Positions 1-64,000 of a stretch of DNA of 64,000 bases are shown here, piece by piece. The DNA is from Thauera humireducens. GTDB lineage: Bacteria > Pseudomonadota > Gammaproteobacteria > Burkholderiales > Rhodocyclaceae. How positions within the stretch are numbered: the first letter of the stretch is position 1; every line of letters begins with the position of its first letter. The notes under the pieces are model-generated. The model ran no database searches, had not been told where the DNA came from, and worked only from the letters and a program-made list of their open reading frames with translations. The position numbers were made by a program, and so were the translations under genes. The stretch is taken from positions 2,046,001 through 2,110,000 of the forward strand of contig NZ_CP014646.1 in the NCBI RefSeq assembly GCF_001051995.2, read 5' to 3'.

Positions 1-575
1 TGCCGGTGGCCATCGACGCCACCGCGCTGGGTGCGGTGCGCGAAGTGCTGGTGTTCGCCGACTTCAACCCCATCGTCAAGGCTCTGCGGGTGGAACCGCT
101 GGCCGCGCCGGCCGCCTTCGGCCTGCGCCTGAAGCTGCAGCAGTCGAGCCCGGTACGTGCCGCCGCGCGCACCGCCGATGGCACCTGGCACCTCGGCGGC
201 GCCTGGGTGCGCACCAGCGGCGGCGGCTGCACCCTGCCTTCGCTCGGTTCGGGCTCGGCCGAATGGCAGCAGCGCCTCAACGAGGTCGGCGCCCGCCTGT
301 GGCCGGGCGTGGGCCATGGCGACCGCCTGCGGCTGCGCATCGTGCACCCGATGGACACCGGGCTCGCGCCGGGCATCCCGGCTTTCCACATCGAGACGCT
401 CGAGATCGCCGATGGCGCCGGCCGCGTGCTGGTGCGCGCGGAAGCCTTCGAACCGGTGTCGGAAAACCCCGTGTTCAGCTTCGACCTGCCGGCGGGGATC
501 GGCACGGCCGGCCCGCTGCGCATCCGCGGACGCGACAACAACGGCAACCTCATCGACGCCGAGGTGAGACCGTGA
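1..575 (+). CDS. Quinoprotein dehydrogenase-associated SoxYZ-like carrier (5' truncated)
   Basis: The frame is open from the window edge, so the true start lies upstream; about 190 residues are visible. The early part holds a Gly-Gly-Gly-Cys-Thr motif (about residue 75 of the visible part), resembling the Cys-bearing swinging arm of SoxY. It is followed by a SoxZ-like beta domain rich in Arg/His ('HPMDTG', 'SENPVFSF'). Fused SoxY-SoxZ proteins of this kind occur with PQQ-dependent alcohol dehydrogenases and are thought to act as periplasmic carriers. The stop overlaps the GTG start of the next gene (GTGA), so the pair is probably translationally coupled. Family assignment rests on motif and neighbour; the substrate is unknown. 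Confidence 0.8.
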   Translation, partial: PVAIDATALGAVREVLVFADFNPIVKALRVEPLAAPAAFGLRLKLQQSSPVRAAARTADGTWHLGGAWVRTSGGGCTLPSLGSGSAEWQQRLNEVGARLWPGVGHGDRLRLRIVHPMDTGLAPGIPAFHIETLEIADGAGRVLVRAEAFEPVSENPVFSFDLPAGIGTAGPLRIRGRDNNGNLIDAEVRP

Positions 576-1552
576 AGCGGCTCGGCTCCGCCGCCCGCAG
601 CTGGCGGCATGTCGTGCTGGCTTTCATGCTCGCCCCGTTGCTGCTCGCGCTCGCCCTCGATCCCGCGCGCGCCCGGGACCCCGCCGCCTTCGACTACGGC
701 CTCGTCCCGCGCCAGATCGCCGACTGCGTGTATGTGCTGGAGGGCCGCAAGGAGGACTTCTCCACCGCCAACGGCGGCGACATCGCCAACACCGGCTTCA
801 TCGTCGGCATCGACGGCGTGATCGTCATCGACACGGGGTCCTCGCGCCGCTACGGCGAGCAGATGCGCGCCGCCATCGCCCGCGTCACCCCGCTGCCGGT
901 GGTGCTGACGCTCAACACCCACCACCACCCCGACCACTTTCTCGGCAACCAGGCCTTCCCGCCCGACACGCTCGCCGCCCTGCCCGAGACCATCGCCGGC
1001 ATCGAGGCCGAAGGCGGCGCCTTCAACGACAACCTCTACCGCCTGGTCGGCGACTGGATGCGCGACACCGAGGTGGTGGTGCCGCGTCGCCGTCTTGCCG
1101 CCAGCCGGCAGGTGATCGCCGGGCGTGACCTCGAGCTGCTGGCCCTCGGCGGCCACACCGCCGCAGACCTGGTGGTGATCGACCACGCCAGCGGCACGGT
1201 CTTCGCGGCTGATCTCGTCTTCAACGGCCGCGCCCCGACCACGCCGCACGCCGACATCCCGCGCTGGCTGGACGCCCTCGCACAGCTGGAGCGGCTTCCG
1301 GCCCGTCGCTGGGTGCCCGGCCACGGCGCGGTCCACGAGGACACCGGGCCGCTCCGCCAGACGCGCGCCTATCTCGACTGGCTGTCGCGCACGCTGCAGG
1401 GCGCGGCGGAAGGCGGGCTGGACATGGCCGAAGCGATGACGCTGCCGGTCGCGGCGGAATTCCGTGCGCTCGCGCTCGTCGAACACGAGTACCGACGCTC
1501 GGTCGTGCATCTCTTCCCGGCAGCGGAGCGCGCCGCCCTCGGCAGCCGCTGA
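572..1552 (+). CDS. Quinoprotein relay system zinc metallohydrolase (metallo-beta-lactamase fold)
   Basis: A 326-residue protein with an N-terminal hydrophobic export signal (about residues 16-31, ending ALDPARA). The metallo-beta-lactamase zinc motif THHHPDH is plain near residue 117. It is followed by a GGHT element, a FAADLVF strand and a late PGHG, giving the usual MBL ligand order. Members of this SoxH-related family sit beside SoxYZ-like carriers and PQQ dehydrogenases and are believed to process the carrier-bound group in the periplasm. The GTG start is chosen because it overlaps the upstream stop by four bases and restores a full signal peptide. Exact chemistry is unproven. Confidence 0.82.
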   Translation: MKRLGSAARSWRHVVLAFMLAPLLLALALDPARARDPAAFDYGLVPRQIADCVYVLEGRKEDFSTANGGDIANTGFIVGIDGVIVIDTGSSRRYGEQMRAAIARVTPLPVVLTLNTHHHPDHFLGNQAFPPDTLAALPETIAGIEAEGGAFNDNLYRLVGDWMRDTEVVVPRRRLAASRQVIAGRDLELLALGGHTAADLVVIDHASGTVFAADLVFNGRAPTTPHADIPRWLDALAQLERLPARRWVPGHGAVHEDTGPLRQTRAYLDWLSRTLQGAAEGGLDMAEAMTLPVAAEFRALALVEHEYRRSVVHLFPAAERAALGSR

Positions 1553-1653
1553 GACGACCGGGACGCCATCGGGCCGCGTCTTGCAAGGCGCGCCCGTGGC
1601 GCGCAGCATGCAGCCGTGCCGAGACCATGCGGAATCCGCCCTGGGAGTCAGCC

Positions 1654-2541
1654 ATGTCCCCGCCCCCGCTCGTTCGAAGTCACCGCAACGCGTCGCCTGC
1701 CCACCGTCGTCTCGTCCCGGTCGTGCTCGCAGCGCTGGCGCTGCTCGCCCTGCCGGCCCACGGAAACGTTTTCGGCAAGGACGGTCGCAGCTACAAGCCG
1801 GCAACCGGGCCGGTGCTGCGCGCGGTCGGCATGCTGAGCAAGGGCGAACGCCAGGTCGGCAGCGCCTTCCTGGTCGGGGAATGCCACGCCGTCACCGCCC
1901 ACCATTCGGCCTTTCTCGGCGGCGACGAAGGTCGCGGACTGACGCTGCACATCGGCCCCGACCCGCTCAACGCGGGCCGCTTCACCGAACACATCCGCGC
2001 CCGTCCGGTACTCGCCGGCCGCTACTTTCCCGGCACACCGGTCGGCATGCGCGGCGACTGGGCGGTGCTGGAACTGGACGATTGCGTCGGCCGCCGCTAT
2101 GGCTATCTGCCGGTAGCCGACGACGGCGAGGTCGACCGCCCGCCGGCCGGACCGCTGATGACGGTGAGCTTTCCGCGCGACAAGCGCCGGCCCGGCGTGG
2201 CCGTCGAGGCCGGCTGCCGCGCGCGGGAGAACGGGCCGGTGTTCGGGCTGGTCGGTGTCGATTGCGCCTTCGGCGCAGGGATGTCGGGCGGCCCAGTGCT
2301 CGAGCGCCAGTCCGACGGCCAGTGGAAGGTGATCGGGCTGATCCAGTTGCGCCACGCACCGACCGAGCGCGTGCTGCCCGCCTACAGCCATCGCCACCGC
2401 AACCAGATGCTGCACGCCGCCACTTTCGTGCGGCAGGTGCAGCAACTCATCGGTCAGCGCGGCACTTCGGCACTGCCCAGGTCGGCACTGCCGACACTGG
2501 TGCCATCGAGCGCCTCGATCAGCGCGAACAAGCGGCGGTAG
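1654..2541 (+). CDS. Secreted trypsin-like serine protease
   Basis: A 295-residue protein with a signal peptide (Arg-rich start, hydrophobic stretch VPVVLAALALLALPAHG). The chymotrypsin triad is recognisable: His in VTAHHSAF (where TAAHC is usual), Asp in GDWAVLEL, and Ser in GMSGGPVL. It should therefore be an active periplasmic or secreted endopeptidase; the target is unknown. ATG at 1654 is preferred over ATG 1627 because GGGAG lies six bases upstream. The 3' end overlaps the convergent lipoprotein gene by 88 bases. The last 30 or so residues, within that overlap, look low in information and may not belong to the fold. Confidence 0.7.
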   Translation: MSPPPLVRSHRNASPAHRRLVPVVLAALALLALPAHGNVFGKDGRSYKPATGPVLRAVGMLSKGERQVGSAFLVGECHAVTAHHSAFLGGDEGRGLTLHIGPDPLNAGRFTEHIRARPVLAGRYFPGTPVGMRGDWAVLELDDCVGRRYGYLPVADDGEVDRPPAGPLMTVSFPRDKRRPGVAVEAGCRARENGPVFGLVGVDCAFGAGMSGGPVLERQSDGQWKVIGLIQLRHAPTERVLPAYSHRHRNQMLHAATFVRQVQQLIGQRGTSALPRSALPTLVPSSASISANKRR

Positions 2542-3017
2542 AAATCGGGATCGGTCACGGTTTCCTCGCCGACCTTCACCATCGCCTCCTTGTCCGCCGA
2601 CCACGGCAGCGAGATCGAGCCGAGGCCGGCCACGCTGACGCCGGTGCTGGTCGAGGCGGCCTTCAGCGCAAAGCGCGTCTGCAGCGCGTTGGCGTAGACC
2701 ACCGCGCCGACGTTGCTCGGCAGGCAGACCAGGGTGATGTCGAGGCTCACGCCCTGGTCCGGCTTGGGCTGGAACAGCTTCTGCCCCTTCACCCGCACCG
2801 CGTCGCTGCCGTCGATCTGGTAGCCCTGGCTCAGCAGCGCGCGCTTGCCCAGTTCGCAGGCACCGGCCGGCTCGCGCGTGCTCCAGGTCACGAAGGGCGA
2901 CTCGCGCTGGAAGGATTCGGACTGATACACCGCCGGCGGTGCCGACGCGCAACCTGCACCCACCAAGGTGACGGCAGAAGCAAGAAACGGGACGAGACGA
3001 CGGCGGACGCAGGACAT
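2454..3017 (-). CDS. Probable lipoprotein, DUF2242-like
   Basis: A 187-residue protein with a short basic start, a hydrophobic core and a lipobox-like LVGAGC (Cys at residue 22), so probably an exported lipoprotein. The -3 position is Gly rather than Leu, which is slightly atypical. The body contains CELGKRALLSQGYQI and a later CLPSNVGAVVYANALQ, resembling the small beta-proteobacterial DUF2242 group as I remember it. No catalytic motif is visible and no function is proposed. It is convergent with, and overlaps, the protease gene. Confidence 0.6.
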   Translation of the reverse strand: MSCVRRRLVPFLASAVTLVGAGCASAPPAVYQSESFQRESPFVTWSTREPAGACELGKRALLSQGYQIDGSDAVRVKGQKLFQPKPDQGVSLDITLVCLPSNVGAVVYANALQTRFALKAASTSTGVSVAGLGSISLPWSADKEAMVKVGEETVTDPDFYRRLFALIEALDGTSVGSADLGSAEVPR

Positions 3018-3113
3018 GAAGCAGGTTTCCGGGCAGATCGGGAAAGTCGGAGCTGGGATGTTAGTGCATCCCAGCTCCGACTGCGCATCGCCTGCCGTCG
3101 CGTTAACAGGAAC

Positions 3114-4622
3114 TTACATCCGCTCGCCGCGCAGCGCGCGCAGGTGCCAGTCGAACACCTCGCCCAGCAGATGTGGCGTGTGGCGGCCCGGCCCATGGGC
3201 CAGCGCGCGCGCGTGATAGTCGCGCAGCGCGGGGCGGAAGTCGGGATGCGCGCAGTTGTCGATGACCACCTTGGCGCGCTGGCGCGGCGACAGCCCGCGC
3301 AGGTCGGCCAGGCCCTGCTCGGTCACCAGCACCTGCACGTCGTGCTCGGTGTGGTCGACGTGCGACACCATCGGCACGATGCACGAGATCGCGCCGCCCT
3401 TGGCCTGCGACGGCGTCATGAAGATCGACAGGTAGGCGTTGCGGGCGAAATCGCCAGAGCCGCCGATGCCGTTCATGATCTTCGAGCCCATCACGTGTGT
3501 CGAATTGACGTTGCCGTAGAGGTCGGCCTCGATCAGGCCGTTCATCGCGATCACGCCCAGGCGGCGGATCACCTCGGGGTGGTTGCTGATCTCCTGCGGA
3601 CGCAACACGATGCGCTCACGGTAGCGGTCGAGGTCGGCGTTGAGTTCGGCCAGCGCCTCGCTGCTGAGCGAGAACGCGGTGGCCGAGGCATGCGCGAGCT
3701 TGCCCGACTTGATCATCTCCAGCATGCCGTCCTGCAGCACCTCGGTGTAGGCGGTGAGGTTCTCGAACGGCCCCTCGTTGAGCCCGGCCATCACCGCGTT
3801 GGCGATGTTGCCCACGCCCGACTGCAGCGGCAGCAGGTCGGCCGGCAGGCGGCCCTTCTTCACCTCGTGCTGCAGGAACTCGAGGATGTGGCCGGCGATG
3901 CGGCGCGAGTTCTCGTCCGGCGGCGAGAAGGCCGAGTTGCGGTCCGGGCTGTGCGTCTCGACCACCGCGATGACCTTGCTCGGATCACAGCGCAGGTAAG
4001 GCTCGCCGATGCGGTCGGCTGCGCCCATCAGCGGAATCGGCTTGCGGTGCGGCGGCAGCTGGGTGCCGTAGTAGATGTCGTGCATGCCCTCGAGCCTGGG
4101 GTTCTGCCAGGAATTGACTTCGAGGATGACCTTGTCCGCCTGCTCCAGCCAGGTCTTGTTGTTACCCACCGACGAGGACGGAATCAGCCGGCCGTCGGGC
4201 AGGATGCCCGCCACCTCGACCACCGCCACGTCGAGCTTGCCGAGGAAGCCGAACCACACGAACTGCGCCACGTGCGACAGGTGGATGTCGATGTATTCCA
4301 TCTCGCCGGCGTTGATGCGCTCGCGGCACACCGGGTCGGACTGGTAAGGCAGGCGCATCTCGATGCCGTCGACCTTCGCCAGCGCGCCGTCGAGCTCCGG
4401 TGCGGTCGACGCCCCGGTCCACACCCCGATGCGGAAGCGCTGGCCGCGCGCGTTCTCGGCCTCGATGCGGCGCGCGAGCGCCGCCGGCACCGCCTTCGGA
4501 TAGCCGGAGCCGGTGAAGCCGCTCATGCCGACGTTGACGCCGGACGGGATGAGGGCCGCGGCCTCGTCGGCCGACATGATCTTGGCGCCCAGCGCGGCGC
4601 AGTGGATGCGGGATTCGCTCAT
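3114..4622 (-). CDS. Succinate/acetate CoA-transferase (acetyl-CoA hydrolase/transferase family)
   Basis: A 502-residue protein, the normal size for the AarC/SucCoA/Ach1 family, which moves CoA between acetate, succinate or propionate. Landmarks are the N-terminal GMSGFTGSGYPK loop, VVETHSPDRN, the GVGNIANAVMAGL segment, and a Gly-rich MNGIGGSGDFARN near the C-terminus. Two internal Met codons compete for the start. ATG 4622 (MSESRIHC) aligns best with family N-termini, whereas ATG 4673 would add a basic tail. The gene is divergent from a LysR-family regulator across about 220 bp, suggesting that regulator controls it. Donor and acceptor acids cannot be read from sequence. Confidence 0.87.
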   Translation of the reverse strand: MSESRIHCAALGAKIMSADEAAALIPSGVNVGMSGFTGSGYPKAVPAALARRIEAENARGQRFRIGVWTGASTAPELDGALAKVDGIEMRLPYQSDPVCRERINAGEMEYIDIHLSHVAQFVWFGFLGKLDVAVVEVAGILPDGRLIPSSSVGNNKTWLEQADKVILEVNSWQNPRLEGMHDIYYGTQLPPHRKPIPLMGAADRIGEPYLRCDPSKVIAVVETHSPDRNSAFSPPDENSRRIAGHILEFLQHEVKKGRLPADLLPLQSGVGNIANAVMAGLNEGPFENLTAYTEVLQDGMLEMIKSGKLAHASATAFSLSSEALAELNADLDRYRERIVLRPQEISNHPEVIRRLGVIAMNGLIEADLYGNVNSTHVMGSKIMNGIGGSGDFARNAYLSIFMTPSQAKGGAISCIVPMVSHVDHTEHDVQVLVTEQGLADLRGLSPRQRAKVVIDNCAHPDFRPALRDYHARALAHGPGRHTPHLLGEVFDWHLRALRGERM

Positions 4623-4814
4623 CGGATGGCTCGCAAAAGAAACGCGCCAGTCCTTGCGGAAAATGGCGCGCAAACCCGGTCGCCCGAAGGGGGTCCGGCG
4701 CCCCGCCCAAGGAGAGGAGGGAGGGACGGGGCACCGGGGGGCGTTACCGATTCATGTGCGGGCAGTCTAGCCAGCGCCTCGCCACCCCACAAACGACGAT
4801 TTATTATTCGATGA

Positions 4815-4829
4815 TTAAGTTCTGCTTAA
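4815..4829. promoter_or_regulatory. Candidate LysR-type operator (TTAAG-N5-CTTAA)
   Basis: A perfect 5-bp inverted repeat, TTAAG then five bases then CTTAA, contains a T-N11-A pair as expected for LysR-type binding sites. It lies 10 bp before the lysR start codon in the interval shared with the divergent CoA-transferase gene, in an AT-rich patch unlike its GC-rich surroundings. Position fits autorepression plus control of the divergent gene. Inferred from sequence only. Confidence 0.5.
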
Positions 4830-4839
4830 GCATCACGCC

Positions 4840-5763
4840 ATGACCTACCGGCTCCCCAGCCTGTCCCTGCTGCGCACCTTCGAGGCGGCGGCACGCCACC
4901 TGAGCTTCAAGAAGGCCGCTGCCGAGGTGTGCGTCACGCCCGCCGCCGTCAGCCAGCAGATCCGCGCGCTGGAAGCCTACCTCGGCGTGCCCCTGTTCCA
5001 TCGCAAGGTGCGCGCGCTGGCCCTCACCGAGCACGGCGCGGCGATGCTGCCGGGCATTCGCAAGGGCTTCGACTGCCTCGCCGCCGCGGTGGAAAGCACA
5101 CGGCAGGACGCCGTCGGCCCACTGGTCGTCACCGCGCCGCCCTCCTTCGCCAGCCACTGGCTCGTGCCCCGCCTGCCGCGCTTTGCCGCCGCACATCCCG
5201 ACGTCGACCTGCGGCTCGCCAGCACCTCCGACACCGTGGACGGCCCGCGCGAGGCCAGCGTGCTCGACAACCTGCGCACCGACCCGCGCGAAGCGCGCAG
5301 CAACGTGGCGATCCTGTACGGCAAGGGGCGCTATCCCGGCTTCCGTGTGGTGGTCCTGTTCGCGCCCGACTACGTGCCGGTGTGCGCCCCTGCGCTGGTC
5401 GAGGCCGGACTGCGCTCGCCGGACGAACTCCCGCGCTTCGCGCTGATCCACGACGACACCCTCAGCGAGGTCGGCTGGACCGCCTGGCTGCACAAGGCCG
5501 GGCTGGACGCGCAACTCGCGCGCCGCGGACGCCATTTCTCCAACGCCGCGCTCGCGCTGGCCGCCACCCTCGACGGCCAGGGCGTCGTGCTCGCCCCCCG
5601 GCCGCTGGTGGAAGAGCGCATCCGCGCCGGGCACCTCGTCATTCCCTTCGACCTCGGCCTGCCCTCGCCCAGTGCCTACTACCTGGTGATGCACGAGCGC
5701 GTCGCGCGGCGTCCGGCGCCGGAAGCCTTCGAACGCTGGCTGCTGCAGGAAGCGGCACAATAG
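4840..5763 (+). CDS. LysR-family transcriptional regulator, GcvA-like
   Basis: A 307-residue regulator. Residues 1-62 form the winged helix-turn-helix (SLLRTFEAAARHLSFKKAA followed by VTPAAVSQQIRALE), and residues about 90-300 the periplasmic-binding-protein-like effector domain. The PSLSLLRTFEAAARH opening is typical of the GcvA subgroup. It is divergent from the CoA-transferase gene with an LTTR-like palindrome between them. Effector unknown; an organic acid or acyl-CoA-related signal would suit the neighbour, but that is inference. Confidence 0.88.
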   Translation: MTYRLPSLSLLRTFEAAARHLSFKKAAAEVCVTPAAVSQQIRALEAYLGVPLFHRKVRALALTEHGAAMLPGIRKGFDCLAAAVESTRQDAVGPLVVTAPPSFASHWLVPRLPRFAAAHPDVDLRLASTSDTVDGPREASVLDNLRTDPREARSNVAILYGKGRYPGFRVVVLFAPDYVPVCAPALVEAGLRSPDELPRFALIHDDTLSEVGWTAWLHKAGLDAQLARRGRHFSNAALALAATLDGQGVVLAPRPLVEERIRAGHLVIPFDLGLPSPSAYYLVMHERVARRPAPEAFERWLLQEAAQ

Positions 5764-5793
5764 GGTCCGCCGCGAGACAGGAGAGCCGCCCCG

Positions 5794-6708
5794 ATGACTG
5801 CAACGCCCGATTCACCCCGTTCCCACTACCCGGTCGCCATCGTCGGCGCGGGCGCGCTCGGCCTCGCCTTCGCCGCGCGGCTCGCCGCCACGGGCCCGGT
5901 GGCGATGATCGCGCGCAATGCGGCGCGCGCGGCCGAACTGGCGCGCGGCGTGCAGATCGGCGGCCAGTTGCGCCGGCTCGACGTCTTCGCCCCGAACGCC
6001 CTGCCCACTGCCGACTGGGCGGTGCTGCTGGTGAAGACCGGCGACACCGACGCCGCCGCCCGCCTCGCCAGCGCCCTGCGGCCGCACGGCCTGCTGTCGT
6101 TGCAGAACGGACTGATCGAGGCAGAGTTGCGCGAGGCCTGTCCCGCGCTGGCGGCCGGCCAAGGTGTGACGACCGAAGGCGCCTACCGCGATGCCACCGG
6201 CATCCATCCCTCGGGCGCCGGCGAGACCCTGCTGCCGCCCGGCTTCGAGGACCTCGCGGCGCTGTTCGTGCGCGCCGGTTTCGTCGCCCGCGTCGATCCG
6301 GACATCGCCCGTGCCCGGCTCGCCAAGCTGCTGGTGAACCTCGCCATCAACCCGCTGGCAGCGCTGTTTCGCGTGCCCAACGGCGCCCTGCTCGAACCGC
6401 CGCACCGCGTGCTGCTCGACACCCTGGTACGCGAGGCGCTGCCGGTGCTGCGCGCCAACGGCCTCGATCTGGACGAAGGGGCGGCGCTCTCACGCGTGCA
6501 CGGCGTCGCCCGTGCCACCGCCGCCAACCGCGCCAGCATGCTGCAGGATGTGCTGGCCAACCGCCGCACCGAGATCGACGCCATCACCGGCGCCCTGCTC
6601 GGCATGGCCGAAACGGGTGGCTTCGAGGTGCCGACGCATCGGGCCGTACATACCCTGGTGCGCGCGGTCGAGCACGCCGCGACGGGAACCCCATCCGATC
6701 GAGGGTGA
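5794..6708 (+). CDS. 2-dehydropantoate 2-reductase family protein
   Basis: A 304-residue protein with the ApbA/PanE layout. The N-terminal Rossmann fold has GAGALGLAFA for NADPH; LLVKTGDTD and SLQNGLIEAE match the family's second and third motifs. KLLVNLAINPLAAL supplies the conserved Lys and Asn of the catalytic cleft. It would reduce ketopantoate to pantoate for CoA synthesis, but many genomes carry several paralogues with other substrates, so no symbol is given. GGAG lies upstream of the ATG. It follows lysR by 30 bp on the same strand. Confidence 0.8.
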   Translation: MTATPDSPRSHYPVAIVGAGALGLAFAARLAATGPVAMIARNAARAAELARGVQIGGQLRRLDVFAPNALPTADWAVLLVKTGDTDAAARLASALRPHGLLSLQNGLIEAELREACPALAAGQGVTTEGAYRDATGIHPSGAGETLLPPGFEDLAALFVRAGFVARVDPDIARARLAKLLVNLAINPLAALFRVPNGALLEPPHRVLLDTLVREALPVLRANGLDLDEGAALSRVHGVARATAANRASMLQDVLANRRTEIDAITGALLGMAETGGFEVPTHRAVHTLVRAVEHAATGTPSDRG

Positions 6709-6829
6709 TGCCGTGGCAGACCGCCGGGATTCGCAGTCGCACGCGGCCGGCCCGTCACGCGATCGCGTCGGGCAATGGCCGCCCCCTACGGTATAGTCGG
6801 GCACATCGGCGATCCGTCCAGCCCTGCCC

Positions 6830-7978
6830 ATGCCCCCAGTCCTGCAAGCCCCCCTCATCGTCCGCACCCTGCTGCTGCTGATCCTTGCCGCGGGGGCGTA
6901 TTTCCTCAGCGGTTTCCTCGTGCCGGTACTGGCCGCGCTGGTCATCGGCTTCGCCAGTTGGCCGCTGTACCGCCGGGGCGTCGTGCTGTGCGGCGGGAAG
7001 ACGGCGCTGGCCGCGAGCCTGGCCCTGATCGTCGTCATCTGCGCGCTGATCGTGCCGCTGACGGTCGCCCTGCACTACGCGCTGCAGGAAGCCGGCAACT
7101 TCATTGCCTGGCTGCTCGAAGCCAACCGGACCGGCGCGCCGGTCCCGGACTGGATCCGGGCCCTGCCGATGGTCGGCAACCGGCTCGCAGAGTACTGGCT
7201 CCTGCACCTCGGCGAGCCCCAGGCGCTCGGGCACTGGGTGGAGATCATCAGCGGCGAGCACCTGGGCAACATCTACCGCGCGCTGCTGAGCGCCACCGGT
7301 GATCTCGCACGGCTGGCCCTGACCACGCTGTTCATGCTCATCACCCTGTTCTTCGTCTACAAGGACGGCAGCCGGATCGCGGCACAGCTCGACGTCGTCG
7401 GCGAGCGCATCCTGCCGACGCGCTGGCAACGCTTCTCGCGCGTGGTGCCGGCCACCGTCAGCGCCACCGTCACCGGCATGGGCCTGATCGCACTCGGCGA
7501 AGGGGTGGTGCTGGGCGTGGCCTACTGGATCGCCGGCGTGCCCTCGCCCGTGCTGCTCGGCGTGGCCACCGGTTTCATGGCGCTGATCCCCGGCGGCGCG
7601 CCGCTGTCCTTCACGCTGGTGTCGCTGTACCTGGTCGGCTCGGGCGACCTTGTCGCCGGGCTGGGGCTGTTCGCCTGGGGGTCGATCGAGCTCTTCATCG
7701 TGGACAAGACCCTCCGCCCGCGCCTGGTCGGCGGCCCGGTGAAGCTGCCGTTCCTGCCCACCTTCTTCGGCCTGGTCGGCGGCGTGCAGACCATGGGACT
7801 GGTCGGCCTGTTCGTCGGCCCGGTGCTGATGGCGCTGCTGGTGGCGATCTGGCGCGAATGGCTGCTCGGCATCGAGGAGCCCGCACCGGCGGGCACCGAG
7901 ACGGCCCCGGCGGACGCCACCACGGACGCCGTCGCGCGCCCATCCCCCGCCACACGGTCGTACACGACGATCGACTGA
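6830..7978 (+). CDS. AI-2E family transporter (PerM/YdiK-like permease)
   Basis: A 382-residue polytopic membrane protein. Hydrophobic segments lie near residues 8-46, 61-83, 158-178, and as a cluster about 215-345. A long amphipathic insert between the second and third segments is characteristic of the UPF0118/AI-2E family. Conserved ALIPGG and FVGPVLMALL motifs are present. Family members export varied small molecules or ions, and the AI-2 label should not be taken literally. The last 35 residues are Ala/Pro/Thr-rich and probably disordered. A TATAGT hexamer at 6792 could be a -10 element. Confidence 0.83.
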   Translation: MPPVLQAPLIVRTLLLLILAAGAYFLSGFLVPVLAALVIGFASWPLYRRGVVLCGGKTALAASLALIVVICALIVPLTVALHYALQEAGNFIAWLLEANRTGAPVPDWIRALPMVGNRLAEYWLLHLGEPQALGHWVEIISGEHLGNIYRALLSATGDLARLALTTLFMLITLFFVYKDGSRIAAQLDVVGERILPTRWQRFSRVVPATVSATVTGMGLIALGEGVVLGVAYWIAGVPSPVLLGVATGFMALIPGGAPLSFTLVSLYLVGSGDLVAGLGLFAWGSIELFIVDKTLRPRLVGGPVKLPFLPTFFGLVGGVQTMGLVGLFVGPVLMALLVAIWREWLLGIEEPAPAGTETAPADATTDAVARPSPATRSYTTID

Positions 7979-8078
7979 GCGCGGGAGCGGACGCCATCGC
8001 AGCAGGCCGACACGCAACCCCTAGTAGTCAACCGGGTCGCCAAGCACTACCCACAGTATCACTGCTCACACGCCAAGC

Positions 8079-8107
8079 TTGACACACGGCACCCGCCGGC
8101 CCTAATG
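8079..8107 (+). promoter_or_regulatory. Promoter of the riboswitch-nrd operon
   Basis: A consensus -35 TTGACA at 8079-8084 is followed after 17 bp by CCTAAT at 8102-8107 (four of six -10 positions). Transcription would begin near 8114, just before the conserved cobalamin riboswitch core, which is the right geometry for a riboswitch leader. Confidence 0.6.
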
Positions 8108-8300
8108 TCTGCCCGTCACGGCTGCCCGGTTCCGACCGGGCAAGGGAATCCGGTGACGCATCGCAAGGTGCGGAATCCGGAGCTGCCCCCGCAACTGTAA
8201 TCGGTGAGTCTTGCGCTTTTCCATGCCACTGGACGAATGTCCGGGAAGGCCGGCGCAGGACGACGACCCGAGAGCCAGGAGACCTGCCGCGACGCTTCCC
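8108..8300 (+). ncRNA. Cobalamin (B12) riboswitch
   Basis: The leader carries the recognisable conserved blocks in order: a GGGAATCCGGTG block (8145-8156), the GGAGCTGCCCCCGCAACTGTAA core (8180-8201), GCCACTGG (8225-8232), GGGAAGGCCGGC (8243-8254), and the B12-box-like GAGCCAGGAGACCTGCC (8272-8288). These are the hallmarks of an adenosylcobalamin-class aptamer. B12 riboswitches normally switch genes off when the ligand is plentiful. Here the downstream operon encodes a B12-independent ribonucleotide reductase. Confidence 0.93.
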
Positions 8301-8427
8301 TTAACAGCTCGGGGCGGGGTGTCCCTGACAAGAGGCATGGCTCAGACCATTTCACTTGCACGCTTTCCTGATGGCACGGCAGCACCGCATGGCATGGCCA
8401 TGCGCGTGACGCATCACGCCCGTCCGT

Positions 8428-8459
8428 CGGAGATCCGCCCCGCCCGCTCCGGATCTCCG
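8428..8459 (+). promoter_or_regulatory. Candidate expression-platform hairpin of the riboswitch
   Basis: A perfect 10-bp inverted repeat (8428-8437 with 8450-8459, 12-nt loop) ends two bases before the ATG at 8462. There is no following T-run, so a transcription terminator is unlikely. Position suggests it blocks ribosome access to the first gene. The roughly 130 nt between aptamer and hairpin show no other feature I can support. Confidence 0.45.
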
Positions 8460-8461
8460 CC

Positions 8462-9019
8462 ATGCCCGCACCTGCCCGCCCCGCCCCGGCGCTGACGCCA
8501 GCTCCGCACGTACCGTCGATCACGGCCCCGCGCCCGATGCTGCGCTTCGGCGCCGCCGACATGCCGCGCATCCTCGAGCACCTGCATGCGCTGGATGCCG
8601 ACGACCGGCTGCTGCGCTTCAGCCACGGCATCCGCGACGAGGGCATCGCCGCCTACGTCGCCAGCCTCGATTTCGCACGCGACCACGTGCATGGCCTGTG
8701 CACCGCGCAGGGCGACATCGTCGCCCTCGCCCATGTCGCAGTGCGCGATGGCGAGGTCGACTTCGGCCTCAGCGTCATCGCAGCCTACCGTCAGCGCGGG
8801 CTGGGACGCGCGCTGTTCGGCCACGTCATCGCGCTGGCCCGCCTGCACGACGCGGTCCGCATCGTGTGCCACAGCGTCAGCCCGGCGGTGCTGCACATGG
8901 CAGCCGCCAGCGGCTTCCGCCGTCCCGGCGGCTGCCACACCGCCCCGCTGACGCTGGAACTGCGGGCCGCGTCCCGCTGCGCCGACGACGCCCCCGCAAG
9001 CAGCCGGGCAGTCGCCTGA
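8462..9019 (+). CDS. GNAT-family N-acetyltransferase, first gene of the nrd operon
   Basis: A 185-residue protein. After a Pro/Ala-rich N-terminal 25 residues, the GNAT fold runs from about residue 26 to 165. Motif A is clear (VIAAYRQRGLGRALFG, acetyl-CoA pyrophosphate loop RQRGLG), preceded by the usual GEVDFGLS strand. It sits between the cobalamin riboswitch and nrdA, 57 bp from the latter, so it should be co-transcribed and B12-regulated. Substrate unknown. An ATG at 8537 (MLRFGAAD) is an alternative start that removes the low-complexity leader and lies beyond the hairpin. Confidence 0.75.
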   Translation: MPAPARPAPALTPAPHVPSITAPRPMLRFGAADMPRILEHLHALDADDRLLRFSHGIRDEGIAAYVASLDFARDHVHGLCTAQGDIVALAHVAVRDGEVDFGLSVIAAYRQRGLGRALFGHVIALARLHDAVRIVCHSVSPAVLHMAAASGFRRPGGCHTAPLTLELRAASRCADDAPASSRAVA

Positions 9020-9076
9020 CGCTGCCCTTGCCTCCCAAACCCCGCTCATTCGAATTCACCCAGACGAGGACATCCC

Positions 9077-11902
9077 GTGGACCGACTTCCGACCGAAGCG
9101 CTTGATAGCGCCATGCAACTTGCCGCATTCCAGATCATCCGCCGCAATGGCGCCGTCGTCGCCTTCGATCCGAACAAGATCGCCGTCGCCATGACCAAGG
9201 CCTTCCTCGCCGTCGAGGGCCGCCAGGGCGCGGCGTCCTCACGCGTACGCGACATCGTGGCCCGCCTCACCGATACCGTGGTCGGCGCCCTCACCCGCCG
9301 CCTGCCCGACGGCGGCATGCTGCACATCGAGGACATCCAGGACCAGGTCGAGCTGGCGCTGATGCGCTCGGGCGAGCACGACGTCGCGCGCGCCTACGTG
9401 CTCTACCGCGAACGCCGCGCTGCCGAACGCGCGGCGCAGAAGGACGCCGAAGCGCAGGCGGGCGGCGCCGGCCCCGTGCTGCACATCGTCGATGGCGAAG
9501 CGCGCCGCCCGCTCGACCGCGCCGCCCTGCTCGCCGTGTGCCGCGAGGCCTGCGCGGGGCTGGACGGTGTGTCCGCCGACACCGTGCTCGAACACGCACT
9601 GCACAACCTCTACGACGGCGTGCCGATTGCCGCCGTGCGCCAGGCGCTGGTGCTGGCCGCACGCACGCTGATCGAGCGCGAGCCGGACTACGGCCGTGTC
9701 GCCGCCCGCCTGCTGCTGTCGGCGATCCGCGTCGAAGTGCTCGGGCACGAGGCCTCGCAGGCCGACATGGCCGACCCCGACCAGGGTTATGCCGCCTGCC
9801 TGCCCGCCCTCATCCGCCGTGGCATCGAGGCGGAGCTGCTCGATCCCCGGCTGGCCGACTTCGACCTCGCCCGCCTGGCGGCGGCGATCCGGCCCGAGCG
9901 CGACCTGCAGTTCGACTACCTCGGCCTGCAGACGCTGTACGACCGCTACTTCCTGCATGTCGACGACCGCCGCATCGAGCTGCCGCAGACCTTCTTCATG
10001 CGGGTGGCGATGGGCCTGGCGATCAACGAGATCGACCGCGAGGCACAGGCCATCGCGTTCTACGAGCTGCTGTCGAGCTTCGACTTCATGAGCAGCACGC
10101 CGACGCTGTTCAACAGCGGCACCCGCCATTCGCAGCTGTCGTCCTGCTACCTGACGACGGTGGCCGACAGCCTCGAGGACATCTACCAGTCGATCAAGGA
10201 AAACGCCCTGCTGCAGAAGTTTGCCGGCGGTCTGGGCAACGACTGGACGCCGGTGCGTGCGCTCGGCAGCCGCATCAAGGGCACCAATGGCCAGAGCCAG
10301 GGCGTGATCCCCTTCCTCAAGGTGGTCAACGACACCGCGGTGGCGGTGAACCAGGGCGGCAAGCGCAAGGGCGCGGTGTGCGCCTATCTCGAAACCTGGC
10401 ACCTCGACATCGAGGACTTCCTCGAACTGCGCAAGAACACCGGCGACGAGCGCCGCCGCACGCACGACATGAACACCGCGAACTGGATCCCCGACCTGTT
10501 CATGAAACGCGTGCTGGAGAACGCCGAATGGACCCTGTTCTCGCCGGTCGACGTGCCCGACCTGCACGAGCGCTACGGCCAGGACTTCGAGGCGTCCTAC
10601 CGCGCGTATGAGGAAAAGGCCGAGCGCGGCGAGATCCGCCTCTTCAAGCGCCTGCCCGCCCTCCAGCTGTGGCGCAAGATGCTGACCATGCTGTTCGAGA
10701 CCGGGCATCCGTGGATCACCTTCAAGGACGCCTGCAACCTGCGCTCGCCGCAGCAGCACGTGGGCGTGGTGCATGGCTCCAACCTGTGCACCGAGATCAC
10801 GCTCAACACCTCGGCCGACGAGACCGCGGTGTGCAACCTCGGCTCGGTGAACCTGCCCGCCCATCTGGTGCGCAACGGGGCCGGGCGCTGGACGCTCGAC
10901 CACGACAAGCTGCAGCGCACCGTGCGCGTCGCGATGCGCCTGCTCGACAACGTCATCGACCTCAACTACTACGCCACGCCCAAGGCGCGCGCCGCCAACC
11001 TGCGCCACCGCCCGGTAGGCCTGGGCATCATGGGCTTTGCCGACGCCTTGCACATGATGGGCCTGGCCTACGCATCGGACGCCGCTATCGAGTTCGCCGA
11101 CCGTTCGATGGAAGCCGTGTGCCACGCCGCCTACTGGGCCTCGACCGAGCTGGCCGAGGCGCGCGGGCCGTATTCCAGCTTCCGCGGCAGCCTGTGGGAC
11201 CGGGGCATCCTGCCGCAGGACAGCCTCGCGCTGCTGGCCGAGGGCCGTGGCCGCAGCAGCGCCGGCGGCGGCGCCCTGCTCGAAGTCGACCGCTCGTCCG
11301 CGCTCGACTGGGGCCCGCTGCGCGAACGCATCGCCCGCCATGGCATGCGCAACTCGAACTGCGTCGCCATCGCGCCGACCGCGACGATCTCCAACATCGT
11401 CGGCGTGTCCGCCTCGATCGAGCCGGACTACCAGAACCTGTACGTCAAATCCAACCTGTCGGGCGAGTTCACCGTGGTCAACGCGCATCTCGTGCGCGAG
11501 CTGAAGGCGCTCGGCCTGTGGGACGAAGTGATGGTGGCCGACCTCAAGTACTTCGACGGCTCGCTCGCCCCGATCGAGCGCATTCCCGCCGAACTCAAGG
11601 CGCGTTACGCGACCGCCTTCGAGATCGAGCCGCACTGGCTGGTTGAAGCCGCCTCGCGCCGGCAGAAGTGGATCGATCAGGCGCAGTCGCTGAATCTCTA
11701 CGTCGCCGCCGCGTCGGGCCGCAAGCTCGACGAACTCTACCGTCTGGCCTGGCTGCGCGGGCTCAAGACCACCTACTACCTGCGCACGCTGGGCGCCACC
11801 GCCATGGAGAAGACCGGCACCACCACGCCGTCCGCCGCCAGCGCCGAACCGGTGCCCAAGACCTGCTCCATTCTCGACCCCGACTGCGAGGCCTGCCAAT
11901 GA
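9077..11902 (+). CDS. nrdA: Class Ia ribonucleoside-diphosphate reductase, alpha subunit
   Basis: A 941-residue catalytic subunit reducing NDPs to dNDPs. Residues about 17-115 are an ATP-cone (FQIIRRNGAVVAFDPNKI) for allosteric activity control. Residues about 130-220 look like a second, degenerate cone lacking the KRDG-type signature, as in Pseudomonas NrdA. Catalytic Cys residues appear in SSCYL, in NLCTEI (with the neighbouring Asn and Glu), and in AVCNLGSVNL. The C-terminal DCEACQ is the redox-shuttling pair. GTG is the start, with GAGGA six bases upstream. The stop overlaps nrdB by four bases. Confidence 0.95.
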   Translation: MDRLPTEALDSAMQLAAFQIIRRNGAVVAFDPNKIAVAMTKAFLAVEGRQGAASSRVRDIVARLTDTVVGALTRRLPDGGMLHIEDIQDQVELALMRSGEHDVARAYVLYRERRAAERAAQKDAEAQAGGAGPVLHIVDGEARRPLDRAALLAVCREACAGLDGVSADTVLEHALHNLYDGVPIAAVRQALVLAARTLIEREPDYGRVAARLLLSAIRVEVLGHEASQADMADPDQGYAACLPALIRRGIEAELLDPRLADFDLARLAAAIRPERDLQFDYLGLQTLYDRYFLHVDDRRIELPQTFFMRVAMGLAINEIDREAQAIAFYELLSSFDFMSSTPTLFNSGTRHSQLSSCYLTTVADSLEDIYQSIKENALLQKFAGGLGNDWTPVRALGSRIKGTNGQSQGVIPFLKVVNDTAVAVNQGGKRKGAVCAYLETWHLDIEDFLELRKNTGDERRRTHDMNTANWIPDLFMKRVLENAEWTLFSPVDVPDLHERYGQDFEASYRAYEEKAERGEIRLFKRLPALQLWRKMLTMLFETGHPWITFKDACNLRSPQQHVGVVHGSNLCTEITLNTSADETAVCNLGSVNLPAHLVRNGAGRWTLDHDKLQRTVRVAMRLLDNVIDLNYYATPKARAANLRHRPVGLGIMGFADALHMMGLAYASDAAIEFADRSMEAVCHAAYWASTELAEARGPYSSFRGSLWDRGILPQDSLALLAEGRGRSSAGGGALLEVDRSSALDWGPLRERIARHGMRNSNCVAIAPTATISNIVGVSASIEPDYQNLYVKSNLSGEFTVVNAHLVRELKALGLWDEVMVADLKYFDGSLAPIERIPAELKARYATAFEIEPHWLVEAASRRQKWIDQAQSLNLYVAAASGRKLDELYRLAWLRGLKTTYYLRTLGATAMEKTGTTTPSAASAEPVPKTCSILDPDCEACQ

Positions 11903-13071
11903 CCACCTTCTTCGACGACTGGGACACGCCGGTTCGCCCCCAGCCAGCCACCTCTCCAGCCAACACGCCCCTCGCCCGCGAGACAGACTCCCCGGCTTCC
12001 ACGGTGACGCCCACGACATCCCGCCCCGACGCGACCCTGTCCGCCACCGATGCCCGGCCGGGCGCGCTGGCGCCGGTGCGCGCGGCCGACAAGCGCATCG
12101 TCAACGGCCAGGGTGACATCAACCAGCTCGCGCCCTTCAAGTACCCCTGGGCGTGGGAGTTCTTCCTCAACGCCAACAAGAACCACTGGACGCCGCTGGA
12201 AATCTCCATGGCGCAGGACGTTCACGACTACCACCATCGCCTGACGCCGGCCGAGCGCCATGTGTTCGAGAACGTGCTGTCCTATCTGACCACCTCGGAT
12301 ATCCTCGCCATGCGCAACATCGGCCTGGCGGTGATGGAAAAGATGACCGCGCCCGAACTGCAGATCTACCAGGCCCGCCAGGTGTATGAGGAAGCCCTGC
12401 ACACCTGGACCTACCAGCACTGCATCGAAAGCCTGGGCCTGGACCAGCAGGAGATCTACAACCGCTACCGCGTCGTGCCCGAGATCCACGGCAAGATCGC
12501 GCTCGCCAACCGCCGGCTCGAGCGCGTGATGCGGGCCGACTTCAACCTCACCGACCGCGACAACCTGCACGAATTCGCGCTCTCCTACCTCTTCTTCGCG
12601 GCCATCTTCGAGGGCTGCTGGTTCTACAACGGCTTCACCCCTATCTTCGCGCTGCAGCGGCGCGGGCTGATGAAGGGCACGGCCGAGCAGCTGCAATACA
12701 TCATGCGCGACGAGGTGCTGCACTGCGCCTTCGGCATCCGCACCGTGCGCACGCTCATCGCCGAGGAAAACCTGCAGCTCGATCCCGCGGCGCTCGCCCG
12801 CCTGTGGGAGGAAGCCGAGGCCGTCGAAGCCGCCTACGCCGGCTATCTGCTGCGCGAGCCCATCCTCGGCTACTCGGCCGCGCAGCACATGGGCCAGTTC
12901 CGCTACATCGCCAACCGCCGCGCCCGCCAGCTCGGGCTGGCCGAGCCCTTCCCCGGTGCGGAGAACGTGCTGCCGTGGCTGGACGAGCAGGCCAACCTGC
13001 GCAAGGAGAAGAACTTCTTCGAGACGCGGGTCACGGAGTACCAGACCGGCGGCGCACTGAGCTGGGAGTGA
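11899..13071 (+). CDS. nrdB: Class Ia ribonucleoside-diphosphate reductase, beta subunit
   Basis: A 390-residue ferritin-like subunit housing the diiron-tyrosyl radical. The signature E-x-x-H-x-x-x-Y is present as EALHTWTY, giving two iron ligands and the radical Tyr. FAAIFEGCW and RDEVLH supply the later Glu and Glu/His ligands. The first 60 or so residues are Pro/Thr/Ala-rich and probably disordered, an extension relative to E. coli NrdB. The C-terminal tail needed to dock on NrdA ends in TGGALSWE. The start codon overlaps the nrdA stop (ATGA). Confidence 0.95.
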   Translation: MTTFFDDWDTPVRPQPATSPANTPLARETDSPASTVTPTTSRPDATLSATDARPGALAPVRAADKRIVNGQGDINQLAPFKYPWAWEFFLNANKNHWTPLEISMAQDVHDYHHRLTPAERHVFENVLSYLTTSDILAMRNIGLAVMEKMTAPELQIYQARQVYEEALHTWTYQHCIESLGLDQQEIYNRYRVVPEIHGKIALANRRLERVMRADFNLTDRDNLHEFALSYLFFAAIFEGCWFYNGFTPIFALQRRGLMKGTAEQLQYIMRDEVLHCAFGIRTVRTLIAEENLQLDPAALARLWEEAEAVEAAYAGYLLREPILGYSAAQHMGQFRYIANRRARQLGLAEPFPGAENVLPWLDEQANLRKEKNFFETRVTEYQTGGALSWE

Positions 13072-13202
13072 GTCGCTGCCGGGTAGCAGACGCGGGCATC
13101 GGGCCGCGCTGCACCCGGCGCCCGGCGGTTTCGTTAATCCCATTCACACACCCGCAGCCTGCATTAGCAATTCTCCGGCCGCCGTTAACCCGTGCGGCGG
13201 AA

Positions 13203-13250
13203 GATCACGCTCAACAGGACCGCCGACCTTCGTCGGACGGGAGCGTGATC
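13203..13250 (+). promoter_or_regulatory. Long hairpin in the torA 5' leader
   Basis: A perfect 10-bp inverted repeat (13203-13212 with 13241-13250) encloses a second stem, CCGAC/GTCGG, with a four-base loop. It ends directly before the AAGGAG ribosome-binding site (13251-13256) of torA. It leaves the site exposed, so it may stabilise the mRNA or act as a protein-binding palindrome. No T-run follows. In the same intergenic region CGTTAA occurs at 13132 and again at 13183, 51 bp apart. Confidence 0.5.
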
Positions 13251-13263
13251 AAGGAGAAGCATC

Positions 13264-15909
13264 ATGTCGTTCAGCCGCCGCGCCTTTCTGAAGTCCACCG
13301 CCGCCTTCGCCGTCGCCAGTGGCGGGCTCAAGCTGTTCGGGGTCAACGAGGTGTTCGGCGCGGACACCGTGCTGATCCCCCACGCCTCGCACTACGGCCC
13401 GTTCAAGGCGGTGGTGAAGAACGGGGTCCTGGTCGGCGTGCAACCGCTGAAGCACTTCGACCCGATGCCCACGCAGATGCTGCTCGAAGGGGTGCTGAGC
13501 CGCACCTACCACCCGACCCGGGTGCAGTATCCGATGGTGCGCCGTTCCTACCTCGCCAACCCGCGCGGCGACATCAAGGGGCACCTGCGCGGCAAGGAAC
13601 CCTTCGTGCGCGTGTCGTGGGAAGACGCGCTCGCGCTGGTCGCCGACGCCAGCCTGCGCACGATCGAGCAGCACGGCAATGACGCGGTGTTCAGCTCATC
13701 ATACGGCGGCTGGTCGCACGCCGGCGTGCTGCGTCCGCAGGTCCTGCAGGGGCGGCTGTTCGGCCTCATCGGCGGCCACAGCGTCACCACCGGCGACTAT
13801 TCCGGCGGCGCCTCGCAAGTCAGCCTGCCGCACATCATCGGCGACATGGAGGTGTATTCGCCGCAGACGTCCTGGGAAGTGATCCGCGACAGCACCGAGG
13901 TCTTCGTGCTGGTCGGCTGCGACCCGTGGAAGAACAACCGCATCGAATACACGGTGGCCGACCACCAGATGTACTCGCGCTGGGAGGCGATCCGCGATGC
14001 CGGCGTGAAATTCGTGTCGATCAACCCGCAGCGCACCACCACCGACGAGGCCATGCGCGCCGAGTGGGTGAAGATCGTTCCCAACACCGACACCGCGCTG
14101 TTCCTCGCGATGTGCTGGCACGTGTACACGACCGGCAAGTACGACAAGGCCTACCTCGACAAATACACGGTCGGTTTCGACCGGTTCCTGCCCTACCTGC
14201 TCGGCAAGGACGCCGACGGCACGCCACCCAAGACGCCGGAATGGGCCGCGAAGATCACCGGCATCCCGGCGGCGAAGATCGTCGAGATGGCCGACCTTTT
14301 CGCCAGCAAGCGCACCCAGTTCGCCGGCGCCTGGGCGCTGCAGCGCGCCCACCACGGCGAGATGACGCACTGGGCGATCATCGCCTTCGCCGCCATAACC
14401 GGCAAGATCGGCAAGCCTGGCCAGGGCGTGGGCTTCTCCTGGCACTACGGCGGTGGCGGCATGCCGGTGTCGGGCAAGCGCGGCGCGGTCGGCATCCCGC
14501 AGGGGCGCAACCCAGCCAAGGGCCGCTGCCCGGCCTCGCGCATCTCGGAGATGCTGCTCAACCCCGGCAAGCCCTACACCCGCGACGGTGCGAACTTCAC
14601 CTTCCCCGACGTGCACATGATCTACAACGCCGGCAACAACTTCGTGCATCACCAGCAGAACACCAACGAGCTGATCGAAGCGATGGCGAAGAAGGTGCAC
14701 ACCGTGGTGAACCAGGACCCGTGGTGGTGCGCGTCCTCGCGCTACGCCGACATCGTGCTGCCCGCCACCAGCCACCTCGAGCGCAACGACATCAGCACCG
14801 GCGGCACCTACAGCAACGACAAGATCTGGGCGATGCGCCAGGTGATCCAGCCCTATGGCGAGAGCCTGGACGACTTCGAGATCTTCCGCCGCCTGGCCGA
14901 ACTGTTCGGCGTCGAGTACGGCTTCACCGAAGGCCTGACGGTGATGGACATCGTCAAGAACAGCTACGCCAACACCGACGCCAGGATCCCGTTCGAGGAA
15001 TTCTGGGAGACCGGCGTGGCCGAGATGGAGGTGCCCGATGCCGCCCGCCGCTGGGTGCGCCATGGCGACTTCTACGCCGACCCGGTCAAGAACCCGCTGC
15101 ACACCGCCACCGGCAAGATCGGACTCTACGTCGAAGCCTTCGAGCGCTTCGGCACCAAGGAATGCCCGCCGATCCCGAAGTACCTCGAGCCGGCCGAGTT
15201 CCTCGGCAACGCCAAGCCGGGCCAGGTGCATGTGGTGAGCCCGCACCCCTTCATGCGCGTGCATTCGCAGATGGCCAACGCCGAATGCTCGAAGCACCTC
15301 AACATCCAGGGCCGCGAATTCGCGCTGGTCAGCGAGGAGGACGCGCGCGAACGCGGCGTCAAGGACGGCGACCTGATCGAGGTCTACAACGATCGCGGCG
15401 CGGTCATCGTCGGCGCCCGGGTGTCGCCCAACATCATGAAGGGCGTGATCAGCATCTATGAAGGCGCCTGGCTGTCGAAGGACAGCAAGGGCCGCTGCAA
15501 CAGCGGCGCGATCAACGTGCTGACCACGAGCGTGGCGGCGAGCGACCTCAGCCAGGCCACCAGCGCCAACACCTGCCTCGCCTCGTTCCGCAAATGCACC
15601 GACGCCGAAGGCCCGAACCGTGCCTACGAGCCGCCGGTGGTCGAGAACAGCACCGTCCGCATCGAAGCCGCCGCACTGAGCCTCACCGAGCGCGCGCAAA
15701 AGGCCAAGGCCGCCTCCACCGCCGGCCTGACGCCGGGCGAGAAGCTCTTCTACGAGCGCTGCACGCTGTGCCACGTGCCGCGCGAACCGGGCGACTACAC
15801 GGTGAAGCAGTGGCACGGCATCACCGAGAGCATGTTCCCGCGCGCCGGCCTGACCGACGACGAGCGCAAGCTGGTGCTGGAATTCCTCGAAAAGAACGCG
15901 AAGAAGTGA
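13264..15909 (+). CDS. torA: TMAO reductase-like molybdoenzyme with fused C-terminal cytochrome c domain
   Basis: An 881-residue Tat substrate (SRRAFLK at residues 4-10). Residues about 40-780 are a DMSO reductase-family bis-MGD oxidoreductase. SSYGGWSHAG places Ser151 at the position of the molybdenum-ligating Ser of DorA/TorA. There is no N-terminal Fe-S Cys motif, as in TorA/BisC. Residues about 820-881 form a small mono-haem module with CTLCH (Cys833, Cys836, His837) and a possible axial Met857, so electrons could enter through a built-in haem. The torT, torS and torR genes next door argue for TMAO, though related N- or S-oxides are possible. AAGGAG precedes the ATG. No torC or torD is nearby. 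Confidence 0.85.
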   Translation: MSFSRRAFLKSTAAFAVASGGLKLFGVNEVFGADTVLIPHASHYGPFKAVVKNGVLVGVQPLKHFDPMPTQMLLEGVLSRTYHPTRVQYPMVRRSYLANPRGDIKGHLRGKEPFVRVSWEDALALVADASLRTIEQHGNDAVFSSSYGGWSHAGVLRPQVLQGRLFGLIGGHSVTTGDYSGGASQVSLPHIIGDMEVYSPQTSWEVIRDSTEVFVLVGCDPWKNNRIEYTVADHQMYSRWEAIRDAGVKFVSINPQRTTTDEAMRAEWVKIVPNTDTALFLAMCWHVYTTGKYDKAYLDKYTVGFDRFLPYLLGKDADGTPPKTPEWAAKITGIPAAKIVEMADLFASKRTQFAGAWALQRAHHGEMTHWAIIAFAAITGKIGKPGQGVGFSWHYGGGGMPVSGKRGAVGIPQGRNPAKGRCPASRISEMLLNPGKPYTRDGANFTFPDVHMIYNAGNNFVHHQQNTNELIEAMAKKVHTVVNQDPWWCASSRYADIVLPATSHLERNDISTGGTYSNDKIWAMRQVIQPYGESLDDFEIFRRLAELFGVEYGFTEGLTVMDIVKNSYANTDARIPFEEFWETGVAEMEVPDAARRWVRHGDFYADPVKNPLHTATGKIGLYVEAFERFGTKECPPIPKYLEPAEFLGNAKPGQVHVVSPHPFMRVHSQMANAECSKHLNIQGREFALVSEEDARERGVKDGDLIEVYNDRGAVIVGARVSPNIMKGVISIYEGAWLSKDSKGRCNSGAINVLTTSVAASDLSQATSANTCLASFRKCTDAEGPNRAYEPPVVENSTVRIEAAALSLTERAQKAKAASTAGLTPGEKLFYERCTLCHVPREPGDYTVKQWHGITESMFPRAGLTDDERKLVLEFLEKNAKK

Positions 15910-15919
15910 GCCCTTCCGA

Positions 15920-15947
15920 CCCCAACCCCAACCCCGACCCCAACCCC
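15920..15947 (-). repeat. Five-run G4 tract (G-quadruplex-capable, period 6)
   Basis: On the plus strand five CCCC runs begin at 15920, 15926, 15932, 15938 and 15944, each separated by exactly two bases (AA, AA, GA, AA). The minus strand therefore reads as telomere-like GGGGTT/GGGGTC repeats able to form a four-tetrad quadruplex. It lies in the 74-bp gap between the convergent torA and torT stops, downstream of torT. Confidence 0.75.
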
Positions 15948-15968
15948 TAAGCGGCGCAAGCCGGCATG

Positions 15969-16001
15969 GCGCCGGCCCGGTCCTCAAGGCCGGGTCGGCG
16001 C
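15969..16001. terminator. Strong hairpin at the torA/torT convergent junction
   Basis: The arms 15969-15980 and 15990-16001 form a 12-bp GC-rich stem with one G-T wobble and a 9-nt loop. It covers the torT stop codon. There is no U-tract, so it is at most a weak intrinsic terminator; it could also act as an mRNA 3'-end barrier for torA. Confidence 0.45.
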
Positions 16002-17156
16002 AACTTCGTAGACCGGCACGAAACCCGCCGGCGGCAGCATCCAGTGCGCCGGAAAGCGCTTCAGCGTGGCGGCATCGACCAGTTCCACGCCAGGGCCGAC
16101 GTGAGGTTCGATCTCCATGCCTTCCAGCGCGCGCAGCGCCTGCCGTACCGCCATGCGTCCCTGCAGCACCGGAAAATCGCTGACCGATACCCGGATGCGC
16201 CCGCGCAGCAACCCGCTATACACGCCGGGCGTCACGTAGGACGACACGATGCCGACCTCGTCCTCCCGACCGCGCCGCCTCAGCTCGGCAATCGCCGCCT
16301 CCGCCATCGGCGCGTTGCCCACCAGGTAATCGAGCCGGGGATGGGCGTCGAGCACCTCCTCGACCAGCTGGCGCTGGATCGAGCGCCCGGTATCGCCGCC
16401 GCGCACGGCGACGATGCGCACCGCGCTGCCCGCGACCGCGTCGCGAAAGCCGCGGTCGATGAAGTCCACCCAGCCCGCATCCGGCGGCCCGGGCAGCCAG
16501 GCGATGTCGGCCCCGGCGGAACCCGCCGGGTGGCGCTCGGCCAGCCAGCGGCCGATCTTCCAGCCGAGCTGGTACCAGGGCACGCCGACCTTGCCCCGCA
16601 CCACGCCGGCGTCGATGTCGTTCACCAGCGCCAGCACCGGCCGCCGCGCGGCCTCGGGCGCGAGCAGGTCGTTGAGGCCGGCGTAGCTCACCGTGCCGAC
16701 CAGCAGCGCATCGCTGCCTTCGTCCGCAAGGCAGGCCCGGACGCGCTCGCGCTGGCGCTCGAGGTGCTCGTAGCCGGCCGACTCGAGCACATGCAGGCCC
16801 AGGCCCAGCGCGCGGGCCTCCTCGACCATGCCGAAGTTCACCGCCAGCCAGTAGCTGTCCTTCAGGTGCGGATACACGGCGCACAGACGCCACGGCCGTG
16901 ACACGACGACGCGCTCGAACATGCCCGATGCCGACCCTGCGCCGTCCGGCGCGCGCTGGTCGCCGCGCCAGCGCTCGACGGGCCAGCGCTCCGCCAGCCA
17001 GTCGGCGTACCCTGCCGCGGGCGAGGCCAGCGCAGCGGACGAGGCGACGCCTGCTAAGAAGAGCGTCGCACGCAGCGCGGTTTGCAGCGCCCGGCAGGCG
17101 CGCCGCCGGTAAGATGAGGGCCAGCCCGGTCTGGCAAGGGCGCGAAGCGGATCCAC
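15984..17156 (-). CDS. torT: Periplasmic TMAO-sensing binding protein
   Basis: A 390-residue member of the periplasmic binding protein type I (LacI/ribose-binding) fold. It has an export signal (Arg-rich start, then LRATLFLAGVASSAALA) and a mature protein beginning near SPAAGYADWL. Features include VSRPWRLCAVYPHLKDSYW, LVGTVSYAGL and VSSYVTPGVYSGL. In the Tor system TorT binds TMAO and modulates the sensor TorS. GTG 17156 is chosen because AGAGGTGA lies about seven bases upstream; an ATG at 17186 would run into torS. It is divergent from torS with only 17 bp between starts. Confidence 0.83.
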   Translation of the reverse strand: MDPLRALARPGWPSSYRRRACRALQTALRATLFLAGVASSAALASPAAGYADWLAERWPVERWRGDQRAPDGAGSASGMFERVVVSRPWRLCAVYPHLKDSYWLAVNFGMVEEARALGLGLHVLESAGYEHLERQRERVRACLADEGSDALLVGTVSYAGLNDLLAPEAARRPVLALVNDIDAGVVRGKVGVPWYQLGWKIGRWLAERHPAGSAGADIAWLPGPPDAGWVDFIDRGFRDAVAGSAVRIVAVRGGDTGRSIQRQLVEEVLDAHPRLDYLVGNAPMAEAAIAELRRRGREDEVGIVSSYVTPGVYSGLLRGRIRVSVSDFPVLQGRMAVRQALRALEGMEIEPHVGPGVELVDAATLKRFPAHWMLPPAGFVPVYEVAPTRP

Positions 17157-17173
17157 GACGAAATCACCTCTAT

Positions 17174-20137
17174 ATGGACGCCCCATCTTACGTGAAAGCC
17201 CCGCCACGGCGCCGCTTCGGCCTGCGCGAACGGCTGATGCTCGGCCTGCTGTTCGGGGCACTGGGCACGATCATCGTCGCCGTCGTCGGCTGGATCAGCT
17301 TCCAGCGCGTGGTCGGCAGCCAGCAGGCCATCGTCCGCGAGACCCTGCCCACCGCCGACGCCCTGCACGACGCGGTGCGCGGCAACGCCCGCCTGGCCGC
17401 CCTGGCCCCGCGCCTGGCGCGCGCCGACACCACCGGCGAGCTCCACCAGTTGCGCGCGACCCTGGATGCCGAACTGCCGCTGATCCGCGACCGCCTCGCA
17501 CGGCTCGACTCGCCGCACGTCGAACCCGAGTTGCGCGCGCGCCTGCAGGCAACCGGCGACACCCTGGCCGCCCGCCTCGGCATCATGGCCGACACCATCG
17601 CCGCCCGCCTGCAGGTTCGCGACGCACGTCTCGCCGCCGCCCGCGCCCTGCGCGACAGCATCGACGAGCTGGGTGCGCTCGCGCGGGCGCAGACCGACAA
17701 CGCCACCGCCCTGCTGGTGTCGACGCTGACCACGCTGCTGCAGGCCGAGACGGGCGCCCCCTCGACGCCAGCCTCCCTACCCGATCGCACCGCGGCAAGC
17801 GACCGCCTGCTCGACGTCGACCTCGACACCCTCGAGCGCATGCATGAACTCGTGCTCACCGCCCACGCCCTCGGCAGCCTCGTCGACCGTCTCGACGAAG
17901 TCGACACCCCCGCGCGGCTGCAGGAGGCGCGTGCCGCGTTCGACACCCAGCTCGCCTTGCTGGCGCGCCGGGTACGCGACGTCGCCGACCCGGGCGCCCG
18001 CGCGCAGGGCGAGACGCTGCACGCCACGCTCGCCGGCGCGACGGGGCCTGGCGGCGCCTTCGACATGCGCGGCGCAGAACTTGAACTGCGCGCCCGCAGC
18101 GAGTCCTCCCAGGCCGAGGTCGGCACGCTGACGACCGAACTCGACGCGCTGGCCGGCGAGCTGATCCATCGCGGCGGGCGCATCCTCGCCGAAGCCGGCC
18201 TGAGCGCCGAGCGCAGCGCCAGCTCGGGCGTACTGGCCTTCGGCGTGATCGGCGCGGCACTGTTGCTGGTCACCGCGCTGGTCCTCATCCAGGTCCTGCG
18301 CCGGCATACCCTCGGCCGCCTGCTGGCACTGGAGGAGGCGACGCTGGCACTGGCCAGCGGCAAGCGCGACGTGCGCATCGACACCGACGGCGACGACGAG
18401 CTGGCCTCGCTGTCCCGTGCGCTCGCCCGCTTCCGCGACGACGCCGTCGAGCGCGACCAGCTCGCCGCAGCCCTGCGCGTACAGCAACAGCAGCTCGAGC
18501 ACGAGGTCGCCGCCCGCACCGCGGAACTGCGCGACAGCAATGCCGCACTGGCACGCGAGACCGCCGAACACGCCGCAGCACGCCTCACCGCCGAGAAGGC
18601 CGACCGCGCCAAGACCGCCTTCCTCGGCACCGTGAGCCACGAACTGCGGACCCCGATGGCCGGCATCCTCGGCCTGCTGGAACTGCTCGAGGACACCGAC
18701 CCCGCGCCCGGGCAGCAGAAGTACCTCGAGCAGATCCGCTCGGCCGCGGTGCTGCTGCTCGAACTGCTGGAGGACATGCTCGACTTCGCCCGCATCGAGG
18801 CCGGCGGCGTGCAGGTGGAGAACACGCCCTTCAGCCTGCGCGACACGGTCAACGACGTGTTCGCGGTGCAGGGCACGCGGGCGGCGGCGCGCGGCCTGGC
18901 CCTGGTGGCCGACATCGACCCGGGCGTGCCCGACGCCCTGCTCGGCGACCGGCGCAAGCTCAGCCAGATCCTGCTGAACCTCGTCGGCAATGCGATCAAG
19001 TTCAGCGACGAAGGCGCCGTCACCGTGCGCATCGCACCGGGGACGCGACCCGACGGCCTGCGCTTCGCGGTCCAGGATCATGGCATCGGCATCGACCCGG
19101 CACGCCAGCGCGAGATCCTCGAGCCCTTCGTGCAGGTACGCGACAGCGGCCGCCACCACGGCGGCACCGGCCTCGGGCTGGCGGTGTGCAAGCGCCTGAT
19201 CGAGGCCATGGGCGGCGAGATCGCCATCGACAGCGCCCCCGGACAAGGCACGACGGTGAGCTTCGAATTTGCCTTCACGCCGGCTCCGGCACCGGCGTCC
19301 TCCAAGGCAAGCGCCGGTGCGGCGCCCGTGCAGCTTGCGCCAGGCCACACCGTGCTGCTGGTGGAGGACGACGCCGTCAATCGCATGGTGGTCGAGCGCT
19401 TCCTGCAGGCGCTCGACCAGCACCCGCTATGCGCCGGCGATATCCAGGCCGCGCTCGCGACCGTCGATCGGCACAGGCCGGACATCGCTCTCATCGACAT
19501 GAACCTGCCGGACGGCGACGGCCGCGAACTGCTGGCGCGCCTGCGCGCCCTGCCCGGCGTAGCACAGCTGCCCGCCGTGCTGATGTCCGCGCACGTGCCT
19601 GCGAACGAGGTGAAGGCCTTGCTCGATGCCGGCTTTGCCGCCTTCCTGCCCAAGCCCTTCACGCGCGCGCAACTGCAGGCCCTGCTCGCGCGCGTGCTGG
19701 GCGACGGCGCGGCGACAGCGCCCGAGCCGGATGGCGGCGACGCGCAGGCACCCGACGCACGTAATGCGGCAAGGCTGGAATGGGTCAGCGAGGACTTCCT
19801 GCGTACCGAACACGACGCGCTCGGCGATGCCGTGCTCGGCGAGATCGCAGCGGTCTTCGCGTCGCAGGGCGACACCCTCGTCAGCGCGCTGCTCGACGCC
19901 GCGCACGCGGGCGATGCCGGAGAGTGCCGCAGGCTGGCACACAAGCTGCGCGGTGCGGCGTCCAACCTCGGGCTGGAAGCCCTCCGGACACAAGCGGGAA
20001 GCCTGGAACAGGATCTCCTGGACGAGGCGCAGCACATCTCGCTCCCCGAGCGCGCGAGTGCCCTGCAGCAGACCTATCGCGAAACCGTCCGCGCGCTACG
20101 CGCCACACTGGCCCGGCTCGCCGACGACCGGCGCTGA
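17174..20137 (+). CDS. torS: Hybrid sensor histidine kinase of the TMAO system
   Basis: A 987-residue phosphorelay kinase. Order: TM1 (about 20-44), a long helical periplasmic sensor, TM2 (about 352-377), HAMP, a coiled coil, HisKA with His489 in SHELRTP, HATPase (NLVGNAIKF, DHGIGID, GTGLGLAVC), a receiver with Asp775 in ALIDMNLPDG, and an Hpt domain with His923 in AHKLRGAASNLG. This unorthodox H-D-H architecture is that of TorS, which signals to TorR on TMAO. It is flanked by torT (divergent) and torR (convergent, six bases away). No Shine-Dalgarno is visible at ATG 17174; GTG 17192 is a possible alternative. Confidence 0.92.
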   Translation: MDAPSYVKAPPRRRFGLRERLMLGLLFGALGTIIVAVVGWISFQRVVGSQQAIVRETLPTADALHDAVRGNARLAALAPRLARADTTGELHQLRATLDAELPLIRDRLARLDSPHVEPELRARLQATGDTLAARLGIMADTIAARLQVRDARLAAARALRDSIDELGALARAQTDNATALLVSTLTTLLQAETGAPSTPASLPDRTAASDRLLDVDLDTLERMHELVLTAHALGSLVDRLDEVDTPARLQEARAAFDTQLALLARRVRDVADPGARAQGETLHATLAGATGPGGAFDMRGAELELRARSESSQAEVGTLTTELDALAGELIHRGGRILAEAGLSAERSASSGVLAFGVIGAALLLVTALVLIQVLRRHTLGRLLALEEATLALASGKRDVRIDTDGDDELASLSRALARFRDDAVERDQLAAALRVQQQQLEHEVAARTAELRDSNAALARETAEHAAARLTAEKADRAKTAFLGTVSHELRTPMAGILGLLELLEDTDPAPGQQKYLEQIRSAAVLLLELLEDMLDFARIEAGGVQVENTPFSLRDTVNDVFAVQGTRAAARGLALVADIDPGVPDALLGDRRKLSQILLNLVGNAIKFSDEGAVTVRIAPGTRPDGLRFAVQDHGIGIDPARQREILEPFVQVRDSGRHHGGTGLGLAVCKRLIEAMGGEIAIDSAPGQGTTVSFEFAFTPAPAPASSKASAGAAPVQLAPGHTVLLVEDDAVNRMVVERFLQALDQHPLCAGDIQAALATVDRHRPDIALIDMNLPDGDGRELLARLRALPGVAQLPAVLMSAHVPANEVKALLDAGFAAFLPKPFTRAQLQALLARVLGDGAATAPEPDGGDAQAPDARNAARLEWVSEDFLRTEHDALGDAVLGEIAAVFASQGDTLVSALLDAAHAGDAGECRRLAHKLRGAASNLGLEALRTQAGSLEQDLLDEAQHISLPERASALQQTYRETVRALRATLARLADDRR

Positions 20138-20143
20138 GGCGCT

Positions 20144-20890
20144 TCAGGACGCGCGGGCCTGGACCTCGACCGCGAGGCGGTAGCCCTCGCCACGGACGGT
20201 GGTGATCAGCGAGTCGGACTCGCCTTCGGCGTCGATCTTGGTCCGCAGGCGACGCACGAGCACATCGATCGTGCGGTCCTGCGGATCCCAGTCATGCCCA
20301 TTGACGGCCCGCGACAGGCGGTCGCGGCTCATGACCTCGCCGGGGTGGCGCACCAGCAGGCCCAGCACCTCGAACTCGCCGCGCGTCAGGGCCACCTCGG
20401 CCCCTGCCCGGTCGAACAGCCGGCGGCGGGGAAGATCGAGCGTCCAGCCGGCAAAGCGGAACACCTCCGCGCGCTCGGCCGCCCGTCCCCCGGCACGCAG
20501 CTCGCCCGCCCGGCGCAACAGGCTCTTGACGCGGGCCAGCAGCTCGCGCGGATTGAAGGGCTTGGTGACGTAGTCGTCTGCGCCGACCTCGAGGCCGACA
20601 ATCTTATCCACGTCGTCGTTGCGGCTGGTGACGAGGATGATGCCGATCGCACCGTTACGTGCCCGCAGGTCGCGCGCCAGCGACAGGCCGTCCTGCCCGG
20701 GCAGGTTGATGTCGAGCAGCACGAGGTCGACCGGCGTGTGTGCCAGCGTCTGCCACAGCGCCTCGCCGTCCCCCGCCAGCAGGACGGTGTAGCCCTCCTG
20801 GCTGAAGTAGGCGCTCAGGCGGGCCTGGGTGACGAGATCGTCATCGACGACCAGCAAGGTGGGCGCGTGCGCATCGCGGGCGGGCTGCAT
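20144..20890 (-). CDS. torR: OmpR-family response regulator of the TMAO system
   Basis: A 248-residue regulator. The receiver occupies residues 10-125 (acidic triad in VVDDD, phospho-Asp60 in LLDINLPGQDG, Thr in VTSR, Lys in TKPF), and a winged-helix DNA-binding domain lies at about 150-245 (TRGEFEVLGLL, RTIDVLVRRLRTKI, TTVRGEGYRL). Position next to torS makes it the cognate TorR, which should bind upstream of torA. ATG 20890 is preferred over an upstream in-frame ATG at 20944 because it aligns with OmpR-type N-termini. It lies 32 bp downstream of gabD on the same strand and may receive read-through. Confidence 0.88.
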   Translation of the reverse strand: MQPARDAHAPTLLVVDDDLVTQARLSAYFSQEGYTVLLAGDGEALWQTLAHTPVDLVLLDINLPGQDGLSLARDLRARNGAIGIILVTSRNDDVDKIVGLEVGADDYVTKPFNPRELLARVKSLLRRAGELRAGGRAAERAEVFRFAGWTLDLPRRRLFDRAGAEVALTRGEFEVLGLLVRHPGEVMSRDRLSRAVNGHDWDPQDRTIDVLVRRLRTKIDAEGESDSLITTVRGEGYRLAVEVQARAS

Positions 20891-20922
20891 GGCGTTGCCT
20901 ATCGGGCGAGACAGGATCCGGA

Positions 20923-22380
20923 CTAGCGGATCCCGCCCATGCACAGGTACTTGATCTCGACGAAGTCGTCGATGCCGTACTTCGAGCCTTCACGGCCGAT
21001 GCCGGACTCCTTGACGCCACCGAAGGGCGCGACCTCGGTCGAGATGATGCCTTCGTTGATGCCGACGATGCCGTACTCCAGGCCCTCGGCCACGCGCCAC
21101 ACGCGGGCGATGTCGCGCGCGTAGAAATAGGCGGCCAAGCCGAACTCGGTGTCGTTGGCCATGCGGATGGCCTCGTCCTCGGTGTGGAAGCGGAACAGCG
21201 GCGCCACCGGGCCGAAGATCTCCTCGCGCGCGATGCGCATCGCCGGCGTCAGCCCGGTGACGATGGTGGGCTCGAAGAAGGTGCCGCCCAGCGCATGGCG
21301 CTTGCCGCCGCAGACGATCTTCGCGCCCTTGGCCACCGCGTCACCCAGCAGTTCCTCGACCTTCGCGACGGCATCGGCGTTGATCAGCGGGCCCTGCTGC
21401 ACGTCGCCCGACAGGCCGGGGCCGACCTTGAGCTTCGCCACCGCCTCGGCCAGCCTGGCGGCGAAGGCGTCGTAGATGCCGTCCTGCACCAGCAGGCGGT
21501 TGGCGCACACGCAGGTCTGGCCGGCGTTGCGGTACTTGGAGGCCATCGCCCCGGCCACCGCGGCGTCGAGGTCGGCATCATCGAAAACGATGAAGGGGGC
21601 GTTGCCGCCCAGTTCGAGCGCGACCTTCTTCACCGTGTCGGCCGACTGGCGCATCAGCAGCTTGCCGACCTCGGTCGAACCGGTGAAGGAGAGCTTGCGT
21701 ACGATCGGGTTGGCCGTCAGCTCGCCACCGACTTCGGCCGCCTTCATGGTCGTGACGATGTTGAGCACGCCCTTTGGCAGGCCGGCACGCTCGGCCAGCT
21801 CGGCCAACGCCAGCGCGCACAGGGGCGTGTCCTCGGCCGGCTTGATCACCATCGTGCAGCCGGCAGCCAGCGCGGGGCCCGCCTTGCGCGTGATCATCGC
21901 GATCGGGAAGTTCCACGGCGTGATCGCCGCGACCACGCCAATCGGCTCCTTGAGCACGAGGATGCGCTTGTCGGCGCCATGGGCGGGAATCACGTCGCCA
22001 TAGACGCGCTTGCCCTCCTCGGCGAACCACTCGATGAACGAAGCGCCGTACGCGACTTCGCCGCGCGCCTCGGCCAGGGGCTTGCCCTGCTCCGAGGTCA
22101 TCAGCACCGCCAGATCCTCCTGGTGGGCCATGATCAGCTCGAACCACTTGCGCAGGATCGCCGCGCGCTCCTTTGCGGTACGCGCACGCCATGCCGGCAG
22201 GGCCGCCGCCGCGGCCTCGATGGCGCGCCGGGTTTCGGCCGCGCCCATGTCGGGCACGCTCGCCAGCACGCCGCCATTCGCGGGGTTGAGGACATCGAAG
22301 CGGGCGCCATCGTCCGCCTCTGTCCAGGCGCCATCGATGTAGGCACGTGTGCGCAGCAGGGTGTCGTCTTTCATTCGCAT
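20923..22380 (-). CDS. gabD: NAD(P)-dependent succinate-semialdehyde dehydrogenase
   Basis: A 485-residue aldehyde dehydrogenase of GabD length. ITPWNFPIAMITRK gives the cofactor-site Asn, FTGSTEVGKLL the dinucleotide loop, and LELGGNAPFIVFDDAD the catalytic Glu. NAGQTCVCANR carries the nucleophilic Cys followed by a second Cys two residues later, as in SSADHs with a redox switch. It oxidises succinate semialdehyde to succinate. ATG 22380 is chosen because GGAG lies nine bases upstream. It follows aroG by 50 bp on the same strand, a pairing with no obvious pathway logic. Confidence 0.88.
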   Translation of the reverse strand: MRMKDDTLLRTRAYIDGAWTEADDGARFDVLNPANGGVLASVPDMGAAETRRAIEAAAAALPAWRARTAKERAAILRKWFELIMAHQEDLAVLMTSEQGKPLAEARGEVAYGASFIEWFAEEGKRVYGDVIPAHGADKRILVLKEPIGVVAAITPWNFPIAMITRKAGPALAAGCTMVIKPAEDTPLCALALAELAERAGLPKGVLNIVTTMKAAEVGGELTANPIVRKLSFTGSTEVGKLLMRQSADTVKKVALELGGNAPFIVFDDADLDAAVAGAMASKYRNAGQTCVCANRLLVQDGIYDAFAARLAEAVAKLKVGPGLSGDVQQGPLINADAVAKVEELLGDAVAKGAKIVCGGKRHALGGTFFEPTIVTGLTPAMRIAREEIFGPVAPLFRFHTEDEAIRMANDTEFGLAAYFYARDIARVWRVAEGLEYGIVGINEGIISTEVAPFGGVKESGIGREGSKYGIDDFVEIKYLCMGGIR

Positions 22381-22430
22381 TGGCTGCAGCTCCGAGAGTT
22401 CGTCCGTTCCGGGGGTGGCGTGCGTCGCGC

Positions 22431-23534
22431 TCACTCGAACTGCGCCGCGCGCTTCACGCGGCGCTGACGCACGCCTTCGGCCAGGGTGTCGAGCACCAGC
22501 AGGCTGTCTTCCCAGCCGATGCAGGCGTCGGTGATGCTCTTGCCGTACTCGAGCGCCTTGCCCGGCACCAGATCCTGGCGCCCTTCCTTGAGGTGGGACT
22601 CGACCATCACGCCGATGATGCGGTCCTCGCCCGCCGCCATCTGCGCGGCGACGTCGTTCGCCACCTCGATCTGCAGGCGGTGCTGCTTGCGGCTGTTGGC
22701 ATGCGAGAAGTCGATCATCACCTTGCCCTGCACGCCGCTGGCGGCGAGCTCCTTGCACGCGGTGTCGACGCTGGCGGCATCGTAGTTCGGGGCCTTGCCA
22801 CCGCGCAGGATGACGTGGCAGTCCTCGTTGCCGCGGGTCGACACGATGGCCGAGTGGCCGGCCTTGGTCACCGACAGGAAATGGTGCGGCGACTGCGCGG
22901 CCTTGATGGCATCGACCGCGATGCGCACGTTGCCGTCGGTGCCGTTCTTGAAGCCGACCGGGCAGGACAGGCCGGAAGCGAGCTCGCGGTGCACCTGGCT
23001 CTCGGTGGTGCGAGCGCCGATCGCGCCCCAGGAGATCAGGTCGCCGATGTACTGCGGCGTGATCATGTCGAGGAACTCGGTGCCCGCCGGCAGGCCCAGC
23101 TCGTTGATCTCCCACAGGAGCTTGCGCGCCAGACGCACGCCGTCGTTGATGCGGTAGCTGTTGTCGAGGCCGGGATCGTTGATCAGGCCCTTCCAGCCCA
23201 CGGTGGTGCGCGGCTTCTCGAAGTAGACGCGCATCACGACGAGCAGGTCGTCTTTCAGGCGCTCGGCCTCGGCCTTGAGCTTGCCGGCGTACGCCATCGC
23301 GGCTTCCGGATCGTGGATCGAACAGGGGCCGATCACGACCAGCAGGCGGTCGTCCGCGCCGTACAGGATGCGGTGGATCGACTGGCGTGCCTCGAACGCG
23401 ACTTCGGCCGCCTTCGGCGTAGCCGGGAACTCGCGCAGCACGTGGGAAGGCGGCACGAGCTCCTTGATCTCCTGGATGCGGACATCGTCGATGTGGATCT
23501 TGTTCGAAGCGGGCATGTCGAAACTCTGCGTCAT
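22431..23534 (-). CDS. aroG: 3-deoxy-7-phosphoheptulonate (DAHP) synthase, class I
   Basis: A 367-residue enzyme condensing PEP and erythrose 4-phosphate, the first step of the shikimate pathway. VIGPCSIHDP holds the metal-binding Cys and the PEP loop. Further landmarks are RVYFEKPRTTVGWKGLINDP, GFKNGTDGN, and DFSHANSRKQ with the metal His. N-terminal residues 1-50 resemble the regulatory extension of aromatic-amino-acid-inhibited isozymes. Which amino acid inhibits it cannot be told from sequence, so the G/F/H suffix is nominal. A second possible start, MPASNKIH, is at 23516. Confidence 0.9.
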   Translation of the reverse strand: MTQSFDMPASNKIHIDDVRIQEIKELVPPSHVLREFPATPKAAEVAFEARQSIHRILYGADDRLLVVIGPCSIHDPEAAMAYAGKLKAEAERLKDDLLVVMRVYFEKPRTTVGWKGLINDPGLDNSYRINDGVRLARKLLWEINELGLPAGTEFLDMITPQYIGDLISWGAIGARTTESQVHRELASGLSCPVGFKNGTDGNVRIAVDAIKAAQSPHHFLSVTKAGHSAIVSTRGNEDCHVILRGGKAPNYDAASVDTACKELAASGVQGKVMIDFSHANSRKQHRLQIEVANDVAAQMAAGEDRIIGVMVESHLKEGRQDLVPGKALEYGKSITDACIGWEDSLLVLDTLAEGVRQRRVKRAAQFE

Positions 23535-23621
23535 GACTAGGGGTAGCGCGCGATTCTAGCTGAAATCGCCACCACCCCGCCCTGCGACCTCGTAATAACA
23601 CTTATAGGCTGAACCGACCGG

Positions 23622-23650
23622 CGGTTTCAGCGTCTGTTCGTACGGTTTCA
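23622..23650. repeat. Direct repeat CGGTTTCA x2 upstream of msrP
   Basis: CGGTTTCA occurs at 23622-23629 and 23643-23650, exactly 21 bp (two helical turns) apart. A third, imperfect inverted copy (GCTGAACCG) begins at 23608. All lie 39-81 bp before the msrP ATG, in the interval divergent from aroG. This spacing suits a dimeric activator, but no regulator is identified. Confidence 0.45.
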
Positions 23651-23688
23651 TCGTTTTTCCTGCCAACCACACGCCAGGCACATCTGCC

Positions 23689-24627
<939 letters not shown>

Positions 24628-24716
24628 CCCCCGCGACCGCCGTGCCGGCAGGCTTGCGAACGGCTGCCCGGCGCGGACAATGCAGCCCGCAACCACACGA
24701 TAGAGCGTCTCCCGCA

Positions 24717-25397
24717 ATGCCCACTTTCCTGCGCGCGCCCTCCGGCGCGCAGATTGCCCTGATCAAGGCGGTCGTCTTCCTGATCTGCCTGCTGCCTGCC
24801 CTGAACCTCGCGCTCGGGTGGTACGAGGACGCCCTCGGCGCCAACCCGATCGAGACCATCACCCGCGCCAGCGGCGAATGGACGCTGCGCTTCCTGCTGA
24901 TCACGCTCGCCGTCACCCCGCTGCGCCGCTACACCGGCCTGCACTGGCTGCTGCGCCTGCGCCGCATGCTCGGGCTCTTCGCCTTTGCCTATGGCGCAGC
25001 GCACCTGACGACCTACCTCTGGCTGGACCAGTTCTTCGACTGGCAGGCGATCGCCAACGACATCCTCGAGCGCCCCTTCATCACCGTGGGATTCGCCGCC
25101 TTCGTGCTGCTGATCCCGCTCGCGGCGACCTCGAACAGTTTCGCCATCCGCAAGCTGGGTGGCCGGCGCTGGCAATCCCTCCACCGCTCGAGCTACGCGA
25201 TCGCCATCCTCGGCGTGGTGCATTTCTGGTGGCTGGTGAAGGCCGACCTGCTCGAACCGCTCGTCTATGCGCTGATCCTGGCGGTGCTGCTCGGCCTGCG
25301 CGCCTGGTGGCGCGAACTCGAACGGCGGCGTCAGCTGTCGGTGCCGCCGCCAGCCAAGCATCTCGAGCGGCCGGTCATCCGCATCGTGCCGAAGTAG
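24717..25397 (+). CDS. msrQ: Haem-binding membrane subunit of the MsrPQ system
   Basis: A 226-residue b-type cytochrome of the ferric-reductase-like transmembrane family (YedZ). Six hydrophobic helices are visible. Haem-ligand His residues are plausible in the helix containing AYGAAHLTTYLW, in LHRSSYAIAILG, and in GVVHFWWLVKAD. It passes electrons from the quinol pool or a flavin reductase to MsrP in the periplasm. ATG 24717 gives a normal N-terminus; the Shine-Dalgarno is poor, so coupling to msrP translation is possible. Confidence 0.92.
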   Translation: MPTFLRAPSGAQIALIKAVVFLICLLPALNLALGWYEDALGANPIETITRASGEWTLRFLLITLAVTPLRRYTGLHWLLRLRRMLGLFAFAYGAAHLTTYLWLDQFFDWQAIANDILERPFITVGFAAFVLLIPLAATSNSFAIRKLGGRRWQSLHRSSYAIAILGVVHFWWLVKADLLEPLVYALILAVLLGLRAWWRELERRRQLSVPPPAKHLERPVIRIVPK

Positions 25398-25431
25398 ACC
25401 GACTCAAGTAGGCCGCCTCAAGTAAGCCACC

Positions 25432-26583
25432 TCAGGCGCCCCGCACGCCCAGCCGCCACAACGAGGTGATTTCGGCCGCGCGCGCCTTGTAGAGCGGATC
25501 GGTCTCGTCCGCAGCCTTGCCGTGGCGCGGGCGGATGTCGTCGCGGCCAAGGACCTTCAGTCCCGCGGCTTCGATCCAGCCAAGCAGTTCGTCTCGGCTG
25601 CGCAGGCCGAGATGCTCGGCGAGATCCGACAGGATCAGCCAGCCCTCGCCGCCCTCCTCCAGGTGCGCGGCCAGCCCGCTCAAGAAGCCGCGCAGCATGC
25701 GGCTGTCGGGGTCGTAGACCGCCTGCTCCACCGCAGCGGTCGGCTTGGCCGGCACCCAGGGCGGATTGCACACCACCAGGGGCGCACGACCCGGCGGAAA
25801 GAGGTCGGCCTCGGTCACCTCGACACGAGCGTCGAGCCCGAGGCGGGCGAGGTTGTCGCGCGCACAGCCCAGCGCCCGCGGCGACAGATCGGTGGCGACC
25901 ACCTGCTGCACGCCGCGGCGCGCGAGCAGCGCGGCGATGACGCCGGTGCCGGCACCGATGTCGAAGGCCCGCGCCGTTGAAGGCAGCGGCGCGCGCGCGA
26001 TGAGGTCGAGGTACTCGCCGCGGATCGGCGAGAACACGCCATACCAGGGATGGATGCGGTCGCCGAGCGCCGGCACCATCACGCCCTTGCGCCGCCACTC
26101 GTGCGCGCCGATCAGGCCCAGCAGCTCGCGCAGCGCAAGCACGAAGGGCGCCTGCAGCAAGGCGGCGTGCTCGTCGCCGAAGGCTTCGGCCAGCGCCTCG
26201 CGCACCTCGGGCGCCCGCCGCAGCGCGATGCGTCCGCCCGCCTCGACCGGGATCAGCAGCATGCCCAGCGTGCGGGCGCGCTGCGCCTGCGCCATGCGGT
26301 GCAGATGGAAGCTTTCGGCGAACGGGCGCGCCTTGTCGGCTCCCTTCTTCGGCCGACGGTCGGCACGCCGCGCCATCGCCTGCAGCAGCTGGCGGGCGTT
26401 GTGATAGTCGCCCCGCCACAGCAGCGCCGTGCCTTCGCAGGCCAGGCGCCAGGCAGCGTCCGCCGTCATCGTGTCGTCGGCCACGACCACCCGTCTGGGG
26501 GCCGGCTGGCCGTTCTCGGAACGCCAGGCGGCGCCGTGCGGGGTGTCGCCCTCGGTCCAGTGCAACTGCGGTTGTTCGCTCAC
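25432..26583 (-). CDS. Class I SAM-dependent methyltransferase with NPPW motif
   Basis: A 383-residue protein. The first 180 or so residues are a helical N-terminal domain of unknown role; residues about 185-380 form a Rossmann methyltransferase. Motif I is FDIGAGTGVIAALLA and the catalytic motif IV is VVCNPPWVP. The NPP(Y/W) motif indicates N-methylation of a nucleobase or a protein Gln/Asn, as in RlmG, RsmC or PrmC, rather than O- or C-methylation. GTG 26583 begins five bases after the mog stop, so the two are co-transcribed. Substrate not assignable here. Confidence 0.78.
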   Translation of the reverse strand: MSEQPQLHWTEGDTPHGAAWRSENGQPAPRRVVVADDTMTADAAWRLACEGTALLWRGDYHNARQLLQAMARRADRRPKKGADKARPFAESFHLHRMAQAQRARTLGMLLIPVEAGGRIALRRAPEVREALAEAFGDEHAALLQAPFVLALRELLGLIGAHEWRRKGVMVPALGDRIHPWYGVFSPIRGEYLDLIARAPLPSTARAFDIGAGTGVIAALLARRGVQQVVATDLSPRALGCARDNLARLGLDARVEVTEADLFPPGRAPLVVCNPPWVPAKPTAAVEQAVYDPDSRMLRGFLSGLAAHLEEGGEGWLILSDLAEHLGLRSRDELLGWIEAAGLKVLGRDDIRPRHGKAADETDPLYKARAAEITSLWRLGVRGA

Positions 26584-26588
26584 GCCGG

Positions 26589-27179
26589 TCAGGCCTGCTT
26601 CGGCCGGATCGCGTGCTTGGGGCGGAAGGCCTTGATCACAGCGTCGTCCGTTTCGATGTAAGGCCCGCCGATGAGGTCGATGCAGTACGGCACGGCGGCG
26701 AAGATGCCGACGTGGCGCACAGTGCCGTCGGCGTCGCGCACTCCCTCGAGCGTCTCGCGGATCGACTTGGGCTGGCCCGGCAGGTTGATGATCAGGCAGC
26801 GACCGCGGATGACCGCGACCTGGCGCGACAGGATGGCGGTGGGCACGAAGTTGAGGCTGATGCGGCGCATCTCCTCGCCGAAGCCCGGCATCTCCTTGTC
26901 GGCGATGGCGAGCGTGGCCTCGGGTGTGACGTCGCGCACCGCAGGGCCCGTGCCGCCAGTGGTCAGCACGAGGTTGCAGCCGGCGGTATCGACGAGGTCG
27001 ACCAGCGTTCGCTCGATCAGCGGACGCTCGTCCGGGATCAGCCGGGTCTCGGCGCACCAGGGCGAGGTCAGCGCCTTGCCGAGCCAGTCCTTCAGCGCGG
27101 GAATGCCCTGGTCTTCATATGTGCCGTCGGAGGCGCGGTCGCTGATCGACACGAGGCCGATGCGGATGTGTTCGCTCAT
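26589..27179 (-). CDS. mog: Molybdopterin adenylyltransferase
   Basis: A 196-residue MogA/MoaB-fold enzyme that adenylylates molybdopterin before metal insertion by MoeA. Recognisable are IGLVSISDRASDGTYEDQGI at the N-terminus, LVLTTGGTGPAVRDVTPEA (the GGTG pterin-binding loop), and INLPGQPKSIRETLEG. It serves the molybdoenzymes encoded in this window (TorA, MsrP). It lies in a same-strand run darP-mog-methyltransferase, 44 bp after darP. Confidence 0.93.
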   Translation of the reverse strand: MSEHIRIGLVSISDRASDGTYEDQGIPALKDWLGKALTSPWCAETRLIPDERPLIERTLVDLVDTAGCNLVLTTGGTGPAVRDVTPEATLAIADKEMPGFGEEMRRISLNFVPTAILSRQVAVIRGRCLIINLPGQPKSIRETLEGVRDADGTVRHVGIFAAVPYCIDLIGGPYIETDDAVIKAFRPKHAIRPKQA

Positions 27180-27223
27180 GGATTCAGTCTCGCTATCAAA
27201 GGTCGAACGGGAGGTACGCGGTC

Positions 27224-27835
27224 TCAGGCGCGCAGTTCACCGCTCTCGCCGTCGTCTTCGTGTTCGTCAACGCCTTCCCCCGCCTGCGCCTCGGCGGCGG
27301 CGTCCTGCGCCTCCTGCAGCTCGCGCAGCACGCGAAAGATCTCGCGGAAGGACTTCGGCGGCTTGCCCGCCTCACGCTCCTTGAGCGCATTGCGGCGCAG
27401 CGTGCGCAGATACTGCAGGTCGGCCTCGGGCCAGGTCTCGGCGATGGTGCCGAGGGTCCTGTCGTCCTCCAGCAGCTGCTCGCGCAGGCGCTCGAGGCGG
27501 TGCATCTTCGCGACTTCGGCGGCCGAGTTGCCGCTGAAGATGTCGAGCTGGGCCTGGATCGGCGCGGGGTCGATCTTGCGCAGCAGCTTGCCGATGTACT
27601 GCATCTGGCGGCGGCGGGCTTCCATCCTGAAGCCCTGCGCGGCGCGGACGGCCTCATACAGGGAATCGGGCAGCGGCACCTTCTTAAGGCGCTCGGGCGA
27701 CAGCGCGACGAGCTGCTCGCCGAGATCCTGCAGCGCATGCATCTCGCGCTTGAGGCTGCTCTTGCTGGGCGGTTCGATGAAGTCGTCTTCCTCATCGTGG
27801 CCGTGATGGCCGTGGTGGCGCGAATCTGAACGCAT
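27224..27835 (-). CDS. darP: Ribosome maturation factor DarP (YjgA/DUF615)
   Basis: A 203-residue, highly charged helical protein. The central part, from KSSLKREMHALQDLGEQL through PLPDSLYEAV to RRRQMQYIGKLLRKID, is the diagnostic DUF615 core. DarP associates with late 50S ribosomal precursors and helps maturation of the peptidyl transferase centre. The N-terminus has a His-rich patch (HHGHHGH) followed by acidic residues, and the C-terminus is acidic; both are likely disordered. It is divergent from pmbA across 63 bp. Confidence 0.9.
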   Translation of the reverse strand: MRSDSRHHGHHGHDEEDDFIEPPSKSSLKREMHALQDLGEQLVALSPERLKKVPLPDSLYEAVRAAQGFRMEARRRQMQYIGKLLRKIDPAPIQAQLDIFSGNSAAEVAKMHRLERLREQLLEDDRTLGTIAETWPEADLQYLRTLRRNALKEREAGKPPKSFREIFRVLRELQEAQDAAAEAQAGEGVDEHEDDGESGELRA

Positions 27836-27898
27836 TGCGGGTGGGCTTGAGGCTTGAACGGGTTAAGATTATAGCCTTTGCCCGACACCCGCCCGCTC

Positions 27899-29245
27899 AT
27901 GTCCGATCAAGGCTTCTCCTTCTCCCAGGCGCACCTGCGCGAAATCGCCACCGACATCCTCAGATACGCCCGCAAGCGTGGCGCCTCGGCCTGCGAGACC
28001 GACGTGTCGGAGGGCTTCGGCCAGTCGGTCGGGGTGCGCAAGGGCGAGGTCGAGACGATCGAGTACAACCGCGACAAGGGCGTGGGCGTCACGGTCTATG
28101 TCGGCCAGCAGTGCGGCTATGCGAGCACTTCGGACTTCTCGAAGAAGGCACTGAAGGCCACGGTCGAGGCCGCGCTGTCCATCGCCCGCTTCACTGCGCC
28201 GGACCCCTGCGCCGGCCTGGCCGACGCGGCGCTGATGGCGCGCGAGAAGGACATGCCCGACCTCGACCTGTTCCACCCGTGGACGATCGACGTGAACGAG
28301 GCCATCGCGCTGGCACAGCGTTGCGAGGATGCGGCCTTCGCGGTGGACGCGAAGATCACCAACTCCGAGGGCGCCAACACCTCGATCCAGCAATCGCATT
28401 TCGTCTCGGCCAACAGCCATGGCTTCATCGGCGGCTACGCCACGACCCGCCACGGCCTGTCGTGCTCGGTGATCGCCGGCGAGGGCGACGGCATGCAGCG
28501 CGAGTACTGGTACGACTCGCGGCGCGACCCGGCCGACCTCGCGAGCCCGGAAGACATCGGCCGCCTGGCGGGTGAACGCGCGCTGGCGCGCCTGGGCGCG
28601 AAGAAGATCCGCACCTGCGAAGTGCCGGTCATCTTCGAGGCACCGCTGGCGGTGGCCCTGATCGGCAACTTCGTGCAGGCGGTCAGTGGCGGCTCGCTGT
28701 ATCGCAAGTCGAGCTTCCTGCTCGACAGCCTGGGCCAGCCGGTGTTCTCGCCGGTGGTGAGCATCGCCGAGCGACCGCACCAGAAGAAGGCCTTCGGCGC
28801 CTCCCCCTTCGACAGCGACGGCGTCGCCACCCGCGAGCGCGAGGTCGTCACCGACGGCGTGCTCAACGGCTACTTCCTGTCGACCTATTCGGCGCGCAAG
28901 CTCGGCCTGCAGACCACCGGCAACGCCGGGGGCTCGCACAACCTGATCGTGAAGCCGGGCGACAAGGACCTGGCGGGCCTCGTCAGGCAGATGGAACGCG
29001 GACTGCTCGTGACCGAGCTGCTCGGCCACGGCGTGAACTATGTCACTGGCGATTATTCGCGCGGCGCGGCAGGCTTCTGGGTCGAGAAGGGCAAGATCAA
29101 GCACGCGGTGGAAGAAATCACCATCGCCGGCAACCTGCGCGACATGTTCCGCAACATCGTCGCGGTGGGTAACGATGCCCTGCCGCGCGGCGCCAAGCTG
29201 TGCGGCTCGGTGCTGATCGAACGCATGAAGGTGGCCGGGCGCTGA
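27899..29245 (+). CDS. pmbA: Metalloprotease subunit PmbA/TldE
   Basis: A 448-residue member of the TldD/TldE family. With TldD it forms a cytosolic protease that matures modified peptides and degrades unfolded ones. Visible landmarks are VRKGEVETIEYNRDKGVGV, the repeated Gly-rich strands around GFIGGYATTRHGLSCSVI, the C-terminal GNAGGSHNLIV, and ELLGHGVNYVTGDYSRGAAG. TldE lacks the HExxxH of TldD, and none is seen here. ATG 27899 is used; an in-frame TTG at 27878 is unlikely. pmbA and darP are divergent neighbours in many proteobacteria. Confidence 0.93.
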   Translation: MSDQGFSFSQAHLREIATDILRYARKRGASACETDVSEGFGQSVGVRKGEVETIEYNRDKGVGVTVYVGQQCGYASTSDFSKKALKATVEAALSIARFTAPDPCAGLADAALMAREKDMPDLDLFHPWTIDVNEAIALAQRCEDAAFAVDAKITNSEGANTSIQQSHFVSANSHGFIGGYATTRHGLSCSVIAGEGDGMQREYWYDSRRDPADLASPEDIGRLAGERALARLGAKKIRTCEVPVIFEAPLAVALIGNFVQAVSGGSLYRKSSFLLDSLGQPVFSPVVSIAERPHQKKAFGASPFDSDGVATREREVVTDGVLNGYFLSTYSARKLGLQTTGNAGGSHNLIVKPGDKDLAGLVRQMERGLLVTELLGHGVNYVTGDYSRGAAGFWVEKGKIKHAVEEITIAGNLRDMFRNIVAVGNDALPRGAKLCGSVLIERMKVAGR

Positions 29246-29307
29246 GGAAGCTGCCCGCATCCAGCCCCCAAGCGCGGCAGCCCTCGTGCTGTCGGCCGCG
29301 CGGGATC

Positions 29308-29313
29308 TATAAT
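29308..29313 (+). promoter_or_regulatory. -10 element of the first TRAP binding-protein gene
   Basis: A perfect TATAAT lies 39 bp before the GTG start at 29353 in an otherwise GC-rich region; no good -35 is visible. The leader that follows (AT-rich, then AAGGAG) resembles the leader of the paralogous gene at 33786, including the preceding C base, so the promoter region was probably duplicated with the gene. Confidence 0.5.
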
Positions 29314-29352
29314 CATCTCCAAATATTTCACACGCAACCGCAAGGAGAACTC

Positions 29353-30498
29353 GTGGAACGTCGTTCATTCCTCAAGAAGGCCGGCGTCGGCCTGGCTGCC
29401 GGCGCTGCAGTCGGCCTCGCCGCCTGCGGCAAGACCGAGCAGCAGCAGGCCGCGCCGACAGCCCCCGCGGCGCCTGCCGCACCCGCCGTGCAAACCGGCC
29501 TGCCATCGATCCAATGGCGCATGACCTCGAGCTTCCCGAAGAGCATCGATACGCTCTACGGCAGCTCCGAACTGCTCGTCAATCGTCTGCGCGAGATCAC
29601 CGGCGGCAAGTTCGACATCCGCGTATTCCCGGCCGGCGAGATCGTCCCCGGCCTGCAGGCGCTCGACGCCGTGCAGCAGGGCACGGTCGAGATGTGCCAC
29701 TCGTGCTCGTACTACTACGTCGGCAAGGACAAGACCTTCGCCTTCGGCACCGCGGTGCCCTTCGGCCTCAACGCCCGCCAGATGGACGCCTGGATCATCG
29801 GCGGCGGCGGCCAGGAACTGCTCGACGAGTTCTACAGCGCCTACAACGTGTATTCCTTCCTCGGCGGCAACACCGGCGTGCAGATGGGCGGCTGGTACCG
29901 CAAGCAGATCAACACCCTGGAAGACATCAAGGGCCTGAAGATCCGCATCGCCGGCATCGGTGGCGAGATCCTGTCGCGCATGGGCGCGATCCCGCAGCAG
30001 ATCGCCGGTTCGGACATCTACCCCTCGCTCGAGAAGGGCACGATCGATGCCGCCGAATGGGTCGCCCCGTATGACGACGAGAAGCTCGGCTTCTACAAGG
30101 TCGCGCCGCACTACTACTCGCCGGGCTTCTGGGAGCCGGGCCCGGTGGTGCACTTCTATGTAAACAAGGCCGAGTGGGACAAGCTGCCGAAGGAATACCA
30201 GGCCGCCTTCCGCGCAGCCTCGCGCGAGGCGCACATCCAGATGACCGCGATGTACGACCACAAGAACCCGCAGGCGCTCGCCCGCCTGCTGGCGCAGGGC
30301 GTGAAGCTGCAGAACTTCTCCAACGAGATCATGAAGAAGGCCTACGACGTGTCGCGCGAGCTGTACGCCGAGGAGGCCGCCAAGAACCCGGCCTGGGCCA
30401 AGATCTACACCGAGTTCGAGCAGTACCGGAAGTCGCAGAACGCCTGGTTCAGCGTCGCGGAAGCGGGCTTCGACCGCTTCATGCAGTCGGTGCGCTGA
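29353..30498 (+). CDS. TRAP transporter solute-binding lipoprotein, DctP/TakP-like (copy 1)
   Basis: A 381-residue binding protein. It opens with a Tat motif (RRSFLKK) and has a lipobox LAAC with Cys25, so it should be a folded-exported lipoprotein, followed by an Ala/Pro linker. The body has the DctP signatures: WRMTSSFPKS, the AGEIVPGLQALDAVQQGTVE strand, the ligand-binding Arg in LKIRIAG, and EKGTIDAAEWVAPYDD. It resembles the TakP subgroup that binds 2-oxo acids, but the ligand is a guess. AAGGAG sits five bases before the GTG. Its cognate dctQM genes appear to be the convergent pair beyond the bidirectional terminator. Confidence 0.88.
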   Translation: MERRSFLKKAGVGLAAGAAVGLAACGKTEQQQAAPTAPAAPAAPAVQTGLPSIQWRMTSSFPKSIDTLYGSSELLVNRLREITGGKFDIRVFPAGEIVPGLQALDAVQQGTVEMCHSCSYYYVGKDKTFAFGTAVPFGLNARQMDAWIIGGGGQELLDEFYSAYNVYSFLGGNTGVQMGGWYRKQINTLEDIKGLKIRIAGIGGEILSRMGAIPQQIAGSDIYPSLEKGTIDAAEWVAPYDDEKLGFYKVAPHYYSPGFWEPGPVVHFYVNKAEWDKLPKEYQAAFRAASREAHIQMTAMYDHKNPQALARLLAQGVKLQNFSNEIMKKAYDVSRELYAEEAAKNPAWAKIYTEFEQYRKSQNAWFSVAEAGFDRFMQSVR

Positions 30499-30519
30499 TT
30501 ACGCTTCGCACAGGCAGAC

Positions 30520-30558
30520 CCAACAAAAAACCCGCGCAATGCGCGGGTTTTTTGTTGG
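30520..30558. terminator. Bidirectional intrinsic terminator
   Basis: A near-perfect palindrome with stem CCCGCGCA/TGCGCGGG flanked by an A6 run on one side and a T6 run on the other (outer pairs CCAACA/TGTTGG). It ends transcription from the binding-protein gene and from the convergent dctQM operon alike. Confidence 0.93.
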
Positions 30559-30613
30559 CGCCGCGAAGCACCATGGGCCGGGCGCATTACGCCCAACCCT
30601 GCGGCAGCTCCCG

Positions 30614-32251
30614 TCAGTTGCCCTGAAGTTGCCGCAGCAGGTCGCTGGCGTCCTGGTCGGCCGCCCCACCCCCGCCCGGCAACAACTGGTCGAGCCTCAG
30701 TTCTTCCTGCGGTACCGCCTTGGCGCTCTTGTCGCCGTAGGAGACGATGCCCGGGAAGGCGATGATCAGGCCCACCGCTACCAGCTGAATGATCAGGAAG
30801 GGCACGGCACCCCAGTAGATCGATGCCGTCTTCACCTTCTCCGATGCGACCGAGCGCAGGAAGAACAGCGCAAAGCCGAATGGCGGGTGCAGGAAGGAAG
30901 TCTGCATGTTCACCGCCAGCAGCACGCCGAACCAGATGAGGTCGATGCCCAGCTTGTCCGCCACCGGCGCGAGCAGCGGCACGATGATGAACGCGAGCTC
31001 GAAGTAATCGAGGAAGAAGGCAAGCACGAACACCAGCAGGTTCACCGCGATCAGGAAGCCGGTCTGGCCGCCGGGCAGCGAGGTCATCAGATGCTCGACC
31101 CACAGGTCGCCGTTGACGCCGCGGAAGGTGAGGCCGAACACGCTCGAGCCGATCAGGATGAAGAGCACGAAGCACGACAGCTTGGTGGTCGAGTCCATCG
31201 CCTGCTTGAGCAACCCCATCGACAGCCGCTTGCGCGCCACCGCCATGATCACCGCACCGAGCGCCCCCATGGCACCGCCTTCGGTCGGCGTGGCGACACC
31301 GATGAAGATGGTGCCGAGCACCAGGAAGATCAGCCCGAGCGGTGGGATGAGCACGAAGGTCACGCGCTCGGCCATGCGCGACAGCAGGCCGACGCCGAAC
31401 AAGCGGTTCACCATCGCGACGACGAAGGCGATGCCGATGCCGACCATGGACGACACGACGATGACCTCGTCGCGCGGCGCATCGGCACGATAGACCTGGC
31501 TCGCGAACAGCCATGCCCCGAGCACGGACACGCCGGCAAGCACCGTCAGCGAACGCATGCCGCTCGAACCGTCGGCCTCGCGCAGCGTGCGCGCCTCGAG
31601 CGGCATCGCAGGCGCGTGGGACGGCCGCAAGATCGCCACCAGCGCGACATAGGCGACGTACATCGAGGTCAGCACCAGGCCGGGGAGCAAGGCGCCCTGG
31701 TACATGTCGCCGACGCTGCGGCCGAGCTGGTCGGCCATCACGATCAGCACCAGCGAGGGCGGAATGATCTGCGCCAGCGTGCCGGAGGCAGCGATGACGC
31801 CGGTGGCCAGCCGATGGTCGTAGCCGTAGCGCATCATGATCGGCAGCGAGATCAGGCCCATCGAGATCACCGAGGCCGCCACCACGCCGGTGGTCGCCGC
31901 CAGCAGCGCACCGACGAAGATCACCGCGAAGGCGAGACCGCCGCGGATCGGCCCGAAGAGCTGGCCGATGGTGTCGAGCAGGTCCTCGGCCATGCCGCTG
32001 CGCTCGAGGATCAACCCCATGAAGGTGAAGAAGGGCACGGCGAGCAGCGTGTCGTTGGCCATGATGCCGAAGATGCGCTCGGGCAGCGCCTGGAACAGCG
32101 CGCCGTGCAGCAGCCCGAGCTCGATGCCGATGAGCCCGAACAGGATGCCGTTGGCGGCGAGCGCGAACGCGACCGGGAAGCCGAACAGCAGGAACAGGAT
32201 CATGGACGCGAACATCAGCGGCGCCATGTTTGCGATGATGAATTCGGTCAT
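30614..32251 (-). CDS. dctM: TRAP transporter large permease, DctM (copy 1)
   Basis: A 545-residue, 12-to-14-helix membrane protein that catalyses Na+-driven solute uptake. Conserved DctM stretches include PFFTFMGLILERSGMAEDL, GALLAATTGVVAASVISMG, the IIPPSLVLIVMADQ loop, and ATPTEGGAMGALGA, which contributes to a sodium site. The tail (QLLPGGGGAADQ) is short and Gly-rich. The ATG overlaps the dctQ stop. It is strongly similar along its length to the second DctM at 35600, so the two are paralogues. The matching solute receptor is probably the convergent gene at 29353. Confidence 0.92.
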   Translation of the reverse strand: MTEFIIANMAPLMFASMILFLLFGFPVAFALAANGILFGLIGIELGLLHGALFQALPERIFGIMANDTLLAVPFFTFMGLILERSGMAEDLLDTIGQLFGPIRGGLAFAVIFVGALLAATTGVVAASVISMGLISLPIMMRYGYDHRLATGVIAASGTLAQIIPPSLVLIVMADQLGRSVGDMYQGALLPGLVLTSMYVAYVALVAILRPSHAPAMPLEARTLREADGSSGMRSLTVLAGVSVLGAWLFASQVYRADAPRDEVIVVSSMVGIGIAFVVAMVNRLFGVGLLSRMAERVTFVLIPPLGLIFLVLGTIFIGVATPTEGGAMGALGAVIMAVARKRLSMGLLKQAMDSTTKLSCFVLFILIGSSVFGLTFRGVNGDLWVEHLMTSLPGGQTGFLIAVNLLVFVLAFFLDYFELAFIIVPLLAPVADKLGIDLIWFGVLLAVNMQTSFLHPPFGFALFFLRSVASEKVKTASIYWGAVPFLIIQLVAVGLIIAFPGIVSYGDKSAKAVPQEELRLDQLLPGGGGAADQDASDLLRQLQGN

Positions 32252-32847
32252 TTCGCCGCCCCTCCCTTGTCGCTCTGCGCCTTGATCGCGGCGACGAGGT
32301 CTTCGGTCCCGGCTCCTGCCGACTTCCTGCGCAGCGGGTTGGGGCCGTGTCCCGTCAGGAAGGCGATGCGCTTGATCAACTCGGAGAGGGCTTGCAGCAC
32401 GAGCAGCGCCAACCCGGCCGGCAGCAGCGTCTTCACCGGCCATCGGATCAGGCCGCCGGGGTTCTGCGACATCTCGCCCGACTGCACCGAGGTCATCACG
32501 ATCGGCCACGACAGCCACAGGATGAGGCCGGCCATCGGCAGCAGGAAGAACAGGATGCCGATGACGTCGACAATGTTCTGCCCGCGCGGCGACAGCCGGC
32601 TGGTCAGGATGTCGATGCGCACGTGCTCGTTGCGCAGGAAGGTGTAGCCCGCGGCGAGCATGAAGATAGCCGCAAACAGGTACCACTGGATCTCGAGCAG
32701 GGCATTGGAACTTGTGTTAAACAGCTTGCGGACGAGCGCGTTGCCGGCGCTGATCACGACCGCGATCAGTACCAGCCACATCACGCTACGGCCGACCCGT
32801 TCATTGATCCAGTCGATCAACCGGGATAAGCGCAGCAGAGAGGACAC
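32248..32847 (-). CDS. dctQ: TRAP transporter small permease, DctQ (copy 1)
   Basis: A 199-residue, four-helix membrane partner of DctM. Recognisable are the ALLEIQWYLFAAIFMLAAGYTF helix, EHVRIDI, and GGLIRWPVKTLLPAGLALL. GTG 32847 is chosen over an in-frame ATG further upstream for two reasons: GGAG lies eight bases before it, and the resulting N-terminus (VSSLLRLSRLIDW) matches the paralogue MDALLRISGVIDA. The stop overlaps dctM by four bases, a typical coupled pair. Confidence 0.9.
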   Translation of the reverse strand: MSSLLRLSRLIDWINERVGRSVMWLVLIAVVISAGNALVRKLFNTSSNALLEIQWYLFAAIFMLAAGYTFLRNEHVRIDILTSRLSPRGQNIVDVIGILFFLLPMAGLILWLSWPIVMTSVQSGEMSQNPGGLIRWPVKTLLPAGLALLVLQALSELIKRIAFLTGHGPNPLRRKSAGAGTEDLVAAIKAQSDKGGAAK

Positions 32848-32979
32848 GGGGGAAACTCCACGACGAAGGGCGGCGCAAAACCGTCCCGGCGCCCGCGACG
32901 GGCGCACATGAGAAATCAGAAACGCCTAATTATTCCATACCGGGGCACGATCCCGTGCAGCGTCGGTCGTCTTGAAACG

Positions 32980-33654
32980 ATGAAATCACAACAAACGCCA
33001 ATCTCCAGCAACACATGCCGAGTCTGCCTCGTGCGCCACGGCGAGACTGCCTGGAACACGGAGCGCAGGCTGCAGGGCCACATCGACATTCCCCTCAACG
33101 ACACCGGCCTGAGCCAGGCGGAGGCCACCGCGCGCAGCCTCGCGCACGCCGGTCTGCGTTTTTCTGCGCTGTACAGCAGCGACCTCGAGCGCGCACGCCA
33201 GACCGCCGCCGCGATCGCCCGCGCCCACGCATTACCGCCGAAGCACGACCCGCGCCTGCGCGAACGCCACTACGGGCACTTCCAGGGCCTGACCTTCGAT
33301 GAGGCCGAGCACCGCCACCCCGAGAACTTCCGCCGCTTCAAGGCGCGCGACCCGCACTTTGCCCTGCCCGACGACGGCGAGAGCCTGAATACGCTCGCCG
33401 CGCGCGTGCACGCGGCGCTCGAGGATATCGCCCGCGAGCACGGCGGCGAAACGGTGGTGGTGGTCACCCACGGCGGCGTGCTCGACATCGCGCATCGCCT
33501 GGCTACCGGGCAGGCACTGCAGAACGCGCGCGAGTTTCCGATTCCGAATGCGGCGCTGAACTGGATCGAGCACACCGCCGGAAGCTGGAAATTGATCGCC
33601 TGGGCCGACGAAAGCCATCTGCAGGGCGCGCTGGACGAACTGCCCGACACCTGA
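32980..33654 (+). CDS. Histidine phosphatase family protein (phosphoglycerate mutase-like)
   Basis: A 224-residue branch-1 histidine phosphatase. The catalytic LVRHGETAWN holds the phospho-His near residue 20. SSDLERARQTA supplies the phosphate-binding Arg, RERHYGHFQGLTFDEAE the acid/base Glu region, and VVVVTHGGVLDI the second His. Such proteins include GpmB, CobC and broad-specificity phosphatases; no motif here separates them. It sits between two TRAP systems and is divergent from dctQM. ATG 32980 is used; ATG 32908 would add 24 non-conserved residues. Confidence 0.82.
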   Translation: MKSQQTPISSNTCRVCLVRHGETAWNTERRLQGHIDIPLNDTGLSQAEATARSLAHAGLRFSALYSSDLERARQTAAAIARAHALPPKHDPRLRERHYGHFQGLTFDEAEHRHPENFRRFKARDPHFALPDDGESLNTLAARVHAALEDIAREHGGETVVVVTHGGVLDIAHRLATGQALQNAREFPIPNAALNWIEHTAGSWKLIAWADESHLQGALDELPDT

Positions 33655-33707
33655 TGCTGTTGGAATAGAAAATGCCAGATGTCGCCATTGTTAGGGTTTT
33701 CCGTAGA

Positions 33708-33737
33708 TTACGGACACCAATCGGCGGTACCTATAAT
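33708..33737 (+). promoter_or_regulatory. Promoter of the second TRAP operon
   Basis: A perfect TATAAT at 33732-33737 is preceded 18 bp upstream by TTACGG at 33708-33713, a weak -35. The hexamer is 48 bp before the GTG start at 33786, and the leader parallels that of the paralogue at 29353. Confidence 0.55.
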
Positions 33738-33785
33738 CCCATCCATATTTTCGATTCACCTCAACACACGAGACAAGGAGTCACT

Positions 33786-34868
33786 GTGGAGCGTCGTAAA
33801 TTCCTGCAGGGCGCCGGCATGGCCGGCATTCTGGCGGCCGGTACCGCACCGGCCATCGTCCACGCCCAGCAACAGATCCGCTGGCGCCTGGCCTCCAGCT
33901 TCCCGAAGTCGCTCGAAACCGTGTTCGGGGCGAGCGAAGCCTTTTCCAAGTACGTGTCCGATGCGACCGGCGGCAAGTTCGTGATCTCGGTCCATCCGGG
34001 CGGTGAACTGGTACCCCCCTTCGGCGTGGTCGACGCCGTGCAGCAGGGCACGATCGAGTGCGCCCACACCGCGCCCTACTACTTCTTCGGCAAGGACGAG
34101 ACCTTCGCCTTCGACTGCACGATCCCGTTCGGCATGACCTCGCGCGCGATGAGCGCGTGGATGTACGCAGGCAACGGCATGAAGCTGCTGCGCGAGTTCT
34201 ATGCGCAGTTCAATATTGTCAACTTCCCGATGGGTAACAGCGGCGCGCAGATGGGTGGCTGGTACCGCAAGGAAATCAAATCGGTGAAGGACTTCGAGGG
34301 CCTCAAGTTCCGCGTCGGCGGCTTCGGCGGTCGCGTGCTCGCCAAGCTTGGCGCCGTGCCACAGAACATCGCCGCGGGCGAGATTTACCAGGCCCTGGAG
34401 AAAGGCACGATCGATGCGGCCGAGTGGATCGGCCCCTACGACGACCTGCGCCTGGGCCTGCACAAGGTTGCGCAAAACTACTACTACCCCGCCTGGTGGG
34501 AGGGCAGCACCCAGTTCTCGCTCTACATCAACGACAAGCAGTGGAACGGGCTGTCGGCCGAGTACAAGGCCATCATCGAGCAGGCAAGCCGCGCAGCCCA
34601 CCTCGAATGCCAGGCGCGCTACGACGCCCGCAACCCGACTGCGCTCAAGCAGCTCATCGCCGAAGGTGCCAAGCTGTCGCGCTTCCCGAAGGACTTCATG
34701 GATGCCGCGTTCAAGGCCTCCCGTGAAGTCTATGCCGAACTGAACGACAAGAACCCGAACTGGAAGAAGGTCTACCCCGACTACAGCCGCTTCCTGGCTG
34801 ACCAGGTCCAGTGGGAGTCGGTTGCCGAAGGCAACTACGCCCAGTATCTGGCCGCCCAGAAGCTGTAA
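33786..34868 (+). CDS. TRAP transporter solute-binding protein, DctP/TakP-like (copy 2)
   Basis: A 360-residue receptor with a Tat motif (RRKFLQG) and a cleavable signal ending near IVHAQQ. Unlike copy 1 it has no lipobox, so it should be a soluble periplasmic protein. The fold signatures WRLASSFPKS, GELVPPFGVVDAVQQGTIE, the ligand Arg in LKFRVGG, and EKGTIDAAEWIGPYDD parallel copy 1 closely. AAGGAG lies five bases before the GTG start, the same arrangement as in copy 1. It is followed by its own dctQ and dctM, with an attenuator-like hairpin between. Confidence 0.9.
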   Translation: MERRKFLQGAGMAGILAAGTAPAIVHAQQQIRWRLASSFPKSLETVFGASEAFSKYVSDATGGKFVISVHPGGELVPPFGVVDAVQQGTIECAHTAPYYFFGKDETFAFDCTIPFGMTSRAMSAWMYAGNGMKLLREFYAQFNIVNFPMGNSGAQMGGWYRKEIKSVKDFEGLKFRVGGFGGRVLAKLGAVPQNIAAGEIYQALEKGTIDAAEWIGPYDDLRLGLHKVAQNYYYPAWWEGSTQFSLYINDKQWNGLSAEYKAIIEQASRAAHLECQARYDARNPTALKQLIAEGAKLSRFPKDFMDAAFKASREVYAELNDKNPNWKKVYPDYSRFLADQVQWESVAEGNYAQYLAAQKL

Positions 34869-34878
34869 TCCGCCCTGC

Positions 34879-34906
34879 CGCCGAGGACGCTCAGTCGTCC
34901 TCGGCG
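34879..34906 (+). terminator. Intercistronic hairpin between TRAP receptor and permease genes
   Basis: An 11-bp perfect stem (34879-34889 with 34896-34906, six-base loop) starts ten bases after the stop and is followed by an imperfect T-rich stretch. This fits partial termination or 3'-end protection, which would keep receptor expression above that of the permeases. Confidence 0.6.
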
Positions 34907-35012
34907 TTGTCGTTTCTGCACCACTCGTTTCTGCAACACCCGCATTTCTCCGCCGAGCGCGCCACCCGCCCAGCTCGGCATTTTTGTGCTCAAAAGGTTC
35001 CAGGCCACCCCA

Positions 35013-35603
35013 ATGGACGCCCTTCTTCGCATTTCCGGTGTCATCGATGCCGTAAGCCGGTTCTTCGGCAAGTTCATCATCTGGCTAGTCTTGGCAGCGA
35101 CGCTGATCAGCGCAGCCAACGCCATCGCCCGAAAGGCCTTCAACATCGGCTCGAACGCCTTCCTCGAGATCCAGTGGTACCTGTTCGGTGCCGTCTTCCT
35201 GCTCGGCGCCGGCTATGCGTTCCTGCAGAACGCGCACGTCCGCATCGATGTGATCGCGGGCAAGCTGTCGATGCGCACCCGCATGTACATCGATATCGCC
35301 GGCATCCTGATCTTCCTGCTGCCGATGTGCTGGTTCATGATCCAGTTCGCCTGGCCCGTCGTGCAGGGCGCCTACGAATCGGGCGAAGTCTCGTCCAACG
35401 CCGGCGGCCTGATCCGCTGGCCTGTCTACGCCCTGGTGCCGGTCGGCTTTGCGCTGCTCGGGCTGCAAGCCATCTCCGAACTCATCAAGCGCTTCGCTTT
35501 CCTGCAGGGCAAGGCGCCGAACCCGCTGCTGCACGGCGCGCACGGCGGGCACGACGAAGCCCACGCGCACAATGACGAGGCCAAGGGCGAGGTGCAGAAA
35601 TGA
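35013..35603 (+). CDS. dctQ: TRAP transporter small permease, DctQ (copy 2)
   Basis: A 196-residue, four-helix protein paralogous to the copy at 32248. Shared blocks are AFLEIQWYLFGAVFLLGAGYAF, AHVRIDVIAG and GGLIRWPVYALVPVGFALL. The C-terminus is His/Asp-rich (HGAHGGHDEAHAHND) and is not shared with copy 1. ATG 35013 is preferred over an upstream in-frame GTG at 34986. The stop overlaps the following dctM by four bases. Confidence 0.91.
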   Translation: MDALLRISGVIDAVSRFFGKFIIWLVLAATLISAANAIARKAFNIGSNAFLEIQWYLFGAVFLLGAGYAFLQNAHVRIDVIAGKLSMRTRMYIDIAGILIFLLPMCWFMIQFAWPVVQGAYESGEVSSNAGGLIRWPVYALVPVGFALLGLQAISELIKRFAFLQGKAPNPLLHGAHGGHDEAHAHNDEAKGEVQK

Positions 35604-37414
35604 TCGAACTCTTCGCCGCCCACATTCCCGAACTGATGTTCGGGTCGCTCATCCTGTTCCTGCTCACCGGCTTCCCTGTCGCCTTCTCGCTCGCCGCCTG
35701 CGGCCTGATGTTCGGCTTCCTCGGCATGGAGCTCGGCCTCCTGCCGCCGAGCCTGTTCCAGGCGCTGCCGCTGCGCGTCTTCGGCATCATCCAGAACGAC
35801 ACCCTGCTGGCGATTCCCTTCTTCACCCTGATGGGCCTGATCCTCGAACGCAGCGGCATGGCCGAGGACCTGCTCGACACGGTCGGTCAGGTGTTCGGCC
35901 CCATCCGTGGCGGACTTGCGCTGGCAGTGATCTTCGTCGGCGCGCTGCTCGCGGCGACCACCGGCGTCGTTGCCGCATCGGTGATCTCGATGGGCCTGAT
36001 CTCGCTGCCGATCATGCTGCGCTACGGCTACAGCCCTGCGATCGCCAGCGGCGCAATCACGGCGTCGGGAACCTTGGCACAGATCATTCCGCCCTCACTG
36101 GTGCTGATCGTCATGGCCGACCAGCTCGGGCGCAGCGTCGGCGACCTGTACAAGGGCGCCTTCATCCCGGCCTTCGTGCTCGTCGGACTCTACGCCCTGT
36201 TCATCATCGGCCTCGCCATTTTCAAGCCGACGATGGTGCCCGCGCTGCCGCCCGAGGCACGCGCCTACCGACAGCCCGACGGAAGCTCCGGGATCCGCTC
36301 GCTGGTGGTGTTCGGCCTGCTTGTATCCGCCGTATCCATGGCATTCGGCCTAAGCTACGGCGACATCCTCAGTGCGATCAAGGGCGAGGACGTCACCCCC
36401 GCGCTGGACGAAACCATCGTCATCGCACTGACGGGCGGCACCCTGCTTGCGCTGGTGGGCGCGCTGATCAACAAGGCCCTTGGTCTCGGCCTGCTGTCGC
36501 GCATCACCGAGCGCGTGACCTTCGTGCTGATCCCGCCGCTGGCGCTGATCTTCCTGGTGCTCGGCACGATCTTTCTCGGCATCGCGACGCCGACCGAAGG
36601 CGGCGCGATGGGCGCGGTCGGCGGCATGATCATGGCGTGGGCGCGCGGCAAGCTCGACATGGGGCTGCTCAAGCACGCGCTGGAGTCGACGGCCCGCCTG
36701 TCCTGCTTCGTGCTGTTCATCCTGATCGGCTCGACCATCTTCAGCTTCACCTTCACCGCGGTCGATGGCCAGATCTGGGTCGAGCACCTGTTCGACAAGC
36801 TGCCGGGCGGCGAGATCGGCTTCCTCGTCTTCGTCAACACGGTCATCTTCATCCTCGGCTTCTTCATCGACTTCTTCGAGATCGCATTCATCCTGGTGCC
36901 GCTGCTGGCGCCGGTGGCCGACAAGATGGGGATCGACCTGGTGTGGTTCGGCGTGCTGCTGGCAATGAACCTGCAGACCTCGTTCCTTACGCCGCCGTTC
37001 GGCTTTGCGCTGTTCTACCTGCGCAGCGTGGCACCGGCCAAGGATTACCTTGACCGGATCACGAACAAGCGCATCGCCGGCGTGAAGACGATGGACATCT
37101 ATCGCGGCGCCATCCCCTTCGTGATCATCCAGATCGCAATGGTCGCAGCACTGATCGCCTTCCCGGGCCTGGTCACCTTCGGCCTGGACAAGAAGATCGA
37201 AGTCGATCTCGACACCATCGAGATCAATGTCCAGAGCGGCAGCGAAGGCGGTGGTGGCTGGGGTCAGCAAAGCGACACCTGGGGCGGTGGCGGCGCAGCA
37301 CCGGCCGACGACGGCGGTGCGGCCAGCGAGCCCGCACCCGCCGACGGGCAAGCGCCCGCCGACAGCGGCACTCAATCCAGCGAAGGGTTCGGCACCAACC
37401 AGCGCGGCTGGTAA
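35600..37414 (+). CDS. dctM: TRAP transporter large permease, DctM (copy 2), with glycine-rich tail
   Basis: A 604-residue permease, about 60 residues longer than copy 1. Helices and loops match copy 1 along most of the length (ILERSGMAEDLLDTVGQVFGP, ATTGVVAASVISMG, ATPTEGGAMGA). The extra length lies mainly at the C-terminus: after the last helix comes a region rich in Gly, Ser, Ala and Asp ending TNQRGW, with aromatic-Gly patches. The tail is probably disordered and its role is unknown. A strong terminator follows within 20 bp. Confidence 0.92.
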   Translation: MIELFAAHIPELMFGSLILFLLTGFPVAFSLAACGLMFGFLGMELGLLPPSLFQALPLRVFGIIQNDTLLAIPFFTLMGLILERSGMAEDLLDTVGQVFGPIRGGLALAVIFVGALLAATTGVVAASVISMGLISLPIMLRYGYSPAIASGAITASGTLAQIIPPSLVLIVMADQLGRSVGDLYKGAFIPAFVLVGLYALFIIGLAIFKPTMVPALPPEARAYRQPDGSSGIRSLVVFGLLVSAVSMAFGLSYGDILSAIKGEDVTPALDETIVIALTGGTLLALVGALINKALGLGLLSRITERVTFVLIPPLALIFLVLGTIFLGIATPTEGGAMGAVGGMIMAWARGKLDMGLLKHALESTARLSCFVLFILIGSTIFSFTFTAVDGQIWVEHLFDKLPGGEIGFLVFVNTVIFILGFFIDFFEIAFILVPLLAPVADKMGIDLVWFGVLLAMNLQTSFLTPPFGFALFYLRSVAPAKDYLDRITNKRIAGVKTMDIYRGAIPFVIIQIAMVAALIAFPGLVTFGLDKKIEVDLDTIEINVQSGSEGGGGWGQQSDTWGGGGAAPADDGGAASEPAPADGQAPADSGTQSSEGFGTNQRGW

Positions 37415-37431
37415 GCCTCCTCCGCCCTTCT

Positions 37432-37464
37432 GCAGCGCGCGCCCCTTGGCGCGCGCTGCTTTTT
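37432..37464 (+). terminator. Intrinsic terminator of the second TRAP operon
   Basis: A 12-bp GC-rich perfect stem (37432-37443 with 37448-37459), a four-base loop, and TTTTT directly after. Confidence 0.93.
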
Positions 37465-37481
37465 CGTGCACCGCCGCGTGC

Positions 37482-37487
37482 TAGAAT
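37482..37487 (+). promoter_or_regulatory. Candidate -10 element of glyA
   Basis: TAGAAT lies 52 bp before the glyA start and just after the upstream terminator; the -35 is weak. A short inverted repeat GAATC-N4-GATTC (37497-37510) sits immediately downstream, at the expected start of transcription. Confidence 0.4.
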
Positions 37488-37538
37488 CCGGCGCTCGAAT
37501 CAATCGATTCCCCCTTTCCCATTTCAGACGGGCAAGCC

Positions 37539-38789
37539 ATGTTCTCCTCGCAAGACACCCTCGCCAAAGTCGATCCCGAGCTGTGGTCCGCCATCCAGGC
37601 CGAAAACAAGCGCCAGGAAGACCACATCGAACTGATCGCCTCCGAAAACTACGTTTCCCACGCGGTGATGGAAGCCCAGGGCTCCCAACTCACCAACAAG
37701 TACGCCGAGGGCTATCCCGGCAAGCGCTACTACGGTGGTTGCGAGCACGTCGACGTCGCAGAACAGCTGGCCATCGAGCGCCTGAAGACGCTGTTCGGCG
37801 CCGAAGCCGCGAACGTGCAGCCGAACTCCGGCTCGCAGGCCAACCAGGCCGTGCTGATGGCCTTCGCCAAGCCGGGCGACACCATCATGGGCATGAGCCT
37901 GGCCGAAGGCGGCCACCTTACCCATGGCATGCCGCTGAACATGTCGGGCAAATGGTTCAACGTCGTCGCCTACGGTCTCAACGAAAAGGAAGAGATCGAT
38001 TACGACGCGATGGAGCGCCTCGCACGCGAGCACAAGCCGAAGATCATCATCGCCGGCGCCTCGGCCTACGCACTGCGCATCGATTTCGAGCGCTTCGCCA
38101 AGATTGCCAAGGAAGTCGGCGCGATCTTCTGGGTCGACATGGCGCACTACGCCGGCCTGATCGCCGCGGGCTTCTACCCCAACCCGGTACCGCACGCCGA
38201 CGTCGTCACCTCGACCACCCACAAGACCCTGCGAGGCCCGCGCGGCGGCATCATCCTGATGAAGGCCGAGCACGAGAAGGCCCTCAACTCGGCCATTTTC
38301 CCCGGCCTGCAGGGCGGCCCGCTGATGCACGTGATCGCCGCCAAGGCAGTGGCCTTCAAGGAAGCCGCCACGCCCGAGTTCCGCAACTACCAGGAACAGG
38401 TGATCGCCAACGCCCGCGTGATGGCCCGCGTGCTGTCGGAGGAGCGCGGCCTGCGCATCGTTTCCGGCCGCACCGAGAGCCACGTCTTCCTGGTCGACCT
38501 GCGCAACAAGAAGATCACCGGCAAGGCCGCCGAAGCCGTGCTGGGCAGCGCCCACATCACGGTGAACAAGAACTCGATCCCGAACGACCCGGAAAAGCCA
38601 TTCACCACCTCGGGCATCCGCATCGGCTCGCCGGCGATGACCACCCGTGGCTTCACCGAGATCGAGGCCGAGAAGATCGCCCACCTGATCGCCGACGTGC
38701 TCGACGCACCGGAAGACCAGGCGGTGATCGAGCGCGTGCGTGGCCAGGTGGCCAGTCTGTGCGCGAAGTTCCCGGTCTACGGCAAGTAA
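37539..38789 (+). CDS. glyA: Serine hydroxymethyltransferase
   Basis: A 416-residue PLP enzyme converting serine and tetrahydrofolate to glycine and methylene-tetrahydrofolate. The PLP Lys is Lys229 in [38 protein letters not shown] and [12 protein letters not shown] are invariant SHMT stretches. Length and order are standard for bacterial GlyA. It is followed by nrdR and ribD on the same strand, an arrangement common in proteobacteria that groups one-carbon, deoxynucleotide and riboflavin metabolism. Confidence 0.97.
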
Positions 38790-38796
38790 GCCGCGC

Positions 38797-38831
38797 GGCA
38801 GGGGGAGTGCCCGTCCGGCACACCCCCTGCC
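38797..38831 (+). promoter_or_regulatory. Intercistronic hairpin between glyA and nrdR
   Basis: Arms 38797-38805/38823-38831 (9 bp) and 38807-38811/38817-38821 (5 bp) pair, separated by a single A-A mismatch, with a five-base loop. No T-run follows, so it is more likely to protect the glyA mRNA 3' end or act as a leaky attenuator than to terminate fully. It fills most of the 60-bp gap. Confidence 0.5.
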
Positions 38832-38849
38832 CGCCACGAGCTTCCGGCC

Positions 38850-39362
38850 ATGAAATGCCCCTTCTGCGCTGACCCCAACACCCAGGTCACCGACACACGC
38901 GAGAACGAGGACGGCGACGTCGTCAGGCGCCGTCGTCGCTGCGTGAAGTGCGACAAGCGCTTCACCACCTACGAGCGCATCGATCTCAAGATGCCGCACA
39001 TCGTCAAGCGTAACGGCAATCGCACCGAGTTCGACCACGCCAAGCTCGCCGGCAGCATGAAGCTGGCGCTGCGCAAGCGCCCGGTGACGATCGAGGACAT
39101 CGACGCTGCGGTGGACCGCATCGAGGCGCGCCTGCTGTCGATGGGCGAGCAGGAGGTGCCGAGCGAAAAGATCGGCGAACTGGTGATGAAGGAGCTCAAG
39201 AAGCTCGACAAGGTCGCCTACATCCGCTTCGCATCCGTCTATCGCAACTTCGCCGACGTGGACGAGTTCTCCGAGGTCATCCGCGAAGTGCAGGCGCGTC
39301 CGCGCCGCAGCAAGACCGGCAAGGCCGGTCCGGATCCCGAACATGACCTTTTCGGCAGCTGA
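38850..39362 (+). CDS. nrdR: Transcriptional repressor of ribonucleotide reductase genes
   Basis: A 170-residue repressor. The N-terminal zinc ribbon uses Cys3, Cys6, Cys31 and Cys34, with the invariant [18 protein letters not shown]. Residues about 49-139 form an ATP-cone ([19 protein letters not shown]) that senses ATP/dATP. NrdR binds paired boxes in reductase promoters, so the nrdAB operon at 8 kb is a likely target. The C-terminus is basic. The 3' end overlaps the ribD start by 20 bp. Confidence 0.97.
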
Positions 39363-40437
39363 CCATGCTGCCATGGCGCGCGCGCTACAGCTCGCCGCCC
39401 TGGGTCTGAACACCACCGCGCCAAATCCGCGCGTGGGCTGCGTGCTCGTTCGCGACGGCGTCACGGTCGGCGAAGGCTGGCATCGGCGAGCGGGCGAGGC
39501 CCACGCCGAAGTCCATGCCATCCGCCAGGCCGGCGAGGCCGCACGGGGCGCCACCGCCTACGTCACGCTCGAGCCCTGCTCCCATTTCGGTCGCACCCCG
39601 CCGTGCGCAGACGCACTGATCGATGCAGGCGTCTCACGCGTCGTCGTCGCCATGGAAGACCCCAACCCGCTCGTCGCCGGCCGCGGCCTGGCACGCCTGC
39701 GTGCAGCCGGCATTGTGACCGAGCACGGCCTGCTGGAGGACGACGCGCGCGAACTGAACATCGGCTTCGTGGCCCGCATGACACGGGGCCGCCCGTGGCT
39801 GCGCCTGAAGGCCGCGACCACCCTCGATGGCAAGACGGCGCTGCAGAATGGCGTCAGCCAGTGGATCACCGGCCCCCAGGCACGACGCGATGGCCACACC
39901 TGGCGCGCCCGCGCCTGCGCGGTACTAACCGGCATCGGCACGGTCAAGGAAGACGACCCCCAACTGACGGTGCGCGACGTGCCCTGCGAGCGCCAGCCGC
40001 TGCGCATCCTGATCGACGCCCGGCTGGACGTGTCGCCCACCGCCCGCATCCTGCAGGGCGAACCGATCCTGATCGCCACCGCCAGCGAGAACCCCGCTCG
40101 CCTTGCCGAACTGTCGGCCGCCGGCCACCGCCTGATCGTGTTGCCCAACCCGGCAGGCAAGGTCGACCTACCCCGGCTGATGAGCGAACTGGGGGCCCTC
40201 GGACTCAACGAGATCCACGCCGAGGCGGGCTTCAAGCTCAACGGCTCCCTGCTGCGCGAGGGCTGCGTGGACGAGCTGCTCCTCTACCTGGCGCCGATGC
40301 TGGTTGGCGACGCGGCCCACGGCCTTTTCAACCTGGCCGCACTCAGCAGGCTGGAAGATGCACCCCAGCTGGAGTTGCGCGACGTCCGCCAGGTCGGACG
40401 CGACATCCGCCTGATCGCCCGCCTGCCCCGCGCCTAA
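39343..40437 (+). CDS. ribD: Bifunctional diaminohydroxyphosphoribosylaminopyrimidine deaminase / reductase
   Basis: A 364-residue riboflavin-pathway enzyme. The N-terminal 145 or so residues are a zinc deaminase: [11 protein letters not shown] supplies a zinc His and the catalytic Glu, and [11 protein letters not shown] the two Cys ligands. The rest is an NADPH-dependent reductase of the DHFR-like fold ([44 protein letters not shown]). It starts inside the end of nrdR, implying coupled expression. Its stop overlaps the convergent moeB gene by four bases. Confidence 0.95.
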
Positions 40438-41189
40438 CGCTGCGTCGAACCACAGACGGCGCAACCGGGGTCGCGCCCGAAGCCGACGCTGCGCCACTCC
40501 ATCGCCAGGCCATCGAGCAGCAGCAAGCGCCCCGTGAGCGGCGTTCCGCAACCGACGATCAGCTTGAGCGCCTCTGCTGCCTGCGTCGTCCCGATCATGC
40601 CGACAATGGGAGAAAACACGCCCATCACGGCGCAGCGCACCTCCTCGATGTCCTCGCCTTCGGGGAACAGGCAGTGATAGCAGGCCGCCTCCGGATCGCG
40701 CATGTCGAACACCGACACCTGCCCATCGAAGCGGATAGCGGCCCCGGAAACCAGGGGTTTGCGGTGCTTCACGCAGGCACGATTGACCGCATGCCGGGTT
40801 GCGAAATTGTCGCAACAGTCGAGCACCAAATCCGCTGCGGCGACCTGCTCGTCGAGCGCCGCATCCTCGAGCCGCGTATGCAGCGGCACGACGTTGGCAA
40901 GCGGGTTGATGCGCTGCAGGCTGGCTCGTGCCGACTCGACCTTGGGGTGCCCGACCATCTCGGTCGAATGCATGATCTGGCGCTGCAGGTTGGTGAGATC
41001 GACCGTATCGTTGTCTGCGATCACCAGCTTGCCCACGCCGGCGGCGGCCAGATACATGGCAACCGGCGACCCCAGTCCACCTGCGCCGATCACGAGCACC
41101 TTCGCATTGAGGATGGCCTCCTGCCCCTCCACCCCGATCTCGGGCAACAGGATGTGGCGGCTATAGCGCAGCAGCTGGTCGTCATTCAT
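40434..41189 (-). CDS. moeB: MoeB/ThiF-family sulfur-carrier adenylyltransferase
   Basis: A 251-residue E1-like enzyme. It has the ATP loop GAGGLGSPVAMYLAAAGV, the Arg-containing LTNLQRQIMHS, DNFATRHAVN, and a structural zinc site from CYHC and CAVC pairs. Such proteins adenylylate the C-terminal Gly of MoaD or ThiS so that sulfur can be added for molybdopterin or thiazole. The length without a rhodanese domain suits MoeB, but ThiF is not excluded by sequence. It follows the ctpA/hypothetical genes on the same strand. Confidence 0.87.
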   Translation of the reverse strand: MNDDQLLRYSRHILLPEIGVEGQEAILNAKVLVIGAGGLGSPVAMYLAAAGVGKLVIADNDTVDLTNLQRQIMHSTEMVGHPKVESARASLQRINPLANVVPLHTRLEDAALDEQVAAADLVLDCCDNFATRHAVNRACVKHRKPLVSGAAIRFDGQVSVFDMRDPEAACYHCLFPEGEDIEEVRCAVMGVFSPIVGMIGTTQAAEALKLIVGCGTPLTGRLLLLDGLAMEWRSVGFGRDPGCAVCGSTQR

Positions 41190-41215
41190 GGCTAGGGATC
41201 CGTGGCCTTGCTTGC

Positions 41216-41665
41216 TTACTTGTATTCGCGCAGATCGACCGGCGTGTCATCGTGATCGCCATGCGCGTGCTGGTCCCAGGCCTGGATGTAGACCTCGTGC
41301 GACTGCTTGATCAGGCGTTCGGGGGAAATCAGGTTGTGGCGCTGCGTCTCTTCACAGAAGTACACGAGCGCACGGACCAGCTTCGAATACAGCGTGTTGT
41401 CGAGCGCATAGCCCGCTTCACGCAGCGCGTCCTCGAGGGTTTCGAGGGAGTAGTCGAGCACCGAGTAGCGAACGCGCAGGCAGAGCGGATCCTGAGTCCG
41501 CTCGACATGCAGATCCTTCAGTACCCGCAGGGCCAGCCACGCGCGTTCGACCTGCCCGGGCGGCAAGGGCTTGAAGCGGATCTCCCGCTCCTTCTCGATA
41601 CCCGTTCCCGGCGCAGGATGGTCGTGATGCCTGCCTGCCAGCTTGTAGGCGGTCTCCCGACGCAT
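41216..41665 (-). CDS. Conserved-looking hypothetical protein with His-rich ends
   Basis: A 149-residue soluble protein with no signal peptide or membrane segment. Both ends have His/Asp clusters (GRHHDHPAP and QHAHGDHDD). The middle is helical and charged (VERAWLALRVLKDLHVERTQ, DYSLETLEDALREAGYALD). I do not recognise the family. ATG 41665 is used because AAGGGG lies six bases upstream; a GTG directly before it is an alternative. It lies 18 bp after ctpA and 26 bp before moeB, so all three are probably co-transcribed. Confidence 0.6.
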   Translation of the reverse strand: MRRETAYKLAGRHHDHPAPGTGIEKEREIRFKPLPPGQVERAWLALRVLKDLHVERTQDPLCLRVRYSVLDYSLETLEDALREAGYALDNTLYSKLVRALVYFCEETQRHNLISPERLIKQSHEVYIQAWDQHAHGDHDDTPVDLREYK

Positions 41666-41683
41666 CACGTTCCCCTTGTCGCC

Positions 41684-43057
41684 TTATGGCTTTTTATTCT
41701 GGACGATCTGCAGGCCCTTGAGAAGGTTGATCGCCTGCATCAGCTGGTGATCGTCCTTGCTGGCGAGCTCGAAACGGACCGGCTCGGCCTCGTCGTCGCC
41801 GTTGTTCTGCCCTGCTTCCTGCTTCGCCTTCTGCTCGGCATCCGGATCCTTGTCGTTGCCCAGGTGACCCTGCAGGTCGGCCTCGCGCACACGGCGGCTG
41901 GAGCCATTCGCGCTTTCCTCGACGACGATATCCGGCTCGATACCCTTGGCCTGGATCGAACGGCCGCTCGGCGTGTAGTACCGGGCGGTCGTGAGCTTGA
42001 TCGCGGTACTGTTGTTGAGCGGCAGGATGGTCTGTACCGACCCCTTGCCGAAGGTCTGCGTACCCATCACGACGGCACGCTTGTGGTCCTGCAGCGCCCC
42101 GGCCACGATCTCGGACGCCGAAGCCGAGCCACCATTGACCAGCACCACCATCGGCACGTCCTTCGCACCAGCCGGCAGCCGGCGCAGGAAGTCGTCGCGC
42201 GAGCCACGCAGGTAGTCCTCGGGGGTCGCGCGGTACTCGCGCTTGGCATCCTCGGTGCGCCCGTCGGTCGACACGACCAGTTCTCCGGCCGGCAGGAAGG
42301 CCGCCGACACACCCACTGCGCCATGGAGCAGACCGCCCGGATCATTGCGCAGATCGAGCACCAGGCCGGACAAGGGGCCTTCGGTCGTCAGCTTGCCCAG
42401 GTGCTCGACCACCGCCGCTGCGGTGTTCTCCTGGAACTGGGCGACGCGCAGGTACGCGTAGCCCGGCTCGACGAGCTTGGATTTCACGCTCTGCACCTTG
42501 ATGACTTCGCGCGTCAGGGTCAGCACGATGGGACGGCTCTCGCCCTTGCGCATGATCGTCAGCGTGATGTCCGTCCTGGGTTTGCCGCGCATGCGCTTGA
42601 CCGCATCGTTCAGGCTCATGCCCTTGACCGGCGTTTCGTCGAGCTTGACGATCAGGTCACCCGCCTGGACGCCGGCGCGGAAGGCGGGCGTGTCCTCGAT
42701 CGGCGAGATCACCTTGACGAACCCGTCCTCCATGCCGACTTCGATGCCGAGCCCGCCGAACTCGCCCTGCGTGCCGACCTGCAGATCCTTGAAGGCCTCG
42801 GCGTCGAGATAGGCCGAATGCGGATCGAGACCCGACAGCATGCCGCTGATCGAATCGACGATCAGCTTCTTGTCCTCGACCGGCTCTACGTAGCCCTGCT
42901 TGATCGCATTGAACACGTCTGCATACGCGCGCAACTCCTCGACCGGCAGCGGCACCTGCGTCGTGCGGTCGGCATTGGCGGAGAAATTGAGACTGAGCAT
43001 CACGCCGGCGAACACGCCAGTCATGACAAGGCCGAGCTGTTTCAGCTTGCTGCGCAT
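41684..43057 (-). CDS. ctpA: Carboxy-terminal processing protease (S41 family)
   Basis: A 457-residue exported protease with an N-terminal membrane anchor or signal (about residues 8-28). A PDZ domain lies at about 95-180 (GIEVGMEDGFVKVISPIEDTP, GDLIVKLDETPVKGM), followed by the S41 catalytic domain with Ser in GGSASASEIVAGAL and Lys in QTFGKGSVQ. It should trim periplasmic proteins and help control murein hydrolases. It lies 46 bp downstream of envC, a common functional pairing. The last 65 residues are Asp/Glu/Lys-rich. Confidence 0.93.
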   Translation of the reverse strand: MRSKLKQLGLVMTGVFAGVMLSLNFSANADRTTQVPLPVEELRAYADVFNAIKQGYVEPVEDKKLIVDSISGMLSGLDPHSAYLDAEAFKDLQVGTQGEFGGLGIEVGMEDGFVKVISPIEDTPAFRAGVQAGDLIVKLDETPVKGMSLNDAVKRMRGKPRTDITLTIMRKGESRPIVLTLTREVIKVQSVKSKLVEPGYAYLRVAQFQENTAAAVVEHLGKLTTEGPLSGLVLDLRNDPGGLLHGAVGVSAAFLPAGELVVSTDGRTEDAKREYRATPEDYLRGSRDDFLRRLPAGAKDVPMVVLVNGGSASASEIVAGALQDHKRAVVMGTQTFGKGSVQTILPLNNSTAIKLTTARYYTPSGRSIQAKGIEPDIVVEESANGSSRRVREADLQGHLGNDKDPDAEQKAKQEAGQNNGDDEAEPVRFELASKDDHQLMQAINLLKGLQIVQNKKP

Positions 43058-43103
43058 GAGAACTCCATCGGGGAAGCGGCCCTTGCCCTTCGCGCCGGAT
43101 TAA

Positions 43104-44477
43104 CTAGTTGAGTCGCACCCACTGCATCGGATCGAGCGGACGACCCTGATGGCGGAGTTCGAAGTATAAACCCGATTCCCCGCCCCCTCCGCTGGTGCCC
43201 ACGCTGGCAATGGCGTCGCCACCGGCCACCGCATCGCCGACCTCTTTCAGCAGGGCATCGTTGTTGCCGTACACCGAAAGATAGTCGCCGCCGTGGTCGA
43301 CGATGATCAGGTTGCCATAGCCCCGCAGCCAGTCGGAATACACCACCTCCCCGCCGGCGACGGCCCTGACGTCTGCACCGGTGCCAGCCCGGATGAATAC
43401 CCCCTTCCAGGTCGTACCACCTTCGGCCCTTGGAGCACCAAAGCGCCCCACGAGTTCTCCGCGTACGGGAAAGCGCAACTGGCCGCGGAGCTGGGCGAAG
43501 CGCACGCCGGTCGGTGTCGCGCCGGCACTGTTGCGGACTTCCCCGACAACGGGCTCGACCCGCTTCGGCGCGGGGGCTGGCGCACGGCTGGCCGGCGCCG
43601 GGGCGCTTCCCGCGCTGGCCTGCGCCTGTGCCGCAGCGCGCGCTGCCGCCGCCCGTTCCTCGGCGGCCCTGCGTTCGGCCGCACGCTGCTCAGCCTGGCG
43701 TCGTGCCGCCTCCCGCGCCGCGGCCTCGCGCGCACGCTTGACCAGCGTGTCGATCACGCGCGCTAGACGCTGCTCGTCCTCGCGCAGCGTCGCGACTTCC
43801 CGCTTCTGCGTCTGCAACTGCTTGGACAGGGCGGCGAGCGCATCCTTGCGCTGCACGAGGCTCGCCTCGAGCTGCGCGCGCTGGGCGCGCTGGTCGGCCT
43901 CCAGCGTCGCGAGACGATCACGACGGGCGACGATCTCCTGCGCCCGCTGCTCCGTGTCGCGCAGATCAGCGCGCATCGCCTCGAGCAGGGTGAGCCTGGC
44001 CCGGCCGAGATGCTCGAGATAATAGGCGTCGCGGGCAAGCTGATTGGGATCCCGGGCCGACAGCAAGGGCGCCACGCTGTCGGCCGCGCCATTCACGTAG
44101 TGCCGGCGAAGCCATTCGGCCAGCTCCTCGCGCCGCGCGGCAATCCGCCCCTCGACGTCGCGCTGCGCCTGCTCGAGCGCCACCAGCCGGGTTTCGGCCT
44201 CGGCGCGCTCACGTTCGAGCTGGAGGGCACGACGCTGGGCGCGCGAGACCTCGCGCTCGGAATCGGCAACGGCCTTCGCGGCACCCGAGCGGTTCGCCTC
44301 GGTGCGCGACATCTCCTGCTGCAACTCGCGGATGCGCTTCTTCAGATCGTCGAGATCGGAGCGCTTGTCGGCGATCTCGCCGCCGGCCTGCGCCAGCACC
44401 GCCGTCGGCACGACGCCCGACGCCAGCGTGCAGCCGACAACAAGGGCTGCCAAATAGCGACGACCGGCCAGGCTCAT
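43104..44477 (-). CDS. envC: Murein hydrolase activator EnvC
   Basis: A 457-residue periplasmic protein. It has a signal peptide (LAALVVGCTLASGVVPTAVLA) and long coiled coils (about residues 30-265) rich in Arg/Glu/Gln/Ala, then a Pro/Ala linker. A C-terminal LytM (M23) domain follows, in which WKGVFIRAG and YGNNDAL replace the zinc-binding His residues. That degeneracy is the mark of EnvC, which activates amidases AmiA/B at the septum rather than cutting murein itself. ATG 44477 (MSLAGRRYLA) gives a clean signal sequence. It is divergent from the ArsR-like gene. Confidence 0.92.
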   Translation of the reverse strand: MSLAGRRYLAALVVGCTLASGVVPTAVLAQAGGEIADKRSDLDDLKKRIRELQQEMSRTEANRSGAAKAVADSEREVSRAQRRALQLERERAEAETRLVALEQAQRDVEGRIAARREELAEWLRRHYVNGAADSVAPLLSARDPNQLARDAYYLEHLGRARLTLLEAMRADLRDTEQRAQEIVARRDRLATLEADQRAQRAQLEASLVQRKDALAALSKQLQTQKREVATLREDEQRLARVIDTLVKRAREAAAREAARRQAEQRAAERRAAEERAAAARAAAQAQASAGSAPAPASRAPAPAPKRVEPVVGEVRNSAGATPTGVRFAQLRGQLRFPVRGELVGRFGAPRAEGGTTWKGVFIRAGTGADVRAVAGGEVVYSDWLRGYGNLIIVDHGGDYLSVYGNNDALLKEVGDAVAGGDAIASVGTSGGGGESGLYFELRHQGRPLDPMQWVRLN

Positions 44478-44563
44478 GCAGCGCGGGCTCCGAGTAAAAG
44501 ACGCGGGGGAGTGGGCGGGCTGGCGGGAGCAAACGACAATCGTTCGCGGACCGCGCAAGACCC

Positions 44564-44588
44564 TAACGCGTTATTTTATACTAGCGTT
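44564..44588. promoter_or_regulatory. Candidate promoter/operator of the arsR-rhodanese-grxC run
   Basis: A perfect 10-bp palindrome TAACGCGTTA (44564-44573) precedes TATACT (44577-44582), a good -10. AACGC at 44565 is also mirrored by GCGTT at 44584. A repressor bound here would cover the promoter, consistent with autoregulation by the ArsR-type protein that starts 20 bp later. Binding is inferred, not shown. Confidence 0.45.
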
Positions 44589-44608
44589 TTACGTCGGCCC
44601 GCCCCATC

Positions 44609-44938
44609 GTGAACAAAGACGACATTTTCACGCTCATCGACAAGCATGAGCACATCGAGACCGCCGCGCGCGCGCTCAAGGCCATCGCCCATCCCTTGCG
44701 GCTCAAGATCCTGTGCGTGCTCGGCGAAGGCGAAGTCTGCGTGCAGGACATCGTCGATGCGGTGGGCACCTCGCAAAGCAACATCTCCCAGCACCTGGCC
44801 ATCCTGCGGGACAAGGACGTGTTGCAGACGCGCAAGGATGCGAACCGCGTCTTCTATCGCGTGGGCGACCCCCGCACGCTGCAGCTTGTCTCCCTGATGC
44901 GGGAAGTCTTCTGCGGCGTCGACAAGGACGACAACTAA
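44609..44938 (+). CDS. ArsR/SmtB-family winged-helix regulator
   Basis: A 109-residue protein with the ArsR fold: LKAIAHPLRLKILCVLGEGEVCVQDIV, recognition helix TSQSNISQHLAILRDKDVL, and wing TRKDANRVFYRV. Cys residues in LKILC and EVCVQ are present, but the ELCVCDL-type alpha-3 metal site is not. It may sense redox state or sulfide rather than arsenic; this is inference from the rhodanese and glutaredoxin genes that follow. Start is GTG; a palindrome overlaps the predicted promoter. Confidence 0.82.
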   Translation: MNKDDIFTLIDKHEHIETAARALKAIAHPLRLKILCVLGEGEVCVQDIVDAVGTSQSNISQHLAILRDKDVLQTRKDANRVFYRVGDPRTLQLVSLMREVFCGVDKDDN

Positions 44939-44962
44939 CCCCCAACCGGAGCACCCCAAGTC

Positions 44963-45379
44963 GTGGAATTCCTGCAACAGAACTGGTACTGGGCCGCCCT
45001 GGCTGCCGCGAGCGGCAGCTGGCTGATGGTCGAACTGATCCGCGGCCGCGGTGACAAGAGCCAGATTTCCCCGGTCGAAGCGACCCTGCTGATCAACCGC
45101 GAGGACGCGATCGTCATCGACGTCCGCGAGCAGGGCGAATACGCCCAAGGGCACGTGCCCAACGCACGCCATATCCCGATGGGCGACATTTCGCGCCGCA
45201 GTGCCGAGATGGAGAAGTGGAAGAATCATCCGCTGATCCTGTGCTGCGCCAGCGGCGCTCGCTCGGCAGCGGCCGGCGCCCAGCTGCGCAAGGCCGGTTT
45301 CGAGAAGATCTACAACCTGCGCGGCGGCATGGCCGAATGGGAAAAGGCTGGCCAGCCCATCAGCCGCAAACGGAAATGA
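44963..45379 (+). CDS. Membrane-anchored rhodanese-domain protein
   Basis: A 138-residue protein. An N-terminal hydrophobic anchor (about residues 7-25, [19 protein letters not shown]) precedes a single rhodanese domain with [22 protein letters not shown] and the active-site loop [11 protein letters not shown], whose Cys would carry a persulfide. It would shuttle sulfane sulfur at the membrane. It is a YibN-like neighbour of grxC and secB as found in other proteobacteria. GTG start with GGAG about 11 bases upstream; the stop overlaps grxC. Confidence 0.85.
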
Positions 45380-45651
45380 GCATGCAGCCCCGCATCCGGA
45401 TGTACGCCACCGCGGTATGCCCCTACTGCGTGCGTGCCGAACAGCTGCTGCTCAGCAAGGGCGTCGCCGACATCGAGAAGATCCGCATCGACCTCGACCC
45501 GGCCCAGCGCGACCACATGATGCAGCTCACCGGCCGTCGCACGGTTCCCCAGATCTTCATCGGCGACTACCATGTCGGCGGCTGCGACGATCTCTACGCC
45601 CTCGACCGCGCCGGCAAGCTCGACCCCTTGCTGCGTGGCGACTCCGCCTGA
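45376..45651 (+). CDS. grxC: Glutaredoxin 3
   Basis: A 91-residue dithiol glutaredoxin with the CPYC active site (Cys15, Cys18), the [14 protein letters not shown] cis-Pro loop, and [15 protein letters not shown] at the C-terminus. It reduces disulfides using glutathione. The ATG overlaps the rhodanese stop (ATGA), so the two are coupled. The order rhodanese-grxC-secB-gpsA is a conserved proteobacterial block. Confidence 0.94.
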
Positions 45652-45707
45652 GCTCCGTCGCCGCAACCTCCCAGCCTCATTCACGCCACTTCACCGGATC
45701 AAACCCA

Positions 45708-46172
45708 ATGTCTGAAAACGCGCAACCCGTCTTCTCGATCGAAAAACTCTACGTCAAGGATCTCTCGGTCGAGGTACCCGGCGCCCCGCAGATCTTCCTC
45801 GAGCGCGAAGCGCCCCAGGTCAACGTCCAGCTGCGCACCGAAGGCCAGAACGTCGATGACGGCGTGTTCGAAGTCACGCTGACCGTCACCGTGTCGGCCA
45901 AGATCGGCGAAGATCGCACCCTGTTCCTCGTCGAGGTCGCGCAAGCCGGCATCTTCCAGATCCGCAACGTGCCCGACGCCGACCTCGAGCCGGTGATGAT
46001 GATCGGCTGCCCGAACATCCTCTTCCCCTATGCACGCGAAGCCGTGTCCGATGCGGTCACGCGCGCGGGCTTCCAGCCGGTGCTGCTGTCGCCGGTCAAC
46101 TTCGAGGCGCTCTACCAGTCGCAGCGCCAGCAGGTCGCCCAGCAGGCCGCGGGCGAAGTGCCGATCCAGTGA
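45708..46172 (+). CDS. secB: Protein-export chaperone SecB
   Basis: A 154-residue SecB with the typical [22 protein letters not shown] opening, the [26 protein letters not shown] beta strands, and the conserved [23 protein letters not shown] block that contacts SecA and forms the tetramer. It holds precursor proteins unfolded for SecYEG. Length is normal; the C-terminus is Gln/Ala-rich. It sits between grxC and an exported SH3 protein gene. Confidence 0.96.
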
Positions 46173-46186
46173 CGAGGCTTCACGCC

Positions 46187-46651
46187 ATGAACCGCCTGCG
46201 CCGACCCGCCCTGCCCCGCCTTGCCACGATGCTCGTCGCACTCGCCGGCGCAACGGTCGGCACGGCGCAGGCCATCGAATTCCGCTCGCTGAGCGAACCC
46301 GCGATCATGTACGACGCGCCCTCCGAGCAGGGCAAGCGCCTCTTCATCCTGCGAACCGGCACGCCGGTGGAAGTCGTCGTCACGCTGGACAAATGGATCA
46401 AGGTGCGCGAGCCGGGCGGCTCGCTCAACTGGGTCGAGCGCCGGGTGCTGGCCAACCGCCGCACGGTGCTGGTCACCGCGGAACGTGCAGCCGTTCGGCG
46501 CGAAGCGCGCGAGGAGTCGCCGCTCAGTTTCGAGGCGGCGCGCAACGTCGTGCTCGAGCTGGCCGAACCGCCGAGCCTCGGCTGGGTGAAGGTTCGCCAT
46601 GCCGACGGCCAGGTGGGCTACATCCGCGCGGGCGACATATGGGGGCTGTAA
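46187..46651 (+). CDS. Exported SH3-domain protein
   Basis: A 154-residue protein with a signal peptide (MNRLRRPALPRL, then a hydrophobic core, cleavage after GTAQA). Two bacterial SH3-like repeats follow: the first around MYDAPSEQGKRLFILRTGTPVEVV with WIKVREPGGSLNWV, the second ending WVKVRHADGQVGYIRAGDIWGL. Such proteins usually bind cell wall; the function is unknown. ATG 46187 is preferred over a GTG overlapping the secB stop because it begins the signal peptide and has GAGG upstream. It overlaps the gpsA start by 13 bases. Confidence 0.75.
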   Translation: MNRLRRPALPRLATMLVALAGATVGTAQAIEFRSLSEPAIMYDAPSEQGKRLFILRTGTPVEVVVTLDKWIKVREPGGSLNWVERRVLANRRTVLVTAERAAVRREAREESPLSFEAARNVVLELAEPPSLGWVKVRHADGQVGYIRAGDIWGL

Positions 46652-47640
46652 GCCGCCAGCGCATCGCCGTGTTCGGCGCCGGCGCCTGGGGCACGGCGCT
46701 GGCACAGGCCTTCAGCAGCACGCACGACGTGCGCCTGTGGGCCCGCGACATGGCGCATCTGCAGACCCTGGCGCTGACGCGCGAGAACCGTCGCTACCTG
46801 CCCGACGTGCGTCTGAGCGACACACTGGTCTTCGAGCCCGACTTCGCCGTCGCCGCCCAGTCCGCGGACCTGCACCTGGTCGTGACACCGTTGGCGGGCC
46901 TGCGCGAGACCGTGCGCGAGCTGCACCGGCTCAAGCCTCGCACACCGCTGCTATGGGCATGCAAGGGGCTGGAAGCCGGCACCGGCCGCCTGCCGCACGA
47001 GATCGTCACCGAAGAACTCGGCAGCGACGCGGCCTGCGGCGTGCTGACGGGACCGAGCTTTGCCGCCGAGGTCGCGCGCGGCCTTCCAACCGCAATCACG
47101 CTCGCCGCGGCCGACGATCACTTCGCCAGCCGCTGGGTCGCAGCCCTGCACCAGCCTCGCCTGCGGATCTACGCCAACACCGACCTGGTGGGCTGCGAGA
47201 TCGGTGGCGCGATCAAGAACGTCATGGCGGTCGCTGCCGGCGTCTCCGACGGTCTGGGTTTCGGACTCAACGCACGCGCCGCCCTGATCACACGCGGCCT
47301 GGCGGAGATCGCCCGCCTTGCCGCCGCACTCGGCGGCCGCAGCGAAACGCTGATGGGCCTGACCGGCATGGGCGACCTGATCCTGACCTGTACCGGCGAC
47401 CTGTCGCGCAACCGTCGCGTCGGCCTCGAGCTCGCCAAGGGCAGCACGCTGGCGGACATCCTGCGCGATCTCGGCCACGTGGCCGAAGGGGTATCCACGG
47501 CGCGCGAAGTCGTCGCGCTCGCCCGCCGCAAGGGCGTCGAGATGCCGATCTGCGAAGCGGTCGATGCGCTGCTGCATCACGGGCTCGACGCCCGCAGCGC
47601 GGTCGAGCGCCTGCTCGCGCGCGATCCGCGGCACGAATAG
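46639..47640 (+). CDS. gpsA: NAD(P)H-dependent glycerol-3-phosphate dehydrogenase
   Basis: A 333-residue enzyme making sn-glycerol 3-phosphate for phospholipids. The Rossmann motif GAGAWGTALAQAFS, the TPLLWACKGLEAGTGRLPHE loop, and the GPSFAAEVARGLPTAI and CEIGGAIKNVMAVAAGVSDGL blocks (catalytic Lys) are all present, as is GMGDLILTCTGDLSRNRRVG. The start lies inside the end of the SH3 gene, giving tight coupling at the close of the secB block. Confidence 0.95.
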   Translation: MGAVSRQRIAVFGAGAWGTALAQAFSSTHDVRLWARDMAHLQTLALTRENRRYLPDVRLSDTLVFEPDFAVAAQSADLHLVVTPLAGLRETVRELHRLKPRTPLLWACKGLEAGTGRLPHEIVTEELGSDAACGVLTGPSFAAEVARGLPTAITLAAADDHFASRWVAALHQPRLRIYANTDLVGCEIGGAIKNVMAVAAGVSDGLGFGLNARAALITRGLAEIARLAAALGGRSETLMGLTGMGDLILTCTGDLSRNRRVGLELAKGSTLADILRDLGHVAEGVSTAREVVALARRKGVEMPICEAVDALLHHGLDARSAVERLLARDPRHE

Positions 47641-47651
47641 TCCCTGCTCGG

Positions 47652-48116
47652 CTAAGCGGCCCCGGCAAAGCCCTGCTGGCGCCAGGCTTCATACACCACC
47701 ACCGCCACCGCGTTGGACAGGTTGACGCTGCGGTTGGTGGGCCGCATCGGGATGCGGATGCGCATGTCGGCCGCGAACTGCGCCAGCAGCTCCGCCGGCA
47801 GCCCCCGGCTCTCCGGGCCGAACACCAGCACGTCGCCTTCGCGGTAGGCCACGCTGTCGTGACGGCGCGAGCCGCGCGTCGTCAGCGCGAAGAAGCGCCG
47901 GCCTGCCAGGACTTCCTGGCATGCAACCCAGTCGCGATGCACGGTCACGCAGGTCAGGTCGTGGTAATCCAGCCCGGCGCGAGCCAGATGCTTGTCGGAC
48001 AGATCGAAGCCGAGCGGCTCGATCAGATGGAGCCGGCTACCGGTATTGGCGGCGAGGCGGATGATGTTGCCGGTGTTGGGCGGAATCTCGGGCTGGAAGA
48101 GGACGATTTCGAACAT
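47652..48116 (-). CDS. trmL: tRNA (cytidine/uridine-34 2'-O)-methyltransferase
   Basis: A 154-residue SPOUT-class methyltransferase (YibK). MFEIVLFQPEIPPNTGNIIRLAANTG is the RNA-contact N-terminus, LVFGPESRGLP and IRIPMRPTNRSVNLSNAVAVVVYEAW are motifs 2 and 3 forming the trefoil knot. It methylates the wobble ribose of certain tRNA-Leu species. It ends 12 bp from the convergent gpsA stop. ATG 48116 gives the canonical start. Confidence 0.93.
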   Translation of the reverse strand: MFEIVLFQPEIPPNTGNIIRLAANTGSRLHLIEPLGFDLSDKHLARAGLDYHDLTCVTVHRDWVACQEVLAGRRFFALTTRGSRRHDSVAYREGDVLVFGPESRGLPAELLAQFAADMRIRIPMRPTNRSVNLSNAVAVVVYEAWRQQGFAGAA

Positions 48117-48169
48117 CGGGCAGAGGCTTTCGGGCTGCGCCGGCCAGGCGCGAAGGCCGCAACTGTAGC

Positions 48170-48925
48170 TCAGCCCGGCGTCGGCGTGCGCGCCACGACG
48201 AGATTGCCGACCCAGCTGGCGCCCTGGCGCTTCAGGCAGCACGCGAGTGCGCTCAGCGTGGCGCCGGTCGTCATCACGTCATCGACCACCAGCACCCGCG
48301 CACCTGCCAGGGCCAGGTCGCAGTCGAACACCCCGCGCGGACTGCGCAGCCGCGCCTCGCGGTCGAGCGTCGCCTGCGCGGGCGTGTCGCGCACCTTGGC
48401 GACCCGCGCCAGTTCCATCGGCAGACCGGATACCCGGGCCAGTGGTCGCGCAATCTCGACGGCCTGGTTGAAGCCGCGCTCGGCCAGTCGCCGCGCATGC
48501 AGCGGCATCGGCACAAGGAGATCCGCGCGACGGGCGAACGCGCCGCCGACGGCGCACAACTCCTGGGCCAGGTAACGCGCCACCGACAGCTGGTGGCCGT
48601 ACTTCAGCGCATGAACCAGGCGATCGACCGGGAATGCATAGTCGAACAGCGCCAGTGTGGCGTCGTAATCCGGCGGCTCGCGCAGGCACTGGGCGCAGGG
48701 CCCGCCGTTGAGCCCCGGCAGTGCGCAGACCGGACAGGCGGTGGGTGGCCGCCGTGGCAGCTCGTCGCAGCAGTCTGCGCACAGGCCGTCGGACCCGGCA
48801 GACTCGCCGCAGACCAGACAATCCTGCGGCATCAGGACGTCGAGGACGCGGGCCAGCAGGCGGCGGGAGTCACGAGCGAGGTTTGACAAGATTTCCGGCC
48901 TTGGCAGAACATGCGAACCTCGCAA
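48170..48925 (-). CDS. comF: ComF/GntX-family protein
   Basis: A 251-residue protein with an N-terminal zinc finger region (CLVCGES, CADCC, CPVCALPG, CAQC) and a C-terminal phosphoribosyltransferase fold with the PRPP loop VLVVDDVMTTGATLSALA. ComF proteins act in DNA uptake in competent bacteria and in purine/gluconate-linked roles elsewhere; the function here is open. The start is uncertain. TTG 48925 is supported by GAGGGG about seven bases upstream, while TTG 48889 or the ATG before PQDCLVCGE would match shorter homologues. Divergent from bioC. Confidence 0.8.
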   Translation of the reverse strand: MRGSHVLPRPEILSNLARDSRRLLARVLDVLMPQDCLVCGESAGSDGLCADCCDELPRRPPTACPVCALPGLNGGPCAQCLREPPDYDATLALFDYAFPVDRLVHALKYGHQLSVARYLAQELCAVGGAFARRADLLVPMPLHARRLAERGFNQAVEIARPLARVSGLPMELARVAKVRDTPAQATLDREARLRSPRGVFDCDLALAGARVLVVDDVMTTGATLSALACCLKRQGASWVGNLVVARTPTPG

Positions 48926-48952
48926 TTACAGCCCCTCGCGCCGGAAATGACA

Positions 48953-49876
48953 ATGAATTCGACCGCGCCGTCCGACGCCGGGCACTTCTCGCTCGACCAC
49001 CGCCTGCTGCGACGACGCTTCGAGCGCGCCGCCTCGCACTATGACGAAGCCGATGTCGTGATGCGAGAGATCTCGCGCCGGATGGACGAACGACTCGACT
49101 ACATCCGCATCGAACCGCGACGCATCCTCGACCTCGGCTGCGGCACCGGCGCCGACCTGCCGAGACTTGCACAACGGTTTCCACAGGCCACGCTGCTGGC
49201 AGCCGACTTCGCCGCGCCGATGGTCGCCCGCGCCGGTGCGCGCCTGCAGGCCGAAGCACCCCAGCCCGGCCTGCTGCGCCGCCTGCTGGGCGGCAACCCG
49301 CCGCCGCCTCATCTGGTCGCCTCGGCCAATGCCCTGCCCCTGGCTCGCGGCAGCCTCGGGCTGGTGTGGTCCAACCTGATGTTTCCAGCGCTGGACGATC
49401 CCCTGCCCGCACTGAAGGAGATCCACCGCACGCTCGAAGTCGGCGGCCTGCTGATGTTCTCGACCCTGGGCCCGGATTCGCTGAAGGAACTGCGCGCCTG
49501 TCTGCCGGGCGCCGCCGGCGAACGTGTGCATCGCTTCATCGACATGCACGACCTGGGCGATGCGCTGGTGGGCGCCGGCTTCTCCGACCCGGTGATGGAT
49601 ATGGAGATCCTGACACTGACCTACGCCGACCTCGACGGCCTGCTGCACGACCTGCGCACAAGCGGCGCGGCCAATGCAGCCTCGACGCGACCGCGCGGCC
49701 TGTCGGGCCGCGCCGGCTGGGCAAAGGCCCGCGCCGCCTACGAAGCCCTGCGCCAGAATGGCCGCCTGCCGGCCACGCTGGAAATCATCCAGGGTCACGC
49801 ATGGAAAGCCGCCCCCAAGACCACCGAAGACGGTCGCAGCATCGTCCGCTTCCAGCCCCGTCCGACAGCGCGCTGA
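48953..49876 (+). CDS. bioC: Malonyl-ACP O-methyltransferase
   Basis: A 307-residue SAM-dependent methyltransferase that caps malonyl-ACP to begin pimeloyl synthesis for biotin. The N-terminal RRRFERAASHYDEADVVMREISRRM is the BioC signature. Motif I is ILDLGCGTGADLPRLA, and LVWSNLMFPALDDPLPALKEIHR and LMFSTLGPDSLKELR are typical of the family. ATG 48953 is used, with ATG 48947 possible. It lies beside comF as in many proteobacteria. No other bio gene is in the window. Confidence 0.9.
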   Translation: MNSTAPSDAGHFSLDHRLLRRRFERAASHYDEADVVMREISRRMDERLDYIRIEPRRILDLGCGTGADLPRLAQRFPQATLLAADFAAPMVARAGARLQAEAPQPGLLRRLLGGNPPPPHLVASANALPLARGSLGLVWSNLMFPALDDPLPALKEIHRTLEVGGLLMFSTLGPDSLKELRACLPGAAGERVHRFIDMHDLGDALVGAGFSDPVMDMEILTLTYADLDGLLHDLRTSGAANAASTRPRGLSGRAGWAKARAAYEALRQNGRLPATLEIIQGHAWKAAPKTTEDGRSIVRFQPRPTAR

Positions 49877-49908
49877 GCTGCCGCGACACGCCCCATCGCA
49901 CCAAGCCC

Positions 49909-50556
49909 ATGCATTCCGACCCCGTCTGGCTGTTCGACCTCGACAACACGCTGCACAACGCCAGCCCGCACATCTTCCCGCACATCAATCGCAGCATGAC
50001 CGCCTACCTCGAACAGCACCTCGCGCTGTCGAGGGAGGAAGCGAATGCGCTGCGCATGCAATACTGGCACCGCTATGGCGCCACGCTGCTCGGACTGATG
50101 CGACACCATGGCACGGACCCGCGGCACTTCCTGGTCGAGACACACCGCTTTGACCGACTGCACGAGATGATGGTGTTCGAGCGCGCGCTGCGCGGCCTGC
50201 TGCGCAAGCTGCCGGGGCGCCGCTTCGTGTTCTCGAACGCACCGCGCCACTACGCGCTGGCCGTGCTGGACACCATGGGCATCCGTGACCTGTTCGAAGA
50301 CGTGATCGGCATCGAGGACCTCGACTACCACCCCAAGCCGGGCATTCGCGGCTATCGCAAGCTGCTGTCGTCGCGTCGGCTGAATCCGGCGCGCTGCATC
50401 ATGCTGGAGGATTCGGCGGTCAATCTGCGCACGGCCAAGCGCCTGGGCATGCGCACCGTGCTCGTCGGCCGCAACCTGCGCACCCCGGCCTACGTCGACG
50501 TCAAGCTTGCCTCGATCCTCGACCTCAGGCGCGCGCTGGGCCGCCTGCTGGGCTGA
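49909..50556 (+). CDS. HAD-superfamily pyrimidine 5'-nucleotidase-like phosphatase
   Basis: A 215-residue HAD hydrolase. Motif I is WLFDLDNTLHNASPHIF with both catalytic Asp residues, motif II VFSNAPRHYA, motif III Lys in YHPKPGIRGY, and motif IV MLEDSAVNLRTAKRLGM. The DLDNTLHN opening matches the SDT1/YjjG-type pyrimidine nucleotidase group. It would dephosphorylate pyrimidine nucleotides, though HAD specificity is hard to judge. It follows bioC by 32 bp on the same strand. Confidence 0.82.
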   Translation: MHSDPVWLFDLDNTLHNASPHIFPHINRSMTAYLEQHLALSREEANALRMQYWHRYGATLLGLMRHHGTDPRHFLVETHRFDRLHEMMVFERALRGLLRKLPGRRFVFSNAPRHYALAVLDTMGIRDLFEDVIGIEDLDYHPKPGIRGYRKLLSSRRLNPARCIMLEDSAVNLRTAKRLGMRTVLVGRNLRTPAYVDVKLASILDLRRALGRLLG

Positions 50557-50559
50557 AGT

Positions 50560-52109
<1,550 letters not shown>

Positions 52110-52129
52110 TCATCCGCCGCCACGACACA

Positions 52130-52297
52130 TGCGGTAACGGATGGCTTACGGAACTTTCGGTAAGGGCGGTCTATCTTAGCAAGCAGACGGCAGCGCGCCC
52201 CCGCGTCATCCCGTCTCCCGCTTCACCTCCCTGAGCGGGTGCCTCACGCCAGTGAGGCATTTTCACCCCCGACTACTCCCCTGGTCGGGGGTTTTTG
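52130..52297 (+). ncRNA. Candidate small RNA ending in tandem terminators
   Basis: No plus-strand gene lies between hemB (minus) and engB (minus), yet the interval ends in two plus-strand terminator hairpins followed by T-runs. A weak -10 (TATCTT) lies at 52172. The simplest reading is an unannotated plus-strand transcript of roughly 100-160 nt with a GGGGGTTTTTGTTTT tail suited to Hfq. The 5' end is a guess; no conserved sRNA family is recognised. Confidence 0.35.
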
Positions 52298-52298
52298 T
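52240..52298 (+). terminator. Tandem plus-strand intrinsic terminators
   Basis: Hairpin 1 has arms TGCCTCAC/GTGAGGCA (52240-52247, 52252-52259) followed by TTTT. Hairpin 2 has arms CCCCCGAC/GTCGGGGG (52266-52273, 52284-52291) followed by T5-G-T4. The T-runs are on the plus strand only, so they do not terminate the minus-strand engB gene whose stop they overlap. Confidence 0.85.
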
Positions 52299-52959
52299 TT
52301 TCTGCGTCCGCAATGGCAGGCTCCGCCGCAGGCGCTTCGGCCGCAGGCGCTTCGGCCGCGGGCTCACCGAGGCCCAGCCAACCGGCGATCACGCGCTCGG
52401 CCTCCTCGACACCACTTTTCTTCAGGCTAGAGAACAGCTGCACGGTTACCTGCGGCCCCAGCGGCGCCAGTTCGCGCCGGACATCCTGCAGTACCGCCGC
52501 CGCCGCGCCGCGCGAGAGCTTGTCGCTCTTGGTCAACAGCACGTGCATCGGTCGGCCCGAGGGCGCGAACCAGTCGATCATCTGCCGGTCGAGCGGCGTC
52601 AGCGGATGGCGCGAGTCCATGATCAGCACCAGCCCGATCAGGCTCTCACGCTTCTTCAGGTAATTCTCGATCAGCCCCTGCCACTGCCGCCGCACTTTCT
52701 CGGGCACCGCGGCATACCCGTAGCCCGGCAGGTCGACCAGCAAGGCGCCACTGTTGAGGCGGAAGAAGTTGATGAGCTGCGTACGACCGGGCGTCTTCGA
52801 AACGAAGGCGAGTCGGACATGGCCTGCAAGCGTGTTGATCGCGCTCGACTTGCCCGCGTTCGAGCGTCCCGCGAAGGCGATCTCCGCACCGGAGGGAGGC
52901 GGTAAGCCGGACGGCTTGGCGATCGAGATCTCGAATTGTGCGTTGCGGAACAGGGGCAT
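52273..52959 (-). CDS. engB: Ribosome-biogenesis GTPase EngB/YsxC
   Basis: A 228-residue GTPase needed for 50S assembly. G1 is [10 protein letters not shown]3 DLPGYGYA, and G4 TKSD, with the family's [12 protein letters not shown] switch I. ATG 52959 ([12 protein letters not shown]) is the canonical start; the in-frame extension upstream is not conserved. The C-terminus carries an Ala/Glu/Pro stretch encoded partly by a 15-bp tandem repeat (52325-52354) and absent from most homologues. Confidence 0.94.
52325..52354. repeat. 15-bp tandem repeat x2 inside the engB 3' end
   Basis: Two identical copies of GCCGCAGGCGCTTCG (52325-52339 and 52340-52354) are followed by a partial third. On the minus strand they encode the repeating Ala-Glu-Ala-Pro-Ala of the EngB tail. 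In-frame unit length means copy changes would lengthen or shorten the tail without a frameshift. Confidence 0.85.
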
Positions 52960-53034
52960 GAATAAGTGGGGTAAAAGGCCGGCGGACTGCGGAACAAAGC
53001 CCACATCGCATCGCGCAACGCGGGTTTCCTGATA

Positions 53035-53040
53035 TAGAAT
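53035..53040 (+). promoter_or_regulatory. Candidate -10 element of the cytochrome c4 gene
   Basis: TAGAAT within the AT-rich GATATAGAAT lies 42 bp before the start codon at 53082. The -35 region is poor. GAGGA at 53073-53077 is the ribosome-binding site. Confidence 0.4.
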
Positions 53041-53081
53041 ACCGCGTTTGAAACAATCACTCACGGCTTTCCGAGGACATC

Positions 53082-53711
53082 ATGATCAAGCGTTCCCTGC
53101 TGCTCTCGTCCCTGTTGCTTGTTGCCGGCGGCCTGCAGGCCCAGGAGCAGGCTCCGGACCTCGCCAAGGCGAAACAGACCGCCGAAACGGTCTGCGTCGC
53201 CTGTCACGGCGCTGACGGCAACAGCCAGCTGTCGGCCAACCCGAAGATCGCCGGGCAGCACGAGGACTACCTCTACAAGCAGCTGCGCGAGTTCAAGGGC
53301 TGGGACGGTGCCAAGCCCCTGCGCGAGAACGCGGTCATGGGCGCGATGGTCGCCGGCCTCGAAGACGCCGACATGAAGGGCCTGGCGAAGTACTTCGCGT
53401 CCTTCGAGCTGCAGCCCGAGCCGGCCAAGAACCTCGAAACCATCGAACTCGGCCAGAAGATCTGGCGTGCAGGCATCGCCGCCAAAGGCGTGCCCGCCTG
53501 TGCCGCCTGCCACGGTCCTGCCGGCGCCGGTCTCCCCGCCCAGTATCCGCGCCTGTCGGGCCAGTTCGCCGAATACACCGAAGCCCAGCTCAAGGCCTTC
53601 CGTGACGGCGGACGCGACAACGACCCGAACCGCATGATGCGCATGATCGCGCTGAAGATGACCGATGCCGAGATGAAGGCGGTCGCCGACTTCGCGGCTG
53701 GCCTGCGCTGA
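53082..53711 (+). CDS. Dihaem cytochrome c4
   Basis: A 209-residue periplasmic protein. The signal peptide ends LQA|QEQ. Two class I cytochrome domains follow with CVACH (Cys38, Cys41, His42) and CAACH (Cys140, Cys143, His144); candidate axial Met residues lie in the VMGAMV and RMMRMIA regions. Cytochrome c4 passes electrons from the bc1 complex to terminal oxidases or other periplasmic reductases. It is followed by a terminator and then by the System II haem-attachment genes, a logical and widely seen grouping. Confidence 0.92.
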   Translation: MIKRSLLLSSLLLVAGGLQAQEQAPDLAKAKQTAETVCVACHGADGNSQLSANPKIAGQHEDYLYKQLREFKGWDGAKPLRENAVMGAMVAGLEDADMKGLAKYFASFELQPEPAKNLETIELGQKIWRAGIAAKGVPACAACHGPAGAGLPAQYPRLSGQFAEYTEAQLKAFRDGGRDNDPNRMMRMIALKMTDAEMKAVADFAAGLR

Positions 53712-53740
53712 GCACACCCGGCCTTTGACGCGTCCCGTGG

Positions 53741-53771
53741 AGGGGTGGATTGCTCCACCCCTTTTTCTTTT
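53741..53771 (+). terminator. Intrinsic terminator after cytochrome c4
   Basis: A 9-bp stem AGGGGTGGA/TCCACCCCT (53741-53749, 53754-53762), a four-base loop, and TTTTTCTTTTT. It separates cytochrome c4 expression from resB/ccsB. Confidence 0.9.
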
Positions 53772-53838
53772 TCCGGCCGGCCCTGCGCCTGACACCTGAC
53801 GCCATGGCCGACGCCCTGACCCAATGCCCGGGGGCCTG

Positions 53839-55917
53839 ATGCAACGCGGCACCTCACGCGCCCTGTTCGAGCTGTTGAGCTCGATGCGCTTCGCCATCAG
53901 CCTGCTGACCATCCTGTCGATCGCCTCGGTGATCGGCACCGTCATCAAGCAGAACGAACCCTTCAACGCCTACCTGAACCAGTTTGGTCCGTTCTGGTTC
54001 CCCGTGTTCGACAAGCTGGGCCTGTACTCGGTCTACAACGCGCCCTGGTTCGTCGTCATCCTCGCCTTCCTCGTGCTGTCGACCTCGCTGTGCATCGTGC
54101 GCCAGACCGCGCCCATGCTGCGCGAGATGCGCCACTTCCGCGAGCATGCGCGCGAGGCTTCGCTGCGCCAGTTCGGCCACCAGGCGAGCTTTGCGCCCGC
54201 ACTCGAAGGGCCGGCCGCGGTGGAGCGTACCCAGGCCTACCTCACCCAGGCCGGCTTCCGTTTCCGCACCGATGCGCGGAGCGACGGCACGCTGGTGGCC
54301 GCCAAGCAGGGCAGCACGGGCCGCCTCGGCTACTTCCTCGCCCACGGCGCCATCGTGCTGATCTGCATCGGCGGCCTGCTCGACGGCGACCTGCCGCTGC
54401 GAATCCAGATGTGGGCCGGCGACAAGCAGCCCACCGCCGGCAACCAGCTCATCGCCGGCATTCCCGACGCGGCACGGATGAGCGAATCCAACCCGAGCTT
54501 CCGCGGCAACGTCTTCATCCCCGAGGGCCGCTCGGCGAACGTCGCGGTGCTCGCCGTCGGCGACAACATCCTGCTGCAGGAACTGCCGTTCACGATCTCG
54601 CTGAAGAAGTTCCACATCGACCACTACGAGAACGGGATGCCCAAGCGCTTCGCCAGCGACATCCTCGTCACCGACGACGAGAGCGGCGAGAGCTTCGAGC
54701 ACACGATCGAGGTGAACAAGCCGCTCGAACATCGCGGCATCACGCTGTACCAGTCGAGCTTCGACGACGGCGGCTCGATCCTCGAACTCGTCGGCCACAG
54801 CCTGCTGGTGGGTGAAGCCGGCAAGCTGCTCGAGTTCAAGGCCGAGGTCGGCGAAGCGCGCCGGATCGAACACCCGAAGTTCAAGTACACGCTCGAGCTG
54901 ACGAATTTCAGGGCCTTCAACGTCGAGGAAATGGGCGAAGGCGGCAATGCCACCGAGACCGCGCGCGGCATGGCCAGGCTGCAGGAGCACCTCGGCAGCG
55001 GCGCGAAGACGCCGCACGAGAAGGATCTGCGCAACATCGGCCCGAGCTACACCTTCAAGCTGCGCGACGAAGCCGGCCAGGCACGCGAGTTCCAGAACTA
55101 CATGCTGCCGATCGTGCAGGGCGGCCGCTGGTTCATGTACTCGGGTACGCGCGACGCCCAGTCCGAGCCCTTCCGCTACATCCGCCTGCCGCTGGACGAG
55201 GACGGCCGCATCGACACCTGGTTCGCGCTGCGTCAGATGATGTTCGATCCGGAGAATCGCGCCGAGATCGCCGCGCGCTTTGCCGCACGCAGCTTCGGCC
55301 TCGACGACGCCCGCGCCCAGATGCGCGATGCGCTGGCCCAGACCGCCGCCCACACGCTCACGCTGTTCGCCGACCGCGGCTACGAGTCGGTGGGCCGCTT
55401 CCTCGAGAGCACCGTCGCCGCGGGCGAACAGGAGCGCGCCGCCGACGTGTTCGTCAAGATCCTGCAGGGCCTCGCCTGGGAAGCCTGGGCGCTGGCGCGC
55501 GAGCGCAGCGGCATGACGCCGCTCGAGCTGAACCAGGCCCGCGCCCAGTACCTCAACGACACGCTGGCGGCGCTCTCGGACAGCCTCTTCTACGGCGTGC
55601 CGGTCTTCCTGCAGCTGATGTCGTACGAGGAACGCCAGGCCACGGTGCTGCAGGCGACCCGTTCGCCGGGCCAGCCGCTCGTTTACCTGGGTTCGCTGCT
55701 GCTGGTACTGGGCGTGTTCGCGATGCTGTACATCCGCGAACGTCGCCTGTTCGTGCTGCTGAAACCGAACGAGGCCCTAGTGGCGATGTCTTCGAACCGC
55801 AAGGCGATGGATGTGGACGAGACTTTCCAGCGCCACGTGGACGGCCTGCGCGCCGCTCTCGGCACCGCCCCGACCGACTCACCCCTTGCCGCAACCGACC
55901 CCGTCAGAGGTTCATGA
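53839..55917 (+). CDS. resB: Cytochrome c biogenesis protein ResB
   Basis: A 692-residue subunit of the System II (Ccs) haem lyase. Hydrophobic helices near residues 15-35, 70-90, 165-185 and 610-630 bracket a large periplasmic domain with PLEHRGITLYQSSFDDGG, a strongly conserved ResB stretch. With CcsB it exports haem and presents reduced apocytochrome thiols for attachment. ATG 53839 is used; an in-frame ATG at 53824 adds five residues. The stop overlaps ccsB by four bases. Confidence 0.94.
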   Translation: MQRGTSRALFELLSSMRFAISLLTILSIASVIGTVIKQNEPFNAYLNQFGPFWFPVFDKLGLYSVYNAPWFVVILAFLVLSTSLCIVRQTAPMLREMRHFREHAREASLRQFGHQASFAPALEGPAAVERTQAYLTQAGFRFRTDARSDGTLVAAKQGSTGRLGYFLAHGAIVLICIGGLLDGDLPLRIQMWAGDKQPTAGNQLIAGIPDAARMSESNPSFRGNVFIPEGRSANVAVLAVGDNILLQELPFTISLKKFHIDHYENGMPKRFASDILVTDDESGESFEHTIEVNKPLEHRGITLYQSSFDDGGSILELVGHSLLVGEAGKLLEFKAEVGEARRIEHPKFKYTLELTNFRAFNVEEMGEGGNATETARGMARLQEHLGSGAKTPHEKDLRNIGPSYTFKLRDEAGQAREFQNYMLPIVQGGRWFMYSGTRDAQSEPFRYIRLPLDEDGRIDTWFALRQMMFDPENRAEIAARFAARSFGLDDARAQMRDALAQTAAHTLTLFADRGYESVGRFLESTVAAGEQERAADVFVKILQGLAWEAWALARERSGMTPLELNQARAQYLNDTLAALSDSLFYGVPVFLQLMSYEERQATVLQATRSPGQPLVYLGSLLLVLGVFAMLYIRERRLFVLLKPNEALVAMSSNRKAMDVDETFQRHVDGLRAALGTAPTDSPLAATDPVRGS

Positions 55918-57098
55918 TGGACATCGCCCAGCCTCGCCCCTCCAGCCCGACCAACCTGCCGCCCGAGGCACTGCCCCCCCGGCGTCACTGGCTGCGCCAG
56001 CTCGGCGCGCTCGACTGGCTCTATGCCTTCGCCCTGGTGCTCGGTGCGATCTTCGCGCTGCGCGAGTACGGCGACTTCATGGATGTGTACGACAAGGGCA
56101 TCCTGATCCTGCACGTCCCGATCCTCGCCGCGATCGGCTGGCACTGGAAGGCCTTCCGCCCCTATCTCGCCGCCGTCACCGTGCTGTCGCTGACGGCGAT
56201 CTGGCTCTATCAGGGCGACCTTGCGCGTGCCGAGCAGACCTTCTTCCTGAAGTACCTGATCTCGAGCCAGACCGCGATCATGTGGATGAGCGCGCTCATC
56301 TTCATCGCCACCGGCGCCTACTGGCTGGGCCTGCTGGCGCGCTCGGACTTCGGCGACCGCACTGGCACGGCACTGACCTGGATCGCCGTCGTCATGGGCA
56401 CGACCGGCCTCTTCGTGCGCTGGTACGAGTCCTACCTGGTCGGCCCCGACGTCGGCCACATCCCGATCAGCAACCTGTACGAAGTCTTCGTGCTGTTCTC
56501 GCTGATGACCGCCCTGCTCTATCTGTACTACGAACTGCGCTACGCCACCCGCAAGCTGGGCGCCTTCGTGCTGCTGGTGATCTCGGCCGCGGTGGCCTTC
56601 CTGCTGTGGTACACCTTCACCCGCGGCGCACACGAGATCCAACCGCTGATCCCGGCGCTGCAGTCCTACTGGATGAAGGTCCACGTGCCGACCAACTTCA
56701 TCGGCTACGGCGCCTTCGCACTGGCAGCGATGGTGGGCAGCGCCTACCTGCTGGCCGAACGCGGCCTGCTCGCCTCGCGCCTGCCTGCGCTGCGGGTACT
56801 GGAAGACGTGATGTACAAGTCGATCGCGATCGGCTTCGCCTTCTTCACCATCGCCACCATTCTCGGCGCACTGTGGGCGGCCGAAGCCTGGGGCACCTAC
56901 TGGCAGTGGGACCCGAAGGAGACCTGGGCCCTGATCGTGTGGCTGAACTACGCCACCTGGCTGCACATGCGCCTCACCAAAGGCCTGCGCGGCGCGCTGC
57001 TGGCGTGGTGGGCAGTGGTCGGCCTGCTGGTGACGAGCTTCGCCTTCATCGGCGTCAACATGTTCCTGTCGGGCCTGCACTCCTACGGCGCGCTGTAA
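55914..57098 (+). CDS. ccsB: Cytochrome c biogenesis protein CcsB (haem-handling WWD-type subunit)
   Basis: A 394-residue polytopic protein of the CcmC/CcmF/CcsA family. The tryptophan-rich haem loop is clear (WGTYWQWDPKETWALIVWLNYATW). His residues suited to haem ligation include HVPTNFIGYG, LHM and LHSYGAL near the ends of helices. It moves haem to the periplasm for ligation to CxxCH motifs. The ATG overlaps the resB stop, so the two halves of the lyase are coupled. This machinery would also mature the TorA haem domain. Confidence 0.94.
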   Translation: MMDIAQPRPSSPTNLPPEALPPRRHWLRQLGALDWLYAFALVLGAIFALREYGDFMDVYDKGILILHVPILAAIGWHWKAFRPYLAAVTVLSLTAIWLYQGDLARAEQTFFLKYLISSQTAIMWMSALIFIATGAYWLGLLARSDFGDRTGTALTWIAVVMGTTGLFVRWYESYLVGPDVGHIPISNLYEVFVLFSLMTALLYLYYELRYATRKLGAFVLLVISAAVAFLLWYTFTRGAHEIQPLIPALQSYWMKVHVPTNFIGYGAFALAAMVGSAYLLAERGLLASRLPALRVLEDVMYKSIAIGFAFFTIATILGALWAAEAWGTYWQWDPKETWALIVWLNYATWLHMRLTKGLRGALLAWWAVVGLLVTSFAFIGVNMFLSGLHSYGAL

Positions 57099-57116
57099 GC
57101 CGCGCCAGGCCCTGCC

Positions 57117-57926
57117 TCATCCCTTGCGCGGACGGGACAGCCTGTCCAGTTCCGCCGCGCTGAATCCCGCCGCCCGCCGCGCCTCGATGTGGAGCGGCGG
57201 CTGCGGCCGCGGTGCGCGGAAGTCGTCGATCAGTTGCAGGTAGGTCGCCTCCGGCTCCAGCCCGCGCGCAGCGCACTGCTGGCGAAACCAGCGGTCGCCG
57301 ATGGCGACGTGGCCGATCTCGTCGCGCAGGATGATCTCCAGCACGGCAACGCTCTCTGTATCGCCGATCGCCTTCAGCTTCTTCATGATCGGCGGCGTCG
57401 CATCCAGCCCGCGCGCCTCCAGCACCCGTGGCACCAGCGCCATCCGCGCGAGCAGGTCGTGCGCCGTGCGGCAGGCCATGTCCCACAGGCCGTCGTGCGC
57501 GGGAAAATCGCCGTAATCGAAGCCCAGCGCCTGCAGGCGCGCCACCACCAGCCCGAAGTGATCGGCCTCCTCGGCCGCGACCTTGAGCCAGTCGTCGTGG
57601 AAGGCGGTCGGCTGGCCGCGGAAGCGATGCACGCAGTCGAGCGCGAGGTTGATCGCGTTGAACTCGATGTGCGCAATTGCGTGCAGCAGCGCAGCATGGC
57701 CTTCGCGACTCCCGGGACGGCGCCCCGCCAACTGTGCCGGCGACACGAGTTCGGGCCGCGCCGGACGCCCCGGCTCGCGCAGCGGCTCGACGATGTCGGC
57801 CGCGCGCGTCACGACCCGCGTTCCCGCCAACCAGTCCGCGCGCAGCGCAGTTGTCGACGCGCATTTCTGCCGGGGGTCGCTGATCATCAGGGCGGCCAGC
57901 GCCGCATCATGTACCGAGGCTTGCAT
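57117..57926 (-). CDS. DUF455 ferritin-like protein
   Basis: A 269-residue helical protein. HIEFNAINLALDCVHRF, KVAAEEADHFGLV and ILRDEIGHVAIGDRWFR give the E-x-x-H / E / E-x-x-H pattern of ferritin-like carboxylate-bridged diiron sites, and together they mark DUF455. The reaction is unknown. It ends 18 bp from the convergent ccsB stop and is divergent from moeA. The start at 57926 is the first ATG with a conserved-looking N-terminus. Confidence 0.82.
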   Translation of the reverse strand: MQASVHDAALAALMISDPRQKCASTTALRADWLAGTRVVTRAADIVEPLREPGRPARPELVSPAQLAGRRPGSREGHAALLHAIAHIEFNAINLALDCVHRFRGQPTAFHDDWLKVAAEEADHFGLVVARLQALGFDYGDFPAHDGLWDMACRTAHDLLARMALVPRVLEARGLDATPPIMKKLKAIGDTESVAVLEIILRDEIGHVAIGDRWFRQQCAARGLEPEATYLQLIDDFRAPRPQPPLHIEARRAAGFSAAELDRLSRPRKG

Positions 57927-58055
57927 GGGCGCGGAGTCTAGCAAAAGCCCGCCCCTGCGGCGCCATCGTCGCCGTGCATCCACACCCGGGCCGCCAATGT
58001 GGGAAAATGGCGGCCGTCGCGACCCAGCCGGGTCGCCCCTCCCGGACCCACGCAG

Positions 58056-59306
58056 ATGACTCAGTCCACTTCTGGCGGCGACGCGGGACGCAATTTCCTG
58101 AGTGTCGCCGATGCACGCAGCCTGATCCTCGATGCCCTGTCGCCGATCGACGGCTGGGAGCGTGTCGCGGTACGCGCTGCGCTCGGCCGCGTGCTGGCGC
58201 GCGACGTGATCGCGCCCTACAACGTGCCGGCGCATGACAATTCCGCGATGGACGGCTACGCCGTGCGCGCCGCCGACCTCGCGTCCGACGCGGAAACTGC
58301 GCTGGCGGTGGTTGGCACCGCCTTCGCCGGACGCCCGTTCTCGGGCATCGTCGGGCCCGGCCAGGCCGTACGCATCATGACCGGCGCCGCAATCCCGCAG
58401 GGCGCGGACACCATTGTCGTGCAGGAAGTCGCCCGCCGCGAACACGACCGCGTCTTCGTCCCCACCGGCCAGAAGCGGGGCCAGAACCTTCGCCATGCCG
58501 GCGAGGATCTTGCCGAAGGCAGCATCGCCCTGGCGGCCGGCACGCTCTGCGGCCCGGCGGAACTCGGCCTGATCGCCTCGCTCGGCATCGCCGAGGTCGT
58601 CGTGCAGCGCCGCCTGCGCGTGGCCTTCTTCTCCACCGGCGACGAGATCGCATCCATCGGCCGGCCGCTGGCGCCGGGCGAGGTCTACGACAGCAACCGC
58701 TACACGCTGTTCGGTGCGCTCTCGCGCCTGGGCTGCGAACTGCTCGACATGGGCGTCATTCCCGACGAGCCGGCCGCGCTCGAGGCTGCCTTCCGCGACG
58801 CCTCGCTGGCAGCCGACGTCATCATCACCAGTGGCGGCGTATCGGTCGGCGAGGCCGATTTCATCCGCGAGATGATGGCGCGCATGGGCGAAGTCTCGTT
58901 CTGGAAGCTCGCGATCAAGCCCGGCCGGCCGATGGCCTTCGGCCGTATCGGCAAGGCCATGCTGTTCGGCCTGCCCGGCAACCCGGTCGCAGTGCTGGTG
59001 ACCTTCTACCAGTTCGTGCAGGACGCGCTGCTGACACTGATGGGCGTCACCCCGCTGCCGCCGGCCGAACGCTTCGCGGTCCGCGCCGACTTCGCCCTGC
59101 GCAAGCAACCCGGCCGCGTCGAGTACCTGCGCGGACGCCTGCAGCGCGACGGCGCCGAGCTCTCGGTCGCCATCGCTGGCGCCCAGGGCTCGGGCGTGCT
59201 GCGTTCGATGTCCGAAGCCGACTGTTTCATCGTGCTGCCGGAAGACTGCACCGCGGTGCAGCCCGGCGACGCTGTTTTCGTACAACCTTTCAATGGCCTG
59301 GTCTGA
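58056..59306 (+). CDS. moeA: Molybdopterin molybdenumtransferase
   Basis: A 416-residue MoeA that inserts molybdate into adenylylated molybdopterin. Diagnostic runs are [39 protein letters not shown] and [19 protein letters not shown], and [15 protein letters not shown]. It completes, with mog, the late steps of cofactor synthesis needed by TorA and MsrP. ATG 58056 is used. The end overlaps a longer rpiA reading frame, but the preferred rpiA start is 16 bp beyond the stop. Confidence 0.95.
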
Positions 59307-59322
59307 GAACCGGGAAACACAC

Positions 59323-59985
59323 ATGACCCAGGACGAACTCAAGAAAGCCGCCGCCCTCGCCGCCCTCGACTACATCGAGGGCGGCAGCATCGTCGGCGTC
59401 GGTACCGGCTCGACCGTCAATCATTTCATCGACGGCCTGGCCGGGATGCGCGACCGCATCCGCGGCGCCGTCTCCAGCTCCGAGGCGAGCTCGAAGCGCC
59501 TCGCCGCACACGGCATCCAGGTGTTCGATCTCAACGACATCGACAGCATCCCGGTGTATGTCGACGGCGCAGACGAGATCGACGGCAGTTTTGCGATGAT
59601 CAAGGGCGGCGGCGGCGCGCTGACGCGGGAGAAAATCGTCGCCGCGGTGTCGAAGCGCTTCATCTGCATCTGCGACGCCAGCAAGCGGGTCCTCACCCTG
59701 GGCCGCTTCCCGCTTCCGGTCGAAGTCATCCCGATGGCACGCAGCCACGTCGCCCGCGAACTCGCCCGCCTCGGCGGCGAACCGCGGCTGCGCGAAGACT
59801 TCGTCACCGACAACGGCAACCTGATCCTGGACGTCCACGGACTGGCGATCAGCGACCCCGTCGGCACCGAGACCCGCGTCAACCAGATCGTCGGCGTCGT
59901 CACCAACGGTCTCTTCGCCGAGCGCGGCGCCGACCTGCTGCTGCTCGCCGGCAGCCACGGCGTGGAACGGCTGCAGCGCCCCTGA
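59323..59985 (+). CDS. rpiA: Ribose-5-phosphate isomerase A
   Basis: A 220-residue enzyme interconverting ribose 5-phosphate and ribulose 5-phosphate. [14 protein letters not shown] binds phosphate, YVDGADEID has the catalytic Asp residues, and [15 protein letters not shown] the catalytic Glu and Lys. ATG 59323 ([11 protein letters not shown]) gives the canonical N-terminus. An in-frame ATG at 59293 would overlap moeA. Confidence 0.95.
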
Positions 59986-60081
59986 CCCGGTGCCGCAGAG
60001 GTTTCAGCGGGATGACTTGCAACAAAACCTTAACCTTGTGCTGCTAGCCTCCATGCTTCTCTCGAACGGATCACGGCGAAG

Positions 60082-60777
60082 ATGACGCAACACACCTACA
60101 AGCAGTTCAACGTCGAACTGGAAGAAATCCGCAGCGGCGTGCTGCAAATGGGCGGACTGGTCGAATCACAGGTCAAGAACGCGCTGGAAGGCCTGCGCAC
60201 CGGCGACCTCGCCCTGCTCGACCAGATCATCGACGAGGACCAGCGCGTCAATCTGATGCAGAAGGAACTCGACGTCGAGTGCAACCACATCATCGCCAAG
60301 CGCCAACCGGCCGCGGTCGACCTGCGCCTGGTGATGACCGTCATCAAGTCGGTTGGCGACCTCGAACGCATCGGCGACGAAGCCAAGAAAATCGCCAAGG
60401 CCGCAAAGCGCCTTCATTCGAGCGAAGTCACCTTCACGCCGCGCGTCGACCTGTCGCATGCCGCCCAGCTCGCACTGTCGATGCTGCATTCGTCACTTGA
60501 CGCCTTCGCCCGTGCCGACGCCAGCGTCGCCCCGCGCATCAAACGCCAGGATGCCGAAGTGGACGCGAACTTCAAGGCGACCATGCGCCAGCTGATTACC
60601 TACATGATGGAAGACCCGCGCACGATCACCAACAGCATCGAGCTGCTGTTCGCCGCCAAGGCGATCGAACGCGTCGGCGACCACGCGATGAATATCGCCG
60701 AATACGTTGTCTTCCTCGTGGAGGGCGAGGACGTGCGCTACGCGAAGGCCGAAGCCCGCCTCGGCGACAAGAGCTGA
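60082..60777 (+). CDS. phoU: Phosphate transport/signalling regulator PhoU
   Basis: A 231-residue, all-helical protein with the two PhoU repeats. Each has the E/D-x-x-D metal-cluster motif: VKSVGDLERIGDEAKKIA in the first repeat and FAAKAIERVGDHAMNIAEYV in the second. PhoU links the Pst transporter to PhoR and restrains the Pho response. No pst or phoBR genes are adjacent, so it stands alone here. No convincing Pho box is seen upstream. A bidirectional terminator follows. Confidence 0.95.
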   Translation: MTQHTYKQFNVELEEIRSGVLQMGGLVESQVKNALEGLRTGDLALLDQIIDEDQRVNLMQKELDVECNHIIAKRQPAAVDLRLVMTVIKSVGDLERIGDEAKKIAKAAKRLHSSEVTFTPRVDLSHAAQLALSMLHSSLDAFARADASVAPRIKRQDAEVDANFKATMRQLITYMMEDPRTITNSIELLFAAKAIERVGDHAMNIAEYVVFLVEGEDVRYAKAEARLGDKS

Positions 60778-60816
60778 CACGCACAGCAACCGCCCGACTT
60801 ACGGCCGCAGACAGTA

Positions 60817-60847
60817 AAAGAGGGATGGCTCAGCCACCCCTCTTTTG
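60817..60847. terminator. Bidirectional terminator between phoU and yggX
   Basis: The outer stem AAAAGAGGG/CCCTCTTTT and inner stem TGGC/GCCA pair around a C-A mismatch, giving T-runs on both strands. It lies in the gap between the convergent phoU and yggX genes. Confidence 0.85.
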
Positions 60848-60888
60848 CTTTGCAGTGCGTGCGACGGACAGCGCCCGCCGCCCACGCC

Positions 60889-61161
60889 TTACTGCGCGGG
60901 CGGAACGTAGCCGCTGATCTGGTCGGCGCCGCCTTCGAAGAAGTGCTTCTCCATCTGCTCCGCCAGGTACTTGCGCGCACGCGCGTCCATCAGGTTCAGG
61001 CGGTTCTCGTTGATCAGCATGGTCTGGTACTTGACCCATTGCTGCCACGCCTCCTTCGACACATTGTCGAAGATGCGCTTACCGAGCGCGCCCGGCACCG
61101 GGGGAAGATCCAGGCCTTCCGCCTCGCGACCGAGTTTCACGCAGTTAACCATGCGAGCCAT
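60889..61161 (-). CDS. yggX: Probable Fe(2+)-trafficking protein YggX
   Basis: A 90-residue protein of the YggX family, which protects Fe-S proteins from oxidation. [18 protein letters not shown] carries the conserved Cys7, followed by [20 protein letters not shown] and [25 protein letters not shown] 61161 is chosen because AGAGGA is six bases upstream. ATG 61167 overlaps the GGDEF gene's stop but would have no room for the ribosome-binding site. Likely co-transcribed with the upstream argA-GGDEF pair. Confidence 0.93.
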
Positions 61162-61163
61162 GT

Positions 61164-62606
61164 TCATTCCTCTCTGCTATCGGGTTCATCGGAGCTCGAA
61201 GCCCGCATTCTAGCGGATTCACCCGCCGTCCTCGCGGACAGCGTCCAGCGATTGCGCCCCTCGGACTTCGAGCGGTACATGGCCTCGTCCGCCGCCGCGA
61301 TCAGTGCCTCGGCGTCGAGCCCGTTGTCGGGGAAGACGGCGATGCCGATGCTCGCCGTCACACCCGCGTCCTTGCCCTCGAAACAGAAGCGCAATCCGGC
61401 GACGGTCTCGCGCAACCGGCCCGCCAGCTCGGCCAACTCATCGATCTGGGCATCGGGCACCAGCATCGCGAACTCGTCGCCACCGATGCGGAAGAACATC
61501 TCGTGCCGGCGCACGATGCGGCTGACACGCTCGGCAAGTCGCACCAGCACCTCGTCGCCGGCCTGGTGTCCGAAGGCATCGTTGATCGGCTTGAAACCAT
61601 CGAGATCGATGCCGAGCAGGCCCACCGCGTGCCCGCGCCGGCTCGCATCGGCCAGCGTCCGCTCGAGCTCCTCGTGGAAACGACGGCGGTTGTACAGGTT
61701 GGTGAGCGGATCGCGCTCGGCCATCTCGACCAGTCGCGCCGAGATGCGGCGCGCCTCGGTGACGTCCTCGTAGATCCACACGCGCCCGATGCCATGCCCC
61801 TCGACCGATCCCTCGACCACCGCCGAGCGATCGGTGACGATGCGCCCGTCGACGAGGCGGAACTCGAATGCATCGCTGACGCCCTGGCGCCGCTCGACCA
61901 CCTCCGCGACGTGGGCGAAATAGGCATCCGGATCGGCAAGCTGCGGCCTCACCGTCTCCTGCACCACACTTTCGCGCGTGCCGATCAGGTGGGCATCCGG
62001 CGGATAGCCCCAGATCTCGAGCATGGCGCGGTTGTAATACAGCACGCGCTTGTCCTGATCCATGAAGAGGATGCCGAGCCGGATCAGGTTGAGCAGCGCG
62101 GCCAGGCGCTGGCGCTCGTCGTTGCTGCGCAGCAGGTAGTGTTCACGCAGCGCCTGCGCGCGGCGCAGTTCGGTGACGGTCTCCAGCAGCTTGTACTCGG
62201 TCTGCTTGCGCGCCTGGATGTCCTCTGCCGACAGGCGCAAACGCCAGTGGCCGCCGCTGTCCACGCGCCGCCAGTGCGACGCGACCCAGGCCGTCTCGCC
62301 GTCACGCCGCACGAACCGCAACTCGAAATCCTGCGGCAGGCCGTCTGCGGCAAGCTGCGCCACGGCCCGCGTGCAGTGCGCACGGTCGGACTCGTGGACG
62401 ATCAGCGCGAACAGATCCTGCGCGACGAGACAGTCAGCGGGCGCATAACCGGTGACCCGCTCGATCGAGGGGCTGATCCACAACAGCCGAAGCTGCTCGT
62501 CGAACAGCGCCTCGACACCGTGCACACCCTCGGCCACCTGGCGACAGTAATCGTCCTGGGCGTTGACCGCCTCGTCTGACGCAGCGCGCTTGGGCCACAG
62601 GATCAT
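61164..62606 (-). CDS. PAS-PAS-GGDEF diguanylate cyclase
   Basis: A 480-residue cytosolic signalling protein. Two PAS domains (about residues 20-140 and 165-290) are joined by a helical linker. A GGDEF domain follows (about 300-470) with [16 protein letters not shown], the exact active site RIGGDEF, and SIGIAVFP, so it should make cyclic di-GMP. The inhibitory I-site position reads Arg-Arg-His-Glu rather than RxxD, so feedback inhibition may be weaker. No transmembrane segments; the PAS ligand is unknown. ATG overlaps the argA stop (ATGA). Confidence 0.9.
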
Positions 62607-63961
62607 AGGGACTTCACGAAGACCTTGGAGCGCCGCTGGAAGTTGTAAAGCTCCCGCTTCTGACGCGGCAAGGCCTCGGGACCGATCTCGTTGAAGCCGC
62701 GCTCGCGGAACCAGTGCGCGGTGCGCGTCGTGAGCACGAACAGACGCTCGAGGCGCTGAACACGGGCACGACGCTCGATGCGCTTGAGCAGCTGGTCGCC
62801 GAGGCCCGCCCGGCGGTACTCCGGCGTCACCGCAAGGCAGGCGAGTTCGGCCGCGTTGTCTTCCGAGAACGGATACAGCGCCGCGCAACCCACCAGCACG
62901 CCATCGTGCTCGACCACGGTGAAGCGCTCGATCTCCTGTTCGAGCAGCTCGCGCCCGCGACGCACGAGCGTACCGTCCGCCTCCATCGGCGAGATGAGCG
63001 AGACCAGCGCGGCCACGTCATCGACCGTCGCCTCGCGCAGGCGGAACAGCGGGTCGCGCGACACCACCGTCCCGACGCCGGCATGGGTGAAGAACTCGAG
63101 CAGCAGGCCGCCGTCCTTGTCACGATCGATCAGGTGGCAGCGCGCCACGCCACGCCGCACCGCGCGGATCGCACAGGGCAGGAAGAGATGGAGGTCCTCG
63201 GTCAGCCCTTCGCCGGTCTCGATCTTGGACTGCGCCTCGTCGGCCGTGACCGACTCGACGAGCTGGCCCTCGGCGTCGAGCAGGCCGGGCGCATCGCACA
63301 GGTAGATGAGCTTTTCGGCCTTCAGCGCCACCGCGACCGCCTCGGCCACCTCCTCCATCGCGAGATTGAAGATCTCGCCCGCTGGCGAGACGCCGAGCGG
63401 CGTGATCAGCACCACGTTCTGCTGGTCGAGGTCGGCGTTGATCTCCTCGGCGATGATCTTGCGCACAGCGCCGGTGAACTGGTAGTCGACCCCATCAACC
63501 ACGCCGAAGGGACGCGCAGTGATGAAGTTGCCGCCGGTGACGCGCATGTAGCTACCGGCCATCGGCGTGTTCGGCAGGCCCTGCGACAGCAGCGCCTCGA
63601 CCTCGAAACGCGTCACCGCCATGGCGGATTTGACGCACTCCAGCGCCTCGGCATCGGTCACGCGCAATCCGTGGTGGAAACGCGGTTCCAGCCCGCGCCG
63701 CGCCAACTCGACGTCGATCTGCGGCCGCGCCCCATGCACCAGCACCAGGCGGATGCCCAGCGCCGCGAGCAGATTGCAGTCGTAGGCCAGGCTTTGCGCG
63801 CGCTCGCCCGCCGCCACCTCGCCGCCGAAGCCGACGACGAAGGTCTTGCCGCGAAAGGCGTGGATGTAGGGGGCCGCGCCGCGCACCCAGGCGACGAACT
63901 GCGAGGTGGGATCCTCGGTCGCCGGCACGGCCGGCATGGCGGGTTTCGATTCAGCGTTCAC
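62603..63961 (-). CDS. argA: Amino-acid N-acetyltransferase (N-acetylglutamate synthase)
   Basis: A 452-residue ArgA making N-acetylglutamate, the first step of arginine synthesis. The N-terminal amino-acid-kinase-like domain (about 15-290: VVGFGGEVAAGE, LVLVHGARPQID, INADLDQQNVVLITPLG) carries arginine feedback. The C-terminal GNAT domain has LAVTPEYRRAGLGDQLLKRIE. Start is GTG at 63961, close to the window edge. It heads a coupled run with the GGDEF and yggX genes, an odd mixture of pathways. Confidence 0.93.
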   Translation of the reverse strand: MNAESKPAMPAVPATEDPTSQFVAWVRGAAPYIHAFRGKTFVVGFGGEVAAGERAQSLAYDCNLLAALGIRLVLVHGARPQIDVELARRGLEPRFHHGLRVTDAEALECVKSAMAVTRFEVEALLSQGLPNTPMAGSYMRVTGGNFITARPFGVVDGVDYQFTGAVRKIIAEEINADLDQQNVVLITPLGVSPAGEIFNLAMEEVAEAVAVALKAEKLIYLCDAPGLLDAEGQLVESVTADEAQSKIETGEGLTEDLHLFLPCAIRAVRRGVARCHLIDRDKDGGLLLEFFTHAGVGTVVSRDPLFRLREATVDDVAALVSLISPMEADGTLVRRGRELLEQEIERFTVVEHDGVLVGCAALYPFSEDNAAELACLAVTPEYRRAGLGDQLLKRIERRARVQRLERLFVLTTRTAHWFRERGFNEIGPEALPRQKRELYNFQRRSKVFVKSL

Positions 63962-64000
63962 GCATTCACCGCGACAGGAGCCGGCCGGACGGCCACGGGG

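Follow-up and report, generated by a model that had tools for sequence, protein, structure and literature searches.

A putative S/N-oxide reductase with a TorC-type haem domain

It is likely that torA-cyt of Thauera humireducens encodes a periplasmic S/N-oxide reductase that holds the electron-delivering haem domain of TorC in its own chain and is placed under TorT/TorS/TorR-type control. This reading builds on the domain architecture, on sequence homology and conservation, on the gene neighbourhood, on an operator common to two promoters and on the phyletic pattern; within it, we infer haem loading, the electron path, TorR as the operator's binder and the substrate. In the whole stretch of DNA under study (64,000 nucleotides; hereafter, the window), torA-cyt is a single open frame (13264..15909, + strand) coding for 881 aa, and its product, a putative S/N-oxide reductase, consists of a Tat-type Dor/Tor reductase body followed by a TorC_C-like C-terminal haem domain. 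The Tat signal region (13264..13362, +; end approximate) contains the RR pair at residues 5-6, which is invariant in 51/51 aligned proteins and bears out the Tat motif of the original prediction; the Pfam TAT_signal model scored 11.6 bits against a cut-off of 22.7.

The fused one-haem module spans residues 825-881 (15736..15909, +; start approximate) and includes the sole CxxCH of the product, a CTLCH haem-attachment motif near the C-terminus (residues 833-837; 15760..15774, +). Met857 (15832..15834, +), an invariant residue aligned with an invariant Met of the TorC domain, is the candidate distal haem ligand. Residues C833, T834, C836, H837, W850, M857, F858, P859 and R860 were unchanged in all 51 aligned fused proteins, indicating that the fusion is more than chance. 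We also considered whether the fusion might be a one-genome oddity or an assembly error, and rejected this; it recurs in further genomes. In our tree, a branch with a support value of 100 sets the fused proteins apart, i.e., they form one clade. Thus, the mono-haem fusion originally noted in this one sequence was recovered as a conserved architecture by the survey of homologues that had been proposed alongside it.

Every fused module that we scanned (24/24) matched the TorC models TIGR02162 and PRK15032 (best E, 1.8e-11), and a profile-profile comparison of the fused module with the TorC domain gave 96.5% and an E value of 7.9e-10. The homologous region of TorC (positions ~325-385) likewise has a single CxxCH with a Met further on. 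When searched against the PDB, the module profile returned generic cytochrome c matches only (best E, 0.0019). Judging from these alignments and profiles, the module is homologous to the haem domain at the C-terminus of pentahaem TorC, with which an alignment had been proposed originally. The original prediction had described it as the docking module of TorC, and this description has to be revised: according to PMC11727998, strong binding of E. coli TorC to TorA resides in its tetrahaem N-terminal half, and the module matches the other, C-terminal haem half, which is the proposed electron donor.

Active site and substrate

Alignment places Tyr147 and Trp150 (13702..13713, +) with Tyr114/Trp116 of DMSO reductase, and Ser180 (GDYS; 13801..13803, +) with the serine numbered 147 in the DMSO reductase chain, making Ser180 the Mo ligand by alignment, rather than Ser151 as first proposed. 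All three residues are invariant in the 51 aligned fused proteins. Membership of the product in the Dor/Tor/BisC group, in which Mo-bisPGD is described as the sole prosthetic group (PMC10609526), is assigned by alignment, from the presence of the Ser ligand and the active-site Tyr and Trp. Set against the description of a sole Mo-bisPGD group, the fused proteins have the invariant CxxCH and Met857 of a putative haem site. The best NCBIfam match was TIGR00509 (bisC_fam), at 819.3 bits, below its cut-off of 1017.55. We rejected the name TorA for this product, which has the active-site Tyr and scored below both curated TorA cut-offs (TIGR02164, 599.7 versus 1465; NF011682, 627.1 versus 909).

The active-site Tyr is absent, in our alignments, from the organism's own second TorA (TorA2), from 1tmo and from E. 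coli TorA (9h4t). According to a rule given in PMC5122715, enzymes without this Tyr act on N-oxides only, and Tyr plus Trp occur in the S-/N-oxide reductases TorZ/BisC and MtsZ. The Tyr that TorA lacks thus predicts that the torA-cyt product would reduce S-oxides besides N-oxides. One might go further and take DMSO, methionine sulfoxide or some other S-oxide as the natural substrate and TMAO as incidental, a possibility that the invariant Tyr147 and Trp150 favor but that we consider less likely than not, because H. influenzae TorZ/MtsZ turns over TMAO too (PMC5122715), so that the Tyr does not exclude TMAO as a substrate, and because torT, encoding a TMAO-sensor homologue, adjoins torA-cyt.

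Gene context and a common operator

The three sensory genes of the original prediction adjoin torA-cyt as TorT-, TorS- and TorR-like genes. The product of torT (15984..17261, -; start codon uncertain) exceeded both curated cut-offs (TIGR02955, 314 versus 310 bits; NF008185, 356.8 versus 200). Next to it lies torS (16898..20137, +), coding for a hybrid sensor kinase whose likely start, suggested by relatives, is codon 93 (~17174); its product scored 597.7 against the TIGR02956 cut-off of 676.5, and 80.3 against 27 for the Pfam TorS_sensor_domain. For the response regulator gene torR (20144..20944, -; internal ATG at 20890), the best family was NF008034, at 266.9 versus a cut-off of 275. No full-length TorC or TorD-family match was found within the window, where the sole TorC-model match is the fused module itself. 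The absence of TorC and TorD that was originally noted therefore holds for the window but not for the genome, which possesses torC, a second torA (TorA2) and torD in a complete torECAD locus (C1, ~1.208-1.213 Mb), 0.85 Mb from torA-cyt.

Promoter comparison revealed a four-box operator before torA-cyt (13133..13189, +; GTTAAY-N3-ATTMAC ... GTTAAC, with 51 bp from box 1 to box 4), which we propose as its TorR site. The 4.17-Mb genome contains exactly two copies, one before torE and one before torA-cyt, and the pattern had no match either in reversed form or in 12 simulated genomes. Its spacing was 51 bp in 9/9 torA-cyt promoters and 51-52 bp in 11/11 measured torE promoters; three Thauera torE promoters (L061, L072 and L073) lack it. 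Even with 2 mismatches allowed, the E. coli TorR decamer did not occur in the 300 bp preceding torA-cyt, torT, torR or torC. The torE promoter sits upstream of the 300 bp scanned before torC. We infer that TorR binds the four-box operator, possibly not as its only binder, since genome G020 has the torE operator and no TorT match. A 5' hairpin before the start codon was not consistently better than shuffled sequences (z of -1.85, -0.37, -2.88, -1.85 and -0.26 in five sequences).

With the operator in common, torA-cyt is probably induced jointly with the complete torECAD in Thauera humireducens, as a second reductase of broader substrate range. A co-regulated torC/torD pair elsewhere in the genome was the finding that the original prediction had named as its refutation, and in Thauera humireducens torECAD, carrying the operator of torA-cyt, is such a pair.

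Carriers with and without TorC

TorC was above the cut-off in 10 of the 13 Thauera carriers of the fused gene, Thauera humireducens included, and in all 23 Photobacterium/Vibrio/Shewanella carrier genomes searched; a TorC-like gene lay within the fetched stretch at 15/25 gammaproteobacterial loci, and at 14/15 of loci L204-L218. As TorC is present in these gammaproteobacterial carriers, the module need not replace it there. These counts, together with the operator common to torECAD and torA-cyt, are what one would expect if the fused enzyme were an accessory to the usual Tor pathway, in which TorC (or NapC) docks and reduces the tethered haem, such that transfer is faster and nothing is replaced. 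We regard this explanation as plausible but doubtful, as full-length TorC was missing in 3/13 Thauera carriers, in 13/13 other betaproteobacterial carriers searched and in G222, and two Acidovorax carriers gave no NapC/NirT/TorC-type match to the TorC model, which favors a soluble or other donor in the latter. Accordingly, the earlier suggestion that the fused haem replaces a module of TorC gains from the homology of the module and the existence of TorC-less carriers, and that of a soluble donor gains from Acidovorax, whereas for Thauera humireducens, with its torC, torD and second torA, the idea is not supported.

The sensory genes show a different distribution. torT was located in the fetched stretch at 25/52 loci (23/24 beta, 2/2 Azospirillum, 0/25 gamma and not L166), including that of 12/13 TorC-less non-Thauera betaproteobacterial carriers, and torT-torS-torR adjoined the fused gene in 4/5 alphaproteobacterial plasmid records opened. 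Neither torT nor torS was found in the fetched stretch of any of the 25 gamma loci, of L166 or of Paracoccus sanguinis. TorD-family (PF02613) matches were lacking in the TorC-less carriers G007, G021, G428 and G433; some PF02613 protein was present in 11/13 TorC-less betaproteobacterial genomes.

A bolder proposal, which we consider rather unlikely, is that reductase, tethered TorC_C haem and TorTSR make up a portable, self-contained respiration module, which certain plasmids of alphaproteobacteria bear together with cofactor-synthesis genes of its own. It would be fed by soluble carriers belonging to the cytochrome bc1 branch (cytochrome c or pseudoazurin) rather than by the quinol-TorC route, mature without TorD, and use its own apo-haem domain as the TorS feedback signal.

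Quite improbable is a mainly regulatory role, in which the module would report haem supply by docking, in its apo form, on the TorS sensor in the manner of E. coli apo-TorC. The homology to the TorC C-terminal domain, the binding of apo-TorC to TorS_N in E. coli (PMC11727998) and the adjoining torS in most betaproteobacterial loci and in 4/5 of the plasmid records opened point that way; however, the module is equally conserved at the loci above where neither torT nor torS was found. How TorS senses the apocytochrome state without TorC, a question raised originally, does not apply to Thauera humireducens, which has torC, but does arise in TorC-less carriers. Finally, the torA-cyt module matches the broad families of cytochrome c weakly (Cytochrom_C, 19.7 bits versus a cut-off of 21.3), which could mark a relic that has lost haem binding, but this is very hard to credit given the module residues unchanged in 51/51 proteins.

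Proposed working and implications

In our preferred reading, of a reductase with a built-in TorC haem domain, expression would be governed by TorT/TorS/TorR-type control, and the product would be loaded with its Mo cofactor in the cytoplasm and exported via Tat with its tail still apo, whereupon the Ccm system would attach haem to C833/C836. Single electrons would then pass from the tethered haem (H837/M857) to the Ser180-ligated Mo. TorC, NapC or NirT, if present, may reduce the tethered haem, or else a soluble carrier; with the TorC_C step built in, the enzyme would need only a reductant for a one-haem domain. The AlphaFold model of the fused protein, for which 39 of 50 full-length fused sequences were aligned, was poor (mean pLDDT, 66.3; pTM, 0.69), with a low-confidence body.

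A 2024 paper (PMC11727998) states that the way in which electrons reach the TorA active site from this TorC domain has yet to be worked out in detail; its models put the haem of that domain at 35 or 17 angstrom from Mo. In a natural single-chain fusion, this haem-to-Mo step becomes accessible by crystallography, EPR and stopped-flow, with no need to capture a transient complex. The fusion further provides a test case for c-type haem attachment on the tail of a Tat-exported Mo enzyme, for Dor/Tor maturation without a TorD-family chaperone (in the four carriers without a PF02613 match) and for TorS working without TorC. Among the open-licence papers that our searches returned, no title or abstract opening describes the fusion, which does not show it to be unpublished.

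Comparison with known systems

The closest solved structures by sequence are those of Rhodobacter DorA DMSO reductase (1dms and 1eu1; E, about 1e-175), which has the same Tyr/Trp/Ser active site; the match stops at residue 780-781 of the torA-cyt product, before the haem module. TorZ and BisC are not known to have a fused haem. These enzymes and MtsZ share the active-site Tyr and Trp with the torA-cyt product, and the partner of MtsZ is described as a separate pentahaem cytochrome, MtsY (PMC5122715), whereas the torA-cyt haem is fused. Campylobacter Cj0264c/Cj0265c, which we liken by description, also pairs a reductase with a small c-type cytochrome, but as two separate genes, the role of Cj0265c being unsettled in PMC4178425, whereas torA-cyt is a single gene. 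TorCAD/TorECAD of E. coli and Shewanella have in common with the torA-cyt locus the Mo-Ser body, the Tat signal, TorT/TorS/TorR-type genes and a haem domain thought to feed Mo. Unlike those systems, the torA-cyt locus lacks torC and torD, and its product has the active-site Tyr and falls under the TorA model cut-offs; the haem domain that TorCAD/TorECAD carry on a tetrahaem anchor is here fused to the reductase.

A TorC-type haem module at the C-terminus of torA-cyt

The torA-cyt reading frame (13264-15909, + strand) encodes 881 residues, comprising a twin arginine at residues 5-6, a Molybdopterin_N/Molybdopterin/Molydop_binding body and a C-terminal CxxCH motif; the fusion noticed in the original prediction stands, with corrections. 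Its top NCBIfam model was TIGR00509 (bisC_fam), below cut-off at 819.3 versus 1017.55 bits, TorA models scored far under their cut-offs, and the closest solved structures by sequence were DMSO reductases (E about 1e-175). Tyr147 and Trp150 aligned with Tyr114 and Trp116 of DMSO reductase, and Ser180 with the GDYS serine at position 147 of that chain, which we take to be the Mo ligand. Ser151, originally assigned to the Mo-ligand position, only adjoins the Trp.

Residues 825-880 matched TorC positions 325-380 (E 6.7e-5 for the whole protein, 7e-7 for the module alone). Both TorC models were matched by all 24 modules scanned (best E 1.8e-11), which were taken from 51 aligned full-length fused proteins, and the next family, SorB, was matched by 16 of the 24 (best E 1.6e-4). 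Profile-profile comparison with 12 TorC tails (96.5%, E 7.9e-10) also aligned the candidate Met ligands. Thus, the C-terminal alignment proposed earlier identified the module as homologous to the TorC tail. Across the 51 proteins (that of the window, 49 of 51 scan loci, and L166; L180 and L224 were excluded for broken frames), R5, R6, Y147, W150 and S180 were unchanged, as were C833, T834, C836, H837, Q849, W850, M857, F858, P859 and R860 of the module. This invariance points to strong constraint on the module and makes haem binding very likely.

In Thauera propionica KNDSS-Mac4 (L180 6045-8690; same place as G002), a fused gene 98% identical to that of the window has an in-frame stop at codon 204, with the adjoining torT, torS and torR open; in Shewanella marina (L224 6050-8687), the gene is broken into two overlapping frames. 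Within the window, only one other ORF of at least 80 codons (53052-53708) carries any CxxCH motif (it has two), and two genes that we take to resemble msrP and msrQ (periplasmic methionine sulfoxide repair) lie a few kb downstream (23689-25397).

Distribution of the fusion

We found torA-cyt in 13 of 29 genomes of the window's genus (Thauera, going by named records of the GTDB contig scan) and, among the matches listed, in none of 32 other genomes. Class and phylum samples yielded 2/369 and 4/398 genomes, respectively, the window's genome and G222 being counted in both. The GTDB contig scan returned 51 loci, with the module covered in every one, from Thauera, Azoarcus, Aromatoleum, Zoogloea, Acidovorax, Malikia, Azospirillum, Photobacterium, Vibrio halioticoli, Shewanella and some MAGs. 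Since plasmid records added Shinella, Paracoccus, Leisingera, Defluviimonas and Azospirillum ramasamyi, this number is a lower bound. The same domain fusion, for which a survey had been suggested, recurs across these genera. In a tree built by a quick method with a midpoint root, all 51 fused proteins fell on one side of a branch versus 42 unfused relatives (support 100).

TorC and TorD in carriers of torA-cyt

The T. humireducens genome (one contig, C1, of 4,171,754 bases) encodes torC (C1:1208544-1209698; 535.8 bits, over the curated cut-off of 478.2) with a torE-like small gene directly upstream, a second TorA (C1:1209763-1212240) 40% identical to the fused protein, and torD (C1:1212465-1212848); the other match to PF02613, the TorD-family model, lies in a different cluster. 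The genome search thus contradicts the original reading, for this strain, that the fused haem stands in for a missing TorC. For many relatives that reading was right in spirit, as carriers lacking full-length TorC exist. Among the 13 Thauera carriers, no full-length TorC was found in G004 (100% complete), G007 (99%) or G021 (98%); PF02613 had one match in G004 and none in G007, G021 or the TorC-bearing G017. Full-length TorC-type proteins occurred in 25 of 39 other carriers searched (23 Photobacterium/Vibrio/Shewanella over the TorC cut-off and two Azospirillum under it), and were absent from 14, namely G222 and 13 betaproteobacteria (G428-G440, several being drafts or MAGs). For two Acidovorax genomes, A. 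soli (G438) and a MAG (G440), the sole TorC-model matches (1.4e-7 and 2.0e-7; threshold E 1e-6) were as weak as the fused module itself would give, so that neither genome yielded a NapC/NirT-type protein. Of the 13 betaproteobacterial genomes, 11 had a PF02613 protein of some kind; the two without one were the MAG G428 and Zoogloea ramigera (G433).

Gene context and a shared operator

Within the fetched stretches, torT was found at 23 of 24 beta loci (the L203 stretch is too short to judge) and both Azospirillum loci, and at none of 25 gamma loci nor L166. Beta torT adjoins torA-cyt, except in Zoogloea ramigera (2.1 kb off). TorT sequences from fused and unfused Thauera were mixed within one clade of the TorT tree, a pattern consistent with torA-cyt having been gained and lost next to a torTSR locus that stayed in place. 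At 14 of the 15 loci L204-L218, and at L229, the fetched stretch contained a TorC-like gene sharing about 30% identity with TorC of the window's genome. At the Photobacterium phosphoreum locus (L204 4313-5485), a divergent cytochrome gene with five CxxCH motifs, whose product shares only about 30% identity with Thauera TorC, lies about 0.5 kb from torA-cyt and may be its cognate partner. A profile built from Thauera TorDs, which may miss distant ones, detected TorD within the fetched stretches at UBA9855 alone (L184, the same place as L048), where torR is followed by torD-torA-torC; in G027, torD and the fused gene share a contig, about 9 kb apart. Five plasmid records from alphaproteobacteria were examined; torT-torS-torR lie ahead of torA-cyt in four of them, and molybdenum-cofactor genes come after it in three. 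In Leisingera caerulea (L245 9752-13005), these genes and a pseudoazurin gene follow in one run, a hint in this one record of a soluble donor; tblastn gave no pseudoazurin match above 60 bits at L243, L244, L246, L247, L278 or L279, nor any at E 1e-6 at L180-L203, L219, L221 or L166.

A four-box operator (window 13133-13189), made up of GTTAAY-N3-ATTMAC or a close variant of it, a central box, and GTTAAC/GTTAAT placed 51-52 bp from box 1, occurred in 9/9 torA-cyt promoters (Thauera clade 1 plus two relatives, including L180, whose promoter is identical to the window's) and 11/11 measured Thauera torE promoters. The region was visible at 14 of 18 torC loci, the other 4 having been fetched in the opposite orientation; three of the 14, all clade-2 Thauera, had no operator (L061, L072 and L073). 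These are the torE upstream regions of G003, G014 and G017, whose torECAD is without it. The pattern occurred exactly twice in the T. humireducens genome, at C1:1208080 (before torE) and C1:2059133 (window 13133, before torA-cyt), and nowhere in 12 simulated genomes with the dinucleotide make-up of the window or, reversed, in the real one. As the pattern was derived from these very promoters, finding them is by construction; the result is that nothing else matched. We infer that TorR binds this operator, although G020 has the torE operator yet no TorT match. Thirteen promoters examined (clade-2 Thauera, Aromatoleum, Azoarcus Aa7, Zoogloea) carry a GTTCAT-bearing box 17-18 bp ahead of a TAGCAT-like hexamer and preceded by GTTAAC or ATTAAC boxes, an arrangement that we take to resemble the TorR box of E. 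coli; the GTTCAT box was not seen in the Acidovorax and Malikia promoters compared. An inverted repeat lies between operator and start codon (13203-13250; folding z-score -1.85), its folding in relatives being not consistently better than that of shuffles.

Proposed working and comparison with known systems

For E. coli, strong binding of TorA is reported for the tetrahaem half of TorC, and the one-haem half is the proposed supplier of electrons to TorA, its haem lying at 35 or 17 angstrom from the Mo in models (PMC11727998). Fusing a TorC-type one-haem half to the reductase would make the haem-to-reductase step intramolecular, and would free the enzyme from TorC as long as another donor can reduce the haem. 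Reduction of S- and N-oxides is described for enzymes that have the Tyr as well as the Trp, and TorA, without the Tyr, is described as an N-oxide reductase (PMC5122715); by this rule, the fused enzyme, with Tyr147 and Trp150, should have a broader substrate range than TorA. The same source indicates that E. coli TorZ apparently does not need TorD (PMC5122715). Mo-bisPGD is given in a review as the sole prosthetic group of TorA/DorA/BisC (PMC10609526), to which the torA-cyt family would be an exception. Whereas the one-haem half resides on TorC in the E. coli Tor system, in torA-cyt it resides on the reductase itself.
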